From positions 3,043,001-3,107,000 of the forward strand of contig NZ_JACHNC010000001.1 of NCBI RefSeq assembly GCF_014205215.1: a stretch of 64,000 nucleotides of DNA. Direction: 5' to 3'. The position numbers and the translations under genes are program-made. The stretch comes from Actinoplanes lobatus (GTDB taxonomy: Bacteria; Actinomycetota; Actinomycetes; Mycobacteriales; Micromonosporaceae). Positions 1 through 64,000 of this stretch are shown piece after piece (position 1 is the stretch's first letter; each line of letters opens with the position of its first letter). The notes below the pieces were generated by a model. The model was not told the origin of the DNA. It ran no database searches and was given only the letters and a program-made list of their open reading frames with translations.

Positions 1-858
1 CAGACCGGCGGGAAGATCACCCACTTCGTGGCGGGCGTCGGCACCGGCGGCACGATCAGCGGCGTCGGGCGCTACCTCAAGGAGCAGGGGCCGGTCCAGG
101 TGATCGGCGCCGACCCGGAGGGCTCCGTCTACTCGGGCGGGACCGGGCGGCCGTACCTGGTCGAGGGCGTCGGTGAGGACTTCTGGCCGTCCGCGTACGA
201 CCGGGAGGTCACCGACGACGTGATCGAGGTGAGCGACTCGGACTCCTTCGAGATGACCCGCCGCCTGGCCCGCGAGGAGGGCCTGCTGGTCGGCGGCTCG
301 TGCGGGATGGCCGTGGTGGCCGCGCTCGAGGTCGCCCGCAAGGCCGGGCCGGACGACGTGATCGTGGTCCTGCTGCCGGACGGTGGGCGTGGCTACCTGT
401 CCAAGATCTTCAACGACCGGTGGATGGCCCGGTACGGATTCCTGCGCACCCAGGAGGGCACCCCCACGGTGGCCGACGCCCTGGCCGGCAAGGGCTCCGA
501 GATCCCGCCGCTGATCCACGTGCACCCCACCGAGACGGTCCGCGACGCCATCGACTACATGCGGGAGTACGGCGTCAGCCAGCTCCCGGTGCTCAAGGCC
601 GAGCCCCCGGTGGTCACCGGGGAGGTGGCCGGCTCCATCTCGGAGAAGGTGCTGCTGGACGCGCTCTTCACCGGCCAGGCCCACCTGCACGACACGATCG
701 AGCGGCACATGAGCCAGCCGCTGCCGATGATCGGCGGTGGCGAGCCGGTGGCCGAGGCCGTCGCCCTCCTGGAGAAGGGCGACGCCGCGATGGTCCTGGT
801 CGACGGCAAGCCGGCCGGTGTCCTCACCCGTCAGGACCTGCTGGCCCACCTCAGCTAG
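1..858 (+). CDS. cbs: Cystathionine beta-synthase, 5' part missing
   Basis: The reading frame is open from base 1, so the N-terminal part with the PLP lysine lies outside the window; 285 residues remain. The visible PLP-enzyme part has the phosphate-binding GVGTGGTISGVGRYL segment, then GGSCGMAVVAAL and the LPDGGRGYLSKIFND stretch typical of actinobacterial cystathionine beta-synthases. The last ~130 residues form two CBS domains, a known regulatory tail. The enzyme condenses serine (or acetylserine) with homocysteine or sulfide in transsulfuration. A cystathionine gamma-synthase/lyase-type gene lies 8.6 kb downstream, the same pairing and order as Rv1077 and Rv1079. A cysteine synthase with CBS domains is the alternative. 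Confidence 0.88.
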   Translation, partial: QTGGKITHFVAGVGTGGTISGVGRYLKEQGPVQVIGADPEGSVYSGGTGRPYLVEGVGEDFWPSAYDREVTDDVIEVSDSDSFEMTRRLAREEGLLVGGSCGMAVVAALEVARKAGPDDVIVVLLPDGGRGYLSKIFNDRWMARYGFLRTQEGTPTVADALAGKGSEIPPLIHVHPTETVRDAIDYMREYGVSQLPVLKAEPPVVTGEVAGSISEKVLLDALFTGQAHLHDTIERHMSQPLPMIGGGEPVAEAVALLEKGDAAMVLVDGKPAGVLTRQDLLAHLS

Positions 859-1877
859 GCGAGGTGGGCGACCTGCTCCCAGGCCGGGTCGGGCGTGACG
901 GTGATCCGGACACGCCCGTCCGGCCAGGCGGCGGTCAGCGGCTTCAGGGCCTCGGCGGCAGCCGGACGGTCGGCGTAGAGGTGCGTGGTGCGGACACCGT
1001 CCGATGTCTCGTGCGCGACGAGGACCGCGCCGTCCAGGTGCCGGGCGATGTGGTCCTCCAGCGCGTAGAGGTCCGGGAACGCCTCCTTGGCCGGGAACCC
1101 GTTGTCGTCGCGCCGCGAGTACGGCACCTCGACCCGGATGTGCAGGTCGTGCCCCGGCCAGCGGGCCGGCCGCAGTGGCGTCTGCGCCATGGCCACCAGC
1201 GGCCTGCCACGTCGGGTGCCGGACATGGACAGCCACGGCTCCTCGCCCTCGGCCGGCGCCAGCCCGCCCACAACAGCGGCCAGCTCCGGGCCGGTCAGTG
1301 ACGCGCCGGGCCCGGATGCCGGCGTGACCGCGCCCACCCAGATCCCCACGGCGTCCTCCCCGAGGATCCAGTCCAGCGAGAGGAACGTGATCTGGGTGCG
1401 GGCGCCCTCGGGCAGCTCCGGGAACCGCGGGTGCCACACCTCGACGTGCACCCGGGGCCGGTCCTCGTCGACCTCCGCGCTGAACCGCAGCTCGGCCAGG
1501 TCGAGCCGGTGCCCGGCGATCTCCAGCTGGGCGTCCGCCAGGGCCGTGGGATTGCCCTGACGAGCCGTGGCGTAGCCGAACGTCTCGTCCGGCGGTGGGC
1601 CGGCCCGCCGCCAGCGCTCGGCCAGCGCCCGGAGCCGCGGATCGCCGACCGCGCTGATCACCAGCAGGTGCCGCGACGACGTGCCCGCGGTGAACTCCCA
1701 GTCCAGCTCCGGATGGATCGCCGAGACGGCGGCGCCCATCTCGGCGATGAGAGCATCATCGGGATGCCCGGCGATCTGCCTCTCCGCCCGGGGCCGGGCG
1801 GTCGCCCACCAGTCCCAGAACCGCTCGATCGCCGCCGCCGGATCCGGCTCCGTCTTACGTCGTCTCTTGAAGATCAC
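855..1877 (-). CDS. Conserved hypothetical protein, DUF695-like
   Basis: A cytosolic protein of 340 residues when started at the GTG at 1877 (VIFKRRRKTEPDP). The frame stays open upstream to 1961, but that extension looks unlike protein. There is no signal peptide or membrane segment. The C-terminal third, with the HDLHIRVEVPY, DLYALEDHIARHL and AHETSDGVRTTHLYAD stretches, resembles DUF695, a family of unknown function; this is from memory, not a search. The stop overlaps the cbs stop by 4 bp in convergent orientation. It is divergent from the 2077 gene, and the 199 bp between them should hold both promoters. No Shine-Dalgarno is evident before the GTG. Confidence 0.65.
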   Translation of the reverse strand: MIFKRRRKTEPDPAAAIERFWDWWATARPRAERQIAGHPDDALIAEMGAAVSAIHPELDWEFTAGTSSRHLLVISAVGDPRLRALAERWRRAGPPPDETFGYATARQGNPTALADAQLEIAGHRLDLAELRFSAEVDEDRPRVHVEVWHPRFPELPEGARTQITFLSLDWILGEDAVGIWVGAVTPASGPGASLTGPELAAVVGGLAPAEGEEPWLSMSGTRRGRPLVAMAQTPLRPARWPGHDLHIRVEVPYSRRDDNGFPAKEAFPDLYALEDHIARHLDGAVLVAHETSDGVRTTHLYADRPAAAEALKPLTAAWPDGRVRITVTPDPAWEQVAHLA

Positions 1878-2076
1878 CGGCGCACCGTACTGCCTGGGAC
1901 CGACATTTTCGTGAGCCCGTGGGCCATCGATGCTCGTGCGGAGGGAAACCGCTCGGTTCATGGATTGTTACGGATAGTCGCCGCAATCGCACAGACAGTC
2001 CGACCGGCCGATGAGCCGCTGCGGTTGTATGTGTCGTGACGGAGCTATGAGCCACTCCCGGACGGAGGGGTAGGGG

Positions 2077-2412
2077 ATGGTCGACGTCGACGAGGCGGCG
2101 CCCGCCGACATCGTGGACCGCCTGCTGTGGCGGGACGCGCAACGGATGCTCGGGCGCCACGTGGCGAACGGCGTGGACGGCCTGGAAGGCACCTGCGACT
2201 GGTGCGGATGGCGCTGGCCGTGCTCGGCCCGCCGTCTGGCCGAGCGGGCCGCCGCGGTCGCCCGGCGGCCGTGGCGTGAGGCCTGGACCCTGCGCCACGA
2301 CCTGAACAGCATGCGTTCCCTGCCCGGCAAGCGGGCCGGTGCGGACGAGATCGGCCGCTACGGCGCCGGCCCGTACCACCGCAACGACGACAACCGGAGG
2401 TATCTGGCCTGA
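2077..2412 (+). CDS. Small cysteine-containing hypothetical protein
   Basis: A basic protein of 111 residues that I do not recognise. It has a central CDWCGWRWPC cluster (residues ~40-49) that could bind metal, followed by an Arg/Ala-rich helix, and an N-terminal acidic helix. A GGAGGGG-like Shine-Dalgarno sits just before the ATG. Strong GC bias at third codon positions supports coding. It is divergent from the DUF695-like gene and stands alone. A zinc-knuckle regulatory role is possible but not shown. Confidence 0.55.
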   Translation: MVDVDEAAPADIVDRLLWRDAQRMLGRHVANGVDGLEGTCDWCGWRWPCSARRLAERAAAVARRPWREAWTLRHDLNSMRSLPGKRAGADEIGRYGAGPYHRNDDNRRYLA

Positions 2413-2699
2413 TTTTTGAACCCTGACGTCGCCGACATGCTTGACCGTCCCCCGGCAAGTGCGGCTTCCCGGCCCGGCCGACGTCGCCCGGCGGTGACAC
2501 CGGTGCGCCCCGCCAGCGCTCCGGTGTCCCGCGCCCAGACCCGCTCTTGAACTGGATCCCAGATCGGCACGCCTCCGCTGATCGAGCGCCTCCGGCCAGG
2601 CGCATCCGGTTCGGGCGGGGCGGTGGGCGGGAGCACGAGACCAACAGGTTCCCCCGCATTCACTCGGTCCCGTGCTCCCGCCCGACCAGCGCCCCACGT
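2413..2699. other. Intergenic region with one inverted repeat
   Basis: I see no convincing gene between the 2077 gene and the convergent GNAT gene. An 8-bp inverted repeat (GACACCGG at 2496-2503, CCGGTGTC at 2521-2528) could end transcription from either side, but it has a 17-nt loop and no T-run. The open frames crossing the region lack a start signal. Confidence 0.4.
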
Positions 2700-3203
2700 C
2701 TACAACGGATGTGAATACCGCAGCTGCGGCAGGTCCCGGTCGTTGACCGGGGCGACCCGGACCGCCCCGTCCGGGAGCCAGCCGCCCTTCTCGTAGAAGC
2801 GCCGGGCCACCGCGTTGTCCTCCAGCACCCACAGCACCGCCCGCCCGGCCCCGAACCCGCCCAGCCGCTCCAGCGCGTCGACCATCAGGCGCCGTCCGAC
2901 GCCGGTGCCGACCCGCTCCGGGGCCAGATGGATCGCGTACAGCTCGACGGCGCCTTCGGTCTCGCTCGGGCCCAGGTAGGTGAAACCGGCCAGTTCGCCG
3001 TCCACCTCGGCGACGGTCATCCGGTGCGTCTCCCGCTCCCACCGCCAGCGCTCGACCCACCAGGCGCTCATCGCCTCCGGCCCGCGGGCCGCGAACGTCT
3101 CGGCCGGAATCAGATGGGCGTAGGCAGCCGCCCGGGAACGGTGATGCAGCGCGCCGATCGCGGCCAGGTCACCGTCCTCAGCGGGACGAAGCGAAACGGT
3201 CAT
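2700..3203 (-). CDS. GNAT-family N-acetyltransferase
   Basis: A 167-residue GCN5-related acetyltransferase; the substrate cannot be told. Visible GNAT features are the N-terminal SLRPAEDGDLAAIGALH strand-helix, a central VELYAIHLAPERVGTGVGRRL acetyl-CoA pyrophosphate loop (Q/RxxGxG/A form RVGTGVG), and a C-terminal WVLEDNAVARRFYEKGGW motif. It lies 27 bp downstream of rnz on the same strand. A TAACGT box (3210-3215, minus strand) sits 6 nt before the ATG, so the gene can also make a leaderless transcript of its own. Confidence 0.85.
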   Translation of the reverse strand: MTVSLRPAEDGDLAAIGALHHRSRAAAYAHLIPAETFAARGPEAMSAWWVERWRWERETHRMTVAEVDGELAGFTYLGPSETEGAVELYAIHLAPERVGTGVGRRLMVDALERLGGFGAGRAVLWVLEDNAVARRFYEKGGWLPDGAVRVAPVNDRDLPQLRYSHPL

Positions 3204-3230
3204 GGGCCGACGTTAGCCCGGCTCCGGCGG

Positions 3231-4124
3231 CTACCGCCGCGGCGGCACGGGCACCCGCATCAGATCCTCGGCGATCACGATCGGGCCGTCGAACTCCTTG
3301 CGTGCCTCCTCCAGGAAGCGGTCCGGCTCCGGGTAGCGCTGGGAGAAATGCGTCAAGACCAGTTTTCGTACGCCGCACTCGCGCGCGACCGCGGCGGCCT
3401 GCCCCGCCGTCAGGTGCCCCACCTGGGCGGCCAGCTCCGTGTCCTCGGCCAGGAAGGTGGACTCGATCACCAGCAGGTCCACGCCGTCGGCCAGCGCGAA
3501 CACGCTGTCGCACAGGCCGGTGTCCATCACGAAGGCGAAACTCTGGCCGGGGCGGACCACGCTCACCTCCTCGAGCGCGACGTCACCCAGCCGGCCGGCC
3601 CGCAGCAGCTCACCGACCGCCGGGCCGCTGATGCCGCGCTCGGCCAGCAGCGCGGGCACCATCCGGCGGGAGTCGGGTTCGGCCAGGCGGTACCCGTACG
3701 TCTCGATGGAATGCCGGAGCGGCAGCGCGGTGAGGCGCCCCGCCGGGGTCTCCACCGCGAAGCCGGCGCCCACCGGACCGGGCACGATGTCGGCGTTGTC
3801 CCAGTAGCTGGTGGCATGCCGCAGGCGGTCGTAGAACTCCTGGCCGCCGGCCGGGTAGTGGACGTGGACCGGGTGCGGCACCCGGTCCAGCGAGATCCGC
3901 TGGAGGACGCCGGGCAGGCCGAGACTGTGGTCGCCGTGGAAGTGGGTGATGCAGATGCGCCGCAGCGGGGTGACCGGGAGGCCGGCCATCAGCAGCTGGC
4001 GCTGGGTGCCCTCACCCGGGTCGAAGAGGATCACCTCGTCGTCCCAGCGCAGCAGGTAGCCGTTGTGGTTGCGGTGCCGGGTGGGCACCTGGCTCGCCGT
4101 GCCGAGCGCGACAAGCTCCCGCAT
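3231..4124 (-). CDS. rnz: Ribonuclease Z (tRNA 3' processing endonuclease)
   Basis: A 297-residue metallo-beta-lactamase-fold nuclease of usual RNase Z length, which cuts the 3' trailer off tRNA precursors. The N-terminal [19 protein letters not shown] is typical. The metal motif THFHGDH is present, as are the later VMDTG and ESTFL motifs and a final HFSQRY motif. The ATG at 4124 is chosen over the open frame to 4256 because an ideal GGAGG lies just upstream and family homology starts here. A highly base-paired RNA segment ends 26 nt before the start codon, suggesting post-transcriptional control. A GNAT gene follows after 27 bp. Confidence 0.92.
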
Positions 4125-4150
4125 CCGTTCCTCCCCGGTGGAAATGAAGC

Positions 4151-4219
4151 GACCCCTGGGGACTTCCACACTCGCGAACGAGTGTGGTCCGGTCGGACTA
4201 GGCCGGATCCCCAGGGGTC
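4151..4219 (-). promoter_or_regulatory. Three-way-junction RNA element in the rnz leader
   Basis: A 69-nt self-complementary block lies just upstream of the rnz Shine-Dalgarno. The outer stem is a perfect 12-bp pair (4151-4162 with 4208-4219). It encloses a perfect 9-bp hairpin (4166-4174 with 4179-4187), whose loop reads TTCG on the minus strand, and a 5-bp hairpin (4188-4192 with 4203-4207, 10-nt loop). All nucleotides except three unpaired bases (4163-4165) and the two loops are used. On the minus strand it is followed by a C/T-mixed stretch without a T-run, so it does not look like an intrinsic terminator. A cis-regulatory element or a processed small RNA are both possible; I know of no named family it matches. 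Confidence 0.65.
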
Positions 4220-4242
4220 GGGTGGCTGTCGTGTACTCGCCA

Positions 4243-4345
4243 GACCGTTGCCACACGGTCTCGACTCTTTGATCATTTTTAAGATCAAATTCGGACGCTT
4301 ATCAAGAAGATCGTTTGACAAGCGTCCCAAGCTGTCGAGGACAGC
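4243..4345 (-). promoter_or_regulatory. Series of four inverted repeats upstream of rnz
   Basis: Four further perfect inverted repeats lie in tandem: GACCGT/ACGGTC (4243-4248, 4255-4260), TTTGATC/GATCAAA (4268-4274, 4283-4289), GGACGCTT/AAGCGTCC (4293-4300, 4320-4327) and GCTGTC/GACAGC (4331-4336, 4340-4345). The 4265-4320 part is unusually AT-rich for this genome. Minus-strand TTGATA and TTAAAA hexamers 17 bp apart could be a promoter. The last stem may act as a terminator for the upstream ppk2 gene. Confidence 0.5.
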
Positions 4346-4347
4346 GG

Positions 4348-4386
4348 CTAGCGGACAGCCACCTCACGAGTCCCGTTGCTACTCAA
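4348..4386 (-). CDS. Possible 12-codon leader peptide upstream of rnz
   Basis: A very strong Shine-Dalgarno, AAGGGAGGTGG on the minus strand (4394-4404), stands in the ppk2-rnz intergenic region with no long gene behind it. Ten nt after its GGAGG core a TTG opens a 12-codon frame, LSSNGTREVAVR, that stops at 4348. The last codons contain GGCTGTC, which can compete with the GCTGTC at 4340-4345 for pairing with GACAGC at 4331-4336. This is attenuator-like geometry. No function is claimed. A GTG in another frame nearby (21 codons) is an alternative start. Confidence 0.3.
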   Translation of the reverse strand: MSSNGTREVAVR

Positions 4387-4461
4387 CTTTGGACCACCTC
4401 CCTTCACGTGTACGGCCACGTTATCCACGAGGGGCCGGGAGCGCCAACGATTTTGAATCAC

Positions 4462-5403
4462 TCAGAGCCGCGGGAATACCTGGGGAGAGGCATCGGGATT
4501 CTCCACCACGAGATTGGCGGAGCCGACGATCAGCGGGTCCGGGGCGCCGACGATCTTGATGTCTTTGCCCTCGTAGTCGAAACGGTGCAGCACATACCGC
4601 ATCGCCTCCAGCCGGGCCCGCTTCTTGTCGTTGCTCTTCACCACCGTCCACGGGGCATCCGCCGTGTCGGTGTAGAAGAACATCGCCTCCTTGGCCTCGG
4701 TGTAGTCGTCCCACCTGTCCAGCGAGGCCAGATCCATCGGGGAGAGTTTCCACTGCCGGACCGGGTCCACCTGCCGGATCGCGAACCGGGTCCGCTGCTC
4801 GCCGCTGGTCACCGAGAACCAGAACTTCACCAGGTGGATCCCGGAGCGGACCAGCATCCGCTCCAGCTCCGGGGTCTGGCGGAGGAACTCCAGGTACTCC
4901 TTGCGCTCGCAGAAGCCCATCACCCGCTCGACGCCGGCCCGGTTGTACCACGACCGGTCGAAGAGCACGATCTCACCGGCCGCCGGCAGATGCTTGATGT
5001 ACCGCTGGTAGTACCACTGGGTGCTCTCCCGCTGGTTCGGCTTCTCCAGGGCCACCACCCGGGCGCCACGCGGGTTCAGATGCTCCATGAACCGCTTGAT
5101 CGTGCCGCCCTTGCCGGCCGCGTCCCGGCCCTCGAACAGGACCAGGAGACGGTTGCCGGTCTCCTTGCACCAGTTCTGGAGCTTCAGCAGCTCGATCTGG
5201 AGCAGCCGCTTGTCGTGGTCGTAGTCGGTGCGGGACAGGCGCTCGTCGTACGGGTAGTCCTCCCGCCACGTGGCCACCGGCTGCCCGTCGGCGTCGAGCA
5301 GGCGGGGGTCATCGTCCGCGTCGTCGAGGACGCGGTAGCCGGCCAGTTCGGCGATCGGCCCGTCGTAGGGATGGGTGCTCGCCAGCTCGTACTCCGATTG
5401 CAT
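4462..5403 (-). CDS. ppk2: Polyphosphate kinase 2 (PPK2)
   Basis: A 313-residue PPK2-family enzyme that transfers phosphate between polyphosphate and nucleotides in the cytosol. Hallmarks are the Walker A segment FEGRDAAGKGGTIKRF, the Walker B/lid region VLFDRSWYNRAGVERVMGF and the KFWFSVTSGEQ strand. The ATG at 5403 (MQSEYEL) is chosen; the frame continues 12 codons upstream without homology-like sequence. A CYTH-CHAD gene lies 45 bp upstream on the same strand. Since CHAD binds polyphosphate and CYTH enzymes hydrolyse triphosphates, the two likely form a polyphosphate-handling operon. The PPK2 subclass (ADP or AMP acceptor) is not resolved. Confidence 0.92.
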   Translation of the reverse strand: MQSEYELASTHPYDGPIAELAGYRVLDDADDDPRLLDADGQPVATWREDYPYDERLSRTDYDHDKRLLQIELLKLQNWCKETGNRLLVLFEGRDAAGKGGTIKRFMEHLNPRGARVVALEKPNQRESTQWYYQRYIKHLPAAGEIVLFDRSWYNRAGVERVMGFCERKEYLEFLRQTPELERMLVRSGIHLVKFWFSVTSGEQRTRFAIRQVDPVRQWKLSPMDLASLDRWDDYTEAKEAMFFYTDTADAPWTVVKSNDKKRARLEAMRYVLHRFDYEGKDIKIVGAPDPLIVGSANLVVENPDASPQVFPRL

Positions 5404-5448
5404 GACCCGACTTGATACCCCCGTCCGCCCCGAACACAACGTCCTTGA

Positions 5449-6870
5449 TCAGAACAGTCGCCGGACTCTGCGCCGGCGCGCCGCCTTCGCCAGGCCGGGC
5501 ACCTTGGCCAGCTCCTCCCGGCCGACCTGCTCCTGGCGCCCGTACAGCACACCGAAGTGGAAACTGCCCTCGCCCAGCTCGCGCAGAACCCCACGGGCGA
5601 CGTTCGAATCCTGGTACGACCCGAGGCCGTCCTGTAGCGCGGTCAGCCGCTTCACCAGGCGTTTCGCGTCCTGACCGTGCCCCGGGACGAGCAGCTCGAC
5701 GGAATACCGTGCCTGCTTGAAGCCCTTGCGGGACTCGTGGATCTCCTCCTCCACCCCGCTCGCCAGCGCCGCGTCCAGCCGATCGTCCGCTTTGGCCAGC
5801 ACCTTCCGGGCACGGTTCACCGGGTCCGGGGTGTGGAACGGATCGCCGTCGACCAGCTCGTCGATCCGGTCCAGCAGATCCAGGTAGCGGTCCGACTCCA
5901 GAGCCCCGGCCAGCTCGGTGCGGCCGGTCTCGATCTGGTCCTCCAGGTGGGCGCGCACCCGGTCGGCGGCCGGGGCGAACTCCGGTCCCGCCTCCTGGAC
6001 CAGGGCGAGCAGCTTCTCCTCCAGGACCTGTGGGTCACGGACCGCGCCCAGCACCCCGGCCAGCCAGCGCAACTCGTCACGGATGCCGGTGTCCGGGATC
6101 GACTTCCGGTACGTCTTCAGCGTGCTGCGCAGCCGCCGGGTGCCCACCCGCATCTGGTGCACGGCCCGGGGCTCGCCACGACGGGCCGCCGGGTCGAAGC
6201 CGATGATGGCGTCGCGCTGCTCACGGGCGTACGCCAGAACGGGGTTGACCTTGATCTTGGTCGGTTCGGCCGACCGGTGCTCGGCGAGCCGGCCGGCCAG
6301 CGCCCGCGCCACCTTGGAGGGCCCCTCGGCCGGTCGCGCGCCGGCGGCGAACAGAGCCTCCTCGACCGCGTCGAGCACCGCCGCGTCGCCGGAGACCAGC
6401 TCGACCTCGATCTCCTGCCAGGCCTGCTCGGCGCCGTCCGACTCGGCGCGCACCTGATCCTGCGCGATCAGCGCGAGAGTGCGGCCGCCGGAATCCCGCA
6501 ACGGCGTCTCCACCCGGTGTGTGCGCAGCCGGGCCACCGGGGTCAGCGGCCGCCGCCGGACGATCGACCGGACCACGCTGACCAGCTCGGCGGGCACCTC
6601 GTCGGAGTCGCCGGGCAGCCGGTGCTCGGTCCGGCCGGCGCCGTCCCCGGGGGTCTTGAGATGCCACCCGGCGTCGTTGCCGCCGGAGCGCCGGCGGAGA
6701 GTCCGGCGATTTCTCATCAAGATCAGATCTTCGGTGTCGAAGTAGGTGGCGTCGAGATCGTGGATCTCGGCACCGTCGACTCCGGCGATATCTCCGGCGC
6801 CGACCAGATCAGGAAGCTCGAAGGTCTCGGGGACGTCGTACTTGCGCTCGGTCTCGGTGGCGATCTCCAC
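5449..6870 (-). CDS. CYTH and CHAD domain protein
   Basis: A 473-residue protein with two domains. The N-terminal CYTH (triphosphate tunnel) domain starts with the ExExK signature ETERKYDV and has further tunnel residues in YFDTEDLILMRNRRTLRRR and WQEIEVEL. The C-terminal CHAD domain (~residues 200-470) is helical with conserved histidines and basic residues (VHQMRVGTRRLRSTLKTYR, EIHESRKGFKQARY) that bind polyphosphate. The start is uncertain: a GTG at 6870 fits the domain, but the frame is open to 6930. It lies 45 bp upstream of ppk2. Substrate is probably inorganic tri- or polyphosphate. Confidence 0.85.
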   Translation of the reverse strand: MEIATETERKYDVPETFELPDLVGAGDIAGVDGAEIHDLDATYFDTEDLILMRNRRTLRRRSGGNDAGWHLKTPGDGAGRTEHRLPGDSDEVPAELVSVVRSIVRRRPLTPVARLRTHRVETPLRDSGGRTLALIAQDQVRAESDGAEQAWQEIEVELVSGDAAVLDAVEEALFAAGARPAEGPSKVARALAGRLAEHRSAEPTKIKVNPVLAYAREQRDAIIGFDPAARRGEPRAVHQMRVGTRRLRSTLKTYRKSIPDTGIRDELRWLAGVLGAVRDPQVLEEKLLALVQEAGPEFAPAADRVRAHLEDQIETGRTELAGALESDRYLDLLDRIDELVDGDPFHTPDPVNRARKVLAKADDRLDAALASGVEEEIHESRKGFKQARYSVELLVPGHGQDAKRLVKRLTALQDGLGSYQDSNVARGVLRELGEGSFHFGVLYGRQEQVGREELAKVPGLAKAARRRRVRRLF

Positions 6871-6960
6871 CCGTCCATGGTGCCTGCCGCGGCGGCTGAT
6901 GCACAGCGGTGTCTCAGGTTCGCCTGGCACCGTGGTGACCCGGCTCGTAAGGAGTGCTGC

Positions 6961-7143
6961 ATGGAGAAGCCCGAACGTCGTCCCGTCCCACTCGCCGCCT
7001 CACTCGCCGGTCTGCGCCTTCTCGGCGCCGGCGCGGTTCTCGGCCTGGCCCTCGCGGTGCCCGGGTCATCGGCCCAGGCCGACCCGCCCCGCCCGCCGGC
7101 CGCCACCCAGGACTCGGCGGCCGACGACGCCCCGGAGAGCTAG
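6961..7143 (+). CDS. Small secreted or membrane-anchored peptide
   Basis: A 60-residue protein with a textbook Shine-Dalgarno, AAGGAG (6949-6954), 6 nt before the ATG. The N-terminus (MEKPERRPVPLAA) is charged, followed by a hydrophobic stretch LRLLGAGAVLGLALAVP and an SSAQA site that looks like a signal-peptidase I cleavage site. The remaining tail is Pro/Ala/Asp-rich. Its stop shares a CTAG with the stop of the convergent 7140 gene. It is divergent from the CYTH-CHAD gene. Function unknown. Confidence 0.55.
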   Translation: MEKPERRPVPLAASLAGLRLLGAGAVLGLALAVPGSSAQADPPRPPAATQDSAADDAPES

Positions 7144-7469
7144 AGCAGCCGGGCGTCGTCGCGCGCGTGCAGGTAGATGGCGCGGGCGTAGTTCGCCGTC
7201 GCCGCGTTGTAGTACATCGTGGCCAGGCCGGTGTAGAAGCCGTTCGCTGTCAGCGCGTTCTTCGCGTTGGCCGTGGCGGACCAGCGGATCTCGGCGTCGG
7301 TGGTGCTGATGCCGCGGCGCGCGCAGCGCAGGCGGTTCATCTCCTTGCCGGTCTTCCAGGTCTCCAGGGCGTCCTCGGCCTCGCGCATCATGTCCCGCGC
7401 CTGTTGCAGGAGGAACTCGGCGAGATCCCAGCTGGCCCGTTCCTCGTCGTTGTGGTACCTCGTCGTCAT
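7140..7469 (-). CDS. Small helical hypothetical protein
   Basis: A soluble, probably all-helical protein of 109 residues that I do not recognise. The ATG is preceded by GGGAGGTAGGGC, a good Shine-Dalgarno. There is one cysteine and no signal peptide. The sequence is Ala/Arg/Asn-rich with long amphipathic stretches (WDLAEFLLQQARDMMREAED; ALTANGFYTGLATMYYNAAT). It is convergent with the 6961 micro-gene. Two palindromes in its upstream region suggest an operator. Confidence 0.6.
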   Translation of the reverse strand: MTTRYHNDEERASWDLAEFLLQQARDMMREAEDALETWKTGKEMNRLRCARRGISTTDAEIRWSATANAKNALTANGFYTGLATMYYNAATANYARAIYLHARDDARLL

Positions 7470-7486
7470 GCCCTACCTCCCGTGTT

Positions 7487-7520
7487 ACTCGATTTCGAGT
7501 GTGAGTGGGATGTCCGGACA
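7487..7520 (-). promoter_or_regulatory. Two palindromes upstream of the 7140 gene
   Basis: ACTCGA-TT-TCGAGT (7487-7500) and the perfect palindrome TGTCCGGACA (7511-7520) lie 18-51 bp before the start codon, next to an AT-rich run (a T7 tract at ~7526-7533). They are candidate repressor sites or -10/-35 surroundings of the minus-strand gene. Confidence 0.35.
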
Positions 7521-7617
7521 TGTCGATTTTTTTCGATCGCGCGCGTGAATTCCGCGCCCCCGTCTTGACCTTCACCGGGCGGCAGGCGTGCCCTCGTCGT
7601 TGCCGCCGTCGACGACA

Positions 7618-8253
7618 ATGATCGGAATGCTGGAGGAGTTGCGAAGCAGAGTCGAGCGGTGCCGCGCCGCAGCGGCCGAGTCGGGTCTGCCGGTCGAGAT
7701 CGGGCCGCCGCTCGCGTTGCCGGGGGCGCCCGCGGACGCGCCGCCGGCCGCGGTGGCGGCGTACCGGCTGTTCGAGTGGGTGGCCGGCCCGCTCTTCCGG
7801 TTCGACTGCCCCGACGAGCTGCGCTCGATCGAGGGGTGGCGGGCGCGATCCGACATCGAGATGCTCCTGCCCATGCCGATCGAGCTCGGCTGGGAGATGT
7901 GGTCGTGGCAGTCCGTGACGAAGGGCCGCCTCGGCGTTCAGGGAGGCGAGGGCATCTGCCTCGATCCGGTCAAGGGCGACGTGTACTACGTCGAGGACTG
8001 GGCGTGGTTCCAGAGAAACATCGAGTGGGAGGCCGTCGAGGACGTCCACCACCCGATCGCGCCGGATGCGGTGACCTTCTTCGCCGACTGGGTCTTCGGG
8101 CCGCGCTATCCGGAGCTGGTCTCCCTGGTGCTCGGCCCCGGCCTGCTGGAGCACCGCATCCGCAAGGGCCGGCACAAGGGCGAGCTCACCGATGCCTGGC
8201 TGCGCCTGCTCCAGCGGGCAGAGCTTCTCGAGGAGCGCACGGCCACGGAGTAG
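7618..8253 (+). CDS. Hypothetical protein
   Basis: About 211 residues from the ATG at 7618; the ATG at 7627 is equally likely (MLEELRSRVERCRAAAAESG). A soluble Trp-rich protein (RSIEGWRARSDIEML, LGWEMWSWQSVT, VYYVEDWAWFQRNIEWEA). The layout recalls SMI1/KNR4 (SUKH)-like proteins, with an N-terminal helix and a later acidic VYYVED strand. The resemblance is weak and no function is assigned. It stands alone, convergent with msrA. No good Shine-Dalgarno is seen. Confidence 0.6.
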   Translation: MIGMLEELRSRVERCRAAAAESGLPVEIGPPLALPGAPADAPPAAVAAYRLFEWVAGPLFRFDCPDELRSIEGWRARSDIEMLLPMPIELGWEMWSWQSVTKGRLGVQGGEGICLDPVKGDVYYVEDWAWFQRNIEWEAVEDVHHPIAPDAVTFFADWVFGPRYPELVSLVLGPGLLEHRIRKGRHKGELTDAWLRLLQRAELLEERTATE

Positions 8254-8310
8254 CCGGTAGTGCCGAACAGGTGGCCGACAGCAGGGCCGGCGGCCACCTG
8301 TTCCGGTGGG

Positions 8311-8975
<665 letters not shown>

Positions 8976-8979
<4 letters not shown>

Positions 8980-9422
8980 TCCCTTCGTCCGGTCTCTGCA
9001 ACGCTGAGCCGGGTGTATTCCTTACCGACGGCGGCGGCGATCCCGGTGGCCTCGTCGTCGTCGGCGTATTTCCGGCGCGGCCAGAAGAAGCCCTTCAAAC
9101 CATCGCCTCTGGTACGGGGTACGACGTGCGTGTGCAGGTGCGGCACCGACTGGGAGACGACGTTGTTCATCGCCACGAAGGTGCCCTGCGCGCCGAGCGC
9201 GGCGGGGACGGCGGCCGCGATCCGGCGCACGAACCCGAAATATTCCGGCAAGTCCGAGGGTGACAGGTCGGGAAGTGTGACGATGTGGGGGCGGGGGATC
9301 ACCAGGACGTGGCCCTTGAACACCGGGCGGACGTCGAGGAACGCCAGCCCGGCCGGGCCGGAGGCCACCAGGAACGCCGGGACCGACCCCGCCACGATGC
9401 CGCAGAACACACAGTCTGCCAT
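8976..9422 (-). CDS. HIT-family nucleotide hydrolase/transferase
   Basis: A 148-residue HIT-domain protein. The N-terminal CVFCGIVAG pair of cysteines is typical of HIT proteins, and the catalytic histidine triad reads HLHTHVVPR. Such enzymes hydrolyse nucleoside phosphoramidates or dinucleoside polyphosphates. It is first gene of a two-gene operon with msrA. Its start lies only 24 bp from the divergent metB start, and a TAGTCT -10 box 6 nt before the ATG implies a leaderless mRNA. Confidence 0.9.
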
Positions 9423-9428
9423 CCAGTG

Positions 9429-9438
9429 AGACTAGCCT
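9429..9438. promoter_or_regulatory. Overlapping divergent -10 boxes, HIT gene and metB
   Basis: The 10 bp AGACTAGCCT reads TAGCCT rightward (9433-9438, 8 nt before the metB ATG) and TAGTCT leftward (9434-9429, 6 nt before the HIT ATG). Both fit the actinobacterial TANNNT -10 with the start codon at the transcription start. The two boxes share CTAG, so polymerase can occupy only one at a time. Confidence 0.6.
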
Positions 9439-9446
9439 TGCGCAAC

Positions 9447-10598
9447 ATGACCGTTGACAGCTATGGGTTCGACACCCTCGCCATCCATGCCGGCCAGGAG
9501 CCGGACCCGCGGACCGGCGCGGTGGTGCCACCCATCTATCAGACGAGCACCTACGCCCAGGACGCGGTCGGTGCTCCGCGTCTGGGTTACGAGTACAGCC
9601 GGTCCGGCAACCCGACCCGGGACTCGCTCCAGGAGTGCCTCGCGGCGATCGAGAACGGGCGGCGCGGGCTGGCCTTCGCGAGCGGCCTCGCGGCCGAGGA
9701 CACCCTGCTGCGTACGGTGTGCCGCCCGGGGGATCACGTGGTCATCCCGAACGACGCGTACGGCGGCACGTTCCGGCTGTTCAGCAAGGTCGCCGAGCGG
9801 TGGGGCCTGGACTGGACGGCGGTGCCGCTGGACGACATCGACGCGGTGCGGGCCGCCTTCCGTCCCGGGCACACCCGGCTCATCTGGTCCGAGACGCCGA
9901 CCAACCCGTTGCTCAACGTGAACGACATCGCGCTGCTGGCCGGTCTCGCCCACGAGTACGACGCGATGCTCGCGGTGGACAACACGTTCGCGTCGCCGTA
10001 CCTCCAGCAGCCGCTCGCGTTCGGCGCCGACGTGGTGATCCACTCGACCACCAAGTACCTGGGCGGCCACTCGGACGTGGTCGGCGGGGCCCTGGTCACC
10101 GCGGACGACGGGCTCGGCGAGGAGCTGGCCTTCCACCAGAACGCGATGGGCGCGGTGAACGGCCCGTTCGACGCGTGGCTCACCCTGCGCGGGATCAAGA
10201 CCCTCGGTGTACGGATGGACCGGCACTGTGACAACGCCGAGCGGATCGTCGCCTACCTGAGCGAGCACCGGGCCGTGGCCGAGGTCCTCTACCCGGGCCT
10301 GGAGACGCATCGCGGTCACGAGGTGGCGGCCAAGCAGATGAGCCGGTTCGGCGGCATGGTCTCGTTCCGTACCGTCGGCGGCCCGGAGCAGGCGGTGGCC
10401 GTCTGCAACCGGGCGAAACTCTTCGTGCTCGCCGAGTCGCTGGGCGGTGTGGAATCGCTGATCGAGCACCCGGGCCAGATGACACATCTGTCGGCTGCGG
10501 GCTCAGCGCTTGAGGTTCCCGCCGATCTCGTGAGACTGTCTGTCGGCATCGAAACCGTTGACGATCTGCTCGCGGACCTGGAGCAGGCTCTCGGATAA
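9447..10598 (+). CDS. metB: Cystathionine gamma-synthase/lyase-family enzyme
   Basis: A 383-residue PLP enzyme of the Cys/Met metabolism family. The N-terminus [14 protein letters not shown] is typical, the PLP lysine is K203 in [12 protein letters not shown], and the C-terminal [17 protein letters not shown] is conserved. It either makes cystathionine from an acyl-homoserine or cleaves it; sequence alone does not separate metB from a gamma-lyase. With the cbs gene upstream it forms the transsulfuration set (compare Rv1077/Rv1079). The ATG at 9447 starts the family homology, and a TAGCCT box 8 nt upstream suggests a leaderless transcript. Confidence 0.92.
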
Positions 10599-10624
10599 CT
10601 GACCGACGCTGGAGATTCTGCGCG

Positions 10625-11983
10625 ATGGACTCGACGACCTGGGTGGGAGCAACCGCTAAACAGATCGCTCGCGCGGTGCGCCGCGGCGATGCGAGCGCCA
10701 CCCAGGTCGTGGCCGACCATCTGGAGCAGATCGGCATCTCCGATCCGGCGCTCGGCGCGTTCCGGGTGGTCCGCGGCGGTGAGGCGATCACCGAGGCGGA
10801 GAAGGTCGACGACCAGGAGGACCTGGCGAACCTGCCGCTCGCCGGGGTGCCGGTCGCGGTCAAGGAGAACACTCCGGTCGCGGGACTGCCCACCTGGCAC
10901 GGCTCGGCCGCCGCGCGTACCCCCGAGGTCGCCGAGGAGGACCACGAGGTGGTCCGCCGGCTGCGCGGGGCCGGCGCCGTCGTGGTCGGGGTGACCCGGA
11001 TGCCGGAGATGGGTCTCTGGGCGGTCACCGACGACGAGGACGGGCCGACCCGCAACCCGTGGGATCTGGAGCGGACCCCGGGCGGCTCGTCCGGCGGGTC
11101 GGCGGCGGCGGTGGCGGCCGGGCTGGTGCCGCTCGCGCAGGGCAACGACGGTCTCGGCTCGATCCGGATCCCGGCGGCCTGCTGCGGGCTGGTCGGGCTG
11201 AAGCCGGGCCGCGGCGCGGTCCCGGTCGACTTCGGTGACAAGGACTGGTTCGGCCTGGTGGAGAACGGGATGCTGGCCACCACGGTGGCCGACGCCGCAC
11301 TCGGCTTCGCGGTCCTCGCCGGGCAGGTGCCGGGCAAGCTGGTGGAGCCGGCGAAGCTGCGGATCGGTGTCTCGCTGCGCTCGCCGGCGGCCGGCGTGAA
11401 ACCGGACGAGCCGAACGTCTCGGCCGTCACGAAGGCGTCGAAGCTGCTCGTCGACGCGGGGCACGACACGGTGACCGCGGACCCCACCTACCCGGCCGGG
11501 GTGGCGCTCGGGGTGCTCGCCACCTGGTTCGCCGGGGCGTACAAGAACTCCGAGGGACTCCCGCTGGAGCGGCTCCAGCCGCGCACCCGGCGGCACATCC
11601 AGCTCGGCAGGGCGGTCACGAAGGCCGGGCTGGTCCGGCAGCGGCAGCGCGACGCCTGGCGGGAGCGGTCCATCCAGTTCTTCGCCGACCGTTCGATCGA
11701 CCTGCTGCTCACCCCGGCGCTGGCGACCGCGCCGCCGCCGGCCGTGCAGTACTCGGCCTCGGCCTGGCGCAAGAACATGTGGGCCAACGCGTCGTACGCG
11801 CCGTACGCCGCCCCGTGGAACTACGCCGGACTGCCCGCGATCGTGGTGCCGGTCGGGTTCCGGCCGGACGGGCTGCCGCTGGCCGTGCAGCTGGTCGGCC
11901 CGCCCGACTCGGAGTTGCTGATGCTCGCGGTGGCCGGCCAGTTCGAGGTGCTCAACCCCTGGCAGCGTCACGCCCTCGTGTGA
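10625..11983 (+). CDS. Amidase-signature family hydrolase
   Basis: A 452-residue amidase. The Ser-cisSer-Lys triad is visible: Lys80 in VAVKENTP, Ser at ~156 in [11 protein letters not shown], and Ser at ~179 in [17 protein letters not shown]. There is no signal peptide and the substrate is unknown. It follows metB by 26 bp and precedes the ilvA-type gene by 22 bp on the same strand, so co-transcription is likely. It is not a GatA by context, as no gatB/gatC is nearby. Confidence 0.88.
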
Positions 11984-12005
11984 GCTGGTGGCACGATTGG
12001 CGCCC

Positions 12006-13232
12006 ATGGACCTGCTCACTCTCGCCGACGTAGAGGCCGCCCGAGATCTGCTCGCCCCGGTGGTCAAGAAGACGCCGCTGATCCCGTCCCGGCCGCTCGG
12101 CGAGATCACCGGGGTGCCGGTCTGGCTGAAGTGTGAGAACCAGCAGCGCGCCGGGTCGTACAAGGTGCGGGGCGCCTACACCCGGATCGCCCGGCTGTCC
12201 GGCGCGGAGCGCTCGCGCGGCGTGGTCGCCGCCAGCGCCGGCAACCACGCCCAGGGGGTGGCGCTCGCGGCGGGCCTGCTCGGCACGCAGGCCACCGTCT
12301 TCATGCCGGAGGGCGCGCCGCTGCCCAAGGTCAGCGCCACCAAGGGGTACGGCGCCGCCGTCGAGTACGCCGGGACCAGTGTCGACGACGCGCTGGAGGC
12401 GGCCTACGACTACGCGGCCACCACCGGGGCGGTGCTGATCCACCCGTTCGACCACGCGGACGTCATCGCCGGTCAGGGCACCGTGGCGCTGGAGATCCTG
12501 GAGCAGCGGCCGGAGGTGACCACGATCGTGACCGCGGTCGGCGGCGGCGGGCTGATCTCCGGTGTGGCGGTCGCGGCCAAGGCGTTGCGGCCGGACATCC
12601 GGATCATCGGGGTGCAGGCGGCCGGCGCGGCGGCGTACCCCGTCTCGCTCGAAGCCGGAGCACCCCGGAAGCTGGACGCGTGCGCCACCATCGCCGACGG
12701 CATCGCCGTCCGGCGGCCCGGCGATCTGCCCTTCGCGCATGTCGCGAAGCTGGTCGACGAGATCGTCACGGTGCAGGACGAGGACCTGTCGGCAGCCCTG
12801 CTGGTGCTTCTGGAACGGCACAAGACGGTGGTCGAGCCGGCCGGGGCGGCGGCCGTCGCGGCGCTGCTGACCGGGGCGTACGTCCCCCTCGACGGCCCGG
12901 TCGTGGCGATCCTGTCCGGCGGCAACATCGACCCGATGCTGCTGATGCGGGTGATCGAGCACGGGCTGGCCTCGGCGGGCCGGTTCCTGCGGCTCGCGGT
13001 CCGCTGCACCGACCGGCCCGGGCAGCTGGCCCGGCTGCTGCGCGAGATCGCCGAGCAGCGGGCCAACGTGGTCGACGTGAACCATTCGCGGCAGAGTCCG
13101 CGCCTCAGCTTCGGCGAGGTCGAGGTGGCGCTGTCGGTGGAGACGCGGGGGCCGGCGCACTCGTCGGCGCTGATCCAGGCGCTGCGCGACGCCGGTTACC
13201 GGGTGGCGCTGCTGGCCGACACCACACCCTGA
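12006..13232 (+). CDS. ilvA: Threonine ammonia-lyase (threonine dehydratase)
   Basis: A 408-residue fold-type II PLP enzyme converting threonine to 2-oxobutyrate, the first step of isoleucine synthesis or catabolism. The PLP lysine is K53 in GSYKVRGAY; ASAGNHAQGVA and VGGGGLISGVA are the phosphate-binding loops. The last ~80 residues (RFLRLAVRCTDRPGQLARLL) form a single ACT domain, so it is the shorter ACT-containing type. The ATG at 12006 is chosen over the GTG at 11988, which would add an unsupported MARLAP. A strong hairpin follows. Confidence 0.9.
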   Translation: MDLLTLADVEAARDLLAPVVKKTPLIPSRPLGEITGVPVWLKCENQQRAGSYKVRGAYTRIARLSGAERSRGVVAASAGNHAQGVALAAGLLGTQATVFMPEGAPLPKVSATKGYGAAVEYAGTSVDDALEAAYDYAATTGAVLIHPFDHADVIAGQGTVALEILEQRPEVTTIVTAVGGGGLISGVAVAAKALRPDIRIIGVQAAGAAAYPVSLEAGAPRKLDACATIADGIAVRRPGDLPFAHVAKLVDEIVTVQDEDLSAALLVLLERHKTVVEPAGAAAVAALLTGAYVPLDGPVVAILSGGNIDPMLLMRVIEHGLASAGRFLRLAVRCTDRPGQLARLLREIAEQRANVVDVNHSRQSPRLSFGEVEVALSVETRGPAHSSALIQALRDAGYRVALLADTTP

Positions 13233-13241
13233 GAACGCGAA

Positions 13242-13271
13242 ACGGCCCGCGGCGCATCCGCCGCGGGCCGT
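13242..13271. terminator. Bidirectional hairpin terminator, ilvA/greA
   Basis: A perfect 13-bp GC-rich stem (13242-13254 with 13259-13271) and a 4-nt loop sits between the convergent ilvA-type gene and greA, 10 bp from each stop. T-runs are weak on both sides, as is usual in high-GC actinomycetes. Confidence 0.75.
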
Positions 13272-13281
13272 CGCGAAGGGA

Positions 13282-13776
13282 TCAGCCCTCGAACGGGCCG
13301 AACTCGACCACGGTGACCTTGATGTCGGCGCCGCTGGGGGCCGTGTAGGTCACCGTCTGACCGGGCCGGGCACCGAGGATCGCCTTACCCAGCGCCGACT
13401 CGGGGCTGTAGACCGTGTGCGTGGTGGTGGAGGAGATCTCCCGCGAACCGAGCAGGAACGTCTCGGTGTCGGCCTGGTCGTCGTCGAAGTAGATCGTCAC
13501 GACCGAGCCCGGGGTGACCGTGTCGCTCTTCTGGACCTCGCCGATCTCCGAGTTGCGCAGGAACTCCTTCAAGTACAGGATCCGGCCCTCCTGGCGGCTC
13601 TGCTCCTCACGGGCGGCGTGGTAGCCGCCGTTCTCCCGCAGGTCGCCTTCCTCGCGCCGGGCGTTGATCTCCGCAGCTATCGCCGGCCGGTTGGCGATCA
13701 ACTCGTCGAGCTCGGCCTGCAGCCGGTCGTGAGCGTCCTGGGAGAGCCAGGTCTTCGGCGTCTCGGAACTGGACAC
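13282..13776 (-). CDS. greA: Transcription elongation factor GreA
   Basis: A 164-residue GreA, which rescues backtracked RNA polymerase by stimulating transcript cleavage. The N-terminal coiled coil carries the acidic tip (EINARREEGDLRENGGYH), and the C-terminal FKBP-like domain ends in QTVTYTAPSGADIKVTVVEF. The start is a GTG at 13776 with AAGGAGAT 5-7 nt upstream. It sits next to the DUF4307 and mca genes, the Rv1080c-Rv1082 arrangement. Confidence 0.95.
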   Translation of the reverse strand: MSSSETPKTWLSQDAHDRLQAELDELIANRPAIAAEINARREEGDLRENGGYHAAREEQSRQEGRILYLKEFLRNSEIGEVQKSDTVTPGSVVTIYFDDDQADTETFLLGSREISSTTTHTVYSPESALGKAILGARPGQTVTYTAPSGADIKVTVVEFGPFEG

Positions 13777-13903
13777 GGTCGATCTCCTTGCTGGAACTGG
13801 GCAATGTCACTGCTAGGGGGTCACTGCTCGCATCCTGAACGCAGCGAATCACCAAGCTTACCAGCGGTACTCACTCCGGCCGGAAGTCGAAAGTTTCGCG
13901 TAT

Positions 13904-14323
13904 CTAGCCGGCCGCGCGGCAGCCCATCACGTCACCGACCGCCGCCCGGGCGGTGGTGGTCACCGGCTCCCGGAGCGTGACCGAGCCACCGTCGGGCGGC
14001 GCCGGGAAGGTCACCGGCCGGCGGCCCACCTCGAAGCCGTCGTAGTCGCGGGCCCGCAACATGCACAACGCCTGAGCGCCCTCGGGCACCCGCACCCGGA
14101 ACTCGATCACCATCTGCGTGTCCGACGGGACGCTCCAGCCGACGATCTCCGGGCTGTAGTCGGTCTGCCCGTACTTGTCGTAGTAGGCGACCGTGAGCCC
14201 GCCCAGGAGCAGCGCGAACACCGCCACGGCGACCGCGAACGGCCAACGGCGCCGGCCGCCCTCGCGGCGACGGCCGTACCGGCCGGGCGGGAAGACCGGC
14301 GCTGTGGTGTGCGTCTCGCTCAC
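13904..14323 (-). CDS. DUF4307 membrane protein
   Basis: A 139-residue protein with a basic cytosolic N-terminus (GRYGRRREGGRRR), one transmembrane helix (PFAVAVAVFALLLGGLTVAYY) and a ~90-residue extracytoplasmic domain. The domain has a predicted beta-sandwich look (VGWSVPSDTQMVIEFRVRV) and two cysteines. It matches the DUF4307 family, the Rv1081c-type gene found between greA and mca in actinobacteria. The GTG at 14323 has GAGAGG upstream. It is divergent from mca. Confidence 0.8.
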   Translation of the reverse strand: MSETHTTAPVFPPGRYGRRREGGRRRWPFAVAVAVFALLLGGLTVAYYDKYGQTDYSPEIVGWSVPSDTQMVIEFRVRVPEGAQALCMLRARDYDGFEVGRRPVTFPAPPDGGSVTLREPVTTTARAAVGDVMGCRAAG

Positions 14324-14440
14324 CTGTCGACCTCTCGTGCGTTCGTTGTCAGTGGGATCGGCCAGAATGGCAGAGTCCATCTTCGCAGCCGATCCCGGTC
14401 TGCCCCGCGCGGCAGGTCTGGTCGAGAGGATTTCAACACC

Positions 14441-15322
14441 GTGGCCGAGCAATTGCGTCTGATGACCGTGCACGCGCACCCCGACGACGAGTCGAGCAAG
14501 GGTGCCGCCACCATGGCGAAGTATGTCGCCGAGGGTGTCCAGGTGCTGGTCGCGACCTGTACCGGTGGGGAGCGGGGCAGCGTCCTCAACCCCAAGATGG
14601 ACCGGCCCGAGGTGCTCGCCGACATTGCCAACATCCGCCGCGCCGAGATGGACAAGGCTCGCGAGATCCTCGGCGTCGACCAGGCCTGGCTCGGCTTCGT
14701 CGACTCCGGTCTGCCCGAGGGCGACCCGCTGCCGCCGCTGCCGGAGGGCTGCTTCGGCCTCCAGGACCCGGAGGAGGCGGCGAAACCGCTGATCAAGCTG
14801 ATCCGCGAGTTCCGGCCGCACGTCATGACGACCTATGACGAGAACGGCGGCTACCCGCACCCGGACCACATCATGTGCCACAAGATCTCGGTGGTGGCCT
14901 TCGACGCGGCCGGCGACCCGGAGAAGTACCCGGAGCTCGGCGAGCCCTGGCAGCCCTCGAAGCTGTACTACAACTCCGGCTGGACCCGCGCGCGGATGCT
15001 CGCGCTGCACGAGGGCATGCTGGCGGCCGGGCTCGAGTCGCCGTACACGGAGTGGCTGGAGAAGTGGTCGGACCGGCAGGACCGGGGCGACAAGATCACC
15101 ACCCGGGTCGAGTGCGGAGAGTATTTCGGCGTTCGCGACGACGCGCTGCGCGCCCATGCCACCCAGGTCGACCCGGACGGGTTCTGGTTCCACATCCCGC
15201 TCGAGATGCAGCAGAAGGTGTGGCCCACCGAGGACTTCGAGCTCGCCCGCTCGGTCGTCGACAGCCCGATTCCGGAGTCCGACCTGTTCGCGGGCATCCG
15301 GGAGAAGGTCGGCGCCCACTGA
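14441..15322 (+). CDS. mca: Mycothiol S-conjugate amidase
   Basis: A 293-residue zinc amidase of the MshB/Mca (LmbE-like) family. It cleaves mycothiol S-conjugates to release mercapturic acids in xenobiotic detoxification, so the host should make mycothiol. The zinc motif is HAHPDDESSKG near the N-terminus, with a third ligand in YPHPDHIMCH. Length and the GFVDSGLPEGDPLPPLP segment favour Mca over the deacetylase MshB. The GTG at 14441 is chosen for its GAGAGGA Shine-Dalgarno; the open frame upstream lacks homology. Confidence 0.93.
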   Translation: MAEQLRLMTVHAHPDDESSKGAATMAKYVAEGVQVLVATCTGGERGSVLNPKMDRPEVLADIANIRRAEMDKAREILGVDQAWLGFVDSGLPEGDPLPPLPEGCFGLQDPEEAAKPLIKLIREFRPHVMTTYDENGGYPHPDHIMCHKISVVAFDAAGDPEKYPELGEPWQPSKLYYNSGWTRARMLALHEGMLAAGLESPYTEWLEKWSDRQDRGDKITTRVECGEYFGVRDDALRAHATQVDPDGFWFHIPLEMQQKVWPTEDFELARSVVDSPIPESDLFAGIREKVGAH

Positions 15323-15338
15323 GCAGTAGGCTGGCGGG

Positions 15339-15692
15339 GTGGACGTCGTTTTCGCGGTCAACAACTTCGGTGACACCCGATCGGGCGGTCTGGCCGGCCC
15401 GATGGGGCTGTTCCTCATCGTCCTGATGTGCGTAGCGACCGTGCTGCTGATCCGCAACATGAACAAGCGCATTCGTCGGCTTCCCGACAGTTTCCCGCCG
15501 GCCGGTGAGCGGGATCGTGTGGCGCAGATCGCCCGGGACGCCGCCGGCGCCGGGAGTTCCGGCGCTCCGGCGGCCGCCCAGGTCGAGCCCGGTCGATCGG
15601 AAACGGCCGCCGGAGCAGCAGAAGCCGAGGTGGCGGGCGTGTCCGAGGAGCAAAGTGGATCCGTGTCCGGCGACGGGCGCGAGCGTTCCTGA
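15339..15692 (+). CDS. Small single-pass membrane protein downstream of mca
   Basis: A 117-residue protein with one transmembrane helix (GLFLIVLMCVATVLLIRNM) then a basic anchor and a low-complexity Ala/Gly/Ser/Glu tail. The position just after mca matches the small Rv1083-type gene. The GTG start lies 6 nt after a TAGGCT box, so it may be transcribed leaderless as well as from mca. Function unknown. Confidence 0.7.
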   Translation: MDVVFAVNNFGDTRSGGLAGPMGLFLIVLMCVATVLLIRNMNKRIRRLPDSFPPAGERDRVAQIARDAAGAGSSGAPAAAQVEPGRSETAAGAAEAEVAGVSEEQSGSVSGDGRERS

Positions 15693-15850
15693 TCGAGCCG
15701 CCGGCCGGCCGGCCCGCGTGGTTTCGGCCCGCCCGCGCCGAGTGTGCCCCTTCGGCCGCCGTCAAGCCCTGTTGCGTTCATCGCGATTGATTTAGCCTTC
15801 CGCCCGGGGGCCGTACGGCCCTCGGACCCTGCGCGGAAGGGGGCGCCGAC

Positions 15851-15928
15851 ATGACCACGGTTCGGCGCCGACTCTCGGTAACCGCGCTGCACGTGCATCC
15901 GGCCGTGCGACGGCGGGCGTCGCCATGA
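15851..15928 (+). CDS. 25-codon upstream ORF coupled to the GGDEF-EAL gene
   Basis: A short frame encoding a very basic peptide (MTTVRRRLSVTALH..., 25 residues) begins 7 nt after a strong GGAAGGGGG Shine-Dalgarno. Its TGA overlaps the ATG of the GGDEF-EAL gene (ATGA at 15925-15928). The main gene has no Shine-Dalgarno of its own, so its translation probably depends on this leader. A 14-bp palindrome (15808-15821) lies just upstream. Confidence 0.45.
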   Translation: MTTVRRRLSVTALHVHPAVRRRASP

Positions 15929-18453
15929 CCTCCCCACCGCGTTCCCGATTCGGGTCCGCCGGGCTGACCGGCCGCCCCCGCCCGGTGCGGATCCTCACCG
16001 CCGTCGTCGTGATCGCCGCCGCCGCGGCCGTCGTCCTCGGCGCGTTCCAGCCCGTGCGACCGGCCGACGGGCGCCCGCTCGCCCCGGTCTACGGCGTCTG
16101 CGTGGCCGCCGTGCTCGCCGCCATCGCCCAGCTCGCCGGACTGCGGTTCCGGCTCGGCCCGGACGCGGTGTCGGTCAGCTGGGCGGAGGCCGCCGTGGTG
16201 GTCGGCTTCGTGCTGGCCCCGGCCGGCTGGCTGCCCGCCGCCACCCTGGCCGGCACCGGCGCCGCGTGGCTGCTGCTCGCCTGGTGCACCGGCCTGCGCA
16301 ACGTCACCGAGATCGTGCACCTGATCGCCTCGATGACCCTCGGCGTGGCCGGGGCCGCCCTGGTCACCTCGATGCTCGCCGGGGACGTGCCGGTGCACAG
16401 CGCCCGGCTGCCGCTGGCCCTGATGGCCGGCGCCGGCACCTACCTGCTCATCACGTTCGGCCTGGTGGTGCTCACCCTGATGCTGCACCGGGACGCGCAC
16501 CCCGGGCAGATCGCCACCCGGGTCCTCTACGCCAAGCTGCCGATGACCGTGGGGAACCTGATCGTCGGCCTGTGCGCGGTCTACGCCCTGATCCGGGAGC
16601 CGTTCTGGCTGCTCGCCTTCGGGCCGGTGCTGTGGCTGCTGCACCGGACCTACCGGTTCCACCTGCGCGCCGCCGAGGAGCGCCGGATGTGGGAGGCCTT
16701 CGCGGCCGCCACCGCCCGGCTGCCCGGTGCCAGCGAGGCCGAGGTGGCGCGGGCCGGGCTGCTCGGCGCGCTCGACGTCTTCGGTGCCCGCCGGGCCGAG
16801 CTGGAGGTCCGCACCGGGCACGGCTGCCGGCGGTACGCCCAGGACCTCCCCGGACTGCTGGACTCGACCGGCGGCCGCTCCGGCCCGGCGATCACCCGCA
16901 CCATGGCGGTGTCCGGCCGCCCGGTCGGCGAGCTCACCGTCTGGCTCGCCGAGCCCGGGCTGCCGGTGCCGCGCGACGAGGCGGCGATCGCGGCGTACGG
17001 GGAGGCGCTGGCCGGGGCCCTGCACGACGCGGCCGCCCACCAGCGGATCGTCGAGGTGGAGGCACGCGCCGCCCACGAGCGGGTGCACGACCCGCTCACC
17101 GGCCTGATCAACCGCGCCTCGCTCAGCGCCGAGGGCGACCCGCTGGTGCGCGCGCTCGACCGGGAGCGCCCGGTCGCGCTGCTGCTGCTCGACGTGGTCG
17201 GGTTCGGCGAGGTGAACAGCACGCTCGGCCACGGCGGCGGCGACGAGGTGCTGCGCCTGATCGCGGACCGGCTCAGCGGCCTGATCCGGGACGGGGAACT
17301 GATCGGGCGGACCGGTGACGACGAGTTCGCCCTGCTGGCGCCGGTCGCGACGCTCGCCGACTCGGCCGCCCCGGCACACGGCGAGCCCAGCCCGCTGCCG
17401 ACCGCCCTGCGCCGGGCCCGGGAGCTGGTCGAACAGCTGCGGGTGCCGATGGAGGTGGCCGGCGTCCGGCTGTCGATCGAGGTGACCGTCGGCGTGGCGG
17501 TGGAGCGGGCCGGCCAGTGCGAGGTGGGCGAGCTGCTGCGCCGCGCGTCGCTGGCCACCACGCGGGCCAGGGAGCTGGGCGTCACCGTCGGGACGTACGA
17601 CAGCGGGCAGGACGCGAGCAGCACCGACCGGCTGGCGCTGCTCGCCGACCTCCAGGACGCGTTCGCCGCCGACGACCAGATCATGCTGCACCTGCAACCC
17701 GCCGTGGACCTGGTCACCTCCGAGCCGACCGGGGTCGAGGCGCTGGTCCGCTGGCGGCACCCGCGGCGCGGCTACCTGTCGCCGGCCGAGTTCCTGCCCG
17801 CCGTGGAGCGCAGCGAGCTGCTCATCCCGTTCACCCGGCGGGTGCTCGACCTGGCCCTCGCCGCGGCGGCGGACTGGACCGCGAACGGCATCGACGTACC
17901 GGTCTCGGTGAACGTCTCGGCCCGCAGCCTCACCGACCCGACCTTCCCGGCCCAGGTGACCGAGGCGCTGCGCCGGCACCGGACCCCCGCGTCGCGGCTG
18001 GTCCTGGAGATCACCGAGTCGGTGGCGGTCAGCGAGCAGGAGATCGTCGACGAGGTGCTGGCCCGGCTGCGGTCCTCCGGCGTCCAGGTGTCGCTCGACG
18101 ACTTCGGCACCGGCTTCTCCTCGCTGGCGTCGGTCACCCGGATGCCGGTCGACGAGATCAAGATCGACCGGTCGTTCGTGGACGAGATGATCGACTCGGC
18201 GGCGGCCGGCGCCGTGGTGCGCGGCGCGGTCGAACTCGGCGCCCGGCTGGGCGTGCGGGTGGTCGCCGAGGGCATCGAGACGATCGAGCAGCGAGCCGCC
18301 CTGATCGCGCTCGGCTGCCCGTCCGCGCAGGGCTACCACTTCTGCAAGCCGATGCCCGCCGACAAGATCGTTCAGGCGTTGTCGCAGCTGGCCCGGTCGG
18401 CCTCCGGTGGCAATGTGACCCCGTTGCGCGCGGACGACGCCTCGACCGCGTGA
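15925..18453 (+). CDS. Membrane GGDEF-EAL protein (c-di-GMP phosphodiesterase likely)
   Basis: An 842-residue protein. Residues ~20-240 form an N-terminal membrane sensor of about seven or eight helices, followed by a linker, a GGDEF domain (~385-540) and an EAL domain (~565-820). The GGDEF signature reads RTGDDEF, with the second glycine changed to Asp, so cyclase activity is doubtful. The EAL domain is intact: EALVRW, LEITESV, DDFGTGFSSL, IKIDRSFV and VVAEGIET are all present. It therefore probably hydrolyses c-di-GMP, perhaps with GTP sensing by the degenerate half. It is translationally coupled to a short upstream ORF. Confidence 0.9.
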   Translation: MTSPPRSRFGSAGLTGRPRPVRILTAVVVIAAAAAVVLGAFQPVRPADGRPLAPVYGVCVAAVLAAIAQLAGLRFRLGPDAVSVSWAEAAVVVGFVLAPAGWLPAATLAGTGAAWLLLAWCTGLRNVTEIVHLIASMTLGVAGAALVTSMLAGDVPVHSARLPLALMAGAGTYLLITFGLVVLTLMLHRDAHPGQIATRVLYAKLPMTVGNLIVGLCAVYALIREPFWLLAFGPVLWLLHRTYRFHLRAAEERRMWEAFAAATARLPGASEAEVARAGLLGALDVFGARRAELEVRTGHGCRRYAQDLPGLLDSTGGRSGPAITRTMAVSGRPVGELTVWLAEPGLPVPRDEAAIAAYGEALAGALHDAAAHQRIVEVEARAAHERVHDPLTGLINRASLSAEGDPLVRALDRERPVALLLLDVVGFGEVNSTLGHGGGDEVLRLIADRLSGLIRDGELIGRTGDDEFALLAPVATLADSAAPAHGEPSPLPTALRRARELVEQLRVPMEVAGVRLSIEVTVGVAVERAGQCEVGELLRRASLATTRARELGVTVGTYDSGQDASSTDRLALLADLQDAFAADDQIMLHLQPAVDLVTSEPTGVEALVRWRHPRRGYLSPAEFLPAVERSELLIPFTRRVLDLALAAAADWTANGIDVPVSVNVSARSLTDPTFPAQVTEALRRHRTPASRLVLEITESVAVSEQEIVDEVLARLRSSGVQVSLDDFGTGFSSLASVTRMPVDEIKIDRSFVDEMIDSAAAGAVVRGAVELGARLGVRVVAEGIETIEQRAALIALGCPSAQGYHFCKPMPADKIVQALSQLARSASGGNVTPLRADDASTA

Positions 18454-18465
18454 GAGGCTGGGGGC

Positions 18466-20457
<1,992 letters not shown>

Positions 20458-20544
20458 CTCCGGCGAGGAGAGGTCGGCCGGTCGCGCCCGGAGGGCGTCG
20501 ACGGTGGTGGTGCGGTCGGGGGCGCGGTAGCCGTACCAGAGAAT

Positions 20545-20583
20545 GGGGTTGATTTTGGGGTTGATCTGCGGCGTCGCTAGGCT
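20545..20583 (+). promoter_or_regulatory. purK promoter region
   Basis: A TAGGCT -10 box (20578-20583) lies 9 nt before the purK ATG and would give a leaderless purKE transcript. Upstream is a direct repeat of GGGGTTGAT (20545-20553 and 20557-20565, 12-bp period) that could bind a regulator. Confidence 0.45.
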
Positions 20584-20592
20584 GGCTGAGCG

Positions 20593-21735
20593 ATGGATAC
20601 CCGAACCGGACTGCCTGTAGTCGGCATGGTGGGAGGCGGGCAGCTGGCCCGGATGACCCACCAGGCCGCCATTTCCCTCGGCCAGTCACTGCGTGTGCTC
20701 AGTGAGAAGCCCGATGACAGCGCCGCGCTCGTCGCGGCCGACGTGCCGATCGGCACGCACACCGATCTCGCCGCGCTGCGCGAGTTCGCCAAGGGGTGCG
20801 ACGCCGTCACCTTCGACCACGAGCATGTGCCGACCGAGCACATCGAGGCGCTCGAGTCCGAGGGTGTGAAGATCTTCCCGGGCTCGAAGGCACTGGTCTT
20901 CGCCCAGGACAAGGGGCTCATGCGGGAGCGTCTCGCCGAGCTGGGCGCGCCGGTGCCGCGCTGGGCGCGGATCGACACGGCCTCCGACGTGGAGACCTTC
21001 GCGGGCGGGTCCTGGCCGGTGGTGGCCAAGGCGACCCGAGGGGGGTACGACGGACGCGGCGTCTGGATGGTCGGCTCCCCGGAGGCGGCCGCCGACCTGG
21101 TGTCCACCGGCATCCCGCTGATCGTCGAGGAGAAGGTGGCTCTCCAGCGGGAGCTCGCCGCCCTCGTGGCGCGGTCGCCGTTCGGGCAGGTGGCGGCGTA
21201 CCCGGTGGTCGAGACCGTGCAGAGGGACGGAATCTGCGTCGAGGTGATCGCGCCCGCGCCCGGCCTGTCCGACGAGCGCGCGCTGGAGGCCCAGCAGCTC
21301 GCCATCGACCTGGCCAACGAGCTGGGTGTGGTCGGCCTGCTGGCCGTCGAGCTGTTCGAGACCGACGCCGGCATCGTGGTCAACGAGCTGGCCATGCGCC
21401 CGCACAACTCCGGCCACTGGACCATCGAGGGCGCCCGGACCTCGCAGTTCGAGCAGCACCTGCGGGCCGTGCTGGACTATCCGATGGGCTCCACGGCGCT
21501 GGCCGCCCCGGTCGTCGTGATGGCGAACGTGCTGGGTGGCGAGCCCGGCGGCATCTCCATCGACGAGCGGCTGCACCACCTGTTCGCGACCGATCCGGGC
21601 GCGCGGGTGCACCTCTACGGCAAGCAGGTCCGGCCCGGCCGGAAGATCGGCCACGTGACCGTGCTCGGCGACGATCTGACCGAGGTGCGGGCGCGGGCCG
21701 CGCGCGCCGCCAAGTGGCTCCAGGAAGGCGTGTAG
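20593..21735 (+). CDS. purK: 5-(carboxyamino)imidazole ribonucleotide synthase
   Basis: A 380-residue ATP-grasp enzyme that makes N5-CAIR from AIR, bicarbonate and ATP in purine synthesis. The N-terminal VVGMVGGGQLARM and the ATP-grasp motifs (VVAKATRGGYDGRGVWMV; AVELFETDAGIVVNELAMRPHN) are plain. The gene is immediately followed by purE with no gap. Length fits the family. Confidence 0.95.
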   Translation: MDTRTGLPVVGMVGGGQLARMTHQAAISLGQSLRVLSEKPDDSAALVAADVPIGTHTDLAALREFAKGCDAVTFDHEHVPTEHIEALESEGVKIFPGSKALVFAQDKGLMRERLAELGAPVPRWARIDTASDVETFAGGSWPVVAKATRGGYDGRGVWMVGSPEAAADLVSTGIPLIVEEKVALQRELAALVARSPFGQVAAYPVVETVQRDGICVEVIAPAPGLSDERALEAQQLAIDLANELGVVGLLAVELFETDAGIVVNELAMRPHNSGHWTIEGARTSQFEQHLRAVLDYPMGSTALAAPVVVMANVLGGEPGGISIDERLHHLFATDPGARVHLYGKQVRPGRKIGHVTVLGDDLTEVRARAARAAKWLQEGV

Positions 21736-22233
21736 ATGGCCCCGCGTGTCGGCATCATCATGGGCAGCGACTCGGACTGGCCCACCATGGAGGCGGCCGC
21801 CGTCGCGCTCGCCGAGTTCGACGTGCCGTTCGAGGTCGGCGTGGTCTCCGCGCACCGGACCGTGCGCAAGATGGTGGACTACGCCGAGTCCGCGGCCGGC
21901 CGCGGCATCCAGGCGATCATCGCCGGGGCCGGCGGGGCCGCCCACCTGCCGGGCATGGTGGCCTCGCTCACCCCGCTGCCGGTGATCGGCGTCCCGGTGC
22001 CGCTCAAGCATCTGGACGGGATGGACTCCCTGCTGTCGATCGTGCAGATGCCGGCCGGTGTGCCGGTGGCGACCGTGTCGATCGGTGGGGCGCGCAACGC
22101 CGGCCTGCTCGCGGTCCGGATCCTCGGGGCGTCCGATCCGGTGCTGCGGCAGCGGATGGCGGAGTTCCAGAAGGGCCTGGAGGAGATGGTCGCCGAGAAG
22201 GACGCGGCGCTGCGCGAAAAGCTGATGGGCTAG
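21736..22233 (+). CDS. purE: 5-(carboxyamino)imidazole ribonucleotide mutase
   Basis: A 165-residue class I PurE converting N5-CAIR to CAIR. The [27 protein letters not shown] and [14 protein letters not shown] motifs line the active site. The ATG follows the purK stop directly, so the pair is co-translated. Its stop overlaps the stop of a convergent membrane protein. Confidence 0.95.
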
Positions 22234-22832
22234 TTCCGCGCTCCCCAGCGGACGTAGAGGACGGCGCCGGCCGCGCAGGCGGCCAGCGCCGGCGCCCACG
22301 ACCACCCGGCCGTCGACGGCTGCAACGGCCACCCCCACAGGTTCTCCCAGCCGCCGTCGCGGGCCGGGGACGCGCCGTAGACGGTGACGACATAGGCGAA
22401 CGCGGGCAACCACGCCAGGCGGGCGCCGATCAGCACCGCCGCCCCGGCGACCAGGCCGGTGCAGCCGAGGGCGTTGCGGACCAGGGCGTACGAGCCGTAG
22501 ACCGCCGGGTCGTGCAGGCCCGTCGCCGCCAGCAGCAGCGCCACCAGCACGGTCGCGGCACCCACATGGACGGCCCGGACCAGCCGCCAGCGGACCGGCG
22601 CGACACGCTCCAGCGACTCGTCGGCGCCGGCCAGGGTGCGGGCCAGCAGCAGTGCGGCCAGCAGCGGCGCGAGCGCCACGATCGGCACCCGGGCGGCCGG
22701 GCCGTCGAAGAACGGCCGGGTGGCCAGCCACTGCGCGGCCACCCAGGCGAACACGGTGACCAGGACCAGCCCGGCGCCGAACCGGGGGCCACCACGGGCC
22801 CGCAGGTGCAGCCGTAACGCGCGGGCGGTCAT
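22230..22832 (-). CDS. ABC-associated membrane protein
   Basis: A 200-residue protein with about five or six transmembrane helices and no ATPase motif. Last gene of the sigma/anti-sigma/ABC operon, overlapping the preceding permease by 4 bp. By position it is the second membrane subunit of the transporter encoded upstream. Substrate unknown. Confidence 0.7.
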
Positions 22833-24070
22833 GACAACGCCAGCCGGCCCAGCGCGGCACGGTCACAGGCGCGGCTCGCGGCGAACACCCGCCCGATCCA
22901 CTCCCGTTGCCGCTGCTCGGGCAGGGCGGTCAGCTCGGGCGGCGGGTCGCCCTCCATCCAGAGGAAGGCCGCCAGTTCGGTCCGCCATGGAGCGTCCTCG
23001 GCCGGGTCCCCGGTCGAGTCCGGCGGCGGCGGGCATCCGTTGTCGCCCAGGCTGCTCCGGAACGTCGTCTCCAGCCAATCCCGGCGAGCCACCCCGCCGG
23101 TGAGGGTGGCCTGATCGAGGAGGGAGAACCAGGCGGTGCCGGGGCGGTACTCGCCCGTTCGGCGGGCGTTCTCCTCGACGGCCTCGACCGGTGCCCCCGG
23201 AATGCCGGCCAGCCGCTCCAGGCCGGGCCGCAGCACCGCGTCGACCTCGGGCAGCAGGAACTCGTTGATCCGGGTGACGCACACCCGCGGGGCCCGCTCG
23301 GTGCACACCAGCGCGAGGGCGCCGGGATCCTCGGCCGGCTCACCCGGCGGAAGGGCCACGAGCAGCGTCCCGGCGAGCGCCGCCGGGACGACGGCCACCC
23401 ACCAGCGGCGGGTCGCCAGCAGCAGGAACGTCACGGCGAGCAACCCGAGCCAGGCCGCCTGCCAGACATGGAAGGACGCCGGCCAGAACACGTACGACCG
23501 GAACTCGTCGGTCGCCGGGGACAGGACCGCCCACCGGCTGTCCGGGAAGTAGGCGGGCACCGCGAGCCCGACATAGGTCGCCAGCCCGGCGACCGGCGCG
23601 GTCACCCGCCCCGGGAACCGCCGGCCGATCAGGACGCCGAGAGCCGACGCGGCCGCCAGCCCGGCCGGAACCACCGGCAGCGGCCCCCACCAGCCCGGAC
23701 CGGCGTAGGTGGCGAGCCGCGCGGTCATGGCCGCGGCCACCAGCAGCGGCAACGAGAGGCCGGCCAGACCGCCCAGCGTCACCGCCGCCCAGCCGGTGAG
23801 CATCGGATGCCACGCCGGGCGCGGGACGGTCCCGAGCAGCTCCACCGTCCGGGCCCGGCGGTCCCGGCCGGCCTGCCACGCGCCGGCGGCCAGGAACAGC
23901 GGGCACAACACCACGAGGCACACCCGCAGGTAGACGGCCAGGCCGCCCCACTGGCCGAGCCACTGTGCCGGGTTCGCCACCAGCACCCAGGTCAAGGCGA
24001 CGGCCGTGGCCAGTGCCGCCAGCGGCGCGGAGCCGTGGCGCAGCTCGATCCGCAGAATTCGCCGGATCAT
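22829..24070 (-). CDS. ABC transporter membrane protein
   Basis: A 413-residue protein with six or seven predicted transmembrane segments in the first ~270 residues, then a soluble C-terminal domain with several cysteines (LVCTERAPRVCVTR; GDNGCPPPPD; SRACDRAALG). It starts with a basic helix (MIRRILRIELRHG) as ABC-2 type permeases often do. It overlaps both neighbours by 4 bp. Probably pairs with the ATPase encoded just upstream. Confidence 0.72.
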   Translation of the reverse strand: MIRRILRIELRHGSAPLAALATAVALTWVLVANPAQWLGQWGGLAVYLRVCLVVLCPLFLAAGAWQAGRDRRARTVELLGTVPRPAWHPMLTGWAAVTLGGLAGLSLPLLVAAAMTARLATYAGPGWWGPLPVVPAGLAAASALGVLIGRRFPGRVTAPVAGLATYVGLAVPAYFPDSRWAVLSPATDEFRSYVFWPASFHVWQAAWLGLLAVTFLLLATRRWWVAVVPAALAGTLLVALPPGEPAEDPGALALVCTERAPRVCVTRINEFLLPEVDAVLRPGLERLAGIPGAPVEAVEENARRTGEYRPGTAWFSLLDQATLTGGVARRDWLETTFRSSLGDNGCPPPPDSTGDPAEDAPWRTELAAFLWMEGDPPPELTALPEQRQREWIGRVFAASRACDRAALGRLALS

Positions 24071-24810
24071 CCGCGGGCCGCCCGCAGGACGGCCGTGTAG
24101 CCGCGCTCGATGGCGGAGTCACCGGCATCGCCGTCGCCGCCGGCCGCGGCCAGCTGCTCCGGCGTGCCGGTGAAGACCAGCCTGCCCCCGTCGACCAGGC
24201 TGACCCGTTCGCACGCCACCGCGACGTCCTCCACCAGATGCGTGCTGACCAGCACGCACGCGTCCACCCCCAGCTCCCGCAGCAGGGCCCGGAAATCCAC
24301 CCGCTGCTCCGGGTCCAGCCCCGCGGTCGGCTCGTCGAGCAGCAGCAGCCGCGGGTCGTTGACGATCGCCTGGGCGATCCCGGCCCGGCGCTGCATGCCG
24401 CCGGAGAGCGTCTTCATCCGGTCGTCGGCCCGGTCCAGCAGCCCGACCCGCTCCAGCGCCCGGTCCACCGCCACCGGGATCCGGGCGGCCGGCATCTCCT
24501 TGAGCCAGGCGAAGTACTCGACGAACTCGCGCACCGTGAACCGCGGATAGAAGCCGAACGTCTGCGGCAGGTAGCCGAGCTGCCGGCGGACCTCCCGCAG
24601 CGCCTTCTCGTCGGCGATCGCGCTGCCCAGCAGCCGCACCCCGCCGGCGTCCGGGCGGGCCACCGTGGCCAGCACCCGCATCAGCGTGGTCTTACCGGCG
24701 CCGTTCGGTCCCAGCAGCCCGTGCACACCGGTGTCCAGCGCCAGATCCAGCCCGTTCAACACGACCCGGCGGCCGTACCGGACCGTCAGCTCCTCGACGG
24801 CGACCGTCAC
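24067..24810 (-). CDS. ABC transporter ATP-binding protein
   Basis: A 247-residue ATPase with Walker A GPNGAGKTT, Q-loop (LGYLPQTFGFYP), signature LSGGMQRR, Walker B LLLLDEPTAGLD and switch histidine STHLVED. This CcmA-like type usually drives ABC-2 exporters. The GTG at 24810 has AAGGGAGG 8 nt upstream and is preferred to the long open extension. It overlaps the anti-sigma gene stop by 4 bp. Confidence 0.9.
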   Translation of the reverse strand: MTVAVEELTVRYGRRVVLNGLDLALDTGVHGLLGPNGAGKTTLMRVLATVARPDAGGVRLLGSAIADEKALREVRRQLGYLPQTFGFYPRFTVREFVEYFAWLKEMPAARIPVAVDRALERVGLLDRADDRMKTLSGGMQRRAGIAQAIVNDPRLLLLDEPTAGLDPEQRVDFRALLRELGVDACVLVSTHLVEDVAVACERVSLVDGGRLVFTGTPEQLAAAGGDGDAGDSAIERGYTAVLRAARG

Positions 24811-25559
24811 CGGTGCGCCTCCCTTCGGTAGACGATGATCAGGGCCGCGGCGGCGGTGACCGCCAGCCAGGCCGGGGCGGTTCCCCCGGTGACCAGCTGG
24901 GCGCCGCCCTCCGGGCTCCACAGGGTGCCGGTCACCAGCAGGGTCCAGCCGCCGCCGACGACCGCCGCGGCCACCGCCGGGCCGGTCCGCGCGGCCAGAG
25001 CCAGGGTCAGCGCGGTCAGGGCACAGCACGGCAGCAGCCAGACGGCCGGCTCACCCAGGCCGGAGACCAGACCGCCGGCCGCGGCGACCGGCAGGGAAGC
25101 GGCGAGCACCGACAGCGTGCGCCACAGGACGATGCGCAGCCCGCCGTACGCCGTGGACGCGACCAGCTCGTCCAGCGGATCGGTGTGCCGCCCGTACGAC
25201 ACGGCCGTGCCCAGCACCGGCAGGACCGGGCCGATCAGGAGCAGCAGCCAGTGCGGAACCCGGTCGCCCACCGTGAGGGTGAGCAGGACCGTCACGGCCA
25301 CCGCCGAGAACCAGGCGACCCGCGCCTGCGGCCCGGCCCCGATGAGCAGCCGGATCCGGCGTGCCCGGGTGGCCCGGCGGACCCGGCCCTGCGGCGGCAG
25401 GTCCATCGGCGCCGGTGGGACGGCCGGCGTGGCCGGCGTCCGGAACCGGCAGGCCGCGCAGTCGTCCAGGTGCGCCTCCACCGACCAGGCGGCCGGTTCG
25501 GCCAGCCGGTTCTCGGCCCAGGCCAGCAGCTCGGCGTCGGCGATGTGGAAATCGGTCAA
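24807..25559 (-). CDS. Zinc-finger anti-sigma factor with membrane domain
   Basis: A 250-residue protein starting at TTG 25559, whose codon overlaps the sigma-factor stop (TTGA); GGAGG lies 7 nt upstream. Residues ~1-40 form a zf-HC2-type anti-sigma domain with HLDDCAAC (HxxxCxxC). Four to six transmembrane helices follow, so it probably tethers the sigma factor to the membrane and releases it on a signal. The upstream open frame to 25922 is the antisense-like shadow of the sigma gene and is not used. Confidence 0.8.
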   Translation of the reverse strand: MTDFHIADAELLAWAENRLAEPAAWSVEAHLDDCAACRFRTPATPAVPPAPMDLPPQGRVRRATRARRIRLLIGAGPQARVAWFSAVAVTVLLTLTVGDRVPHWLLLLIGPVLPVLGTAVSYGRHTDPLDELVASTAYGGLRIVLWRTLSVLAASLPVAAAGGLVSGLGEPAVWLLPCCALTALTLALAARTGPAVAAAVVGGGWTLLVTGTLWSPEGGAQLVTGGTAPAWLAVTAAAALIIVYRREAHR

Positions 25560-26083
25560 GAGAGTGCCTCCCGCAACTGTCGCCGGGCCCGCATGGCGCG
25601 GGTCTTCACCGTTCCCTCGGGTACGCCGAGCAGGACGGCCGCCTCCCGGACGCTCAGCCCGTCCAGGACCGTCGCCTGCAACACCGCACGCAGTTCGGGG
25701 GAGAGCCGTCGCAGGGCGTCGATCACCGCGGTGTCCCAGACCCGGGTGAGCGCCTCGTCCTCGGCCGACGGGTGGCGGCCGTGCTCCTCGTCGCCGAGCG
25801 CCGCGACCGTCTGCGGCCGGACCGCGGCCCGCCGCTGGGCGTCGATCAGGCGGCTGAGCGCGATCGACCAGAGCCAGCCGGCCGCCTGGGCGCCGCCCCG
25901 ATAGCCGGCCGCCACCCGCCACACCGCCAGGAACGTCTCCTGGAGCAGCTCGGCGGCCAGCTCCGGATCGGGGCAGCGGCGGCGCAGGCGGGCCGCCAGC
26001 CAGGGCGCGTGCGCGCGATAGAACGCCTGGAACGCGGCCCGGTCACCGGCCGCGATCCGGCGTAGCGCCGCGTCGTCTTCCAT
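25556..26083 (-). CDS. ECF RNA polymerase sigma factor
   Basis: A 175-residue extracytoplasmic-function sigma factor. Region 2 includes FYRAHAPWLAARL and AAELLQETFLAVWRVA; region 4 includes LSPELRAVLQATVLDGLSV and an EAAVLLGVPEGTVKTRAMRA helix-turn-helix. It heads a five-gene operon (sigma, anti-sigma, ABC ATPase, two membrane proteins) with every junction overlapping by 4 bp. A candidate self-recognised promoter lies in the 33-bp gap upstream, giving an almost leaderless mRNA. Confidence 0.9.
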   Translation of the reverse strand: MEDDAALRRIAAGDRAAFQAFYRAHAPWLAARLRRRCPDPELAAELLQETFLAVWRVAAGYRGGAQAAGWLWSIALSRLIDAQRRAAVRPQTVAALGDEEHGRHPSAEDEALTRVWDTAVIDALRRLSPELRAVLQATVLDGLSVREAAVLLGVPEGTVKTRAMRARRQLREALS

Positions 26084-26092
26084 GCAGAGTAA

Positions 26093-26118
26093 GGACGCAG
26101 CGTTTCAAGATCCGGTTC
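26093..26118 (-). promoter_or_regulatory. Candidate ECF-type promoter of the sigma operon
   Basis: On the minus strand GAACC (26118-26114) and CGTCC (26097-26093) are separated by 16 bp. This matches the common ECF pattern of a GAAC-type -35 and CGTC-type -10. The -35 overlaps the stop codon of the upstream giant gene, and the start codon at 26083 is 9 nt beyond the -10. Autoregulation is therefore likely. Confidence 0.55.
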
Positions 26119-29100
26119 ACCGCATCTTTGAAAGGACCTCGCGGAACTCCTGCGTGCGCCGCCGGTTCTCGCTCGACGCGCCCAGGAACAGCAGCACCAC
26201 GCCGACCGGCACCAGCATCAGCCACGGACCGCCGACGGTGGACGCGAACGCCAGCGCCGCGATCACCGTGGCCGCGGTGCCGACCACGACCGGCGCCTGC
26301 TGGCGGGTCCGCGACCCGACGATCAGCGTGAGCACCGCCCCGAGCAGCAGCAGCACCGCCCGCAGGTCGCCGCCGTCGCCGGTCAGCACGATCCCGATGG
26401 TCGGCACGAACGCCGCGAGCAGGGCCGGCCCGTACGCCGCCCAGCTGCTCAGATCCGGCCGGTGATGGGCCTCGACCACACCGACGGCGAGGGCCAGCGC
26501 CGCGAACGGCAGTGTGTACGCCTCCGGCAGCCCCACCGACGCCAGCGAGATGAACAGCCACCAGCCGGCGATCTCGAACCCGACCGCCACCCAGAACAAC
26601 GTGCGCCGCTGGCTCGCGGTGCGGTCCGGCCGGGACGCCGCCAGGCCCAGCACCGCGCCCCAGGCCGCGAGCAGCGCCGCCAGATGGGTGGGGGAGTCGA
26701 ACGCCAGCGCCCCGGCGATCGCCGCCGACGTGTAGCCGCTCCACTCGATCGTGACCGCCTCGGCCCGGTACTGCGGCAGCCCCAGCCGGGGCAGCGCCGC
26801 CTCCAGGGTGAGCAGCACCGCGCCGACGGCCAGTACGCCGAACGCCGCCCACTGCCGCTCCAGCCCGGCCGCGATCGACACGCCGAGGACGAACATCTGG
26901 CCCATCAGGGCGGCGAACAGCCAGCCCAGCAGCCGGGCCATCTGGGTGCGCCCGTTGATCGCCGCGACCAGCCCGACACCGACCGCGCTGCCCAGCGTGA
27001 ACAGGGTCAGCGGCACCTCGGCCAGGCTCCCGGCCAGCCCGGCGCCACCGGCCAGCAGACCGATCACGAACACCGCTGTCCGGGTGGTCCGCAGCACCGG
27101 CGCCCGGGTCGCGAGCGGCGGCGGGGTGAGCGCCAGCCCCAGCATCGAGATGGTGAACACCACGAGGGCCGCCCCGGTGGCCGCCGGATAGCCGGCGTGC
27201 AGGGCGATCGGGGTGATCAGCAGGGTCAGCGCGAGCCCCGGCAGGATCACCGGCACCGCCTCGGCCGCCTTGCCGCCGAACCCGATCGCGGCCAGCGCGG
27301 CCGCGCCGGTGAGCAGCACGGCGGCCAGGGCGCTGGTGGCGTCCACGTTGCCGGCGGCCGGGTCGGCGAGCGCCGGGACCGGGCCCTGCCAGATCGCGCC
27401 GAGCTGCTCCAGCGGGTCGACGAGGGCCGCCCGCAGGGCCGGGGCCAGCGAGAACAGTGCCAGCACGGTGGGCAGCAGGGCGAGCATGACGGCGCCGGTG
27501 GCCGGGTCGGCGAGCCAGCGCTCACCCCAGCCGGGCCGGCGGATCCGCGAATACCGGCCGACCGCCGGGTTGTTGAACGGGGCCACTCGCGGCACCGGGT
27601 CGGTCGGCGCCGGCGGAACCGAACCGCGCAGCATCTCGGCCAGCACCCCGACCAGGGCGGCGGCCGCGGCGTACAGGGCCGTCGGGTAGTCGGTGGGGAT
27701 GCAGGCGATCGCGGTGACCGAGGCGCCCAGGACCACGCCGATCGTCGCCCAGGGAAGGTACTGCGGCAGGAACCGGCCGGCCGCGGCCAGCACCGCGAGA
27801 CCCAGCGTGGAACCGGCCAGCGCGGCGGTCAGCACCACCTGGAGGTCGTGACCCTGATCGGCGGCCACGGCGGCCAGGAAACCGGGCAGCGCCAGCAGCG
27901 CCGCGGCGGTCGCCGCCCCGCCGATCTGCGCCCGGTGCCGGGGCAGCACCCGCACCGGAGGACGGTTCGGATCGGCGCTCTCCAACTCGGCGGTGTCCTC
28001 GAACGCCGACGCGGGCAGCCGCGCCGGGATCCGGGCCATCGCCGCCACCAACGCGCCGAGCAGCACCACCACGAGCAGCGCCAGTGCGGTCGACCAGGGG
28101 CGGGCCAGACCCACCGCGACCGTGTGCAGCATCGCCACGGCGGCGACCGCGGCCCGGGCGCGGGCGGCGTGCGGGTCGAGCGCGGCGACGGCGGCCAGCG
28201 CGTAGCCGACCGCCACCGCGGTGCCGATGATCAGCGGGGACCACCAGGGGAAGCCGAGCGCGTACGGGGTACCGATGGCGGCGAGCGCGGCGGCGAGCCC
28301 GGACGCGTACGACGACCACGGCCGGGGCATCGCGATGGCGGCCGTGATCGCGATCATCACCAGCGCGAACGGGGCCTGCCAGGCGCCCGCCGGAGCGGTC
28401 GCCGGATAGGCGTCCAACTGGGCCTCCCACAGCCCGCCCGGCAGCGAGAGCACCTTGAGCCCGCCGGCCAGCGCCTGCCAGCCGGCGATCGCCCCGACCA
28501 CCAGCGCGGCGATCCCCAGGCCGCGGGCCGGGCCGGGCCGCCAGTCGTCCGGCAGGACCGTCACGCCCATGCCGACCAGCAGCACCACCACACCGGCGAC
28601 GGCCAGCGGCGCGGCCGGGAAGCCGAGCGCGGCCACCCGGGCGAGGGCGCCGCAGATCGCCACGGTGGCGGCCGCCGCGGCGATGTCCGGGCCGTCCAGC
28701 ATCCGGTCGGTACGCCCGCGGTTGTCGATCGACTTGGCGAAGAACAGCAGCCCGGCCGCGCCGAGCAGCAGCGCGCCGACCCAGACGTCGGGGGCCGTGG
28801 CGCCCGGGGCGAACAGCGCCGCCAGCGCCAGCGTCACCGCGCCGAGCCCGGTGCCGATGGTCAGCGGCAGGCTGATCTCGCGGCGGGCCACCTGGAAGAC
28901 GGCCGCGTAGCTGAGCGTGCCGGCCACCGCGAGGAACCCGGCGGCCAGCGCCGGGACGGTCGAGCCGGCGTTCGGCGGCGGACCGCCACCCGGATCGGCG
29001 ACGGCCAGCGCGGCGGTCACCGCGGCGCCCGGAACGGCCAGCGCCGCGGCGCCCGACGCCCAGTCGCCGACCACCCAGGCGAACAGCCGGACCGGGATCT

Positions 29101-31225
29101 GCCGGGCCGCGATGGTGACCATCACCCCGGCGCCGGCCAGCGCGGTCAGCACGGCCGCGGTCAGCCAGGAGGCGCTCAGCGCCGCACACGCCCCGAACAG
29201 CCCGACCACCCCGGCCGCGATGACGTGCGCGTACGCGATCCGGGAGGTGCTCGCCCACAGGCCGGCGGCACCCAGGCCGATCGCCGCCAGCACCAGCGGC
29301 CAGGGCGCCTCCGACCAGGGCAGGCCCAGCGAGGCCGGTACGGAGAGGGCGGTCAGCGCGATCCCGGCGACCGCGCCCTCGTGGCGGATGCTCGACGGCA
29401 GGGCCAGGGCGGCGGCGATCGTCATCAGCAGCGCGCTGAACGCCAGCAGCCAGCCGGACGGGCCGACCGCTTCGGCGAGCTTCTGGGCGTACGCCGCGGT
29501 GTCGGCATCCCAGACCGGCCGGGCCGCGGCGACCGGGGCGATCGCCGCCCGGATCGCGTCCACCCCGACGATCAGGCCGATCAGGGCGAGGGCGGCGGTC
29601 GACGCGTACTGCGGGCCGCGGCGCACCGGTTCGGGCAGCATGCCGATCACGGCGCCGGTGATGGCGACGGTCGCGGCGGCGGCCACCACGTTCCACGGCG
29701 GGGAGGCCACCCCGGCGATCCGGGCGATCGCGCCGATCACCGCGAGGGTCAGGACACCGCCCGCCACGTTCAGCGCCAGCGGGTGCCGCAGCAGCCGGGC
29801 CGCGGCCACCGCAGTGCCGGCCGCGGCCACCAGGATCAGCCCGGACCGCAGCGCGTCACCGACCACCCGGGCCTGGAGCAGCGCCACCGAGGAGTAGAGC
29901 AGCGCGGCCGCGGACGCGAGGCAGAGCAGGGCGAAGGTCAGCTCGCGCAGCCAGTCCGCCGACGGCGGGACGGCCGGCGGGGCCAGCGGCGCCGAACCGG
30001 CCGGCGGCGCGCCCTGCGGCCGCGGACCGGGGAAGATGCGGCTCGACCAGCGGCGGGGACGGTTCAGCCCACCGAAGATGAGATCGGGTTCCTCCGGCTG
30101 GGACTCCGGGCGCGGCGGGGCGTCCGCCGCGTACGCCGACGGGTCCGCCGGATCGGGCTCGTCCTCGCGCCGGGCGTGTCGCTCGGCGTCGGCGTCCGCC
30201 TCCGCGAGCGACACGCGGTCGGCGGGCGCCGGCCGGCCCAGCGGCCAGCGTGGCACCAGCCGCCCGGTGCGGATCACCCGGGTGAGAAGAAGCAGGTCGA
30301 GCACGGCCACGGTGGTCAGCGCGAGGCCCCAGCCGGCCGGGCTCTGGATCAACGGGTACGCGAGAAGCGGCGCCACCGGTTGAGTGGCGATGACCGTCGC
30401 GTACCGGGGAGCGGTCAGCCGGGTGACCCCGGCGTAGAGGAACCCGGCCACCGCGGTGACCGCGAAGGTGATCCCGAGGTACAGCGCGGTCGGCACGTCG
30501 CCGCCGGTCAGTGGGGTGTCGTGCAGCGCGTACAGCGTCATCGGCAGCAGGATCAGGCCGATCGCCGCGATCGTCTCGCCGGTCGAGGTCAGCCCCCGCT
30601 TGGCCACGCCGGGCGCCGCGGACAGGGCGATCCCGGTGGCCAGGGCCAGGATCAGCGCCCGGGCGAACGGGTTGGAGACCGCCACCCCGGCGAACACCAC
30701 GGCCGCCACCCCGAGCAGCAGGGCGCCGAGGACCAGCAGGATGTTCTGCACCGACTGGGTGGAGGCCTCCGGTGGATGCTCCATGGTGGCCAGCGGTGGT
30801 CGCCTCGAACCCGGCGGCGGGGCCACCCGCTCGGTCGGGGGCGGGTCGTCGACCAGCACGGTCACCCCGTCGGAGGCGACCCCGGGCGGGCCGGTGTGCG
30901 CGGTGCCCGGCTCGGCCCGGTCCGGCGGCGGAGGCTGCCGCCGGCGGGGGCGGGGCGGCGGCTCCTCGGCGGTCTGCGGGGCGCCGGGCGGCGGGGGCGG
31001 CGGGAAGTCCTCCGGCGGGCGGCGCCGGGTGGAGCGGCGGCTCTTGGCGCCCTTCTGCTTCTGGGCGTGCGACAGGATGTCCCGCTGGAACTGGGCGGCC
31101 TGGATCTTGCTGGCGATCTTGGTGCGTTCGGCCGCGGCCTGCATGTCCCGGATCTTCAGATCCGCTATCGACGCGTCGATACGAGCCAGTTCGTCTACGT
31201 AGTCGGGCTCGTCTGCCTGCGCCAC
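26117..31225 (-). CDS. Giant polytopic membrane protein (1,702 residues)
   Basis: The longest gene here. The GTG at 31225 (VAQADEPDYVDEL) has a GAGGGGG Shine-Dalgarno. Residues 1-65 form a charged coiled coil (DELARIDASIADLKIRDMQA), then ~110 Pro/Arg-rich residues. From ~residue 165 to the end there are several dozen hydrophobic helices in runs that look internally repetitive, with short Arg-rich loops and one longer charged cytosolic loop (~350-420). No transporter signature or enzyme motif was recognised. Only 33 bp separate it from the sigma-factor operon. Possibly a multi-duplicated permease-like scaffold; function unknown. Confidence 0.8.
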   Translation of the reverse strand: MAQADEPDYVDELARIDASIADLKIRDMQAAAERTKIASKIQAAQFQRDILSHAQKQKGAKSRRSTRRRPPEDFPPPPPPGAPQTAEEPPPRPRRRQPPPPDRAEPGTAHTGPPGVASDGVTVLVDDPPPTERVAPPPGSRRPPLATMEHPPEASTQSVQNILLVLGALLLGVAAVVFAGVAVSNPFARALILALATGIALSAAPGVAKRGLTSTGETIAAIGLILLPMTLYALHDTPLTGGDVPTALYLGITFAVTAVAGFLYAGVTRLTAPRYATVIATQPVAPLLAYPLIQSPAGWGLALTTVAVLDLLLLTRVIRTGRLVPRWPLGRPAPADRVSLAEADADAERHARREDEPDPADPSAYAADAPPRPESQPEEPDLIFGGLNRPRRWSSRIFPGPRPQGAPPAGSAPLAPPAVPPSADWLRELTFALLCLASAAALLYSSVALLQARVVGDALRSGLILVAAAGTAVAAARLLRHPLALNVAGGVLTLAVIGAIARIAGVASPPWNVVAAAATVAITGAVIGMLPEPVRRGPQYASTAALALIGLIVGVDAIRAAIAPVAAARPVWDADTAAYAQKLAEAVGPSGWLLAFSALLMTIAAALALPSSIRHEGAVAGIALTALSVPASLGLPWSEAPWPLVLAAIGLGAAGLWASTSRIAYAHVIAAGVVGLFGACAALSASWLTAAVLTALAGAGVMVTIAARQIPVRLFAWVVGDWASGAAALAVPGAAVTAALAVADPGGGPPPNAGSTVPALAAGFLAVAGTLSYAAVFQVARREISLPLTIGTGLGAVTLALAALFAPGATAPDVWVGALLLGAAGLLFFAKSIDNRGRTDRMLDGPDIAAAAATVAICGALARVAALGFPAAPLAVAGVVVLLVGMGVTVLPDDWRPGPARGLGIAALVVGAIAGWQALAGGLKVLSLPGGLWEAQLDAYPATAPAGAWQAPFALVMIAITAAIAMPRPWSSYASGLAAALAAIGTPYALGFPWWSPLIIGTAVAVGYALAAVAALDPHAARARAAVAAVAMLHTVAVGLARPWSTALALLVVVLLGALVAAMARIPARLPASAFEDTAELESADPNRPPVRVLPRHRAQIGGAATAAALLALPGFLAAVAADQGHDLQVVLTAALAGSTLGLAVLAAAGRFLPQYLPWATIGVVLGASVTAIACIPTDYPTALYAAAAALVGVLAEMLRGSVPPAPTDPVPRVAPFNNPAVGRYSRIRRPGWGERWLADPATGAVMLALLPTVLALFSLAPALRAALVDPLEQLGAIWQGPVPALADPAAGNVDATSALAAVLLTGAAALAAIGFGGKAAEAVPVILPGLALTLLITPIALHAGYPAATGAALVVFTISMLGLALTPPPLATRAPVLRTTRTAVFVIGLLAGGAGLAGSLAEVPLTLFTLGSAVGVGLVAAINGRTQMARLLGWLFAALMGQMFVLGVSIAAGLERQWAAFGVLAVGAVLLTLEAALPRLGLPQYRAEAVTIEWSGYTSAAIAGALAFDSPTHLAALLAAWGAVLGLAASRPDRTASQRRTLFWVAVGFEIAGWWLFISLASVGLPEAYTLPFAALALAVGVVEAHHRPDLSSWAAYGPALLAAFVPTIGIVLTGDGGDLRAVLLLLGAVLTLIVGSRTRQQAPVVVGTAATVIAALAFASTVGGPWLMLVPVGVVLLFLGASSENRRRTQEFREVLSKMR

Positions 31226-31454
31226 AGGACCCCCTCGCACCACCCGGCCGCTCTCTGTAGTTAGAGCATGCCGTTCCGACACCTCATTAGAACAGTCTCA
31301 AGCGGGTGGAGATCTGCGGAAACGGCCCCGAACCCGGCGGTTTCCCAGCATGCCCCCGAACGGGCGGCGATATTCGGCACAGGAGGCGGTGTTGCCAGGG
31401 CCACGCTACGCGCCGGTAACATGGCCCGGGACCGGCTTAGGGAAGGTTAAGGAC

Positions 31455-32609
31455 ATGGCTGACTTCGACGTCTACCGACTTCCGGAGGACCACGAGACGA
31501 TCCGCGCCGCGGTGCGCGAGATCTGTGACGCGCGGGTCGCCCCGCACGCCGCCGAGGCCGACGAGACCGGCGAGTTCCCCAAGGCGTCGTACGACGCTCT
31601 CCGCTCCTCCGACTTCCACGCGCCGCACATCCCGGTGGAGTACGGCGGCGCCGGCGCCGACGCCCTCGCCACGGCCATCGTGATCGAGGAGGTGGCCCGT
31701 GCCTGCGCCTCGTCGTCGCTGATCCCCGCGGTCAACAAGCTCGGCACCATGCCGCTGCTGATCGCCGGGTCCGAGGAGCTCAAGCACAAGTACCTCTCGA
31801 AGGTCGCCTCGGGCGAGGCGATGTTCTCGTACTGCCTCTCCGAGCCGGAGGCCGGCTCCGACGCCGCCTCGATGACCACCCGCGCGGTCCGCGACGGCGA
31901 CCACTGGGTGCTCAACGGCGTGAAGCGGTGGATCACCAACGCCGGCGTCTCCGAGTACTACACGGTCTTCGCGGTCACCGACCCGTCCGCCCGGTCCCGC
32001 GGCATCTCCGCCTTCGTGGTCGAGAAATCCGACGAGGGCGTCAGCTTCGGCGCGCCGGAGAAGAAGCTCGGCATCAAGGGCTCGCCCACCCGCGAGGTCT
32101 ACTTCGACAACGTGCGCATCCCGGCCGACCGGATGATCGGCGACGAGGGCACCGGCTTCGCCACCGCCATGAAGACCCTCGACCACACCCGGGTCACCAT
32201 CGCGGCGCAGGCCATCGGCATCGCGCAGGGCGCGCTCGACTTCGCTCTGGGGTACGCCAAGGAGCGCAAGCAGTTCGGCAAGTCGATCGCCGACTTCCAG
32301 GGCCTCCAGTTCATGCTCGCCGACATGGGCATGAAGCTCGAGGCGGCCCGCCAGCTCACCTACGCCGCGGCCGGCAAGAGCGAGCGCGGCGACGCCGACC
32401 TGACCTACTTCGGCGCGGCCGCGAAGTGCTTCGCCTCGGACGCCGCCATGGAGATCACCACCGACGCGGTCCAGATCCTCGGCGGGTACGGCTACACCCG
32501 CGACTACCCGGTCGAGCGCATGATGCGCGACGCCAAGATCACCCAGATCTACGAGGGCACCAACCAGGTGCAGCGGATCGTGATGGCCCGGCAGCTCCTG
32601 AAGGGCTGA
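31455..32609 (+). CDS. Acyl-CoA dehydrogenase
   Basis: A 384-residue FAD-dependent acyl-CoA dehydrogenase of standard length. The signatures FSYCLSEPEAGSDAASMTTR and QILGGYGYTRDYPVERMMRD are intact, and the catalytic glutamate is in the IYEGTNQVQR segment. Fold and length fit the short-chain class; chain length is not resolved. The ATG at 31455 follows GGAAGGTTAAGGAC. It is divergent from the giant membrane-protein gene and followed by a strong terminator. Confidence 0.93.
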   Translation: MADFDVYRLPEDHETIRAAVREICDARVAPHAAEADETGEFPKASYDALRSSDFHAPHIPVEYGGAGADALATAIVIEEVARACASSSLIPAVNKLGTMPLLIAGSEELKHKYLSKVASGEAMFSYCLSEPEAGSDAASMTTRAVRDGDHWVLNGVKRWITNAGVSEYYTVFAVTDPSARSRGISAFVVEKSDEGVSFGAPEKKLGIKGSPTREVYFDNVRIPADRMIGDEGTGFATAMKTLDHTRVTIAAQAIGIAQGALDFALGYAKERKQFGKSIADFQGLQFMLADMGMKLEAARQLTYAAAGKSERGDADLTYFGAAAKCFASDAAMEITTDAVQILGGYGYTRDYPVERMMRDAKITQIYEGTNQVQRIVMARQLLKG

Positions 32610-32634
32610 AAACGGCTTTTCGTCGCTCAGAAGC

Positions 32635-32666
32635 AAAGTGGCCGGGCGCTTGCGCCCGGCCACTTT
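32635..32666. terminator. Intrinsic terminator after the acyl-CoA dehydrogenase
   Basis: A perfect 15-bp inverted repeat (32635-32649 with 32652-32666) beginning AAAGTGG and ending CCACTTT. The A- and T-runs at its ends let it work in both directions between the convergent genes. Confidence 0.85.
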
Positions 32667-32707
32667 CGGTATTCCCCGCGGCGCTGTCCTGTGACGACGG
32701 CCGTGCC

Positions 32708-33748
32708 TCACCGGGTAGCCCGGTGCTGGAGAGTGGAGATGAGAGCAAGAGTCGACTCGGCGCCCTGGTTCAGGTTGGGTCCGTGCGGGGTCAGCCCGTC
32801 ATAGCCACCGCCGGTCGCCGGGTCCCACATGACCTGCCCGGCGTCGTTGTCACCGAGGAACCAGACGATGGACTGGCGTACCGCTGCGTACCAGATCTGA
32901 CCACCCGTGATGCCGGCGGCGGTGGCGCAGGCATCGGCCAGCGCCGCCACCTCGATCGGTTGCTGGTCGTGCCGCAGCCTAGGGGTGTCGCGTTGCCACC
33001 CTGCCGACGGCAGGACCGACAGGTGGCCGTCGCTGGTCTGGATGTCCAGCAGCCATTTCAGCATCCGCAGGCCGGCGGTCAGGGCCGGTGGGTCGTCGAG
33101 AAGGTCGCCGGCGACGATGACGGCTTCGGCGAGTGCGGCATTGGCGTAGGTGAGCTGTTGCTGTGGCCAGGGCCAGCGTGGATCGGGATCCGGAGGCCCG
33201 ATCGTCGTTACGGCGTCGGCGAGAAGGGCGGCGGCTGGTTCGTTGCCGGGGTCGGCGCGCAGCAGTTCGGCGGCGCCCAGCGCGGCGAATGCCATTGCCC
33301 GCGGCGCGACGGCCCGGCGGGAGGCTCCCCGGGTGAAAGCGAGCAGGGCTTCCTGGCGGATCCACGGAACCGGGCTGCGGGCAGCGGCGGTCCCGAGGCC
33401 CCAGAGGGCGCGCCCCCACCAGTCCCCGAGGCCGGGCTGGTCGATCCAGGTCCGGTTGAACCCGAGCCGGTTGTGGAAGGCACCCTGGGCGTTCTGTGCG
33501 TGGGCGAGGAAGGCCAGATAGCGCTCTGCGAGCCGCAACACCGCGGCGGAGGGGTCGGGCTCACGGCTGGCGACTACGAGGCCCCGGGCGACGTCGTCGG
33601 TGCAGTAGCCGTGCTCGCGGCGGACGGTGGCGTGCCGGGCATGTTCGAACAGGCCGGTGTCGTCGGTGAGCCGTGCCAGGTGTGCGAAGGAGGGAGCGGG
33701 AACGGTGCGGCCGGTTGTCGGCGCCGCCACGGTAGCCCTGACGGTCAC
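32708..33748 (-). CDS. (alpha/alpha)-barrel glycosidase-like partner of a GT4
   Basis: A 346-residue soluble protein beginning at a GTG that overlaps the GT4 stop (GTGA). Helical repeats carry aromatic and acidic residues (HGYCTDDVARGLVVA, RLGFNRTWIDQPG, WWGRALWGLGTAAA, YANAALAEAVIVAG), typical of six-hairpin glycosidase folds. Databases often call such genes glycosyltransferases because of their neighbour. Here it is likely to act on the same glycan as the coupled GT4. Catalytic role unproven. Confidence 0.6.
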   Translation of the reverse strand: MTVRATVAAPTTGRTVPAPSFAHLARLTDDTGLFEHARHATVRREHGYCTDDVARGLVVASREPDPSAAVLRLAERYLAFLAHAQNAQGAFHNRLGFNRTWIDQPGLGDWWGRALWGLGTAAARSPVPWIRQEALLAFTRGASRRAVAPRAMAFAALGAAELLRADPGNEPAAALLADAVTTIGPPDPDPRWPWPQQQLTYANAALAEAVIVAGDLLDDPPALTAGLRMLKWLLDIQTSDGHLSVLPSAGWQRDTPRLRHDQQPIEVAALADACATAAGITGGQIWYAAVRQSIVWFLGDNDAGQVMWDPATGGGYDGLTPHGPNLNQGAESTLALISTLQHRATR

Positions 33749-34884
33749 GCGCTGGCCACGGTGACGGGGCGGGCATCGGCGGCGACGAGTGTCGCGGCGA
33801 GTTCGTGGTATCGCCGGGCGACCGCGGGCCACCGCAGCGCCGGTTCGGCGTGACCGTTGCGTTCCCGCAGGGTGGCGGCCAGGTCGGGCTTGGTGAGGAT
33901 TCTCCTGATGGCAGTCGCGAGAGCTGCCGGGTTCTTGTGGGGCACGAGCAGGCCGGGTCCGTCGGTGAGCAGTTCCACCGCGTGCGGGAACGCGGTGGCG
34001 ACGACCGGGATCCGTGCCGCCACGGCCTCGACGAGGACGCCCGAGGTGACCTGCTCGGTGGAGTCGTACGGCAGCACGACGACGTCGGCGGAGCGAATGA
34101 GCTCCCCGAGTGCCGCCTCGTCGAGATAGGCCGACTCGTAGCGCACGTTCTGCGCGATGCCGAGGGCGGCGCCGAGCCGGTGCAGACCCGCCCGGTACGC
34201 CTCGCCGTGAAGTTCGGCGACCTTGGGATGTGTCCGGCCGGCCACGGTGTAGACGGGCGCGGACTTGAGGTTCTGCAGCAGAGCCAGGCCGCGCAGCGCC
34301 CATTCGATGCCCTTGCCCGGTCCCAGCAGGCCCCAGGTGAGCAGGTGCGGCTGCGGGTGTCGGCGGCTCGGCGGGCCGGTGTAGTCGGAGGCGCCGTGCG
34401 GAATCACGGAGATCTTCGTGGCGTCCACGGCGTAGCCGAGCAGCAGCCGGTCGTGCGCGGCCCTGGTGATGGTCACGACCGCGTCGGCGGCAGCGACGAT
34501 CTGCTCGAGCAGTGACTTCTGGCTCGGGGTGGGATGCGTCAGCACGGTGTGCAGGACGACGAGGCTCGGCACGGTGAGCCGCCGAAGCACGGACAGGACG
34601 TCTCCGCCGTCGCGGCCGGGGTAGATGCCGTACTCGTGCTGGACGACAGCGACGTCGAAGTTGTTCAACGCCTCGGCACTGTCGCGCCAGCCGGCCGGTG
34701 TCGTGGCCATCCAGGTGTGCACCACCCCGGACATGGCGGTGGGGTCGTCGCCATGCCCCGCGACCCGTACGACGCCGCCGGGAAAGCCGGCCTTGCCGAG
34801 GTGGGTGGCGAGCGCGGAGTTGAAGGTCGCCAGGCCGCAGCGGGTAGGCGGGTGAGTGCTGAGAAATCCGAATCTGATGGCCAT
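33745..34884 (-). CDS. Family 4 glycosyltransferase
   Basis: A 379-residue GT-B glycosyltransferase. N-terminal FGFLSTHPPTRCGLATFNS is a donor/acceptor loop; the C-terminal half has ISVIPHGASD, LLTWGLLGPGKGIEWALRGL and the SADVVVLPYDSTEQVTSGVL segment of GT4 enzymes. The ATG at 34884 has GAAGG upstream. It is first of a two-gene operon. Sugar and acceptor unknown. Confidence 0.85.
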   Translation of the reverse strand: MAIRFGFLSTHPPTRCGLATFNSALATHLGKAGFPGGVVRVAGHGDDPTAMSGVVHTWMATTPAGWRDSAEALNNFDVAVVQHEYGIYPGRDGGDVLSVLRRLTVPSLVVLHTVLTHPTPSQKSLLEQIVAAADAVVTITRAAHDRLLLGYAVDATKISVIPHGASDYTGPPSRRHPQPHLLTWGLLGPGKGIEWALRGLALLQNLKSAPVYTVAGRTHPKVAELHGEAYRAGLHRLGAALGIAQNVRYESAYLDEAALGELIRSADVVVLPYDSTEQVTSGVLVEAVAARIPVVATAFPHAVELLTDGPGLLVPHKNPAALATAIRRILTKPDLAATLRERNGHAEPALRWPAVARRYHELAATLVAADARPVTVASA

Positions 34885-35312
34885 GTGCCGTACCTTCCAG
34901 TCGCTCGATCGTCGGCTCAGGTCGCCCGCACCGGCGCGGTGCGCATGTGATCAGGCACTTGTGCGGTGGCAGCGGTGCGCGAACGGCGCCGGCTCAGGTG
35001 CCGGGATCGGCGTCCTCTCTACTCTGACGCGAACGGATGGCGAAGCCGATGCATCGCCTGCTCGCCGCGGTCCGAATCGCGAAGCGTGGGCGCCGGATCC
35101 GCCGCGGCGGCTGGGGCGAACGGTGTCAGGCGCCCGAGGGTCGGGGCTGGGGCGGTGCGCCGGAAACGCGAAAGGTCGGAAAGCGGGCGGGAGACGGGCA
35201 CACGTGGCGCTTTTATTATCGTCATCATGAGGCCTTTCCTGAGTGGCACGCACATGAGCGCGGGAGCCGCGAAATATGAGGGAACAGTTTCGAATGATCG
35301 CAGTAGAGAAAT
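34885..35312. other. Intergenic region upstream of the GT4 operon
   Basis: About 430 bp with no clear gene. It should carry the promoter of the leftward GT4 operon. The AT-rich patch at ~35208-35230 (TTTTATTATCGTCATCATGA) is the most promoter-like part. A possible 69-codon minus-strand frame inside it is listed separately. Confidence 0.4.
35019..35228 (-). CDS. Possible small basic protein
   Basis: A 69-codon frame (MMTIIKAPRVPVSRPLSDLS...) with AGGAAAGG placed 4-7 nt before two consecutive ATGs. It is rich in Arg, Ala and Pro with no recognisable domain. The first six codons are AT-rich, then GC-rich third positions follow. It could equally be non-coding leader of the GT4 operon. Confidence 0.25.
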   Translation of the reverse strand: MMTIIKAPRVPVSRPLSDLSRFRRTAPAPTLGRLTPFAPAAAADPAPTLRDSDRGEQAMHRLRHPFASE

Positions 35313-35352
35313 ACCGAAGGCGGCTCGCTGAACCAGTCGAGCCGCCTTCGGT
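35313..35352 (-). terminator. Intrinsic terminator of the cold-shock gene
   Basis: A 15-bp perfect inverted repeat (35313-35327 with 35338-35352) and 10-nt loop, followed on the minus strand by TATTTCTC. It starts 10 bp after the cold-shock stop codon. Confidence 0.85.
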
Positions 35353-35361
35353 GTCAGTGGA

Positions 35362-35580
35362 TCAGAGAGCGCGAATGTTCTCGGCCTGCGGGCCCTTCTG
35401 GCCCTGCGTGATCTCGAACTCCACTCGCTGATTCTCGTCGAGGCTACGGAAGCCGCTCGCCGAGATCGCCGAGAAGTGGGCGAACATGTCGGGGCCGCCG
35501 CCGTCCTGGCTGATGAACCCGAAGCCCTTGTCGCCGTTGAACCATTTCACGGTACCGTAGCCATGTCTTTTCCTTAGCAA
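35362..35580 (-). CDS. cspA: Cold-shock protein, start region apparently frameshifted
   Basis: The body is a normal CspA RNA chaperone: [15 protein letters not shown] (RNP1), DMFAHFSAI (RNP2) and [14 protein letters not shown]. The expected start ATG (35564-35562) sits properly behind an AAGGAAAAG Shine-Dalgarno, but in that frame it reads MATVP-stop. Adding one base after ATGGCTAC would give the classic MATGTVKWFN. As it stands the frame opens only from a TTG at 35580 that lies inside or before the Shine-Dalgarno, or an internal GTG at the VKW codon. A 1-nt deletion, a sequencing error or an unusual start are the options. Confidence 0.8.
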
Positions 35581-35629
35581 GCTGCCGGAGTCCGTACTGT
35601 GCGGATTCTTGCGCCGCCGCGTTGATCAT

Positions 35630-35693
35630 CCGCATCACTTCGATGCGGAAAACGAGAAAGCGCCTGAAGGGGTTCAGATAACCCATCAGGCGC
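35630..35693 (-). promoter_or_regulatory. Hairpins in the cold-shock 5' leader
   Basis: Two inverted repeats lie 66-130 nt before the csp start: CCGCATC/GATGCGG (35630-35636, 35642-35648) and GCGCCTGA/TCAGGCGC (35660-35667, 35686-35693), the latter with an inner GGGTT/AACCC pairing. Long structured leaders are typical of temperature-responsive csp mRNAs. Confidence 0.5.
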
Positions 35694-35844
35694 CGAAAAC
35701 GTCTACGGAGATCAAAACTGCAACACGGCAACACTAACACAGAAATTCGACCGCTGACCCGGAATCTTGCCGCCGATTTCCGGCCCGGCGTTACCCGGCA
35801 CCGATTTCTGCGGCCGACGTATGGTGGTCCGTAAGGATGAGGCG

Positions 35845-37491
35845 ATGGATGTCGAGCCGGTTCTGATCTTTATCCTCGCCCTTGTCGCGGTAGTCGCGGT
35901 GGTGCGCTGGGTGGCCGGACAGACCGGGCTGCCCGCCGCCGCGCTGCTGCCGATCATCGGCATCGGATACGCCGTCCTGCCGGGGCCCAACGTCCCGCTC
36001 GATCCGGACATCGTCCTGGCGTTCGTGCTGCCGCCGCTGCTGTACAGCGCCGCCCTGGACTCGTCCATGATCGCGATCCGCCGCAATCTGCGTACCGTGG
36101 TCAGTCTGTCGGTGGTCCTGGTCCTGCTCACCGCACTGCTGATCGGCCTGGGTTTCGCGTGGTTCGTCACCGGCGCGACCCTGGCCGCCGGCATCGCGGT
36201 CGGTGCGGCGGTCGCGCCACCCGACCCGGTCGCCGCGCTCGCCGTCGGTCGCAAGGTGGGGCTTCCACCCCGGATCATCACCCTGATCCAGGGTGAGGGA
36301 CTGCTCAACGATGCCACAGCGCTCACCGTCCTGAGCGTCGCGGTCGCCGCGGCCACCGGAGACCGGTTCTCGGCGCCGGCCGCCCTCGGTCAGTTCCTGC
36401 TCGCCGCCGTAGGCGGAGTGGCCGTGGGCGCACTGGTCGCTTTCGCCGTCCGCCTGTTGTCCCGGCCGCTCAGCGGCGATCCGATGCTGGCGAACGCCGT
36501 GTCGCTGGCCACACCGTTCGGCGCCTACCTCCTCGGTGAGGTGATACACGTCTCCGGTGTGCTGGCCGTGGTCGTGGCCGGGCTGATCGTGGGGCACCAC
36601 ACGCCGCGGTCCGCTTCGGGAGCGGGCCGTCTGCAGACCAGTGCGGTCTGGCGGTTGGTCGACTTCCTGCTCGAGGGCTTCGTGTTCCTGCTGATCGGTC
36701 AGCAGCTGCCCGAGGTCATCCGAGGGCTGGCGGGATACGACGCCGCCACCGTCGTCGTCGCGGTCGCGATCACCGTGGGCGTCACCCTGCTGCTACGACC
36801 GCTGTGGCTGGTGCTCACCTTGCTGTTACCCGGAGTGCTGCACACCCGTTGGAGCCGGGGCGGAACGGGCGAGGGGGCGTCCGTGAGATGGACCGGCCGA
36901 GAGGTCGTGATCCTCGGTTGGGCCGGTACGCGGGGCGTGATCAGTCTCGCGGCGATCTTCACCCTGCCGCTGGTCACCGAGACCGGGGCCCGGTTCCCCG
37001 CTCGCGACCTGCTCCTGTTCTGCACCGTCGTGGTCGTGCTCGTCACCCTGGTCGGGCAGGGTCTGACGTTCGCGCCGATGGTCCGGGCGCTGGGGATACG
37101 CGCGGACGACAACGATCAGGCCCTTCTCCGTAACGAGGCGCGGGCGGCATCCGTCGCGGCCGCCGTCACCGCGCTCAACGAGCTCGAGGACCAGGGACAC
37201 GACGACATCAGCGGCCAGGTGATCGAGGCGATGCGCGAGCAGTTGCGGGCCCGGCTGAGCCGTTACCGGGACCGGCTCTCCCAGTTGCGCGACAACGACT
37301 CGGCGGGTCCGCCGATCTCGCCGGAGTACGAGGCCGCCCTGCACGTGCGCCGGGTGGCCATCGATGCTCAGCGGGAGGAGTGCCTGCGCTGGCGCGATGC
37401 CGGACGGCTGTCCGACGAGGGTCTGCGCGTGCTGGAACGCGAACTGGATCACGAGGAGCGGCTGCTGCCGGACCGGCCGGCCCGCCGGTGA
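35845..37491 (+). CDS. CPA1-family Na+/H+ antiporter
   Basis: A 548-residue antiporter. About twelve transmembrane helices occupy residues 1-400, with the ion-binding APPDPVAALAVGRKVGLP and QGEGLLNDATALTVL motifs of the NhaP/YjcE group. A ~130-residue hydrophilic C-terminal tail (NELEDQGHDDISGQV; ALHVRRVAIDAQREECLRWR) follows. The ATG at 35845 has AAGGATGAGG upstream. It is convergent with a histidine-kinase gene. Substrate could be Na+, K+ or both. Confidence 0.9.
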   Translation: MDVEPVLIFILALVAVVAVVRWVAGQTGLPAAALLPIIGIGYAVLPGPNVPLDPDIVLAFVLPPLLYSAALDSSMIAIRRNLRTVVSLSVVLVLLTALLIGLGFAWFVTGATLAAGIAVGAAVAPPDPVAALAVGRKVGLPPRIITLIQGEGLLNDATALTVLSVAVAAATGDRFSAPAALGQFLLAAVGGVAVGALVAFAVRLLSRPLSGDPMLANAVSLATPFGAYLLGEVIHVSGVLAVVVAGLIVGHHTPRSASGAGRLQTSAVWRLVDFLLEGFVFLLIGQQLPEVIRGLAGYDAATVVVAVAITVGVTLLLRPLWLVLTLLLPGVLHTRWSRGGTGEGASVRWTGREVVILGWAGTRGVISLAAIFTLPLVTETGARFPARDLLLFCTVVVVLVTLVGQGLTFAPMVRALGIRADDNDQALLRNEARAASVAAAVTALNELEDQGHDDISGQVIEAMREQLRARLSRYRDRLSQLRDNDSAGPPISPEYEAALHVRRVAIDAQREECLRWRDAGRLSDEGLRVLERELDHEERLLPDRPARR

Positions 37492-37543
37492 ACTCGGCAC
37501 ACGCCTTTACGCATTCAGGTAGGCCAGCATCAGCCACCCGGTG

Positions 37544-39595
37544 TCAAGCGGAAGAGTATTCATGCATGTCCGTCCGGTGTGCCGATGTCGCGTCGTCGTC
37601 CGCGGGCCCGGCGATCGGGAGCACGATCGTGGCCGTGGTGCCGGCGCCCTCCTCGGAGTCGATGGTCACTGTTCCGCCGTGTTGTTCGACGACCGTCGAC
37701 ACGATGGTCAGGCCCAGACCGGTGCCGGGGATCGCCTGCCGGATGGCGTTGGTGGCCCGGAAGAACCGGGTGAACAGATGCGGCATGTCCGGGGCCGGGA
37801 TGCCGATGCCGGTGTCCCGGACGACAAGTACGGCGTTCGGCCCGCTGATCCGGGCGGCCACGGTCACCGTCCCGCCGGGCCTGGTGAACTTCACCGCGTT
37901 CGCCAGCAGCTGGAGAAGCATGCGATCCAGGTGCTCCCGATCCCCCCGTATCGTCATCGACCCGTCGACGTCGCAGGTCACGGTGAGTTCGGCCTTGTGC
38001 GCCGCGGGCTTGATCTCCGTGCACGCCGTGCGGACCAGGGCGCCGAGGTCGAGGAGGTGGTGGGACAGCGAGAGCCGCCCCGCCTCGATGCGGGACACCA
38101 TCAGCAGGTCCTCGATGAGCCGCCGGAGCCGGACGACGTTCTGGTCGATCACGCCGAGCATCCGTTCCTGCGCGGCGTTCAGCGGCCCGGCCTCCCGGTC
38201 GATCAGGACCTCCAGGTAGCCGGCGACACTTGTCAACGGGGTCCGCAGCTCGTGCGAGACGGTCCACAGGAGTTCCGTCTTGGTGGCGTCGACCTCCCGT
38301 GTCCGGGCCACGAGCTCGTGTGCCTGCTCGAAGAGCTTCGCGTGGGTCAGGATCCGCGCCAGGTCGGCCGCGAACACGCCGGCCAGATGCACCTCGTACG
38401 GCCGCCAGGTCCCCCGTCCCGGCTCCCGCACGACGGTGAGCTGTCCGGTCGCCGTCCCACCCTCACCGAACGTCACCTCGATCACCCGCCGGGCCGCGGC
38501 CGCGTGCAGCGCCGCGGTCATCGGCCCGGGCGGCGCCTGCTGGACGTCGCGGACGACGGCCTTGCCCGGCTGTGACGCGTCCCAGTCCACGGGGGTGCCG
38601 GCCAGCGGGGTGGGGTCGCCGGTGGCCTCCGCCGCGCTCCAGATCTCCGGTTCGAATTCCCCGTCGGGATCCGGGGCCAGGCGGATCACCACGTGGTCGG
38701 CACCGAGCAGGTCACCCAGGACCTGCGCTGCCGCCGCCACCGCCTCGCCGCGCGAAAGGTGGTGCCGTACCGCCGCACTGTGCTCCTGGAACGCGTCGAA
38801 CGTGCGGCGTTCCCGGTCTCCTTCACCGGCGGCCGTGTTGACCGCCGCCGCGACCGCCTCGATCTCGGTCGGAGCCCCGGCGAGGGTCACTCGGACCTCA
38901 CGCTCGCCGCGACCGAGCCGGGCGACGGCTTCGAGCACCTGAGCGAGCGGGCTCGTGATACGCCGGGTGGCCGCGTTCCCGATCCGGAGCGCGAACCCTC
39001 CGGCCAGCGCCGTCGTGACCGCCAGCATGGCCAGCGCGACCGCGTTCAGGACGTTGTTGATGCGGTTGATCTCGCTGATCTGCTGTACCAGGCGCAGGTC
39101 CAGCGCCCGGTAGGCGGACTCCACCCGGGCGAACTGTTCTCGCTCGCGTGCGATCTCCGCGCTGGAGGGCTGAGCCCTCGGCATGCTGTCGATCTGCTGG
39201 TCGGCCAGGGCCCACCAGCGGGCCGCCTCCGTTGCCAGCGTCTCGACCAGAGTGCGTGTCGAGTCGATCGTGACAGCACGTAGCGCGGCCTCCGCGGCCG
39301 GATAGTCCTGCCGGGCCGTCAGGTACGAGGCCCGGTCCGTCTCCTGGCCGGTGAGCAGGTAGCCGTCGAGGCCCTGTTGCCCGTCGAAGAGCAGCGTGCG
39401 CACGACGCCGCTGGTGCTCCGGGTGCGGAGCAGGTCGTTCAACGGTGTGCTGATCGCAAGGAACGGGGGGACCGTGGCCACCAGCCCGGCCACGCCCATC
39501 AGGAACACCAGTGCCACCACCCAGCCGAAGGCGCGGCGCAACAGCTGTCCGATGCTGGTCGACCCGGCCTCCGGCGGCGGTGGCCGCGGGTTCAC
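37544..39595 (-). CDS. Membrane sensor histidine kinase (CHASE3-HAMP-GAF)
   Basis: A 683-residue kinase starting at a GTG that overlaps the receiver gene stop. TM1 at ~25-48, a helical CHASE3-like extracytoplasmic domain (DGQQGLDGYLLTGQETDRASY), TM2 at ~183-205, HAMP, then a GAF-like region (~290-430). HisKA follows with His448 in SHELRTPL, then a HATPase domain with N box (LLQLLANAVKFT), G1 (VRDTGIGIP) and G2 (GTGLGLTIV). It is translationally coupled to a single-domain response regulator. Confidence 0.92.
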   Translation of the reverse strand: MNPRPPPPEAGSTSIGQLLRRAFGWVVALVFLMGVAGLVATVPPFLAISTPLNDLLRTRSTSGVVRTLLFDGQQGLDGYLLTGQETDRASYLTARQDYPAAEAALRAVTIDSTRTLVETLATEAARWWALADQQIDSMPRAQPSSAEIAREREQFARVESAYRALDLRLVQQISEINRINNVLNAVALAMLAVTTALAGGFALRIGNAATRRITSPLAQVLEAVARLGRGEREVRVTLAGAPTEIEAVAAAVNTAAGEGDRERRTFDAFQEHSAAVRHHLSRGEAVAAAAQVLGDLLGADHVVIRLAPDPDGEFEPEIWSAAEATGDPTPLAGTPVDWDASQPGKAVVRDVQQAPPGPMTAALHAAAARRVIEVTFGEGGTATGQLTVVREPGRGTWRPYEVHLAGVFAADLARILTHAKLFEQAHELVARTREVDATKTELLWTVSHELRTPLTSVAGYLEVLIDREAGPLNAAQERMLGVIDQNVVRLRRLIEDLLMVSRIEAGRLSLSHHLLDLGALVRTACTEIKPAAHKAELTVTCDVDGSMTIRGDREHLDRMLLQLLANAVKFTRPGGTVTVAARISGPNAVLVVRDTGIGIPAPDMPHLFTRFFRATNAIRQAIPGTGLGLTIVSTVVEQHGGTVTIDSEEGAGTTATIVLPIAGPADDDATSAHRTDMHEYSSA

Positions 39596-39966
39596 GCCCG
39601 TGTCCTGCTCAACAGGGTCTGCACGCGGGACACCAGCTCGCGTGGGCTGAACGGCTTGGTGACGTAGTCGTCGGCGCCGACCGCGAAGCCGCGTTCGACA
39701 TCCTGTTCCTGCACCCGGGCGGTCAGCAACAGCACCAGGGTGTCCGCGATCGCGGGATCCGCGCGGACCATCCGGCACACGTCGATGCCGGACAGGCCGG
39801 GCATGGCGATGTCGAGGATCGCGACCGGGGGGCGTCGCTCGCGGATCGCCGCCAGAGCCGCCTCGCCGTCCTCGACGGCGATCGTCTCCAGGCCGAGCCC
39901 TTCGAGCTTGAAGGTGACCAGATCACGGATGTCCGCGTCGTCGTCCGCCACCAGAACCAGTGCCAT
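39592..39966 (-). CDS. Single-domain response regulator
   Basis: A 124-residue receiver domain with no output domain. Acidic pocket VADDDAD (residues 6-12), phospho-acceptor Asp52 in AILDIAMPG, LLLTAR threonine and VTKPFS lysine are all present. The ATG at 39966 with GAGGTG upstream is chosen over the in-frame ATGs further out. It is first gene of the operon with the histidine kinase and must signal by protein interaction or phosphotransfer. Confidence 0.9.
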   Translation of the reverse strand: MALVLVADDDADIRDLVTFKLEGLGLETIAVEDGEAALAAIRERRPPVAILDIAMPGLSGIDVCRMVRADPAIADTLVLLLTARVQEQDVERGFAVGADDYVTKPFSPRELVSRVQTLLSRTRA

Positions 39967-40306
39967 GCCGCACCTCGCGCCGGGATCGATTTTTACCATC
40001 ATGGCTGGTCATAGCCATTATGGCAGGCTTGTCGGTAATCGAAGGCTGGACGGCCAGGCATCCACGCTGTTCGTCCGCATGTTCTCCGCCGCGGTGGGCG
40101 GAAAGCTGACCCGTGCGCCCACGCCGGGACACGCCAGTGGCACCTGGACCACCGATGTCAGCGAATGGCTGGCCGGCTGGGTCATCGGGCTGGAATGGGA
40201 ACCGTGGCCGTTTTCGGCCTGGCCGGAACCGGCCTGGCCGATCGTCTTCCGTTGTCCGAAGTGGGCCTCGATGATGTACGGCAAGAGTGAGGAAGAGGTT
40301 GAGCCC
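39967..40306. other. Divergent intergenic region, receiver gene / 40307 gene
   Basis: Some 340 bp without a convincing gene; the frames crossing it lack start signals. The left end is AT-rich (GATTTTTACCATCATGG around 39988-40004) with the inverted repeat ATGGCT/AGCCAT (40001-40006, 40013-40018), a likely promoter of the receiver-kinase operon. At 40221-40234 is GGCCGGAACCGGCC, a 14-mer that recurs at 41681-41694. Confidence 0.45.
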
Positions 40307-40606
40307 ATGCGACTTGCCCGGATCTCCCTCGTGCCGCGTCCCGGTGCGCCGGCCGCCGTCGACGCGGTGGTGCTGGTGGACGCCACCTGGGCGGCCGCGC
40401 GGGCCGGGGACGAGGTTGAGCACGTGGTGGCCCGGGCGGTTCCGGGCGGCTTCGAGGTCGGGGTGTTCCTCCAGGCGGCCGACGGCCCGGCCGGGCGCGC
40501 CACCGCGGACGCGCTGATGCGGCGGGTGCTCGGCAATTCGCCGATGCTGCGGCAGTGGCGGATCGTGGCCGGCTCCGACATCCCGTTCGACAGTCTGCGA
40601 CATTGA
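40307..40606 (+). CDS. Small hypothetical protein next to the LuxR regulator
   Basis: A 99-residue soluble protein that I do not recognise: alpha/beta-looking, with alternating strands (MRLARISLVPRPG, AVDAVVLVDATWAAA) and an acidic-hydrophobic middle (GDEVEHVVARAVPGGFEVGVFL). GGAAGAGG lies ~9 nt before the ATG; an in-frame ATG at 40271 would add 12 residues. It sits 94 bp before the regulator gene on the same strand and may belong to the biosynthetic locus. Confidence 0.5.
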   Translation: MRLARISLVPRPGAPAAVDAVVLVDATWAAARAGDEVEHVVARAVPGGFEVGVFLQAADGPAGRATADALMRRVLGNSPMLRQWRIVAGSDIPFDSLRH

Positions 40607-40700
40607 TCCGGTTCCCCGGTCCACCCCTACCCGCCGAGCCGGAGCCCTGGGCCTTCTTCCAGGTCATGGACATACGTGCGGCGTTGCCTAGATTCGAATC

Positions 40701-41678
40701 ATGCTTGATGTGCTGGGCCTGGGTAGCGAAGCCGAGTCGGTCTACCGCCTTCTGCTGGCCCACCCGCGATGGGGGGTCCGTGACCTCGTCGAGCATCTGG
40801 CCGCCGACGAGGACACCGTCCGCGGGGCACTCGACCAGCTCTTCGATCTGGCGCTGCTGTGCCCCTCCGCGGAACGCGAGGGCGAGCTGCGGGCGGTCAG
40901 CCCCACCGTCGGCCTCCAGTCGCTGCTGGCCCGCCAGCAGGCCGACGTCGAGCACCGCCTCCGGCGGATCGCCGCGGGGCAGGCCGCGGTGGCCGCGATC
41001 CTCGCCGAGTACAGCGACCGGGCCGCCGCCGAGGAGGCGCCCGAGGCGGAGCGCGTGATCGGGCCGGACGCGATCCAGAGCCGGCTGGAGGAGCTGGCCC
41101 AGACGCTGCGGGAGGAACTGCTCAGCATCGTGCCGTCGGTGCCGTCGGTGGCGGCCGCCGAGACGGCCCGGCGGCACAACGCCGAGCTGGTGGCCCGCGG
41201 GATCACCATCCGGACGACGTTGCGGGACTCGGCCCGCCGGGATCCGGTCGCCGCCGAGTACGCGAAGTCCCTGACCGACGTCGGCGCCGAGGTGCGTACC
41301 GCGCCGCTGCTCCCGCCGCGCATGCTGATCTTCGACCGGGCGATCGCGATCGTCCCCATCGACCCCGGCCACACCGCACAGGGCGTCCTGCAGCTCTCCG
41401 GCCTGGGCGTGGTGGCCTCGCTGGTCACCCTGCACGAGCAGGTGTGGCGGACCGCCGTCCCGCTCGGCGCCGTCGCGCGCGACAGCGACGGCATCACGCC
41501 GATCCAGCGTGAGCTGCTGCAACTGCTCGCCCAGGGGCACACCGACAGTTCCGCGGCCACCCGTCTCGGCCTGTCCGAGCGCACCTGCCGCCGGGCCATG
41601 GCGGAGCTGATGGAGCGGCTCGGCGCGCGTAGCCGCTTCGAGGCCGGCCTGCTGGCCGCCCGCGAGGGCTGGATCTAG
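40701..41678 (+). CDS. TrmB/LuxR-type transcriptional regulator
   Basis: A 325-residue regulator. The N-terminal ~70 residues form a TrmB-like winged helix (AESVYRLLLAHPRWGVRDLV), then a helical linker, then a middle domain of phospholipase D-like shape common in this group (DSARRDPVAAEYAKSL). The last ~65 residues are a LuxR-type helix-turn-helix (LLQLLAQGHTDSSAATRLGL). A TAGATT box (40689-40694) 6 nt before the ATG gives a leaderless mRNA. It precedes the seven-gene operon by 145 bp in the same direction and probably controls it. Confidence 0.8.
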   Translation: MLDVLGLGSEAESVYRLLLAHPRWGVRDLVEHLAADEDTVRGALDQLFDLALLCPSAEREGELRAVSPTVGLQSLLARQQADVEHRLRRIAAGQAAVAAILAEYSDRAAAEEAPEAERVIGPDAIQSRLEELAQTLREELLSIVPSVPSVAAAETARRHNAELVARGITIRTTLRDSARRDPVAAEYAKSLTDVGAEVRTAPLLPPRMLIFDRAIAIVPIDPGHTAQGVLQLSGLGVVASLVTLHEQVWRTAVPLGAVARDSDGITPIQRELLQLLAQGHTDSSAATRLGLSERTCRRAMAELMERLGARSRFEAGLLAAREGWI

Positions 41679-41685
41679 GCGGCCG

Positions 41686-41704
41686 GAACCGGCCAGGCCG
41701 GTTC
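41686..41704. promoter_or_regulatory. Inverted repeat between the regulator and the hydrazine-type operon
   Basis: GAACCGGCC-A-GGCCGGTTC is a perfect 9-bp inverted repeat with a 1-nt centre, starting 8 bp after the regulator stop. It overlaps a GGCCGGAACCGGCC 14-mer that also occurs at 40221-40234. With so short a centre it suits a dimeric DNA-binding protein better than an RNA hairpin; a terminator role remains possible. Confidence 0.4.
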
Positions 41705-41823
41705 GGGACAGCCCGGAGACCTTCCCGCCCACCCCGGCGCCCGGGATAGTTGTTCATGTCAGGCCGAGAACGGCCAGAAATGACGCGGACATTCAATCCA
41801 GGTATTCAGCCGGGGGTATCGCC

Positions 41824-41964
41824 ATGTCTTTTTCGGTCGCTCGCCTTGCGCTTGTCGTCTCCATTCTCGCTCTCGCCGCCACCATTGTCCTGCTGGCGAC
41901 CGGAGCCGGATATGAGCAGCTCACCACCGCTTCGGCGGCCGACACCGGCCTGATCTGGGGCTGA
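41824..41964 (+). CDS. 46-residue membrane peptide, first gene of operon
   Basis: Sequence features: a short polar N-terminus (MSFSVAR), a hydrophobic helix (LALVVSILALAATIVLLATG) and a C-terminal tail that contains GYEQLTTASAADTG and ends LIWG. GGGGG stands 7 nt before the ATG. Its stop lies 5 nt before the permease ATG, so the permease ribosome site is inside this gene and the two are coupled. It may be a small subunit of the permease, a membrane-tethered signal, or a precursor peptide. No modification enzyme of a known RiPP class is nearby, which argues against the last. Confidence 0.5.
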   Translation: MSFSVARLALVVSILALAATIVLLATGAGYEQLTTASAADTGLIWG

Positions 41965-41969
41965 CCGGA

Positions 41970-43160
41970 ATGGCTCAGAACGCTCTGGCCGAGCGGCAGT
42001 GGTCGGTCGGTCAACTGACACAGATGTACGTTTCCAGCGTCCTCGGCGCGGGAATCCTGGTGGTGCCGGGAATCTCCGTCCAGGAGGCCGGCTGGGCCGC
42101 CCCGCTCGTGTGGGTCGTGCTCGCCGGGATCTGCGTCTGTATCGCCCAGATGTTCGCCCGCATCTCGATGGAGTTCCCCCGGGTCTCCGGCATCACCGAC
42201 GTCATCGGCTCCGGCATGGGCTCCGCGAACGCCGCCATCGCGCAGGGTCTGCTGTTGGTGGTCTACGCGGTCGGGAACCCGGCCATGGCCATCGCCACCG
42301 CCCACTACCTGGAGGCGCTGACGGACCGGCTGCCCCCGGTGCCGGTCACCGCCATGGCGCTGATGCTGCTGTCCCTGGCACTGGCCGGGCTCAGTGACCG
42401 GGCCATCGCCCGGATCCAGGACGTCAGCATCAAGATCGCGCTGGTCGCCCTGGGGGTCAGCATCGTCCTCGCCGTGCCCGGCATGGACCTGGCCAACCTC
42501 GGCCGGCAGGGCTCCACGTCGGTGGCCGGTGTGCTGACCGCCGCGGGCGTCGCCTTCTACGCCTACCTGGGCTGGGAGAACGTCTCCCTGCTGGGCGGCT
42601 CGGTGCGGGACCCGCGGCACACCTTCCCCCGGGCGATCCGGCGCGCCGTACCGCTGGTCGCCCTGACCTACCTGGCCGCCACCGTCGCCTACGCGGCCCT
42701 GCCGCCCGGCGGGCCCACCGCGCTGGTGCCCGCCCTGACCGCCGGTCTGCCGGCGCCTCTGCGCCTGGTCCTGCTGGCCTCGTCCGCCGTCGCGATCATC
42801 GCGGCGACCAACGCGTGGGTGCTCGGCGCCACCCGGCTGTACGTGCACGCCGTCCGGGGCCGGACCTCCGAGTCGCGCGCCAAGATCGTGCTGGCTTGCG
42901 CGTACGCCGGCACGCTGGCCCTCTTCGGCGCCGGGATCGTCACCCACTCCGACCTCCTCGCCTGGACATCGGCGCTGTTCATGTCCGTCTACGCGCTGTG
43001 CAGCGCCGCCCTCGCGCGGTTGCAGCGGAGGTGGAGCGTCCAGGCCGTCGTCGTCCTGCTCAGCAGCCTGGTGATCCTCGGATCGCGGGGCATCGCGGGA
43101 CTGCTCTTCGTCTGTGTCCTCGTCGTGGTGGTCCTGGCCACCGGAAAGGTACGGAAATGA
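41970..43160 (+). CDS. APC-family amino acid permease
   Basis: A 396-residue permease with about eleven or twelve transmembrane helices. The N-terminal YVSSVLGAGILVVPG is the APC substrate-backbone-binding loop in TM1, and GVAFYAYLGWENVSLLGGSV is the TM6 region. It may import an amino-acid precursor or export the product. The ATG overlaps no gene upstream but follows the 46-residue peptide by 5 nt, and its stop overlaps the cupin start (ATGA). Confidence 0.88.
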   Translation: MAQNALAERQWSVGQLTQMYVSSVLGAGILVVPGISVQEAGWAAPLVWVVLAGICVCIAQMFARISMEFPRVSGITDVIGSGMGSANAAIAQGLLLVVYAVGNPAMAIATAHYLEALTDRLPPVPVTAMALMLLSLALAGLSDRAIARIQDVSIKIALVALGVSIVLAVPGMDLANLGRQGSTSVAGVLTAAGVAFYAYLGWENVSLLGGSVRDPRHTFPRAIRRAVPLVALTYLAATVAYAALPPGGPTALVPALTAGLPAPLRLVLLASSAVAIIAATNAWVLGATRLYVHAVRGRTSESRAKIVLACAYAGTLALFGAGIVTHSDLLAWTSALFMSVYALCSAALARLQRRWSVQAVVVLLSSLVILGSRGIAGLLFVCVLVVVVLATGKVRK

Positions 43161-43504
43161 CCGCCCTGCGCCATATGGCCACGCTGTCCGAGGAATCGGC
43201 GGACGGCGAGTTCGGAACCCGGTGCCAGCGGGTCTTCCCCCTGAACCTCATCGACGACGAGACGCTCGGCGCGATGGGCTGCTGGCTGGAGCCCGGCCGG
43301 CAGACCGAGCCGGACCAGCACGACCAGCGCGAGATGGTGTTCGTCACCGGCGGCCGCGGGACCCTCGTCTCGGGCGCCGAGTCCACCCCGCTGCGCGCCG
43401 GCGACGTCGTCTTCATCGAGAAGAACCACGAGCACGTCGTGCACTGCACCGACGAGCCGCTCACCTGGTTCTCCGTCTACTGGCCCCTGAAGGAGACCCG
43501 ATGA
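43157..43504 (+). CDS. Stand-alone cupin (hydrazine-synthetase cupin part)
   Basis: A 115-residue single cupin. Motif 1 has His55 and Glu59 (DQHDQREMVFVTGG), and motif 2 has His91/His93 (GDVVFIEKNHEHVVH), so a metal site is likely. In known hydrazine synthetases a cupin of this type is fused to a MetRS-like domain and completes N-N bond formation. Here it is a separate gene overlapping the MetRS-like gene by 4 bp (ATGA), so the two products probably form a complex. A general sugar or storage cupin is unlikely in this context. Confidence 0.82.
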   Translation: MTALRHMATLSEESADGEFGTRCQRVFPLNLIDDETLGAMGCWLEPGRQTEPDQHDQREMVFVTGGRGTLVSGAESTPLRAGDVVFIEKNHEHVVHCTDEPLTWFSVYWPLKETR

Positions 43505-44982
43505 CCACCTGGATCACGGCGACGCCCCCGACGCCGAACGGACACCTGCACGTGGGTCACATCTCCGGGCCGTACCTGGCCGGCGACGTGATGGCCCGGG
43601 CGCTGGCCGCGGACGGGCAGGACACCTGGTACTCCACCGGCCTCGACGACAACCAGACGTACGTGCCGCGCCGTTCCTGGGGGGAGGGCGGCACGCCCGA
43701 GGAGACGGCGGAGCGGTACACCCGCTCGATCGTCGACACCTGGGCCGCGGCCGGCGTGCGGTTCGACGCGATCGTGCGACCGCACGGGATCGAGTACGAG
43801 TCCCGCGTACGAAATCTGTTCTCGCTGTTGATCGAAAGCGGTCACGTGGTGGCCCAGGAGCGGCCGCTGCCGTTCTGCGAGCCCTGCGACCTCTGGCTGT
43901 ACGAGGCCTACCTGGGCGGGAAGTGCCCCCACTGCGGGGCCGGCACCAACGGCAACGCCTGTGAGGACTGTTGCCGGCCCAACGTCTGCGCCGACGTCGC
44001 CGACCCGTTCTGCATCCGCTGCGGCTCGACCCCGGAGGTACGGCAGACCAAGCTGCACGTGCTGCCGCTGGAACCGCTGCGGGACCGGCTCGTGGAGTTC
44101 TGGGCGTCCTGCGACATGCCCGAGCGGCTGCGCGCCGTCTGCCGGGCGATGGCGGCCGAGCGCCTGCCCGACATCCTCGTCTCGCACCCGTCGGACTGGG
44201 GCATCCCCACCGCGGAGGATCCGGCGCTGCGCACCTACGTGTGGCTGGAGATGGCCGAGGGGTACGCCGCCGAGGCGCCGCCCGCCGGACACGACCGGCT
44301 CGTGCAGTTCTTCGGCATCGACAACGGCTACTTCCACGCGGTCCTCTTCCCGGCCGTGAACCTGGCGCTGGGCCGGGCGGAACTGCTGCCGGAGAAGTTC
44401 GTCGTCAACGAGTTCTTCCAGCTGAACGGCTCCAAGTTCTCCACCAGCCGGCGGCACGCCATCTGGGCGTCCGAGCTGCTCCCGGTCGTCGGGGCGGACC
44501 TGCTGCGCCTGCACTGCCTGCTCCGGCGGCCGGCGACCAGCCGGACCGACTTCACCCTGGACGACCTCAGCCGTACCGAAAAGGTGCTGGACGCCTGGGA
44601 CGCCACCTTCCGCGGGGTGTTCGCCCTGGACGGTGCCGCGACCACCGTGGACGAGGCCGCTCTCCCGGCCGACCTGCGGCGCAGCGGACGTGCCGTACGG
44701 GCGCAGCTGGACCTGGCCCGCGCGTTCTGCCGGCCGGACGACTTCGACCCGCCGGCCGCGGTCGAGCAGCTGATGTCCGCCGCCCGGGTGATCGGGTCGG
44801 CGCTCGACGAGGTGCGCGCCATGGGACCCGAGGGGGCCGCCGCGGCCGCCGCCCTGCGGGCCTGGACCGCCGAGTTCGCCGAGGCCGCCGCCCCGGTCGT
44901 GCCGGACGGCAGCGCGTACCTCCGGCAGGCGTGCTCCGGGACCGGGCGCCCGGCCAGGTACTTCGGGCTGGGCGTGGGATGA
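43501..44982 (+). CDS. Methionyl-tRNA-synthetase-like enzyme (hydrazine-synthetase ligase part)
   Basis: A 493-residue class I aminoacyl-tRNA-synthetase-like protein. The HIGH motif is HVGH (17-20) and the KMSKS loop is KFSTS (312-316). A four-knuckle zinc region has CxxC pairs at 126/129, 142/145, 154/157 and 171/174. The anticodon-binding tail is short and there is no C-terminal tRNA-binding domain. Placed between a cupin and two flavoenzymes, it is unlikely to be housekeeping MetRS. In hydrazine synthetases this domain uses ATP to join an amino acid to an N-hydroxylated amine. Confidence 0.85.
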   Translation: MTTWITATPPTPNGHLHVGHISGPYLAGDVMARALAADGQDTWYSTGLDDNQTYVPRRSWGEGGTPEETAERYTRSIVDTWAAAGVRFDAIVRPHGIEYESRVRNLFSLLIESGHVVAQERPLPFCEPCDLWLYEAYLGGKCPHCGAGTNGNACEDCCRPNVCADVADPFCIRCGSTPEVRQTKLHVLPLEPLRDRLVEFWASCDMPERLRAVCRAMAAERLPDILVSHPSDWGIPTAEDPALRTYVWLEMAEGYAAEAPPAGHDRLVQFFGIDNGYFHAVLFPAVNLALGRAELLPEKFVVNEFFQLNGSKFSTSRRHAIWASELLPVVGADLLRLHCLLRRPATSRTDFTLDDLSRTEKVLDAWDATFRGVFALDGAATTVDEAALPADLRRSGRAVRAQLDLARAFCRPDDFDPPAAVEQLMSAARVIGSALDEVRAMGPEGAAAAAALRAWTAEFAEAAAPVVPDGSAYLRQACSGTGRPARYFGLGVG

Positions 44983-45785
44983 GCACCGCAGGCCGTCTCG
45001 CGGTCGTCGCGCCCCGCACCGGCCCGCGGGCCCGCTGGGGAAGGCTCTTTCCCCCGGCGCTGCTGGAGCATCCGGCGGTGGAGGTCTTCGACGACGCCGC
45101 GGATCCCGAGCGCTCTGTCGCCATCGCCCGGCGCATCGCCGGATCGGCCGGCTACTCGGCCGTGGTGGGGCACTTCTCCAGCGAGGCGGCCGGTGGCGCG
45201 CTGACCGCCTACCGGTGGGCCGGCATCCCGGTGGCCTTCCCGCTCTCCTCGGCGCCGGAGATCACCCGCGAACACCTGGACCCGGACCCGGGGGTGATCG
45301 CCCCTATGCCGGACAACCTGGCGCAGGCCGCCGTGCTGTTCCGGGCGTACCGGCCCGCGGAGGCGTGGGCCGGGCCCTCGGCCGACGGGCTCGCCGGCGC
45401 GTGGGAGCTCCTGGGCGGCCGGGTCCGGCCCAGCGTGCGGGAGATCCTCCAGCAGCCCGGCGCCGGCACGCTGGTGGTCCTGGGCACCCTGACCGACGCG
45501 GAGGAGGCGATGCGGGCCGTCGCCGAGGACGGCCGGGAGGTACACGTGGCACTCACCGACGACAGCTGGGTGGGCTCACCGGACTGGGACGAGCTGCCGC
45601 CGGGCGAACGGCCGCGGGTCGTCACCTCCCGGCCCGACCCGGCGGTCCTCGTCGACCGCTGCGCCCGGCACATGCTCGAGGCCGTCGAGCGTGACCTCAC
45701 CGGCCCGGAGCTGGTCACCCTGTGGGCGGAGCGGTACGGCGTACCGGTCTGGGAACAGCCGCGCCCGGTGGAGGTGCTCCGGTGA
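44979..45785 (+). CDS. Cytosolic periplasmic-binding-protein-like protein
   Basis: A 268-residue protein with type 1 periplasmic-binding-protein features. The segment SVAIARRIAGSAGYSAVVGHF, then SEAAGGALTAYRWAGIPVAF and SSAPEIT, matches the ligand-cleft region of branched-chain amino acid receptors (LivJ-like). It lacks a signal peptide and is shorter than a full receptor, so it should act in the cytosol. It overlaps both neighbours by 4 bp (ATGA, GTGA), so it is integral to the operon. It could bind an amino-acid intermediate or have become an enzyme. I know of no such component in described hydrazine pathways. Confidence 0.7.
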   Translation: MSTAGRLAVVAPRTGPRARWGRLFPPALLEHPAVEVFDDAADPERSVAIARRIAGSAGYSAVVGHFSSEAAGGALTAYRWAGIPVAFPLSSAPEITREHLDPDPGVIAPMPDNLAQAAVLFRAYRPAEAWAGPSADGLAGAWELLGGRVRPSVREILQQPGAGTLVVLGTLTDAEEAMRAVAEDGREVHVALTDDSWVGSPDWDELPPGERPRVVTSRPDPAVLVDRCARHMLEAVERDLTGPELVTLWAERYGVPVWEQPRPVEVLR

Positions 45786-46867
45786 CGACCGTGGACTGTG
45801 CCGTCATCGGCGACGGCGTCGTCGGCCGTTTCACCGCGCTGGCGCTCGCCGCCCGGGGACTGCTGGTGAGTCTCAGCGGCGAGGACGCCGGCTCGTCGGC
45901 CTCGGCCCTCAGCGGGGGACTGGTCCGCGCCTACTCCGCCGATCCGTTCCTGACCCGGCTCGCGGCACGCAGCCTGACCTCGGTGTGGCTGAACTGCCCG
46001 GCCTACCGGCGGACCGGTTCGGTGCACGTGGTGCCGCGGGCCGGGCTGGACCGGGCGGTGCTGTCCGAGATGGCGGCCGCCGGGGTGCCGTACCGGGTGA
46101 TCGGCGGACCGGCCCGGCACCCGGTCCGGCTGGAGCGGGGCGACTGCGCCGTCGTCGAGCCGTACGGCGGTTTCGTCCATGCCGGCGAGGCGCTGCGCTG
46201 GCTCGCGGACCGGTGCCGGGACGACGCCGCGATCACCCGGACCGGCCCGGTCCGCCAGGTGATCACCCACGGCGACGGCTTCTCGCTGGTCGGCACGGGC
46301 CCGGCGGTACGGGCCCGCCAGGTGATCGTGACCGCCGGACCGGGCACCGCCGCGCTCCTGCCGCCCGGATCGGCCCCCGAGGTGGAGCGACGGCGGATCG
46401 TCTACTCCTTCGTCCGCCTCGGCGACTCCGGCGCGGTGCCGCACACGCTCGTGGACACCGTCCCCGACACCTGGATGCGCCCCGCGCCCGAGCAGGGCCC
46501 CGGCGTCCTCCTGGTCGGCCGGGCCGACCCGATGCCCTGGAACCGGCCCGGCCGGCGGGACGTCACCGACCGGCGGACCGGACTGCGGGCGGCGGAGGCC
46601 CTGGCCCGGCGGATACCGGCCCTGTCCAAGGCCGAGTACCTGAGCAGCGTCGTCGCGTCCGACATGTACGCGACACCGGGACACCACGGCGACGTGCCGG
46701 CGCCGACGGCCACCGACGGCCTCTGGTACGTGACCGGCCTCTCCGGGGGTGGTTTCAAGATCGCGCCCGCGCTGGGCGAGCGGATCGCCGACCGGATGAC
46801 GGCGAGCGACAACGACGTCGCGCAGACCCTGTACAGCAACGACGTCGAGGGTGGGGACCATGTTTGA
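45782..46867 (+). CDS. DAO-type FAD-dependent amine/amino acid oxidase
   Basis: A 361-residue flavoenzyme of the D-amino acid/glycine oxidase family. Rossmann motif GDGVVGR (10-16), a VIVTAGPGTAALL segment and the C-terminal GLWYVTGLSGGGFKIAPAL FAD loop are present. In the s56-p1-type pathway a homologous oxidase cleaves the lysine-glycine hydrazine intermediate to release hydrazinoacetate. The GTG at 45782 overlaps the preceding stop (GTGA) and is preferred to the upstream open frame. Confidence 0.85.
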   Translation: MTTVDCAVIGDGVVGRFTALALAARGLLVSLSGEDAGSSASALSGGLVRAYSADPFLTRLAARSLTSVWLNCPAYRRTGSVHVVPRAGLDRAVLSEMAAAGVPYRVIGGPARHPVRLERGDCAVVEPYGGFVHAGEALRWLADRCRDDAAITRTGPVRQVITHGDGFSLVGTGPAVRARQVIVTAGPGTAALLPPGSAPEVERRRIVYSFVRLGDSGAVPHTLVDTVPDTWMRPAPEQGPGVLLVGRADPMPWNRPGRRDVTDRRTGLRAAEALARRIPALSKAEYLSSVVASDMYATPGHHGDVPAPTATDGLWYVTGLSGGGFKIAPALGERIADRMTASDNDVAQTLYSNDVEGGDHV

Positions 46868-48119
46868 TCGCGATCTTGTCGGTGTGGGCCTCGGCCCGGC
46901 GAACCTGGGTCTGGCCATCGCACTGGAGGAGGCCGGGACTCCGGCCCGGGCGCAGTTCCTCGACCGCCGTCCCGGGTTCGACTGGCATCCGGAGATGCTG
47001 CTGCCCTCCTCCGTCATGCAGATCAGCTACCTCAAGGACCTCGCCACCCAGCGGGACCCGCGCAGCGCCTACACCTTCGTGAACTACCTGCACGAGCGCG
47101 GCCGGATGAGCGACTTCATCAACCGCAAGTCGTTCTTCCCCAGCCGTCTCGAGTTCACCGACTACCTGCGGTGGGCCGTGGAGCGGCTCCAGGTCCCGGT
47201 GTGCTGGGGTGCCGAGGTGGTCTCCGTCGACCTGGACGAGCGCACCGGCGGCTGCGCCGTGTCCTGGGACCTGGACGGCGCCCGGCACACCACCACGACC
47301 CGGTACGTCGCGATCGGCGCCGGCTCGACACCCCGGATGCCGGACTGGGCCGCGGCGTTGCCGGGTGTCCTCCACAACACCGGGCTCATCGGCGGCCTGC
47401 GGTCCGCGGGCCTCGGCAGAGGAGCCCGGGTGGCCGTCGCCGGGCAGGGGCAGAGCGCTGCCGAGGCGGTACGGCACGTCCTCGACACCTACCCCGGCGC
47501 GTCGGTCGACTGCTACCTGTCCGGGTACGGGATGACGCCCGCCGACTCCAGCCCGTTCGCGAACCGGGTCTTCGATCCCGCCGCCGTGGACGACTTCTAC
47601 TTCGCCGACGCCAACGTCCGCGCCGAGCTGCTCGACCGGCACCGGGCCACCAACTACAGCTGCGTCGACCCGGAGCTGCTCACCTGGCTCTACGACTTCG
47701 AGTACCAGGAGAAGGTGGCCGGCGGGGACCGGCTGCGCTTCCACCGGGCGGCCCGCATCACCAGCGCTCGCGCGTCCGGTGGCCGGATCACGCTGGACGT
47801 CCTGCGCCGGATGACCGGGACGACCGCGCGGGAGACGTACGACGCGGTCGTCTGCGCCACCGGGTTCACCTCGCCGCTGCCCCGGAAGCTGCTCGGCGGC
47901 TCCTTCGGCGACACCTCCGACGTCTGGCTGGCCCGCGACTACCGCCTGCACCGGGCGGACGGGTCGGCGCTGCCGGTCTTCGTGCTGGGCTCCACCGAGT
48001 CCGGGCACGGACTGGGCTCGGGGCTGCTCTCGAACATCGCCGTCCGTGGTGGCGAGATCGCCGGCCAGGTCATCGCGTCGGCGCGGGCTCCACGCCGCGA
48101 ACTCGCCGTCATCCGCTGA
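46860..48119 (+). CDS. Lysine/ornithine N-hydroxylase-family flavoenzyme
   Basis: A 419-residue enzyme of the IucD/PvdA/SidA family, which hydroxylates the side-chain amine of lysine or ornithine using FAD, NADPH and O2. The FAD motif is GVGLGPANLGLA near the N-terminus, the NADPH motif GQGQSAAEA at ~195, and ATGFTSPLPR near the C-terminus. ATG 46860 is used; it overlaps the oxidase stop by 8 bp. It should supply the N-hydroxy substrate of the cupin/MetRS-like pair. A hydroxamate siderophore role is less likely as no NRPS or IucA/C gene is nearby. Confidence 0.9.
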   Translation: MFDRDLVGVGLGPANLGLAIALEEAGTPARAQFLDRRPGFDWHPEMLLPSSVMQISYLKDLATQRDPRSAYTFVNYLHERGRMSDFINRKSFFPSRLEFTDYLRWAVERLQVPVCWGAEVVSVDLDERTGGCAVSWDLDGARHTTTTRYVAIGAGSTPRMPDWAAALPGVLHNTGLIGGLRSAGLGRGARVAVAGQGQSAAEAVRHVLDTYPGASVDCYLSGYGMTPADSSPFANRVFDPAAVDDFYFADANVRAELLDRHRATNYSCVDPELLTWLYDFEYQEKVAGGDRLRFHRAARITSARASGGRITLDVLRRMTGTTARETYDAVVCATGFTSPLPRKLLGGSFGDTSDVWLARDYRLHRADGSALPVFVLGSTESGHGLGSGLLSNIAVRGGEIAGQVIASARAPRRELAVIR

Positions 48120-48121
48120 CG

Positions 48122-48151
48122 GAATGGGCCGGGCGCGCGCCCGGCCCATTC
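48122..48151. terminator. Terminator after the hydrazine-type operon
   Basis: A perfect 30-bp palindrome (15-bp arms, 48122-48136 and 48137-48151) begins 2 bp after the N-hydroxylase stop and ends at the stop of the convergent gene. It marks the right border of the operon. Confidence 0.8.
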
Positions 48152-48922
48152 TCAGGCGGACGGGTCGAAGGTGATGCCGGCCGGCATCGCCTCGGTGATC
48201 AGGCTGACGAAGTTGGCGTCCTTCAGGCCGAAGTTCGCGCTGCCGAAGTCGTAGTTGCTCAGCGTGGTGCGGATGCTGGTGGACGGGAAGCCGTTCCAGC
48301 CGACGAGAGCCGGGTACTGCCAGGCGGCGTACCCGTTCTCGGGCGGCTCGTCGCCGGTGCCGGCCAGGCGGAAGGTGTGCGTGCTGGCGCCGTCCTTGTG
48401 GTAGACGATCTTCGGGTGGTTGCCGGTCCAGCGGACGCTGCTCGCGGCGGAGATGGTGAAGTCGCCGTGCGCCGAGGTGGCGACGTACTTCGCCACGTCG
48501 TTCTGCACCCAGACCACGACGTGCTCCCAGTCGTGGCGGTGGCCGCCGATCGAGCTGTTCGCGAGCGCCTGGTCCTTCTCGAAGTAGAGGCCGTACGCGA
48601 CGGCGCACCACCCGTTGTTGCACTTGTAGCGCGAGTATCCGTTGGTGTTGTCCAGATCTGACGTGTCGTGGCAGTCGCCGCTGAGCGACCCGGCCGGTTT
48701 CAGGCCGCCGTTGACCGTGCCGGTCGGGCCGATCGCCGGGGTGGGGTAGCAGCCGTCGGTGTCGTAGTCGTACGCCGGCTGCCACTTGGTCTCGACCGCC
48801 TCGGCGTTGCCGGGCAGCTCGGTGGGAGGTGCGGCCAGCGCCGGTGCGGCGGTGGCGAGCAGTATCGCGAGGGCGGCACCGGCGACGACGGCGGTGCGCT
48901 GAGGGGCTCTGTCGGGGGCCAT
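48152..48922 (-). CDS. Secreted Nep1-like (NPP1 family) protein
   Basis: A 256-residue protein with a signal peptide (TAVVAGAALAILLATAAPALA) and the family heptapeptide GHRHDWE at 127-133. Four or more cysteines (DGCYPTP, SGDCHD, YKCNNGWC) suggest disulfides. Nep1-like proteins are cytolysins that bind plant sphingolipids; bacterial versions occur in plant-associated actinomycetes. Full length and an intact motif suggest activity. AAGGAG lies 8 nt before the ATG. It is convergent with the hydrazine-type operon. Confidence 0.9.
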   Translation of the reverse strand: MAPDRAPQRTAVVAGAALAILLATAAPALAAPPTELPGNAEAVETKWQPAYDYDTDGCYPTPAIGPTGTVNGGLKPAGSLSGDCHDTSDLDNTNGYSRYKCNNGWCAVAYGLYFEKDQALANSSIGGHRHDWEHVVVWVQNDVAKYVATSAHGDFTISAASSVRWTGNHPKIVYHKDGASTHTFRLAGTGDEPPENGYAAWQYPALVGWNGFPSTSIRTTLSNYDFGSANFGLKDANFVSLITEAMPAGITFDPSA

Positions 48923-49032
48923 GAGCCAGGCTCCTTACCTGTCGGTAACAACCGCGCTCAGCCTCGCGCCCACCGCACCCGAAATCAATAGCCGATCTTC
49001 GATTTAACCTGGGCTTCCGCGTCCGAATCCGG

Positions 49033-49392
49033 TCAGGTCACGTTCAGTACGCCGGCGGAGAGGCTGCCCTGGACGGTGATCTCGCCACCCCACACGACGC
49101 CCTGAGCCGATTCGCGGTGCGGGATCAGGTCGACGGCCAGCCCTTGGACGACCAGCGCGGGGGTGCCGCACTGCGGGGGATAGGAGCCGGCGAGCCCGGT
49201 GCAGAGCTGTGTCACCTTGTCCCGCGTGATCAGGACGTAGCCCCGTACCCGCACCTGTCCGGCACCGACGTCGATCGCTTCCTGCACGGTGAGGACGTGG
49301 CCGTCTTCCGATTCCGTAGCCGGCGCCGCGCATCCGAACAAGACGGTCAGCGCCCCGATCGCGATCACGACATTGATTCGGGCAGTGCTCAT
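49033..49392 (-). CDS. Small lipoprotein
   Basis: A 119-residue protein. The signal sequence INVVIAIGALTVLFGC ends in a lipobox-type cysteine, so it should be a membrane-anchored lipoprotein. The mature part is an all-beta-looking domain (VLTVQEAIDVGAGQVRVRGY) with two further cysteines. This layout resembles small OB-like lipoproteins of unknown role. The ATG at 49392 has GGAGGG upstream. Confidence 0.7.
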   Translation of the reverse strand: MSTARINVVIAIGALTVLFGCAAPATESEDGHVLTVQEAIDVGAGQVRVRGYVLITRDKVTQLCTGLAGSYPPQCGTPALVVQGLAVDLIPHRESAQGVVWGGEITVQGSLSAGVLNVT

Positions 49393-49451
49393 GGGCCCTC
49401 CTGATTCGTCGTCGAAGGATGGGACGTCGTGGCGCATTGCTCGGTTCCGTA

Positions 49452-49486
49452 CGAAGGGTGCCGGGCTGTTCGCCCGGTACCCTTCG
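49452..49486 (-). terminator. Terminator of the trypsin-like protease gene
   Basis: A 15-bp stem with one G-T wobble (49452-49466 with 49472-49486) and a 5-nt loop lies 7 bp beyond the protease stop codon, before the lipoprotein gene. Confidence 0.75.
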
Positions 49487-49493
49487 ACGTTTC

Positions 49494-50507
49494 TTACAGG
49501 TTGGCGATCGCGTTGTAGAAATCGCGGGCGTTGTTTCCGAAATAGGGTCCGTTCCACTTGTACCGGACACCACTGGAATTCCAGAAGACCCAACTGTTGA
49601 CGGAGTCGAGCCAGCCGAAAGTGCCGTCGAAGTCATCCAGCCACGGGCCGCCGCTGGCGCCCTCGGTCATGCTGCAATTGATCCCGTTGTGTCCACCATC
49701 GTTGTAGGACTGTCCCGTGCAGTACTTCAGGATTTGTCCGTTGAACGGTGTCCTGGACGGGTAGCCGAACTGGAACTGGTACTGCGACAGGGGGTAGTTC
49801 CACTCGATTCCCTGCCCGCCGACGTAGTCGACGATCCTGGTGCCACCGGCATTGGTGGACATCACCGCCGCGCCGATGTCCTCGGCCCGGTTCGCGCCGT
49901 TGTGCCATGCCGGGCGGGTCCAGAGCTGGCGGGCCGTCCAGCTCCCGTACGGCGCGTTGCCGTTGTTGTAGCCGGGCACGAAGGTCCACGGCGCGCTGTT
50001 GTACCAGGTGCCCGAGCCGTTGGAGACGCAGTGTCCAGCGGTGAAGACGAGGTTCTTGCCGCCGCTGTTGACGGTGCTGCCGGAGCAGACGTAGTTGCCG
50101 CCGTCGGCCCCGACGAAGAAGACCTTGCCGGACGTCGCCCCGGGCGGCGAACTCGTCGAGCTCCACGTGGCGGCGCTGGCGCCCGGGTCGGCGAGCTGTT
50201 GGGCCGGTCCCTGCTCGCGCATCGAACCGGCCGCGCCGTCGACTTTGCCGGCGCGCCCTTGCGGCACTGCCCGCTGGGACAGCTTCGCGTTGGTGGCCGT
50301 GTCCAGTTCGGGCACCGGCACGGGTTTCGCGTTGAGCATGCGCTCGGTGGTCCAGTAGCTTGCCGCGGTGCGGACAGAGGCGCTGACGCTCACGCCGATA
50401 GCCGCATCCGCCGCCGGGCCGGCCTGGGCGGGTGCCGACAGGGCTGCTCCGGCAAGTGCTCCGGTGAGTGGAATCGCAATGAATAGTGATCGAAGGCGCC
50501 GTAGCAT
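49494..50507 (-). CDS. Secreted trypsin-like serine protease
   Basis: A 337-residue S1-family protease with a signal peptide (LRSLFIAIPLTGALAGAALS, cut near APAQA) and a ~100-residue pro-region. The catalytic His is in LVFTAGHCV, Asp in NRAEDIGAAVM, and Ser in TEGASGGPW, a GASGGP variant of the usual GDSGGP. Paired cysteines around His and Ser fit the fold. ATG 50507 has AAAGGGGAAAG upstream; the frame to 50603 is not used. The AT-rich upstream DNA contains an 8-bp inverted repeat. Confidence 0.88.
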   Translation of the reverse strand: MLRRLRSLFIAIPLTGALAGAALSAPAQAGPAADAAIGVSVSASVRTAASYWTTERMLNAKPVPVPELDTATNAKLSQRAVPQGRAGKVDGAAGSMREQGPAQQLADPGASAATWSSTSSPPGATSGKVFFVGADGGNYVCSGSTVNSGGKNLVFTAGHCVSNGSGTWYNSAPWTFVPGYNNGNAPYGSWTARQLWTRPAWHNGANRAEDIGAAVMSTNAGGTRIVDYVGGQGIEWNYPLSQYQFQFGYPSRTPFNGQILKYCTGQSYNDGGHNGINCSMTEGASGGPWLDDFDGTFGWLDSVNSWVFWNSSGVRYKWNGPYFGNNARDFYNAIANL

Positions 50508-50534
50508 CTTTCCCCTTTCACGGGAATCGGTCCG

Positions 50535-50620
50535 GATGCAGTGATGGACTGCATCGCTGCCGGGTGCACGGCGATGATCAATTGTTCTAGGTCTATGCCC
50601 CAAGCAGCAGTGCGACTATA
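50535..50620 (-). promoter_or_regulatory. Upstream region of the protease gene
   Basis: GATGCAGT/ACTGCATC (50535-50542, 50548-50555) forms an 8-bp inverted repeat in the 5' leader. TATAGT on the minus strand (50620-50615) is a plausible -10. The surrounding ~50580-50735 is more AT-rich than most of the window and shows no gene. Confidence 0.4.
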
Positions 50621-50734
50621 GGGCGAACATTAAGAACCTTCGATGACTCTCTGGAATGCTTCTAATTGAGTCAAGGCGCGGATCGAGGCCAATGGCTTGA
50701 TCATTTCGCAAGCCTTAACAACATGTTCTCGATT

Positions 50735-51118
50735 TCATGTGCGCTTACGGATCATCAGATGCAGGGCCACCAGCGGGACAATGCCGATCGGGTACCAGAT
50801 CAGGTCGATCGGGTCGAAAGCCGCGCCGAGCACCAGCCGGGCCAGGAGGCTCTCCTCGGAGAGGGCCGCCGGAACGCCGGTGAGCTGGAAGAGCTCGGCG
50901 CCCCAGCACCAGCCCAGAGCGATCCCGCCGGCCACGAACGGGGACAGGCGAGGCGCGAGGAAGAGCACGCCGGCGTATGTCATCGAGGCGTAGAGGGCGG
51001 TGCCGGACGACTGCTCGGCCCAGCCGCCCAGGGGTGCCACCGCCCGGATCGCCAGCGCGAGGGCCAGGAACCCGAGCGCGGCGCCGAGCATCGCCAGCCG
51101 GAAGCGCGTGATCGACAT
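50735..51118 (-). CDS. Small polytopic membrane protein (DUF2809-like)
   Basis: A 127-residue protein with four hydrophobic segments. The GGIALGWCWGAELFQLTGVP and AAFDPIDLIWYPIGI stretches resemble DUF2809/VanZ-like small membrane proteins; function unknown. A TACCAT box (51126-51131, minus strand) lies 7 nt before the ATG, so the mRNA is probably leaderless. It is divergent from the 51200 gene. Confidence 0.75.
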   Translation of the reverse strand: MSITRFRLAMLGAALGFLALALAIRAVAPLGGWAEQSSGTALYASMTYAGVLFLAPRLSPFVAGGIALGWCWGAELFQLTGVPAALSEESLLARLVLGAAFDPIDLIWYPIGIVPLVALHLMIRKRT

Positions 51119-51199
51119 GGCCGCGATGGTAGGGCTTACGGGCCGTATCGGGGATCATCCCGATGCGGCCCGGAGTTCGGCGTTCCTACCGTCGAAGGC

Positions 51200-51436
51200 A
51201 TGAAGTTGCTGCTCAAGATGCTCGGTGTGATCGCCGCGACGTTGCTCGTCGCGCAGGCGGTGGCCACGCCGTTCCTCATCGACCTGTCCGATCCGGCCAC
51301 CTACAGCGGTCAATGGGGCGGGCCCAGCCTGTTCGGCGTGCTCGCCCTGCGCGTCGGCGCGGGCGTGCTGGCCGGGATGTATCTCTACGGAACGGTGGCG
51401 CGGTCGTATCCTCGCCGCCATGAAACAGGGCGATGA
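51200..51436 (+). CDS. Small two-helix membrane protein
   Basis: A 78-residue protein with two transmembrane helices (LLKMLGVIAATLLVAQAVA; SLFGVLALRVGAGVLAGMYL) joined by a ~25-residue loop. A TACCGT box lies 7 nt before the ATG (51187-51192), again leaderless. Its last 17 bases overlap the start of the LacI-type gene, whose own -10 (TATCCT, 51407-51412) is inside this gene. Function unknown. Confidence 0.65.
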   Translation: MKLLLKMLGVIAATLLVAQAVATPFLIDLSDPATYSGQWGGPSLFGVLALRVGAGVLAGMYLYGTVARSYPRRHETGR

Positions 51437-52487
51437 AACAAGAGCGACCGTACGCGACGTGGCCGCCCGCACCGGCCTGTCCATCGCCACCGTCTCGCGG
51501 GTGCTGAACGGGCGGGCCAACGTCGCCCCGGCCACCCGGGAACGGGTGCTCGCGACCATCGCCGAACTGGGCCGTGGCGCTCCCCGCCGGCGCGGGGAGC
51601 GGGCCACCGGGATCTATGTCCGCTGCCCGTACGTGCTCACCGACTACTTCGGGCTGATCGTCTCCGCGGTGGCCGAGGCCCTGGAGCCGCACGGTCTCCA
51701 GGTGATCCTGAACGCGGGTGTGGCGGCCCAGCGCGACCACGTGCTCACCGCTCTGACCGGCCGGCGTGACGTGGCCGGCGCCGTGCTCATCCTGCCGCCC
51801 GAGCCGGGCGCCGAACTGGCCCGGCTCCGCGATCGCGGCTTCCCCTTCGTGGTGCTCGATCCGCGTACCCCGCCGCCCCGGCAACTCGCCGCGGTCTCCG
51901 CCGCGCACTTCTCCGGCGCCCGGCAACTCGCCGCCCACCTGGTCGGGCTCGGGCACCGGCGGATCGGGATCATCGGCGGGCCCCGCGACTGGCTGGCCGG
52001 CGAGAACCGGTTCGCAGGCTATCTCTCTCCGCTGGCCGACGCCGGTGTGCTGCCCGCGCCGGAGCTGACCCGGTTCGTCGCCGAGCCCACCACCGAGCTG
52101 GGCCACCATGCCGCCGCCGAATTGCTGGACCTGCCGGAACGCCCGACGGCGCTGCTCGCCTTCAACGACAAGATGGCGATCGGGGCGCTGCGGGCGGCCG
52201 CCGAGCGCGGGTTGCGGGTGCCGGCGGATCTGTCGGTGGCCGGGTTCGACGACATCGAGCTGGGGCAGGCGTGCCGGCCGATGCTGACCACGGTCCGGCA
52301 GCCGCTGGAGGAGATGGGGCGGATGGCCGTACATCTGCTGTTGCGGATGCTGGGTGGGCACCGTCTGGACGCGCTGCACGTGGAGCTGGCCACCGAACTC
52401 GTGATCCGCGACTCCACCGGGCCCGTTCCTGACGTGTTTCACGGTTCCGGAACCGGCGTACCCCGATCCGGAACGTCATCTCATTGA
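51420..52487 (+). CDS. LacI-family transcriptional regulator
   Basis: A 355-residue repressor-type protein. The N-terminal helix-turn-helix (TVRDVAARTGLSIATVSRVL) and hinge are followed by a sugar-binding PBP1 domain ending in MAVHLLLRMLGG. A leaderless start is likely (TATCCT 7 nt before the ATG). The neighbouring secreted GH30 glycosidase is its obvious target; a palindrome with central CG near its own 3' end is a candidate operator. Confidence 0.9.
   Translation: MKQGDETRATVRDVAARTGLSIATVSRVLNGRANVAPATRERVLATIAELGRGAPRRRGERATGIYVRCPYVLTDYFGLIVSAVAEALEPHGLQVILNAGVAAQRDHVLTALTGRRDVAGAVLILPPEPGAELARLRDRGFPFVVLDPRTPPPRQLAAVSAAHFSGARQLAAHLVGLGHRRIGIIGGPRDWLAGENRFAGYLSPLADAGVLPAPELTRFVAEPTTELGHHAAAELLDLPERPTALLAFNDKMAIGALRAAAERGLRVPADLSVAGFDDIELGQACRPMLTTVRQPLEEMGRMAVHLLLRMLGGHRLDALHVELATELVIRDSTGPVPDVFHGSGTGVPRSGTSSH
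52442..52455. promoter_or_regulatory. Candidate LacI-type operator
   Basis: CGGTTCCGGAACCG is a perfect 14-bp palindrome with a central CG, as LacI-family operators have. It lies in the last codons of the regulator gene, ~95 bp before the GH30 start. Confidence 0.4.
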
Positions 52488-52547
52488 CCCTTCCGAATTA
52501 ATAGAGGTTTCCTTCCTGTTACCTTCCCCCACGGAACAGGAGTCCTC

Positions 52548-54389
52548 ATGCGCGTGCGAAGTGCGCTGCTCATCGCGGCTCTCGGCGTGACGATGAGCGC
52601 AACCCCCGCCCACGCGGCCGGCGAGACGGTGAACGTCTACCTCACCACCACCTCGGACAGCGCCGGCCGCGTCGTCACCCGCGGCCTCCAGCAGCAGGCC
52701 GCCATCGCGTTCGGCCCGGCCGGCGGCAGCGCGAACCAGACCATCACGATCGACGAGGGCACCACCTACCAGACCTTCGAGGGCGGCGGCGCGTCGATCA
52801 CCGACACCACCGCCTACCTGCTGCGCGGCGGCCCGATCAGTGCGGCCACCCGGGACGCCGTGATGACGAAGCTGTTCAGCCCGACCCAGGGCATCGGGCT
52901 CTCCTTCGTCCGTAACCCGATCGGCGCCTCCGACCTGTCCCGGCCCGGCAACGTCTCGCTCGACGACACCTGCTGCGACCTCAACGACTTCGGGTCGAAC
53001 GGGTACGACACGAACGTCCGGCTGCTGACGCAGCAGGCCAGGCAGCTGAACCCGGCGCTGCGGGTGAAGGGCGTCCCGTGGAGCGCGCCCGGCTGGATGA
53101 AGGACAACGGCCGGATGGACCAGATGGGCTGGCTCAAGTGGGAGTACTACCCCACGTACGCCCAGTACCTGGTCAAGTACATCCAGAGCTACCAGGCGGC
53201 CGGAGTGCCGATCAACTACATCTCGGTGCAGAACGAGCCGAACTGCTGCCAGGCCGCGAACCCGACGGCGATGAACTACCCGGGCATGAGCTGGAACCCG
53301 TCCGGCCTGGCGGAGTTCACCAAGAACCACGTCTACCCGGCGTTCCGGGCGGCCGGCATCACCACGAAGGTGCTGATCCACGACTGGAACTACGGCGACT
53401 ACGCGAACTTCGGGGCGGCCATCCTCGCCGACACGGGCGTACGCGATGATCCGCTCTTCGGCGGCATCGCCTGGCACGGCTACTTCGGCGACCCGGCGGT
53501 CGGCACCCAGGTCCACGACCAGTACCCGGCCGTGAAGCAGTTCAGCACCGAGCACTCCGGCGGCACCTGGATCACCAACCAGCACAACGAGGACCTGGCC
53601 GACATCGTCAACTACGCCCGGAACTACAGCAGCAGCCTGGTCAAGTGGAGCCTCGCGCTGAACCAGGACATGGGCCCGCACAACGGCGGCTGCGGCACCT
53701 GCACCGGGCTGATCACCGTGCAGGAGGGCGGCTCGCGGGCCGGTCAGGTCGACTACACCGTCGAGTACTACACGACCGGGCACCTCACCAAGTTCGTCAA
53801 GCCGGGCGCGGTCCGGATCGCCTCGAACAACACCGCCGTGCAGAACGTGGCGTGGCGCAACCCGGACGGCGGCAAGGCCCTGATCGCGCACAACAGCGGC
53901 ACGAGCAGCCAGTCGGTGCGGGTGAACTGGGGCGGGCAGTCGTTCGTGTACACGCTGCCGGCCCGTACCACCGCGACCTTCACCTGGGCCGGAACCGCGA
54001 CCCAGACGCCCGGCGGGACCATCACCGGGCTCGACGGCAAGTGCGTCGACGTGGCCGGCGCCGCCACCGCCAACGGCACCGCGATCCAGCTCTACGGATG
54101 CAACGGCACCGCGGCCCAGCAGTGGTCCCGTCCGGGTGACGGCACGCTCCGGTCGCTCGGCAAGTGCCTGGACATCAGCGGACCGAGCAACGCCGACGGC
54201 ACCGTCGCCCACCTCTGGGACTGCCACACCGGCACCTCGCAGAAGTGGACGCTGGACAGCTCGCAACGGCTGGTCAACACGTACTCCGGCAAGTGCCTCG
54301 ACGCCACCGGCAACACCTCCGCCGACGGCACGCGACTCCAGATCTGGACCTGCACCACCGGCGCCAACCAGAGGTTCGTTCTCAACTGA
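52548..54389 (+). CDS. Secreted GH30 glycosidase with ricin-type lectin domain
   Basis: A 613-residue secreted enzyme. Signal peptide at 1-24 (LLIAALGVTMSATPAHA), GH30 catalytic barrel with acid/base Glu230 in VQNEPNCC and nucleophile Glu335 in FSTEHSGG, then the family beta-sandwich. Residues ~490-613 form a ricin B/CBM13 trefoil with three repeats (QQW, QKW and a degenerate QRF). Likely activities are beta-1,6-glucanase or glucosylceramidase-type hydrolysis. AGGAG lies before the ATG. Regulated probably by the adjacent LacI protein. Confidence 0.9.
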   Translation: MRVRSALLIAALGVTMSATPAHAAGETVNVYLTTTSDSAGRVVTRGLQQQAAIAFGPAGGSANQTITIDEGTTYQTFEGGGASITDTTAYLLRGGPISAATRDAVMTKLFSPTQGIGLSFVRNPIGASDLSRPGNVSLDDTCCDLNDFGSNGYDTNVRLLTQQARQLNPALRVKGVPWSAPGWMKDNGRMDQMGWLKWEYYPTYAQYLVKYIQSYQAAGVPINYISVQNEPNCCQAANPTAMNYPGMSWNPSGLAEFTKNHVYPAFRAAGITTKVLIHDWNYGDYANFGAAILADTGVRDDPLFGGIAWHGYFGDPAVGTQVHDQYPAVKQFSTEHSGGTWITNQHNEDLADIVNYARNYSSSLVKWSLALNQDMGPHNGGCGTCTGLITVQEGGSRAGQVDYTVEYYTTGHLTKFVKPGAVRIASNNTAVQNVAWRNPDGGKALIAHNSGTSSQSVRVNWGGQSFVYTLPARTTATFTWAGTATQTPGGTITGLDGKCVDVAGAATANGTAIQLYGCNGTAAQQWSRPGDGTLRSLGKCLDISGPSNADGTVAHLWDCHTGTSQKWTLDSSQRLVNTYSGKCLDATGNTSADGTRLQIWTCTTGANQRFVLN

Positions 54390-54703
54390 CACCGGTCTGC
54401 CGGAGGCGGGCCAGGAGCTCGCCTTCGGCGGCGTCCGACACCGGGTCGGACCAGAACCCGGCGGGCGCCTACGTCGTCGTCTGGCTGCTGTGCGGCGCTG
54501 GCCGCCCTCTTCGCCAGGCGCGCCGAAACAGCCTAAAAACCCTATTTGGTACGCGCTACCTCGTCGACGCCGAATTCGGATCGTCCCGCCCGTTCGACGC
54601 GGGCTCGCTGCCCGCTCCGGCCTGTGCCGCGCCCGCCGGGCTGAGATCGGTGGCCGGGCGGGCGGTGACGCCTGCACGGACCGGCGCTACGGCCTCTCGT
54701 CGC
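54390..54703. other. Intergenic region after the GH30 gene
   Basis: 314 bp between the rightward GH30 gene and the leftward repeat-containing membrane-protein gene. The open frames here are continuations of shadow frames. I see no strong hairpin; a short AT-rich patch lies at ~54530-54550. Confidence 0.4.
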
Positions 54704-55696
54704 TCAGGATTCGATCTCCGGCGGCTGCCGTTGGGCCGGGATCAGCGCGGTGGGCTCGGTGGGCAGCCGCAGCGGCTCGGTCACATCGCCGGGCGGCGTC
54801 ACCAGGCCGTGTGGGCGGGTCGGTTCGTCGCCGTTCGGCTGGCTCTTCGCGGCGTCGACCGCGAGGCCGTGTGGGCGGGTCGGTTCGTCGCCGTTCGGCT
54901 GGCTCTTCGCGGCGTCGACCGCGAGGCCGTGTGGGCGGGTCGGTTCGTCGCCGTTCGCTTCGCTCTTCGCGGCGCCGACCGCGAGGCCGTGCGGAAGGGT
55001 CACGTCGCCGGCCTCGGCCGCCGGCTTCTCGGACGGCGTGGCGAGGACGGTGGTCGGCTCGGCCTCCGGCAAGCGGATCGCGACGGTCGGCTCCGAGGTG
55101 GTGACCGGGGCGGCGGGAGCGGAGGCGGGGACCGCCGGCATGGTGACGGTGCGGTCGGCGGCGGTCACGACCTCGGTGCGGTCGGCCGGTGTGCCGACCC
55201 GGATCACCGTGGTCTCGGCGATGGAGACCGGGATGCCGGCCACCTTCGCGGCGCCCCGGAAGCGGCCGATCTCGCCGATGATCGGCAGGACGGGCGGCTC
55301 GTAGCGGGCCCAGCGGCGGGCGCTCAGCGCGGTCCCGAGCAGCGGCACGGCGAGGAGGGCGGCCAGACCGTAGCCGGGGCGGCTCAGGTCGAAGCCCTCC
55401 TTGGAGACCTCCGGCGCCCACAGTGCCGCGTAGGCCGCCGGGGACTGCCACGCCCAGATCGTCACGCCCAGGTAGGCGGCGCCGGCCAGGACCGGGCCGG
55501 CCGGGGAGACCGGGGCGAACGCCAGGATGGCGTAGAGGATGCCGGCGAAGATCAGCAGCAGCAGACCGGAGATCGACTCGGCCGCGAAGAATTCGCGCCC
55601 TCGGCTGCTCAGGTCGTGTGTGAAACCGACGCCGGACAGCACCCAGATGCTGGGGGCCAGCACGAGCGCATAGAAGATCGACCTGAGGTGGCGCAT
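54704..55696 (-). CDS. Membrane protein with repetitive cytosolic tail
   Basis: A 330-residue protein with about four transmembrane helices in the first ~150 residues (SIFYALVLAPSIWVLSGVGF; ISGLLLLIFAGILYAILAFA). A ~180-residue Pro/Thr/Glu-rich tail contains a 20-residue unit (AAKSQPNGDEPTRPHGLAVD) about three times in tandem. The DNA repeats are exact or nearly so. The ATG at 55696 is preferred to the frame open to 55819. Function unknown. Confidence 0.75.
   Translation of the reverse strand: MRHLRSIFYALVLAPSIWVLSGVGFTHDLSSRGREFFAAESISGLLLLIFAGILYAILAFAPVSPAGPVLAGAAYLGVTIWAWQSPAAYAALWAPEVSKEGFDLSRPGYGLAALLAVPLLGTALSARRWARYEPPVLPIIGEIGRFRGAAKVAGIPVSIAETTVIRVGTPADRTEVVTAADRTVTMPAVPASAPAAPVTTSEPTVAIRLPEAEPTTVLATPSEKPAAEAGDVTLPHGLAVGAAKSEANGDEPTRPHGLAVDAAKSQPNGDEPTRPHGLAVDAAKSQPNGDEPTRPHGLVTPPGDVTEPLRLPTEPTALIPAQRQPPEIES
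54804..54983. repeat. 60-bp tandem repeat, three copies
   Basis: Copies 54804-54863 and 54864-54923 are identical; 54924-54983 differs at four bases. The unit is a multiple of three and stays in frame, encoding a 20-residue unit in the tail of the 54704-55696 protein. A few bases of a fourth copy follow. Confidence 0.95.
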
Positions 55697-55757
55697 GATC
55701 CGGCACGGTACCCGGGCGCGGCAAGGAACCGCGAACGCCGCCGTTACCGTACCGGCC

Positions 55758-56282
55758 ATGGAAGAACAGCTCTCCGGACGGCCGACGGCGCTCTCCCGGG
55801 TCACCCTGAGCCGGATCATGACCGCGGTCGACGTGAACCTCTACGGCACCGTGCACGGCGGCGTACTGATGAAGTTCGTGGACGACGTGGCGGGCGCGGC
55901 CGCGGCGCGGCACAGCGGGGGCACCGCGGTGACCGCGGCGATCGACGAGATCGTCTTCCTCGAGCCGGTCCGGGTGGGTGATCTCGTGCACGCGTACGCC
56001 CAGGTGAACTGGACCGGAACCTCCTCGATGGAGGTGGGCGTGAAACTGGCCGCGGAACGCTGGGACGCGGTCGGCGCGGTCCCGCTGCCGGTGGCGACGG
56101 CCTACCTGGTGTTCGTGGCGGTGGACGCGGCCGGGCACCCGCGTTCGGTGCCGCCGGTGCTGCCCGGCGAAGACGCCGACAAGCGCCGGTTCACCGAGGC
56201 GATGATCCGCCGGGACCACCGTCTGGCCCGCCGTGCGGCGATCCAGAAGGCCCGCGCCGAGCACCGGCCGGGAGTCGATTGA
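55758..56282 (+). CDS. Acyl-CoA thioesterase (hotdog fold)
   Basis: A 174-residue hotdog-fold acyl-CoA thioesterase. The signature NLYGTVHGGVLMKFVDDVAG and the AIDEIVFLEPVRVGDLV and SSMEVGVKL strands are present. A TACCGT box 7 nt before the ATG suggests a leaderless mRNA. The acetoacetate-CoA ligase gene follows by 20 bp, suggesting linked acyl-CoA metabolism. Confidence 0.88.
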   Translation: MEEQLSGRPTALSRVTLSRIMTAVDVNLYGTVHGGVLMKFVDDVAGAAAARHSGGTAVTAAIDEIVFLEPVRVGDLVHAYAQVNWTGTSSMEVGVKLAAERWDAVGAVPLPVATAYLVFVAVDAAGHPRSVPPVLPGEDADKRRFTEAMIRRDHRLARRAAIQKARAEHRPGVD

Positions 56283-56302
56283 TCCACCGTTAAGGTGTGG
56301 TG

Positions 56303-58261
56303 ATGACGACAGGTGTGGTGACGGCCGGCACACTTCTCTGGGAGCCGCCGGCGGACATCCGGGAGACGTCCCGGATCGGGCGTTATCTGGAGTGGCTGGA
56401 GCGGGAGCGGGGCCTCTCGTTCGCCGACTACGCGGCACTGTGGGAGTGGTCCGTCACCGACCTGACCGCCTTCTGGGGCTCCATCTGGGAGTACTTCGAG
56501 GTGGTGGCGCACGAGCCGGCGACCGCGGTGCTGGACGGCACGGCCATGCCGGGTGCCCGCTGGTTTCCCGGCGCCACGCTCAACTACACCGAGAACGTGC
56601 TGCGGATGCCGGGGCGGGACGAGGACGAACCGGTCGTCATCGCGTACTCCCAGAGCCGTGAGCCGGTCACCCTGACCGGCCGGAAGCTGCGCGAGGAGGT
56701 GCGGAGGGTCCGGGCCGGGCTGAAGGCCCGTGGGGTCGGCAAGGGTGACCGGGTCGCGGCCTATGCCCCGAACATCCCGGAGACCTACGTGCTGATGCTG
56801 GCGACCGCCAGCCTGGGCGCGGTCTTCTCGTCCTGCGCGCCGGAGTTCGGCGCCCGCAGCGTGATCGACCGCTGGAGCCAGATCGAGCCGAAGGTGCTGG
56901 TCGCGACGGACGGCTACCGGTACGGCGACAAGGACGTCGACCGCCGCCCGGAGATCGCCGCGATCCGGGCGGCGATCCCGTCGATCGAGCACGTCATCAC
57001 CATCGGATACCTGCGCGACGGTGGTGACTGGGGTGATCTCGGCGGCGACGATCCGCTGGAGTTCGAGCCGGTGCCGTTCGACCACCCGCTCTACGTGCTC
57101 TACAGCTCCGGCACCACCGGGTTGCCCAAGCCGATCGTGCACGGTCACGGCGGCATCCTCCTGGAGCACCTGAAGATCCTGGCGCTGCACCACGACCTGG
57201 GCCCGTCCGACCGGTTCTTCTGGTTCACCACCACCGGCTGGATGATGTGGAACTACCTGGCCAGCGGTCCGGCCGTGGGCGCGGCGATCGTGCTCTTCGA
57301 CGGCAATCCGGGCTGGCCCTCGCTGGACGCCCTGTGGGATCTGATCGACACCGCCGGGATCACGTATTTCGGCACTTCGGCACCGTTCCTGATGGCCTGC
57401 CGCAAAGCCGGGATCACCCCGGGCAAGCGGCTCAAGGGGCTCGGCTCCACCGGGGCGCCGCTGCCGCCGGAGGGCTGGGGCTGGGTCTACGAGGCGGTCA
57501 GCGGCGAGGTGCAGCTGACCTCGCTGTCCGGCGGCACCGACGTGTGCACCGGTTTCGTCGGCGGGGCGCCGCTGCTGCCGGTTCGGGCCGGTGTGATCAC
57601 CTGCCGCAGCCTCGGCGCCCGGGTGGAGGCGTTCGACCCGGAGGGCAAGCCGGTCATCGGCGGGCTGGGCGAGCTGGTGATCACCGCGCCGATGCCGAGC
57701 ATGCCGGTCGGGTTCTGGAACGACCCGGACGGCTCCCGCTACCGGGAGGCGTACTTCGACGTGTTCCCGGGCGTCTGGCGGCACGGTGACTGGATCACCA
57801 TCGACCCGGACGGCAGCTGCGTGATCACCGGCCGGTCGGACGCCACCCTCAACCGGGGTGGCGTGCGCCTGGGCACCGCCGAGTTCTACTCGGTGGTGGA
57901 GGCCCTGCCGGAGATCGCCGACTCGCTGGTCGTGCACCTGGACAAGCCCGGCGACCCGAACGGCGAGCTGCTGCTCTTCGTCGTGCTCACCGAGGGGCTG
58001 GAACTGGACGACGCCCTGCGCGGGCGGATCGCGCGGGAGCTGCGCGGGGCGCTGTCGCCCCGGCACGTGCCCGACGCCGCCTACCAGGTGCGTGCCCTGC
58101 CGCGCACCCTCTCCGGGAAGAAGCTGGAGGTGCCGGTGAAGCGGATCCTCACCGGCACCCCCGTGGAGTCGGCGGCGGCCAAGGGCGCCCTGGCCAACCC
58201 CGACTCGCTGAACGCCTTCGCCGACCTGGCCCGGGAGCGGGTCAGGCCAGCGTCACAGTGA
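56303..58261 (+). CDS. Acetoacetate-CoA ligase
   Basis: A 652-residue ANL-superfamily ligase that activates acetoacetate to its CoA thioester. The P-loop YSSGTTGLPKPIVHGHGG, the WMMWNYL motif, NDPDGSRYREAYFDVFPGVW and the C-terminal SGKKLEVPVKRIL are typical of acetoacetyl-CoA synthetase. ATG 56303 is chosen among GTG/GTG/ATG at 56297-56305. Its end overlaps the convergent TIGR03089 gene by 20 bp. Confidence 0.92.
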   Translation: MTTGVVTAGTLLWEPPADIRETSRIGRYLEWLERERGLSFADYAALWEWSVTDLTAFWGSIWEYFEVVAHEPATAVLDGTAMPGARWFPGATLNYTENVLRMPGRDEDEPVVIAYSQSREPVTLTGRKLREEVRRVRAGLKARGVGKGDRVAAYAPNIPETYVLMLATASLGAVFSSCAPEFGARSVIDRWSQIEPKVLVATDGYRYGDKDVDRRPEIAAIRAAIPSIEHVITIGYLRDGGDWGDLGGDDPLEFEPVPFDHPLYVLYSSGTTGLPKPIVHGHGGILLEHLKILALHHDLGPSDRFFWFTTTGWMMWNYLASGPAVGAAIVLFDGNPGWPSLDALWDLIDTAGITYFGTSAPFLMACRKAGITPGKRLKGLGSTGAPLPPEGWGWVYEAVSGEVQLTSLSGGTDVCTGFVGGAPLLPVRAGVITCRSLGARVEAFDPEGKPVIGGLGELVITAPMPSMPVGFWNDPDGSRYREAYFDVFPGVWRHGDWITIDPDGSCVITGRSDATLNRGGVRLGTAEFYSVVEALPEIADSLVVHLDKPGDPNGELLLFVVLTEGLELDDALRGRIARELRGALSPRHVPDAAYQVRALPRTLSGKKLEVPVKRILTGTPVESAAAKGALANPDSLNAFADLARERVRPASQ

Positions 58262-58967
58262 CCTTCTCGGTGGCGGCCCGCGCCCCGGCCTTCGACACGT
58301 CCAGGTTGGCGCAGAGGACGACCGAGGCGTCGGCCACCAGCGGGGCCAGCAGCCAGTCGACCGGGTCGGGGTAGAGCGTGACGTCGATCAGCACCCGGTC
58401 GCCGGACGTGATGCCGAGTTCGGCGGCCCGGTCGGCGGCCATGCCGATCACCTCGTGGTGGCTCAGCTCGACCGGGCCGGCCAGGGCCCGGTCGGCCGGG
58501 TCGACCGGCGCGCCGCGGAAGTGGTCGCCGTGGTTACGGACCTCGGTGACGTAGTCGGCGTACCCGGCCGGCGGGGTGCGCAGCGGCATGGCCAGCGGCA
58601 GCAGGCCGGTGGCCCAGCGGTCGAGCGAGGTCCAGCTCGCGGCCCGGTCCACCAGGTCCGGGGTGGTGAAGAGCGCCTCCACCGGTTGCGGGTCGCCGCC
58701 CAGGTCGGCGGCCAGGCCGGCGGCCGACACGCCGAGCAGCAGCGCCGCGGTCTGCCAGTGCGGCGGCAGGAGCAGGGCCACCGCGTCGCCGTGACCCAGG
58801 CCGACCCCGTCGACCAGCAGGTTCGCGGTCTTCGACACCCAGTTGTCCAGGGTCGCCCCGGACAGCTCGGTGCGGTCGCCGGTGGCGTCGTCATACCAGG
58901 TCAGCAGCGGCGCGGCCGGATCGCGCCGGACCGCCTCCGTGAACGCCTGCGGGATCGTCGTTTTCAT
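58242..58967 (-). CDS. TIGR03089-type protein (AMP-binding fragment family)
   Basis: A 241-residue protein resembling the N-terminal part of acyl-adenylating enzymes (FTEAVRRDPAAPLLTWYDDA; DNWVSKTANLLVDGVGLGHG) but lacking the AMP-binding P-loop and C-terminal lid. It is a known actinobacterial family of fixed short length, not a recent truncation. It is found near manB/rfb genes as in M. tuberculosis Rv3268. A TAAGGT box lies 8 nt before the ATG. Confidence 0.78.
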   Translation of the reverse strand: MKTTIPQAFTEAVRRDPAAPLLTWYDDATGDRTELSGATLDNWVSKTANLLVDGVGLGHGDAVALLLPPHWQTAALLLGVSAAGLAADLGGDPQPVEALFTTPDLVDRAASWTSLDRWATGLLPLAMPLRTPPAGYADYVTEVRNHGDHFRGAPVDPADRALAGPVELSHHEVIGMAADRAAELGITSGDRVLIDVTLYPDPVDWLLAPLVADASVVLCANLDVSKAGARAATEKVTVTLA

Positions 58968-59144
58968 CACCACACACCTTACGACCCGGACTCGCGCAGG
59001 CCGGTTACGGTCCGTGATGCCGCGGATTGACTACGGCGATCGGCGGTGTCGTGGACACGTTCGCGGCGCGTTCCAGGCGTACCCTCGAATCGTCGGTAGT
59101 TCCATCGCCGCATCGGTACGTCAGAGACGCCAAGGAGATGCCTC

Positions 59145-60290
59145 GTGACCCCCGGTCGCCCCCCGCGAGTGCTCGTCGACGCCACCAGTGTCCCCGCGGA
59201 CCGGGGCGGTGTCGGCAGATATGTCGACGGTCTGCTCGGAGCGCTCGGGCAGCTCGGTTCCGACCGAGTGGACCTTGCCGTCGTGGCACAGCGTTCCGAT
59301 GCGGAGCGTTACCGCCGGATGCTGCCCTCCGCCGAGGTGATCCCCGGCCCGGCCGCGATCGTGCACCGGCCGGCCCGTCTCGCCTGGGAGCAGACCGGTC
59401 TGCCGCTGCTCGCCCAGCAGGTCGGCGCGCAGGTCCTGCACTCGCCGTTCTACACCTGCCCGCTGCGCACCGGCTGCCCGGTGACCGTGACGGTGCACGA
59501 CGCGACGTTCTTCACCGAGCCGGAGCACTACGACAACACCAAGCGGACCTTCTTCCGCAGCGCGATCAAGACGTCGCTGCGCCGGGCCGCCCGGGTGATC
59601 GTGCCGAGCAAGGCCACCCGGGACGAGCTGATCCGCTTGCTGGACGCGGACCCGACCCGGATCGACGTGGCGTACCACGGGGTGGACCAGGCGGCCTTCC
59701 ACGCGCCGACCGAGGACGAGAAGGCGCGGGTCCGGGCCCGCCTCGGCTTGGGCGACTCGGGCTATGTGGCGTTCCTCGGCGCCAAGGAGCCGCGGAAGAA
59801 CGTGCCGAACCTGATCCGTGGCTGGGCCCGGGCGGTCGCCGACTGGCCCCACCCGCCGGCCCTGGTGATCGCCGGCGGTCAGGGGCACGACGACGACATC
59901 GACCGCGCGGTGGCCGAGGTCCCGGCGCACCTGCGGCTGCTGCGACCAGGCTATCTGCGGTACGCGGACCTGCCCGGCTTCCTCGGCGGCGCCCTGGTTG
60001 CCTGCTACCCCTCGTTCGGGGAGGGGTTCGGCCTGCCGATCCTGGAGGCGATGGCCTGCGGCACCCCGGTGCTCACCACGCCCCGGTTGTCACTTCCGGA
60101 GGTCGGCGGTGACGCTGTCGCCTACACGACCGAAACACCGGAGCGGATCGCCGAGGACCTCGCTGACCTGCTGCACGACGAGCAGCGCCGCCGGACGTTG
60201 GCGAAGGCGGGCTCCGACCGTGCGAAAGAGTTCACCTGGATGTCAAGTGCGGAGGTACACGTAACAACGTGGAATCGGGTTGCCGCTTGA
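59145..60290 (+). CDS. Family 4 glycosyltransferase (mannosyltransferase-like)
   Basis: A 381-residue GT-B enzyme. The N-terminal RVLVDATSVPADRGGVGRYV, the ARVIVPSKATRDELIRLL segment and the C-terminal YPSFGEGFGLPILEAMACG (E-x7-E) are typical of mannosyl- and glucosyltransferases of GT4. AAGGAG lies 7 nt before the GTG. With the GDP-mannose-making gene 22 bp downstream, GDP-mannose is the likely donor. Confidence 0.9.
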   Translation: MTPGRPPRVLVDATSVPADRGGVGRYVDGLLGALGQLGSDRVDLAVVAQRSDAERYRRMLPSAEVIPGPAAIVHRPARLAWEQTGLPLLAQQVGAQVLHSPFYTCPLRTGCPVTVTVHDATFFTEPEHYDNTKRTFFRSAIKTSLRRAARVIVPSKATRDELIRLLDADPTRIDVAYHGVDQAAFHAPTEDEKARVRARLGLGDSGYVAFLGAKEPRKNVPNLIRGWARAVADWPHPPALVIAGGQGHDDDIDRAVAEVPAHLRLLRPGYLRYADLPGFLGGALVACYPSFGEGFGLPILEAMACGTPVLTTPRLSLPEVGGDAVAYTTETPERIAEDLADLLHDEQRRRTLAKAGSDRAKEFTWMSSAEVHVTTWNRVAA

Positions 60291-60312
60291 TCATCTACTA
60301 AACTCTCCGCGC

Positions 60313-61428
60313 ATGAGCGACGAACAGGCTGTGTTGTACGGAGTGGTTCTTGCTGGCGGAACCGGAACCCGTCTCTGGCCACTGTCCCGCGCCGGTCATC
60401 CCAAGTTTCTGCACCCTCTGACCGGTACGGAGGCGTCCCTTCTCCAGGCGACGGTGGACCGGTTGGACATTCTCACCTCCCCCGATCGGGTCTTCGTGGT
60501 GACCGGTGTGGCGCACGCGGCGGCCGTCTCCCGGCAGCTTTCCGCCATGCCCGAGGACAACGTTCTGGTGGAGCCGTCCCCGCGGGACTCGTGTGCCGCG
60601 ATCGCCCTGGCCGCCGCGGTCATCGCCCGCCGCGACCCGGAAGCGATCATGGGCTCCTTCGCGTCCGATCACCTGATCGCCGACAAGGAGGCGTTCTCCG
60701 ACGTGATCCGGTCGGCGATGGCCGGCGCGCGGGAGGGGCTGCTGATGACCCTCGGGATCACGCCGACCCGCCCCGAGACGGGCTACGGCTACCTCCAGTG
60801 CGGCGGCTCGGTCGGCGACGGCCCGCTGCTCAAGGTGGAGGAGTTCAAGGAGAAGCCGACGTACGAGGTGGCCGAGGGCTACGTGAAGTCCGGCAACTAC
60901 CTGTGGAACGCCGGCATGTTCGTCTGGCGGGTCGAGTCCTTCCTGGCCGAGCTGCACCGGCAGCAGCCGCAGCTGGCCGCGGGCATCAGCCGGATCGCGC
61001 AGGCGTGGGGCACCGCCGAGCAGGAAGAGGTGATGGGCGACGTCTGGCCGACGCTGCCCAAGATCTCGGTGGACTACGCGGTGATGGAGGGCGCGGCCGC
61101 GGCCGGCCGGGTCGGCACCGTGCCCGGCGACTTCGGGTGGAACGACGTCGGTGACTTCCACACCCTCGGTGAGGTGCTCACCGCGGACCAGGCCGGCAAC
61201 GTGGTGGTCGGGCACGACGCCGCCGAGCGGCACCCCGTGCTGCTGCGCGAGACCGAGGGCCTGGTCGTGGTCCCGTCGTCGGGCCGTCTCGTGGCCGCCA
61301 TGGGGGTCCGGGACCTGGTCATCGTGGACACGCCGGACGCCGTCCTGGTGTGCCCGCGGGAACGGGCGCAGGAGGTCAAGCAGCTCGTCGACCAGCTCAA
61401 GGAGCTGGGCCAGCACGGCTACATCTAG
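60313..61428 (+). CDS. manC: Mannose-1-phosphate guanylyltransferase
   Basis: A 371-residue nucleotidyltransferase making GDP-mannose from GTP and mannose-1-phosphate. The GVVLAGGTGTRLWPLSRAG pyrophosphorylase loop (~residues 8-26), the FASDHLI metal site and VEEFKEKP are diagnostic. It lacks the isomerase domain of bifunctional enzymes. A TAAACT box 8 nt before the ATG gives it its own leaderless start. Called manB in M. tuberculosis naming. Confidence 0.92.
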   Translation: MSDEQAVLYGVVLAGGTGTRLWPLSRAGHPKFLHPLTGTEASLLQATVDRLDILTSPDRVFVVTGVAHAAAVSRQLSAMPEDNVLVEPSPRDSCAAIALAAAVIARRDPEAIMGSFASDHLIADKEAFSDVIRSAMAGAREGLLMTLGITPTRPETGYGYLQCGGSVGDGPLLKVEEFKEKPTYEVAEGYVKSGNYLWNAGMFVWRVESFLAELHRQQPQLAAGISRIAQAWGTAEQEEVMGDVWPTLPKISVDYAVMEGAAAAGRVGTVPGDFGWNDVGDFHTLGEVLTADQAGNVVVGHDAAERHPVLLRETEGLVVVPSSGRLVAAMGVRDLVIVDTPDAVLVCPRERAQEVKQLVDQLKELGQHGYI

Positions 61429-61429
61429 T

Positions 61430-61987
61430 TCACCAGTCGAGGGCCCGGTCGCTGAACTGCTGTAGCGAGCCGATCCGGAGCTCGTTCATGGTGATGCCGT
61501 TGCGCCGCGAGGTGGGGAAGTCGGCAAGGACGGCCGCCGGGCCGTCCTTGCTCTGGCCCATGTCGTAGCGCAACGTGCCGCCGGCCTGGCAGTCCTCCTC
61601 GGTGCGGGCGCACGAGGTCCACCGGAGGCCGGCGTAGGCGGCCTGATGGGGCCGGACCACGAACTCCTGGGCCGGCGCCGGCTCGTCCAGCTTCGTCGTG
61701 GGGACCGGCAGGACCCGGCGGCCGGCGGTCGCCAGGGTGACCGTCAGCCAGCCGTCCACGGTGCAGTCCTGGCCCGCGACGTTGATCAGGGTGACCAGGG
61801 CGGCGCGTTCCGGGCCGGCGCCGGTGGCCGTCCGGAGGGTGACCGTGGCCTCCAGATCGCTGGTCAGGCAGGCGGGAGCCGGAGCCTCGGCGGCGGCCGG
61901 GGTGGGTACCGTGCCGGGCTCGGCGCATGCGGTCAGCGCCAGGATGGTGGCCAGGGCGGGGATGACCGGCCTCGAGGGGTTACGCAT
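61430..61987 (-). CDS. DUF4232-like lipoprotein
   Basis: A 185-residue lipoprotein: signal sequence ending LALTAC with the lipidated cysteine at ~21, an Ala/Pro-rich linker, then a beta-rich domain with four cysteines (APACLTSDLEATV; GQDCTVDGWLTVT; SCARTEEDCQ). This arrangement fits DUF4232, common in actinobacterial lipoproteins of unknown role. It is convergent with manC, 1 bp apart. Confidence 0.75.
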   Translation of the reverse strand: MRNPSRPVIPALATILALTACAEPGTVPTPAAAEAPAPACLTSDLEATVTLRTATGAGPERAALVTLINVAGQDCTVDGWLTVTLATAGRRVLPVPTTKLDEPAPAQEFVVRPHQAAYAGLRWTSCARTEEDCQAGGTLRYDMGQSKDGPAAVLADFPTSRRNGITMNELRIGSLQQFSDRALDW

Positions 61988-62010
61988 GTCTCCAACTCAG
62001 CGGCGCGCTT

Positions 62011-62568
62011 TCACGTCAGGCGGGCCAACGCGGGGGCGATCTGCTGGATCGTGCCGTCGGCCAGAGGTGACGGTAGAGCGTCGGGGCGGAACCACGCTAG
62101 GTCTGACGACTCGTCACTTATCCGTTCGACCGCGCCGGCCGGGGCCCGCAGCAGGAATCGAACGTCGTAGTGGACCGACGGGGTGGCCGGTGCGCCCTCC
62201 TGGGAGCCGCAGCGGACCTCGTGGATGTCGATGTCGATCGGCACCGGGTCCAGGACCAGACCGGGGATGCCGGACTCCTCTCCCGCCTCCCGGAGCGCCG
62301 CGGCGGCCAGCGTCCCGTCGCCCTCCTCGCAGTGGCCGCCCAGCTGCATCCAGAGGCCGAGACGGCCGTGCAGGCAGAGCAGCACACGCCGGGAGTCGTC
62401 GACGATCAGGGCGCTGGCGGTGACGTGGCCGGCCCGGTGGGCGCGGGTCATCGCGCCGGGGCCGTCGGCGAGCAGGTCGAGGGTGCGCTTGCGGTTCGCC
62501 TCGGCGGCATCGGAGGTGGCGTTCCAGGTGGACAGCACGTCGACGGCGTTCTCGTAGAGGTCGGTCAT
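62011..62568 (-). CDS. Nudix hydrolase
   Basis: A 185-residue Nudix protein. The Nudix box runs from GGHCEEGDG to REAGEESGI, with Asp in place of the first Glu. The start ATG overlaps the cofE stop (ATGA), so it is translationally coupled to the F420 operon and may clean up or regulate a pathway nucleotide. The frame is open to 63021, but that part is a shadow of cofE. Confidence 0.88.
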   Translation of the reverse strand: MTDLYENAVDVLSTWNATSDAAEANRKRTLDLLADGPGAMTRAHRAGHVTASALIVDDSRRVLLCLHGRLGLWMQLGGHCEEGDGTLAAAALREAGEESGIPGLVLDPVPIDIDIHEVRCGSQEGAPATPSVHYDVRFLLRAPAGAVERISDESSDLAWFRPDALPSPLADGTIQQIAPALARLT

Positions 62569-63620
62569 GCGGATGCTCCGTAGTACAGGGTGACGCCCTC
62601 GTCGTCGGTCAGGGCGGTGGTGTGGACGCCCTCGGCGGCCAGAGCGGCCCGGAGCCGGTGGGCTTCGGCGCCGGTGCGGATCAGGGCAGCGGGACTGTCG
62701 CGGGCCGGGGTCAGGCGGATGCCGTTGTCGAGGCGGAGATTCGACACGAGGAGATCGCCGAGCGTACGCAGTGCGCGGGTCACGGCGGCCGGGTCGGCGG
62801 CCGGAGGACCGGCCGGAGGCGGATCCATCAGGCTGCGGCCGCCGGTGTGCGGGAGCTCCGGGAGCGCCGCGGCGGCACGGAGGCCCTCGGCGCGCGCCTC
62901 GGCCGTACCCGATCCGAACATGTCCTCGGCGGAGTCCCGGACCAGGACCTTGGCGCCGGGCCCGTCGTCCGCCGTCAGGCGGCCGTAACCACGAACCACC
63001 GCGACCGGCACCCGGTCGCATTTGCCCTTGACCAGCTCGGCGGCCGCGGACAGCTCGTCGATCACCGCCATCTGGGTGAGGCTCAACTCGTTGCCGTAGG
63101 GGTCGAACTGCCCGCGGTGGTCGAGCAGCGCGTCGATGCCCGCGGCGCCGAGGGCCACGTCGGTGAGCCCGTTGCGCCAGGCGCGGCCCATCGTGTCGGA
63201 GACGACCACGGCAACGTCCAGGCCGCGTTCGCGTAGGTCGGCGCGCAGCCGGCGGGCCGAGGCGTCCGGGTCCTCGGGCAGCAGCACCAGATGGGTCTTG
63301 TCGACGTTCGACGCGTCGATGCCGGCGGCGGCCATCACGAAACCGTGGTGGGTCTGCACGATGGTGGTGTTGCCCCGGCGGGCCACCAACCGGGCGGTCT
63401 CGCCGGCCAGCACCCGCTGCCGGGCCTCCTCGCGCTCCGGCCCGTCGGCCGGGACCTCGACCAGGCGGCCCTCCGCCTTCGACACGATCTTGCTGGTCAC
63501 CACGAGGACGTCACCGTCGGCGAGCCACGGCGCCGCCCCGGTGATCAGCTCGGCGAGGTCGTCGCCCGCGGTCACGTCCCCGATGCCGCGGACCGGGAGG
63601 ATCTCCAGGCCGTCGTTCAC
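62565..63620 (-). CDS. cofE: Coenzyme F420:L-glutamate ligase
   Basis: A 351-residue enzyme that adds glutamates to F420-0 using GTP. CofE motifs are clear in the first ~245 residues: EILPVRGIGDV, VLVVTSKIVSKAEGR, TTIVQTHHGFVMAAAGID and VVVSDTMGRAWRNGLTD. Mycobacterial FbiB carries a ~200-residue nitroreductase domain next. Here the tail is only ~100 residues and does not look like a nitroreductase. GTG 63620 overlaps the cofD stop (GTGA). Confidence 0.9.
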   Translation of the reverse strand: MNDGLEILPVRGIGDVTAGDDLAELITGAAPWLADGDVLVVTSKIVSKAEGRLVEVPADGPEREEARQRVLAGETARLVARRGNTTIVQTHHGFVMAAAGIDASNVDKTHLVLLPEDPDASARRLRADLRERGLDVAVVVSDTMGRAWRNGLTDVALGAAGIDALLDHRGQFDPYGNELSLTQMAVIDELSAAAELVKGKCDRVPVAVVRGYGRLTADDGPGAKVLVRDSAEDMFGSGTAEARAEGLRAAAALPELPHTGGRSLMDPPPAGPPAADPAAVTRALRTLGDLLVSNLRLDNGIRLTPARDSPAALIRTGAEAHRLRAALAAEGVHTTALTDDEGVTLYYGASA

Positions 63621-64000
63621 GCCACGCCGCCGAGTTCCAGGGCGTCCTCCACCATCCGGGCGGTGGCCACCTCGTCGCGCATCCACAGCGGCACGGCACG
63701 GGTGCGGACCCCCGGCACCTCGGCGCCGGCGTCCGACTCGTCGACCAGCCAGCCGTCCAGCAGACCGCCTTCGGCGCGCGGACCGTACATCCGGCCGACC
63801 GCGTCGGCGCTCACCTCGACCTCCAGGGTGGCCAGGCACTTGTCGGCCATGCCCCGGACCGGCGCGCCACCGATGATCGGCGACACCCCGACGACCGGCG
63901 CCGGGCCGTTCGCCACGGCGTCCTTCAGATGGGGTACGGCGAGGATCGGCGCGATGCTGACCACCGGATTGCTGGGCGCGATCAGCACCACGTCCGCGGC
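63617..64000 (-). CDS. cofD: 2-phospho-L-lactate transferase, 5' part missing
   Basis: The last 127 codons of CofD/FbiA, which makes F420-0 (or its dehydro form) from Fo and the activated phospholactate/enolpyruvyl donor. VVLIAPSNPVVSIAPIL and VGVSPIIGGAPVRGMADKCL are family hallmarks. It runs off the right edge of the window. First visible gene of the cofD-cofE-Nudix operon; an F420-dependent metabolism is implied. Confidence 0.92.
   Translation of the reverse strand, partial: AADVVLIAPSNPVVSIAPILAVPHLKDAVANGPAPVVGVSPIIGGAPVRGMADKCLATLEVEVSADAVGRMYGPRAEGGLLDGWLVDESDAGAEVPGVRTRAVPLWMRDEVATARMVEDALELGGVA

Follow-up and report, generated by a model that had tools for sequence, protein, structure and literature searches.

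What might an operon with the gene set of N–N bond formation make, and why does it also encode a relative of nutrient-binding proteins? Both questions are raised by seven plus-strand open reading frames that fill positions 41824–48119 of a 64,000-nt stretch, here called the window, of the genome of the soil actinobacterium Actinoplanes lobatus. An initial annotation had described seven same-strand genes joined by overlaps of 4–8 bp or a 5-nt gap, and all of these reading frames and junctions were recovered (Table 1). The gap of 5 nt separates a 46-aa peptide from the permease, after which successive genes as far as the hydroxylase overlap by 4, 4, 4, 4 and 8 bp. Pfam searches concur with the protein identities given in that annotation, returning AA_permease, Cupin_2, tRNA-synt_1g, Peripla_BP_6, DAO and Lys_Orn_oxgnase across the operon; the peptide has no match, and the Peripla_BP_6 score (30.3 bits) lies slightly below the cut-off of 31.7. 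Apart from the permease, the operon proteins look soluble.

Table 1. Features of the operon and its upstream flank, in window coordinates.
Feature	Position	Strand	Basis
Protein of ~99 aa	40307..40606	+	No Pfam match; accompanies regulator
LuxR-type (GerE) regulator	40701..41678	+	Pfam GerE
46-aa hydrophobic peptide, doubtful gene	41824..41964	+	No Pfam match
APC-type amino-acid permease	41970..43160	+	Pfam AA_permease
Zn-cupin, putative N–N-forming half of hydrazine synthetase	43157..43504	+	Cupin_2; PDB 5uqp among matches
MetRS-like ligase, putative other half of hydrazine synthetase	43501..44982	+	tRNA-synt_1g; motifs; tree
PBP-like protein lacking a signal peptide, proposed partner of oxidase in ligand binding	44979..45785	+	Peripla_BP_6
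DAO-type FAD oxidase	45782..46867	+	Pfam DAO, 99.7 bits; oxidase tree
Remnant of deleted GNAT gene, translated as C-terminal tail of oxidase	46805..46867	+	Match to A. italicus GNAT
Flavin amino-acid N-hydroxylase	46860..48119	+	Lys_Orn_oxgnase
Perfect 30-bp palindrome at convergent junction	48122-48151	.	Probable two-way terminator

Conservation and boundaries of the operon

The order permease, cupin, MetRS-like ligase, PBP-like protein, oxidase and hydroxylase is common to A. flavus, A. italicus and Cellulomonas avistercoris, the permease occupying the equivalent position in each (loci L001–L003). Because this order recurs in three other species, and because the six genes have dN/dS values of ~0.20–0.33 relative to A. 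flavus, it is judged on these sequence comparisons to be more than a product of chance. A strict sample of the phylum gave a match in 1 of 396 genomes, which was the source genome itself. The LuxR-type regulator upstream has counterparts in A. flavus (95%) and, inverted, in A. italicus (85%), with the ~99-aa protein adjoining it in both species, as an inverted pair in the latter; no match to the regulator was found in the Cellulomonas locus. Distant homologues of the regulator adjoin clusters L053 and L056, and the second of these, from Streptomyces, holds an APC permease 40% identical to that of the window. The claim that no PKS or NRPS genes lie adjacent holds for the scanned flanks, where none was found among 13 window proteins.

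The 46-aa peptide is doubtful as a core partner, given a dN/dS of ~0.83 against A. flavus. Its start and its GLIWG end are conserved in A. flavus and A. italicus (where the start is at L002 8256), and a tblastn search of the Cellulomonas locus gave no match. The perfect 30-bp palindrome described at the end of the operon is present and is the sole perfect palindrome of at least 18 bp found in the window. It occupies the junction with a convergent downstream gene at 48152, folds as RNA with −41 kcal/mol (z −4.65) and is a probable two-way terminator. Its sequence is absent from the loci of all three relatives (L001–L003), which rules it out as a conserved element of the operon.

A probable split hydrazine synthetase and its N-hydroxylase

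The matches of the cupin include PDB 5uqp (RHS1). Residues D53, H55, E59 and H93 of the cupin align with RHS1 D63, H65, E69 and H103, and these four residues are present in all ten cupins aligned with RHS1. RHS1 is described as a proven enzyme for which the four cupin residues are essential (PMC8664883). The adjoining ligase retains an HVGH motif at position 17 (HIGH), KFSTS at 312 and four CxxC pairs. A grouping with housekeeping or antibiotic-resistant MetRS, named in the initial annotation as the outcome that would speak against its reading, was not observed: the ligase clusters in the tree with other cupin-linked paralogues, its best metG model scores 218 bits (cut-off 553), and the genome encodes distinct MetRS genes elsewhere. 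Its pocket is unlike that of the glutamate-using enzyme of Rhodococcus jostii RHA1, whose glutamate-type residues are absent, and this comparison disfavours glutamate as the second substrate. Judged from these sequence features, the core of the operon is very probably a split hydrazine synthetase.

The hydroxylase residues K59, N235, N265 and S391 align with SidA K107, N293, N323 and S469, and the K, N, N, S set is conserved in 11 of the 12 rows of the alignment. The four residues are compatible with a diamino acid and do not discriminate among Lys, Orn and Dab; they do not settle the substrate because the RHA1 hydroxylase, reported to act on lysine, misses one of them in the alignment. Identity as a histamine N-monooxygenase was rejected (173 bits; cut-off 700). 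The initial reading of a hydrazine-unit operon is supported by the genes present and by active-site residues shared with cupin/MetRS hydrazine synthetases; the use of lysine and glycine, the formation of hydrazinoacetate and the release of a free small metabolite, which it had also proposed, did not gain such support.

Several described systems share parts of this arrangement. The RHA1 system, like the window, has a stand-alone Zn-cupin, a MetRS-like protein and an N-hydroxylase (PMC8664883), and the catalytic residues of RHS1 and the window cupin are identical. It differs in its use of glutamate and in a gene of saccharopine-dehydrogenase type (PMC8664883), as well as in the MetRS pocket, and the gene list of L021, used for this comparison, shows no counterpart of the PBP, oxidase or GNAT. 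The Spb38-40 (s56-p1) and NngKLM (N-nitroglycine) modules combine an N-hydroxylase, a cupin/MetRS synthetase and a DAO-type oxidase, and are described as making hydrazinoacetate; the cupin and MetRS parts are fused there and separate in the window, NngM bears an extra carrier domain, and the accounts of these modules mention no PBP partner (PMC11705231, PMC13274452). The likeness of the window to them is one of description rather than of Spb sequences. A C. flavigena synthetase appears in Table 2 of PMC11705231. Albofungin orfDEF and abf6 show the order cupin, tRNA synthetase and FAD oxidoreductase together with a lysine 6-monooxygenase, although in a polyketide pathway (PMC9469721). The neighbourhoods of MtRS paralogues described by Aravind et al. 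2010 contain a cupin and a lysine 6-monooxygenase and in some cases GNAT, FAD oxidoreductase, PBP-superfamily proteins and Asn synthetase; the text treats the PBPs generally as peptide-binding proteins, and a fusion to the oxidase is not part of its description (PMC2922099).

A PBP-like protein linked to the oxidase

The PBP-like protein shows no signal peptide, its N-terminus matching the chain starts of SBPs in the PDB at residue 3–4, and no ABC permease or ATPase genes occur within the operon. Its residues S68, S91 and D195 align with S79, T102 and D226 of Atu2422, positions of the amino-acid site in Leu- and GABA-binding proteins, and the three (S; S or T; D) are present in 112 of 112 PBPs of the pathway. 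Leu/Ile/Val-binding proteins and Atu2422 (PDB 2lbp, 3ip5) match it by profile with E ~1e-10 and share these conserved positions; compared with them, however, the window protein is ~80–90 residues shorter and without signal peptide or operon ABC genes, and its relatives, unlike those proteins, are fused to the oxidase. Such fusion was seen in 100 of 102 actinobacterial relatives by precomputed Pfam assignments, and the PBP adjoins the MetRS in all six strong loci from 295 Streptomyces genomes. In L055 the two parts are separate, overlapping genes, and the L055 PBP clusters among the fused ones. Less favourable are the oxidase tree, in which the group of PBP-linked oxidases has a low support of 47/43, and the MetRS tree, on which the PBP label changes 12 times, a count that derives partly from rows of unlabelled status. 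One relative's PBP is annotated as an 'ABC transporter substrate-binding protein'. Taken from these sequence relationships, the PBP-like protein looks like a cytosolic ligand-binding partner of the oxidase and not part of a transporter. No PBP was found in 23 of 28 related loci within the stretch examined around each, and it is therefore dispensable for hydrazine synthesis in general.

A lost acetyltransferase

In A. italicus and Cellulomonas a GNAT acetyltransferase gene sits between the oxidase and hydroxylase genes, and the last part of the window oxidase gene matches the GNAT gene of A. italicus at its 3′ end, in both protein and DNA. By this comparison the window operon has lost the GNAT gene, whose C-terminus persists as the tail of the oxidase. 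A. flavus likewise has the GNAT deleted. Two GNAT relatives lie elsewhere in the genome (49% at C1:5697956 and 34% at C1:3038222). Because their neighbouring genes are unlike those of the operon, they are likelier paralogues than the relocated gene. The GNAT of A. italicus and Cellulomonas possibly acetylates an alpha-hydrazino acid, by analogy with the hydrazinosuccinate N-acetyltransferases FzmQ and KinN, which set a precedent for such acetylation (PMC6133997). These act in a different, nitrite-derived N–N pathway, and the likeness is one of description; the corresponding gene is the one deleted in the window.

Alternative readings

A plain pathway of Spb38-40 type, in which lysine and glycine give free hydrazinoacetate and the PBP-like gene is an ordinary transport accessory, would agree with the enzyme kinds of spb38-40 and with the missing glutamate-type pocket residues. 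Neither Lys nor Gly is established as a substrate, however, and a PBP that has neither signal peptide nor ABC partners in its operon, and is oxidase-fused in its relatives, argues against the transport role; we regard this pathway as unlikely. A role for the PBP-like protein as sensor or regulator, rather than as oxidase partner, could be read from four stand-alone Streptomyces cousins, each encoded divergently from a gene homologous to the window's regulator, but all four have lost two of the three binding positions, and the oxidase fusion in 100 of 102 relatives makes such a role improbable.

The enzymes themselves might be read otherwise. A siderophore-type hydroxamate operon, with N-hydroxylase and acetyltransferase yielding N-acyl-N-hydroxy-lysine and the MetRS-like protein acting as a peptide ligase, is suggested by the GNAT of two relatives and by the modified dipeptide proposed in Aravind 2010 (PMC2922099); with the GNAT gone from the window operon and the N–N-forming residues of RHS1 retained in its cupin, we think it highly improbable. 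We give almost no credence to a spare or drug-resistant methionyl-tRNA synthetase: the tRNA-synt_1g match is strong, but the score far under the metG cut-offs, the further MetRS genes, the position among cupin-linked paralogues and the conserved operon with cupin and hydroxylase all speak against it.

Proposed pathway

We think it reasonably probable that the operon yields an N–N bonded amino-acid derivative in five steps, with the PBP-like protein as a holder. A diamino acid, in the likeliest case lysine or ornithine, would first be oxidised at its side-chain amine by the N-hydroxylase. The MetRS-like protein would then adenylate a second amino acid, probably small and not glutamate, and esterify it onto the hydroxylamine, and the Zn-cupin would rearrange the ester to a hydrazine conjugate. 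Cleavage of one C–N bond by the DAO-type oxidase would free a hydrazino acid. Docked on the oxidase, the PBP-like protein would bind either the conjugate or the freed hydrazino acid by its amino-acid end, holding the reactive intermediate without a covalent bond. The permease may transport substrate or product, and the acetylation step still encoded in relatives would be missing here. Family membership and conserved active sites are the basis of the first three steps, and gene fusions that of the oxidase–PBP link; we infer the substrates, the bond cut by the oxidase and the PBP ligand.

A broader proposal, possible though rather doubtful, is that throughout this branch of hydrazine pathways a cytosolic SBP fold, either fused to the oxidase or docked on it, serves as a dedicated carrier that binds non-covalently and passes a reactive hydrazino acid to the next enzyme or exporter in place of a covalent carrier domain (as in azaserine-type synthetases). 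With the acetyltransferase lost in the window lineage, the unmasked hydrazino acid may then be the product.

Significance

The operon is of a known kind, and its new part is the PBP-like gene. It very probably belongs to a little-described branch of hydrazine systems whose oxidase has an intracellular partner related to nutrient-binding proteins. Gene fusions connect this annotated but unexplained gene to a step of hydrazine biosynthesis, and the PBP–oxidase fusions define a recognisable branch of N–N-forming clusters in Streptomyces, Kitasatospora, Actinosynnema, Cellulomonas, Actinoplanes and others. The scar of the GNAT deletion sets up a natural experiment, in that neighbouring species would be expected to differ in whether they acetylate one shared product.

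A predicted split hydrazine synthetase in a conserved operon

The seven ORFs of the initial annotation, their overlaps and the palindrome that follows them were all borne out on re-reading the sequence. The gene identities were likewise recovered by Pfam (AA_permease, Cupin_2, tRNA-synt_1g, Peripla_BP_6, DAO and Lys_Orn_oxgnase), with the PBP-like protein reaching 30.3 bits against Peripla_BP_6, below the cut-off of 31.7, and the 46-aa peptide giving no Pfam match. The host genome comprises 10.4 Mb in two contigs. A common order of permease, cupin, MetRS, PBP, oxidase, an optional GNAT acetyltransferase and hydroxylase is found in Actinoplanes flavus NEAU-H7 (L001), A. italicus (L002) and Cellulomonas avistercoris Sa3CUA2 (L003), whose MetRS-like proteins are 97%, 84% and 59% identical, respectively, to that of the window. 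By a simple Nei–Gojobori count against A. flavus, dN/dS is 0.20–0.33 for six genes and 0.83 for the 46-aa peptide. The upstream regulator and its small neighbour also adjoin the operon in A. flavus and, inverted together, in A. italicus; neither the regulator nor the peptide had a match in the Cellulomonas locus. The convergent NPP1 gene had no tblastn match in any of these three loci. The stated lack of adjacent PKS or NRPS genes held in a Pfam scan of 13 flanking window proteins; two AMP-binding proteins lie at 56.3–59.0 kb of the window, with unrelated genes in between.

Coordinates of flanking, acetyltransferase and related genes
Feature	Locus	Position	Strand	Remark
~99-aa protein, no Pfam match	window	40307-40606	+	upstream of operon
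LuxR-type regulator	window	40701-41678		upstream of operon
NPP1 (necrosis-inducing protein), strong Pfam match	window	48152-48922	-	convergent neighbour
GNAT	L002	13304-13789		between oxidase and hydroxylase
GNAT	L003	13384-13869		same position
MetRS-like gene	L020	8986-10574		spans two frames
Stand-alone PBP-like gene	L044	9026-9913		divergent to homologue of window's regulator
Stand-alone PBP-like gene	L045	9453-10265		divergent to homologue of window's regulator
Stand-alone PBP-like gene	L046	9209-10087		divergent to homologue of window's regulator
Stand-alone PBP-like gene	L047	9418-10224		divergent to homologue of window's regulator

The cupin and MetRS-like protein are a predicted split hydrazine synthetase, an enzyme pair that is already known (PMC11705231). 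Among the cupin's matches is PDB 5uqp (4e-5), the N–N-forming Zn-cupin RHS1 of Rhodococcus jostii RHA1, whose activity is abolished by alanine at D63, H65, E69 or H103 (Zhao et al. 2021, PMC8664883). These residues align with D53, H55, E59 and H93 of the window cupin and are kept in all 10 cupins aligned (window, L001–L003 and the further loci L020, L051–L053, L055 and L056, with the RHS1 sequence from plasmid pRHL1). The MetRS-like protein retains HVGH, KFSTS and four CxxC pairs in the alignment and scores at best 218 bits against metG models (cut-off 553); two other strong MetRS matches lie elsewhere in the same genome. In a 74-row MetRS tree it falls within a 10-row group (support 100/100) nested in a 55-row clade (99/96), the genome's own metG and the RHA1 row being long branches of unsure placement. 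The Arg residues in LAPRY and FERVF of the RHA1 MetRS are replaced by Gly and His in the window protein and, on this basis, the second substrate of the ligase is read as not glutamate. The best PDB matches of the hydroxylase are MbtG (Lys) and the trio KtzI, PvdA and SidA (Orn). Its residues K59, N235, N265 and S391 align with SidA K107, N293, N323 and S469, which we take to hold ornithine. The full set is retained by 11 of 12 aligned hydroxylases; only that of RHA1 (reported substrate lysine) is without the third residue in that alignment. These residues appear compatible with a diamino-acid substrate, be it Lys, Orn or Dab, which they do not tell apart.

The PBP-like protein as proposed partner of the oxidase

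From domain fusions we propose that the PBP-like protein is a partner of the DAO oxidase. Querying with the window protein matched six proteins including itself (8000 scored candidates out of 5.8 billion), and matches occur in 3 of the 67 genomes of the genus. On a plasmid of Streptomyces sp. NBC_01483 (L020, NZ_CP109439), cupin and MetRS genes are followed by a single 681-aa protein, the first part of which is PBP-like (tblastn 32.5%, 4e-14) and residues 308–654 of which are a DAO oxidase. A query with its residues 1–298 matched 102 proteins, 100 of which carry PF01266 in the same chain among their listed Pfam domains. At L055 the PBP and oxidase are two overlapping genes, and this PBP nevertheless groups with the fused ones.

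In P0145 and P0152 (2/102) the PBP-like domain is fused to PF12900 (Pyridox_ox_2) in place of the oxidase. The two-frame MetRS-like gene of L020 reflects either a frameshift or a sequencing error.

There are 21 longest-contig sizes shared between the 120 MetRS matches listed and the 102 PBP proteins, which suggests that the two share contigs. PBP matches occur in 12 of 295 Streptomyces genomes. The strong ones (5.3e-28 or better) lie at seven places, equivalent to six loci in five genomes, and a MetRS-like match is found within the 1.5-kb flank in 6/6 of these loci; seven other places are weaker, comprising four stand-alone PBPs and three apparent Liv-type ABC operons, as judged from gene calls alone. 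Common to the Streptomyces loci L020, L051, L053 and L055 are a hydroxylase, a second DAO and DHDPS-, rhaM-, HMGL- and HAD-like genes. Such genes adjoin the PBP-oxidase there, forming a larger shared Streptomyces cluster, with Pfam assigning DHDPS, DAO, Pyridox_ox_2 and Asn_synthase in L020 and HMGL, rhaM and HAD in L051, and gene-call likeness the kinds elsewhere. Closest in kind to the window is L056, with a regulator homologue, cupin, MetRS, PBP-oxidase, APC permease and hydroxylase.

As a control we used 28 hydrazine-synthetase-type MetRS loci found independently of the PBP (16 from 150 genomes and 12 further from 394). A PBP match is present at five, and there is none within ~1.5 kb per side (shorter at contig ends) at the other 23. 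Best-segment MetRS identity to the window is at least 53% in the former and at most 46% in the latter; since Streptomyces loci found via the PBP have values of 44–53%, MetRS identity alone cannot split the two kinds of locus. All 31 rows labelled as PBP-linked fall in the 55-row clade of the MetRS tree, where the label requires 12 changes, unlabelled rows signifying no information as opposed to absence (the Cellulomonas protein, P0003, is among these, and the label of P0002 was assigned by assumption). In a 37-row oxidase tree, one change suffices for the 27 PBP-linked rows (support only 47/43). Aravind et al. 2010 (PMC2922099) had already named, in the vicinity of such MetRS paralogues, GNATs, FAD oxidoreductases and proteins of the PBP superfamily; the PBP–oxidase fusion finds no mention in the open-licence texts covered.

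Apparent loss of an acetyltransferase

The A. italicus and Cellulomonas GNATs are 47% identical. The oxidases of the window and A. flavus end in SDNDVAQTLYSNDVEGGDHV; this tail matches GNAT SDNEVAQTLY and RNDLEGGDHV, with the intervening 17 residues (51 bp) missing, which argues for a GNAT deletion that left the 3' end of the gene to be read as the C-terminal tail of the oxidase. The loss would most simply date to the common ancestor of the window's lineage and A. flavus. The unusual 8-bp overlap with the hydroxylase in the window is the GNAT–hydroxylase overlap of L002 and L003. Among the matches listed, P0046 is a MetRS–GNAT fusion. There is a precedent for acetylation as a mask for hydrazino acids in FzmQ, which acetylates hydrazinosuccinate in fosfazinomycin biosynthesis (PMC6133997).

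A predicted amino-acid site in the PBP

A six-PBP profile matches amino-acid substrate-binding proteins (SBPs), best Atu2422 (3ip5, 1.1e-10) and also Leu-binding protein. The alignment begins at residue 3–4 of the SBP PDB chains, so the window PBP is predicted to be without a signal peptide. Its S68, S91 and D195 align with Atu2422 S79, T102 and D226, presumably ligand residues. Across 112 pathway PBP rows (window, L001–L003, database proteins P0122–P0126 and P0127–P0228, the latter cut to 420 residues, and L055), S68, D194 and D195 never vary; position 91 holds T in 102 rows and S in the other 10. In the stand-alone PBPs of L044–L047, from four Streptomyces genomes and with no hydrazine genes seen nearby, position 68 is R, T, P and P and position 91 is R, R, P and H, respectively, with Asp at position 195 in three of the four; on the changes at 68 and 91, the predicted amino-acid site is kept in pathway PBPs and lost in these. 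The spacing between the ends of hydrazinoacetate is the same as in beta-alanine, and hydrazinoacetate is the candidate ligand that we favour for the PBP.
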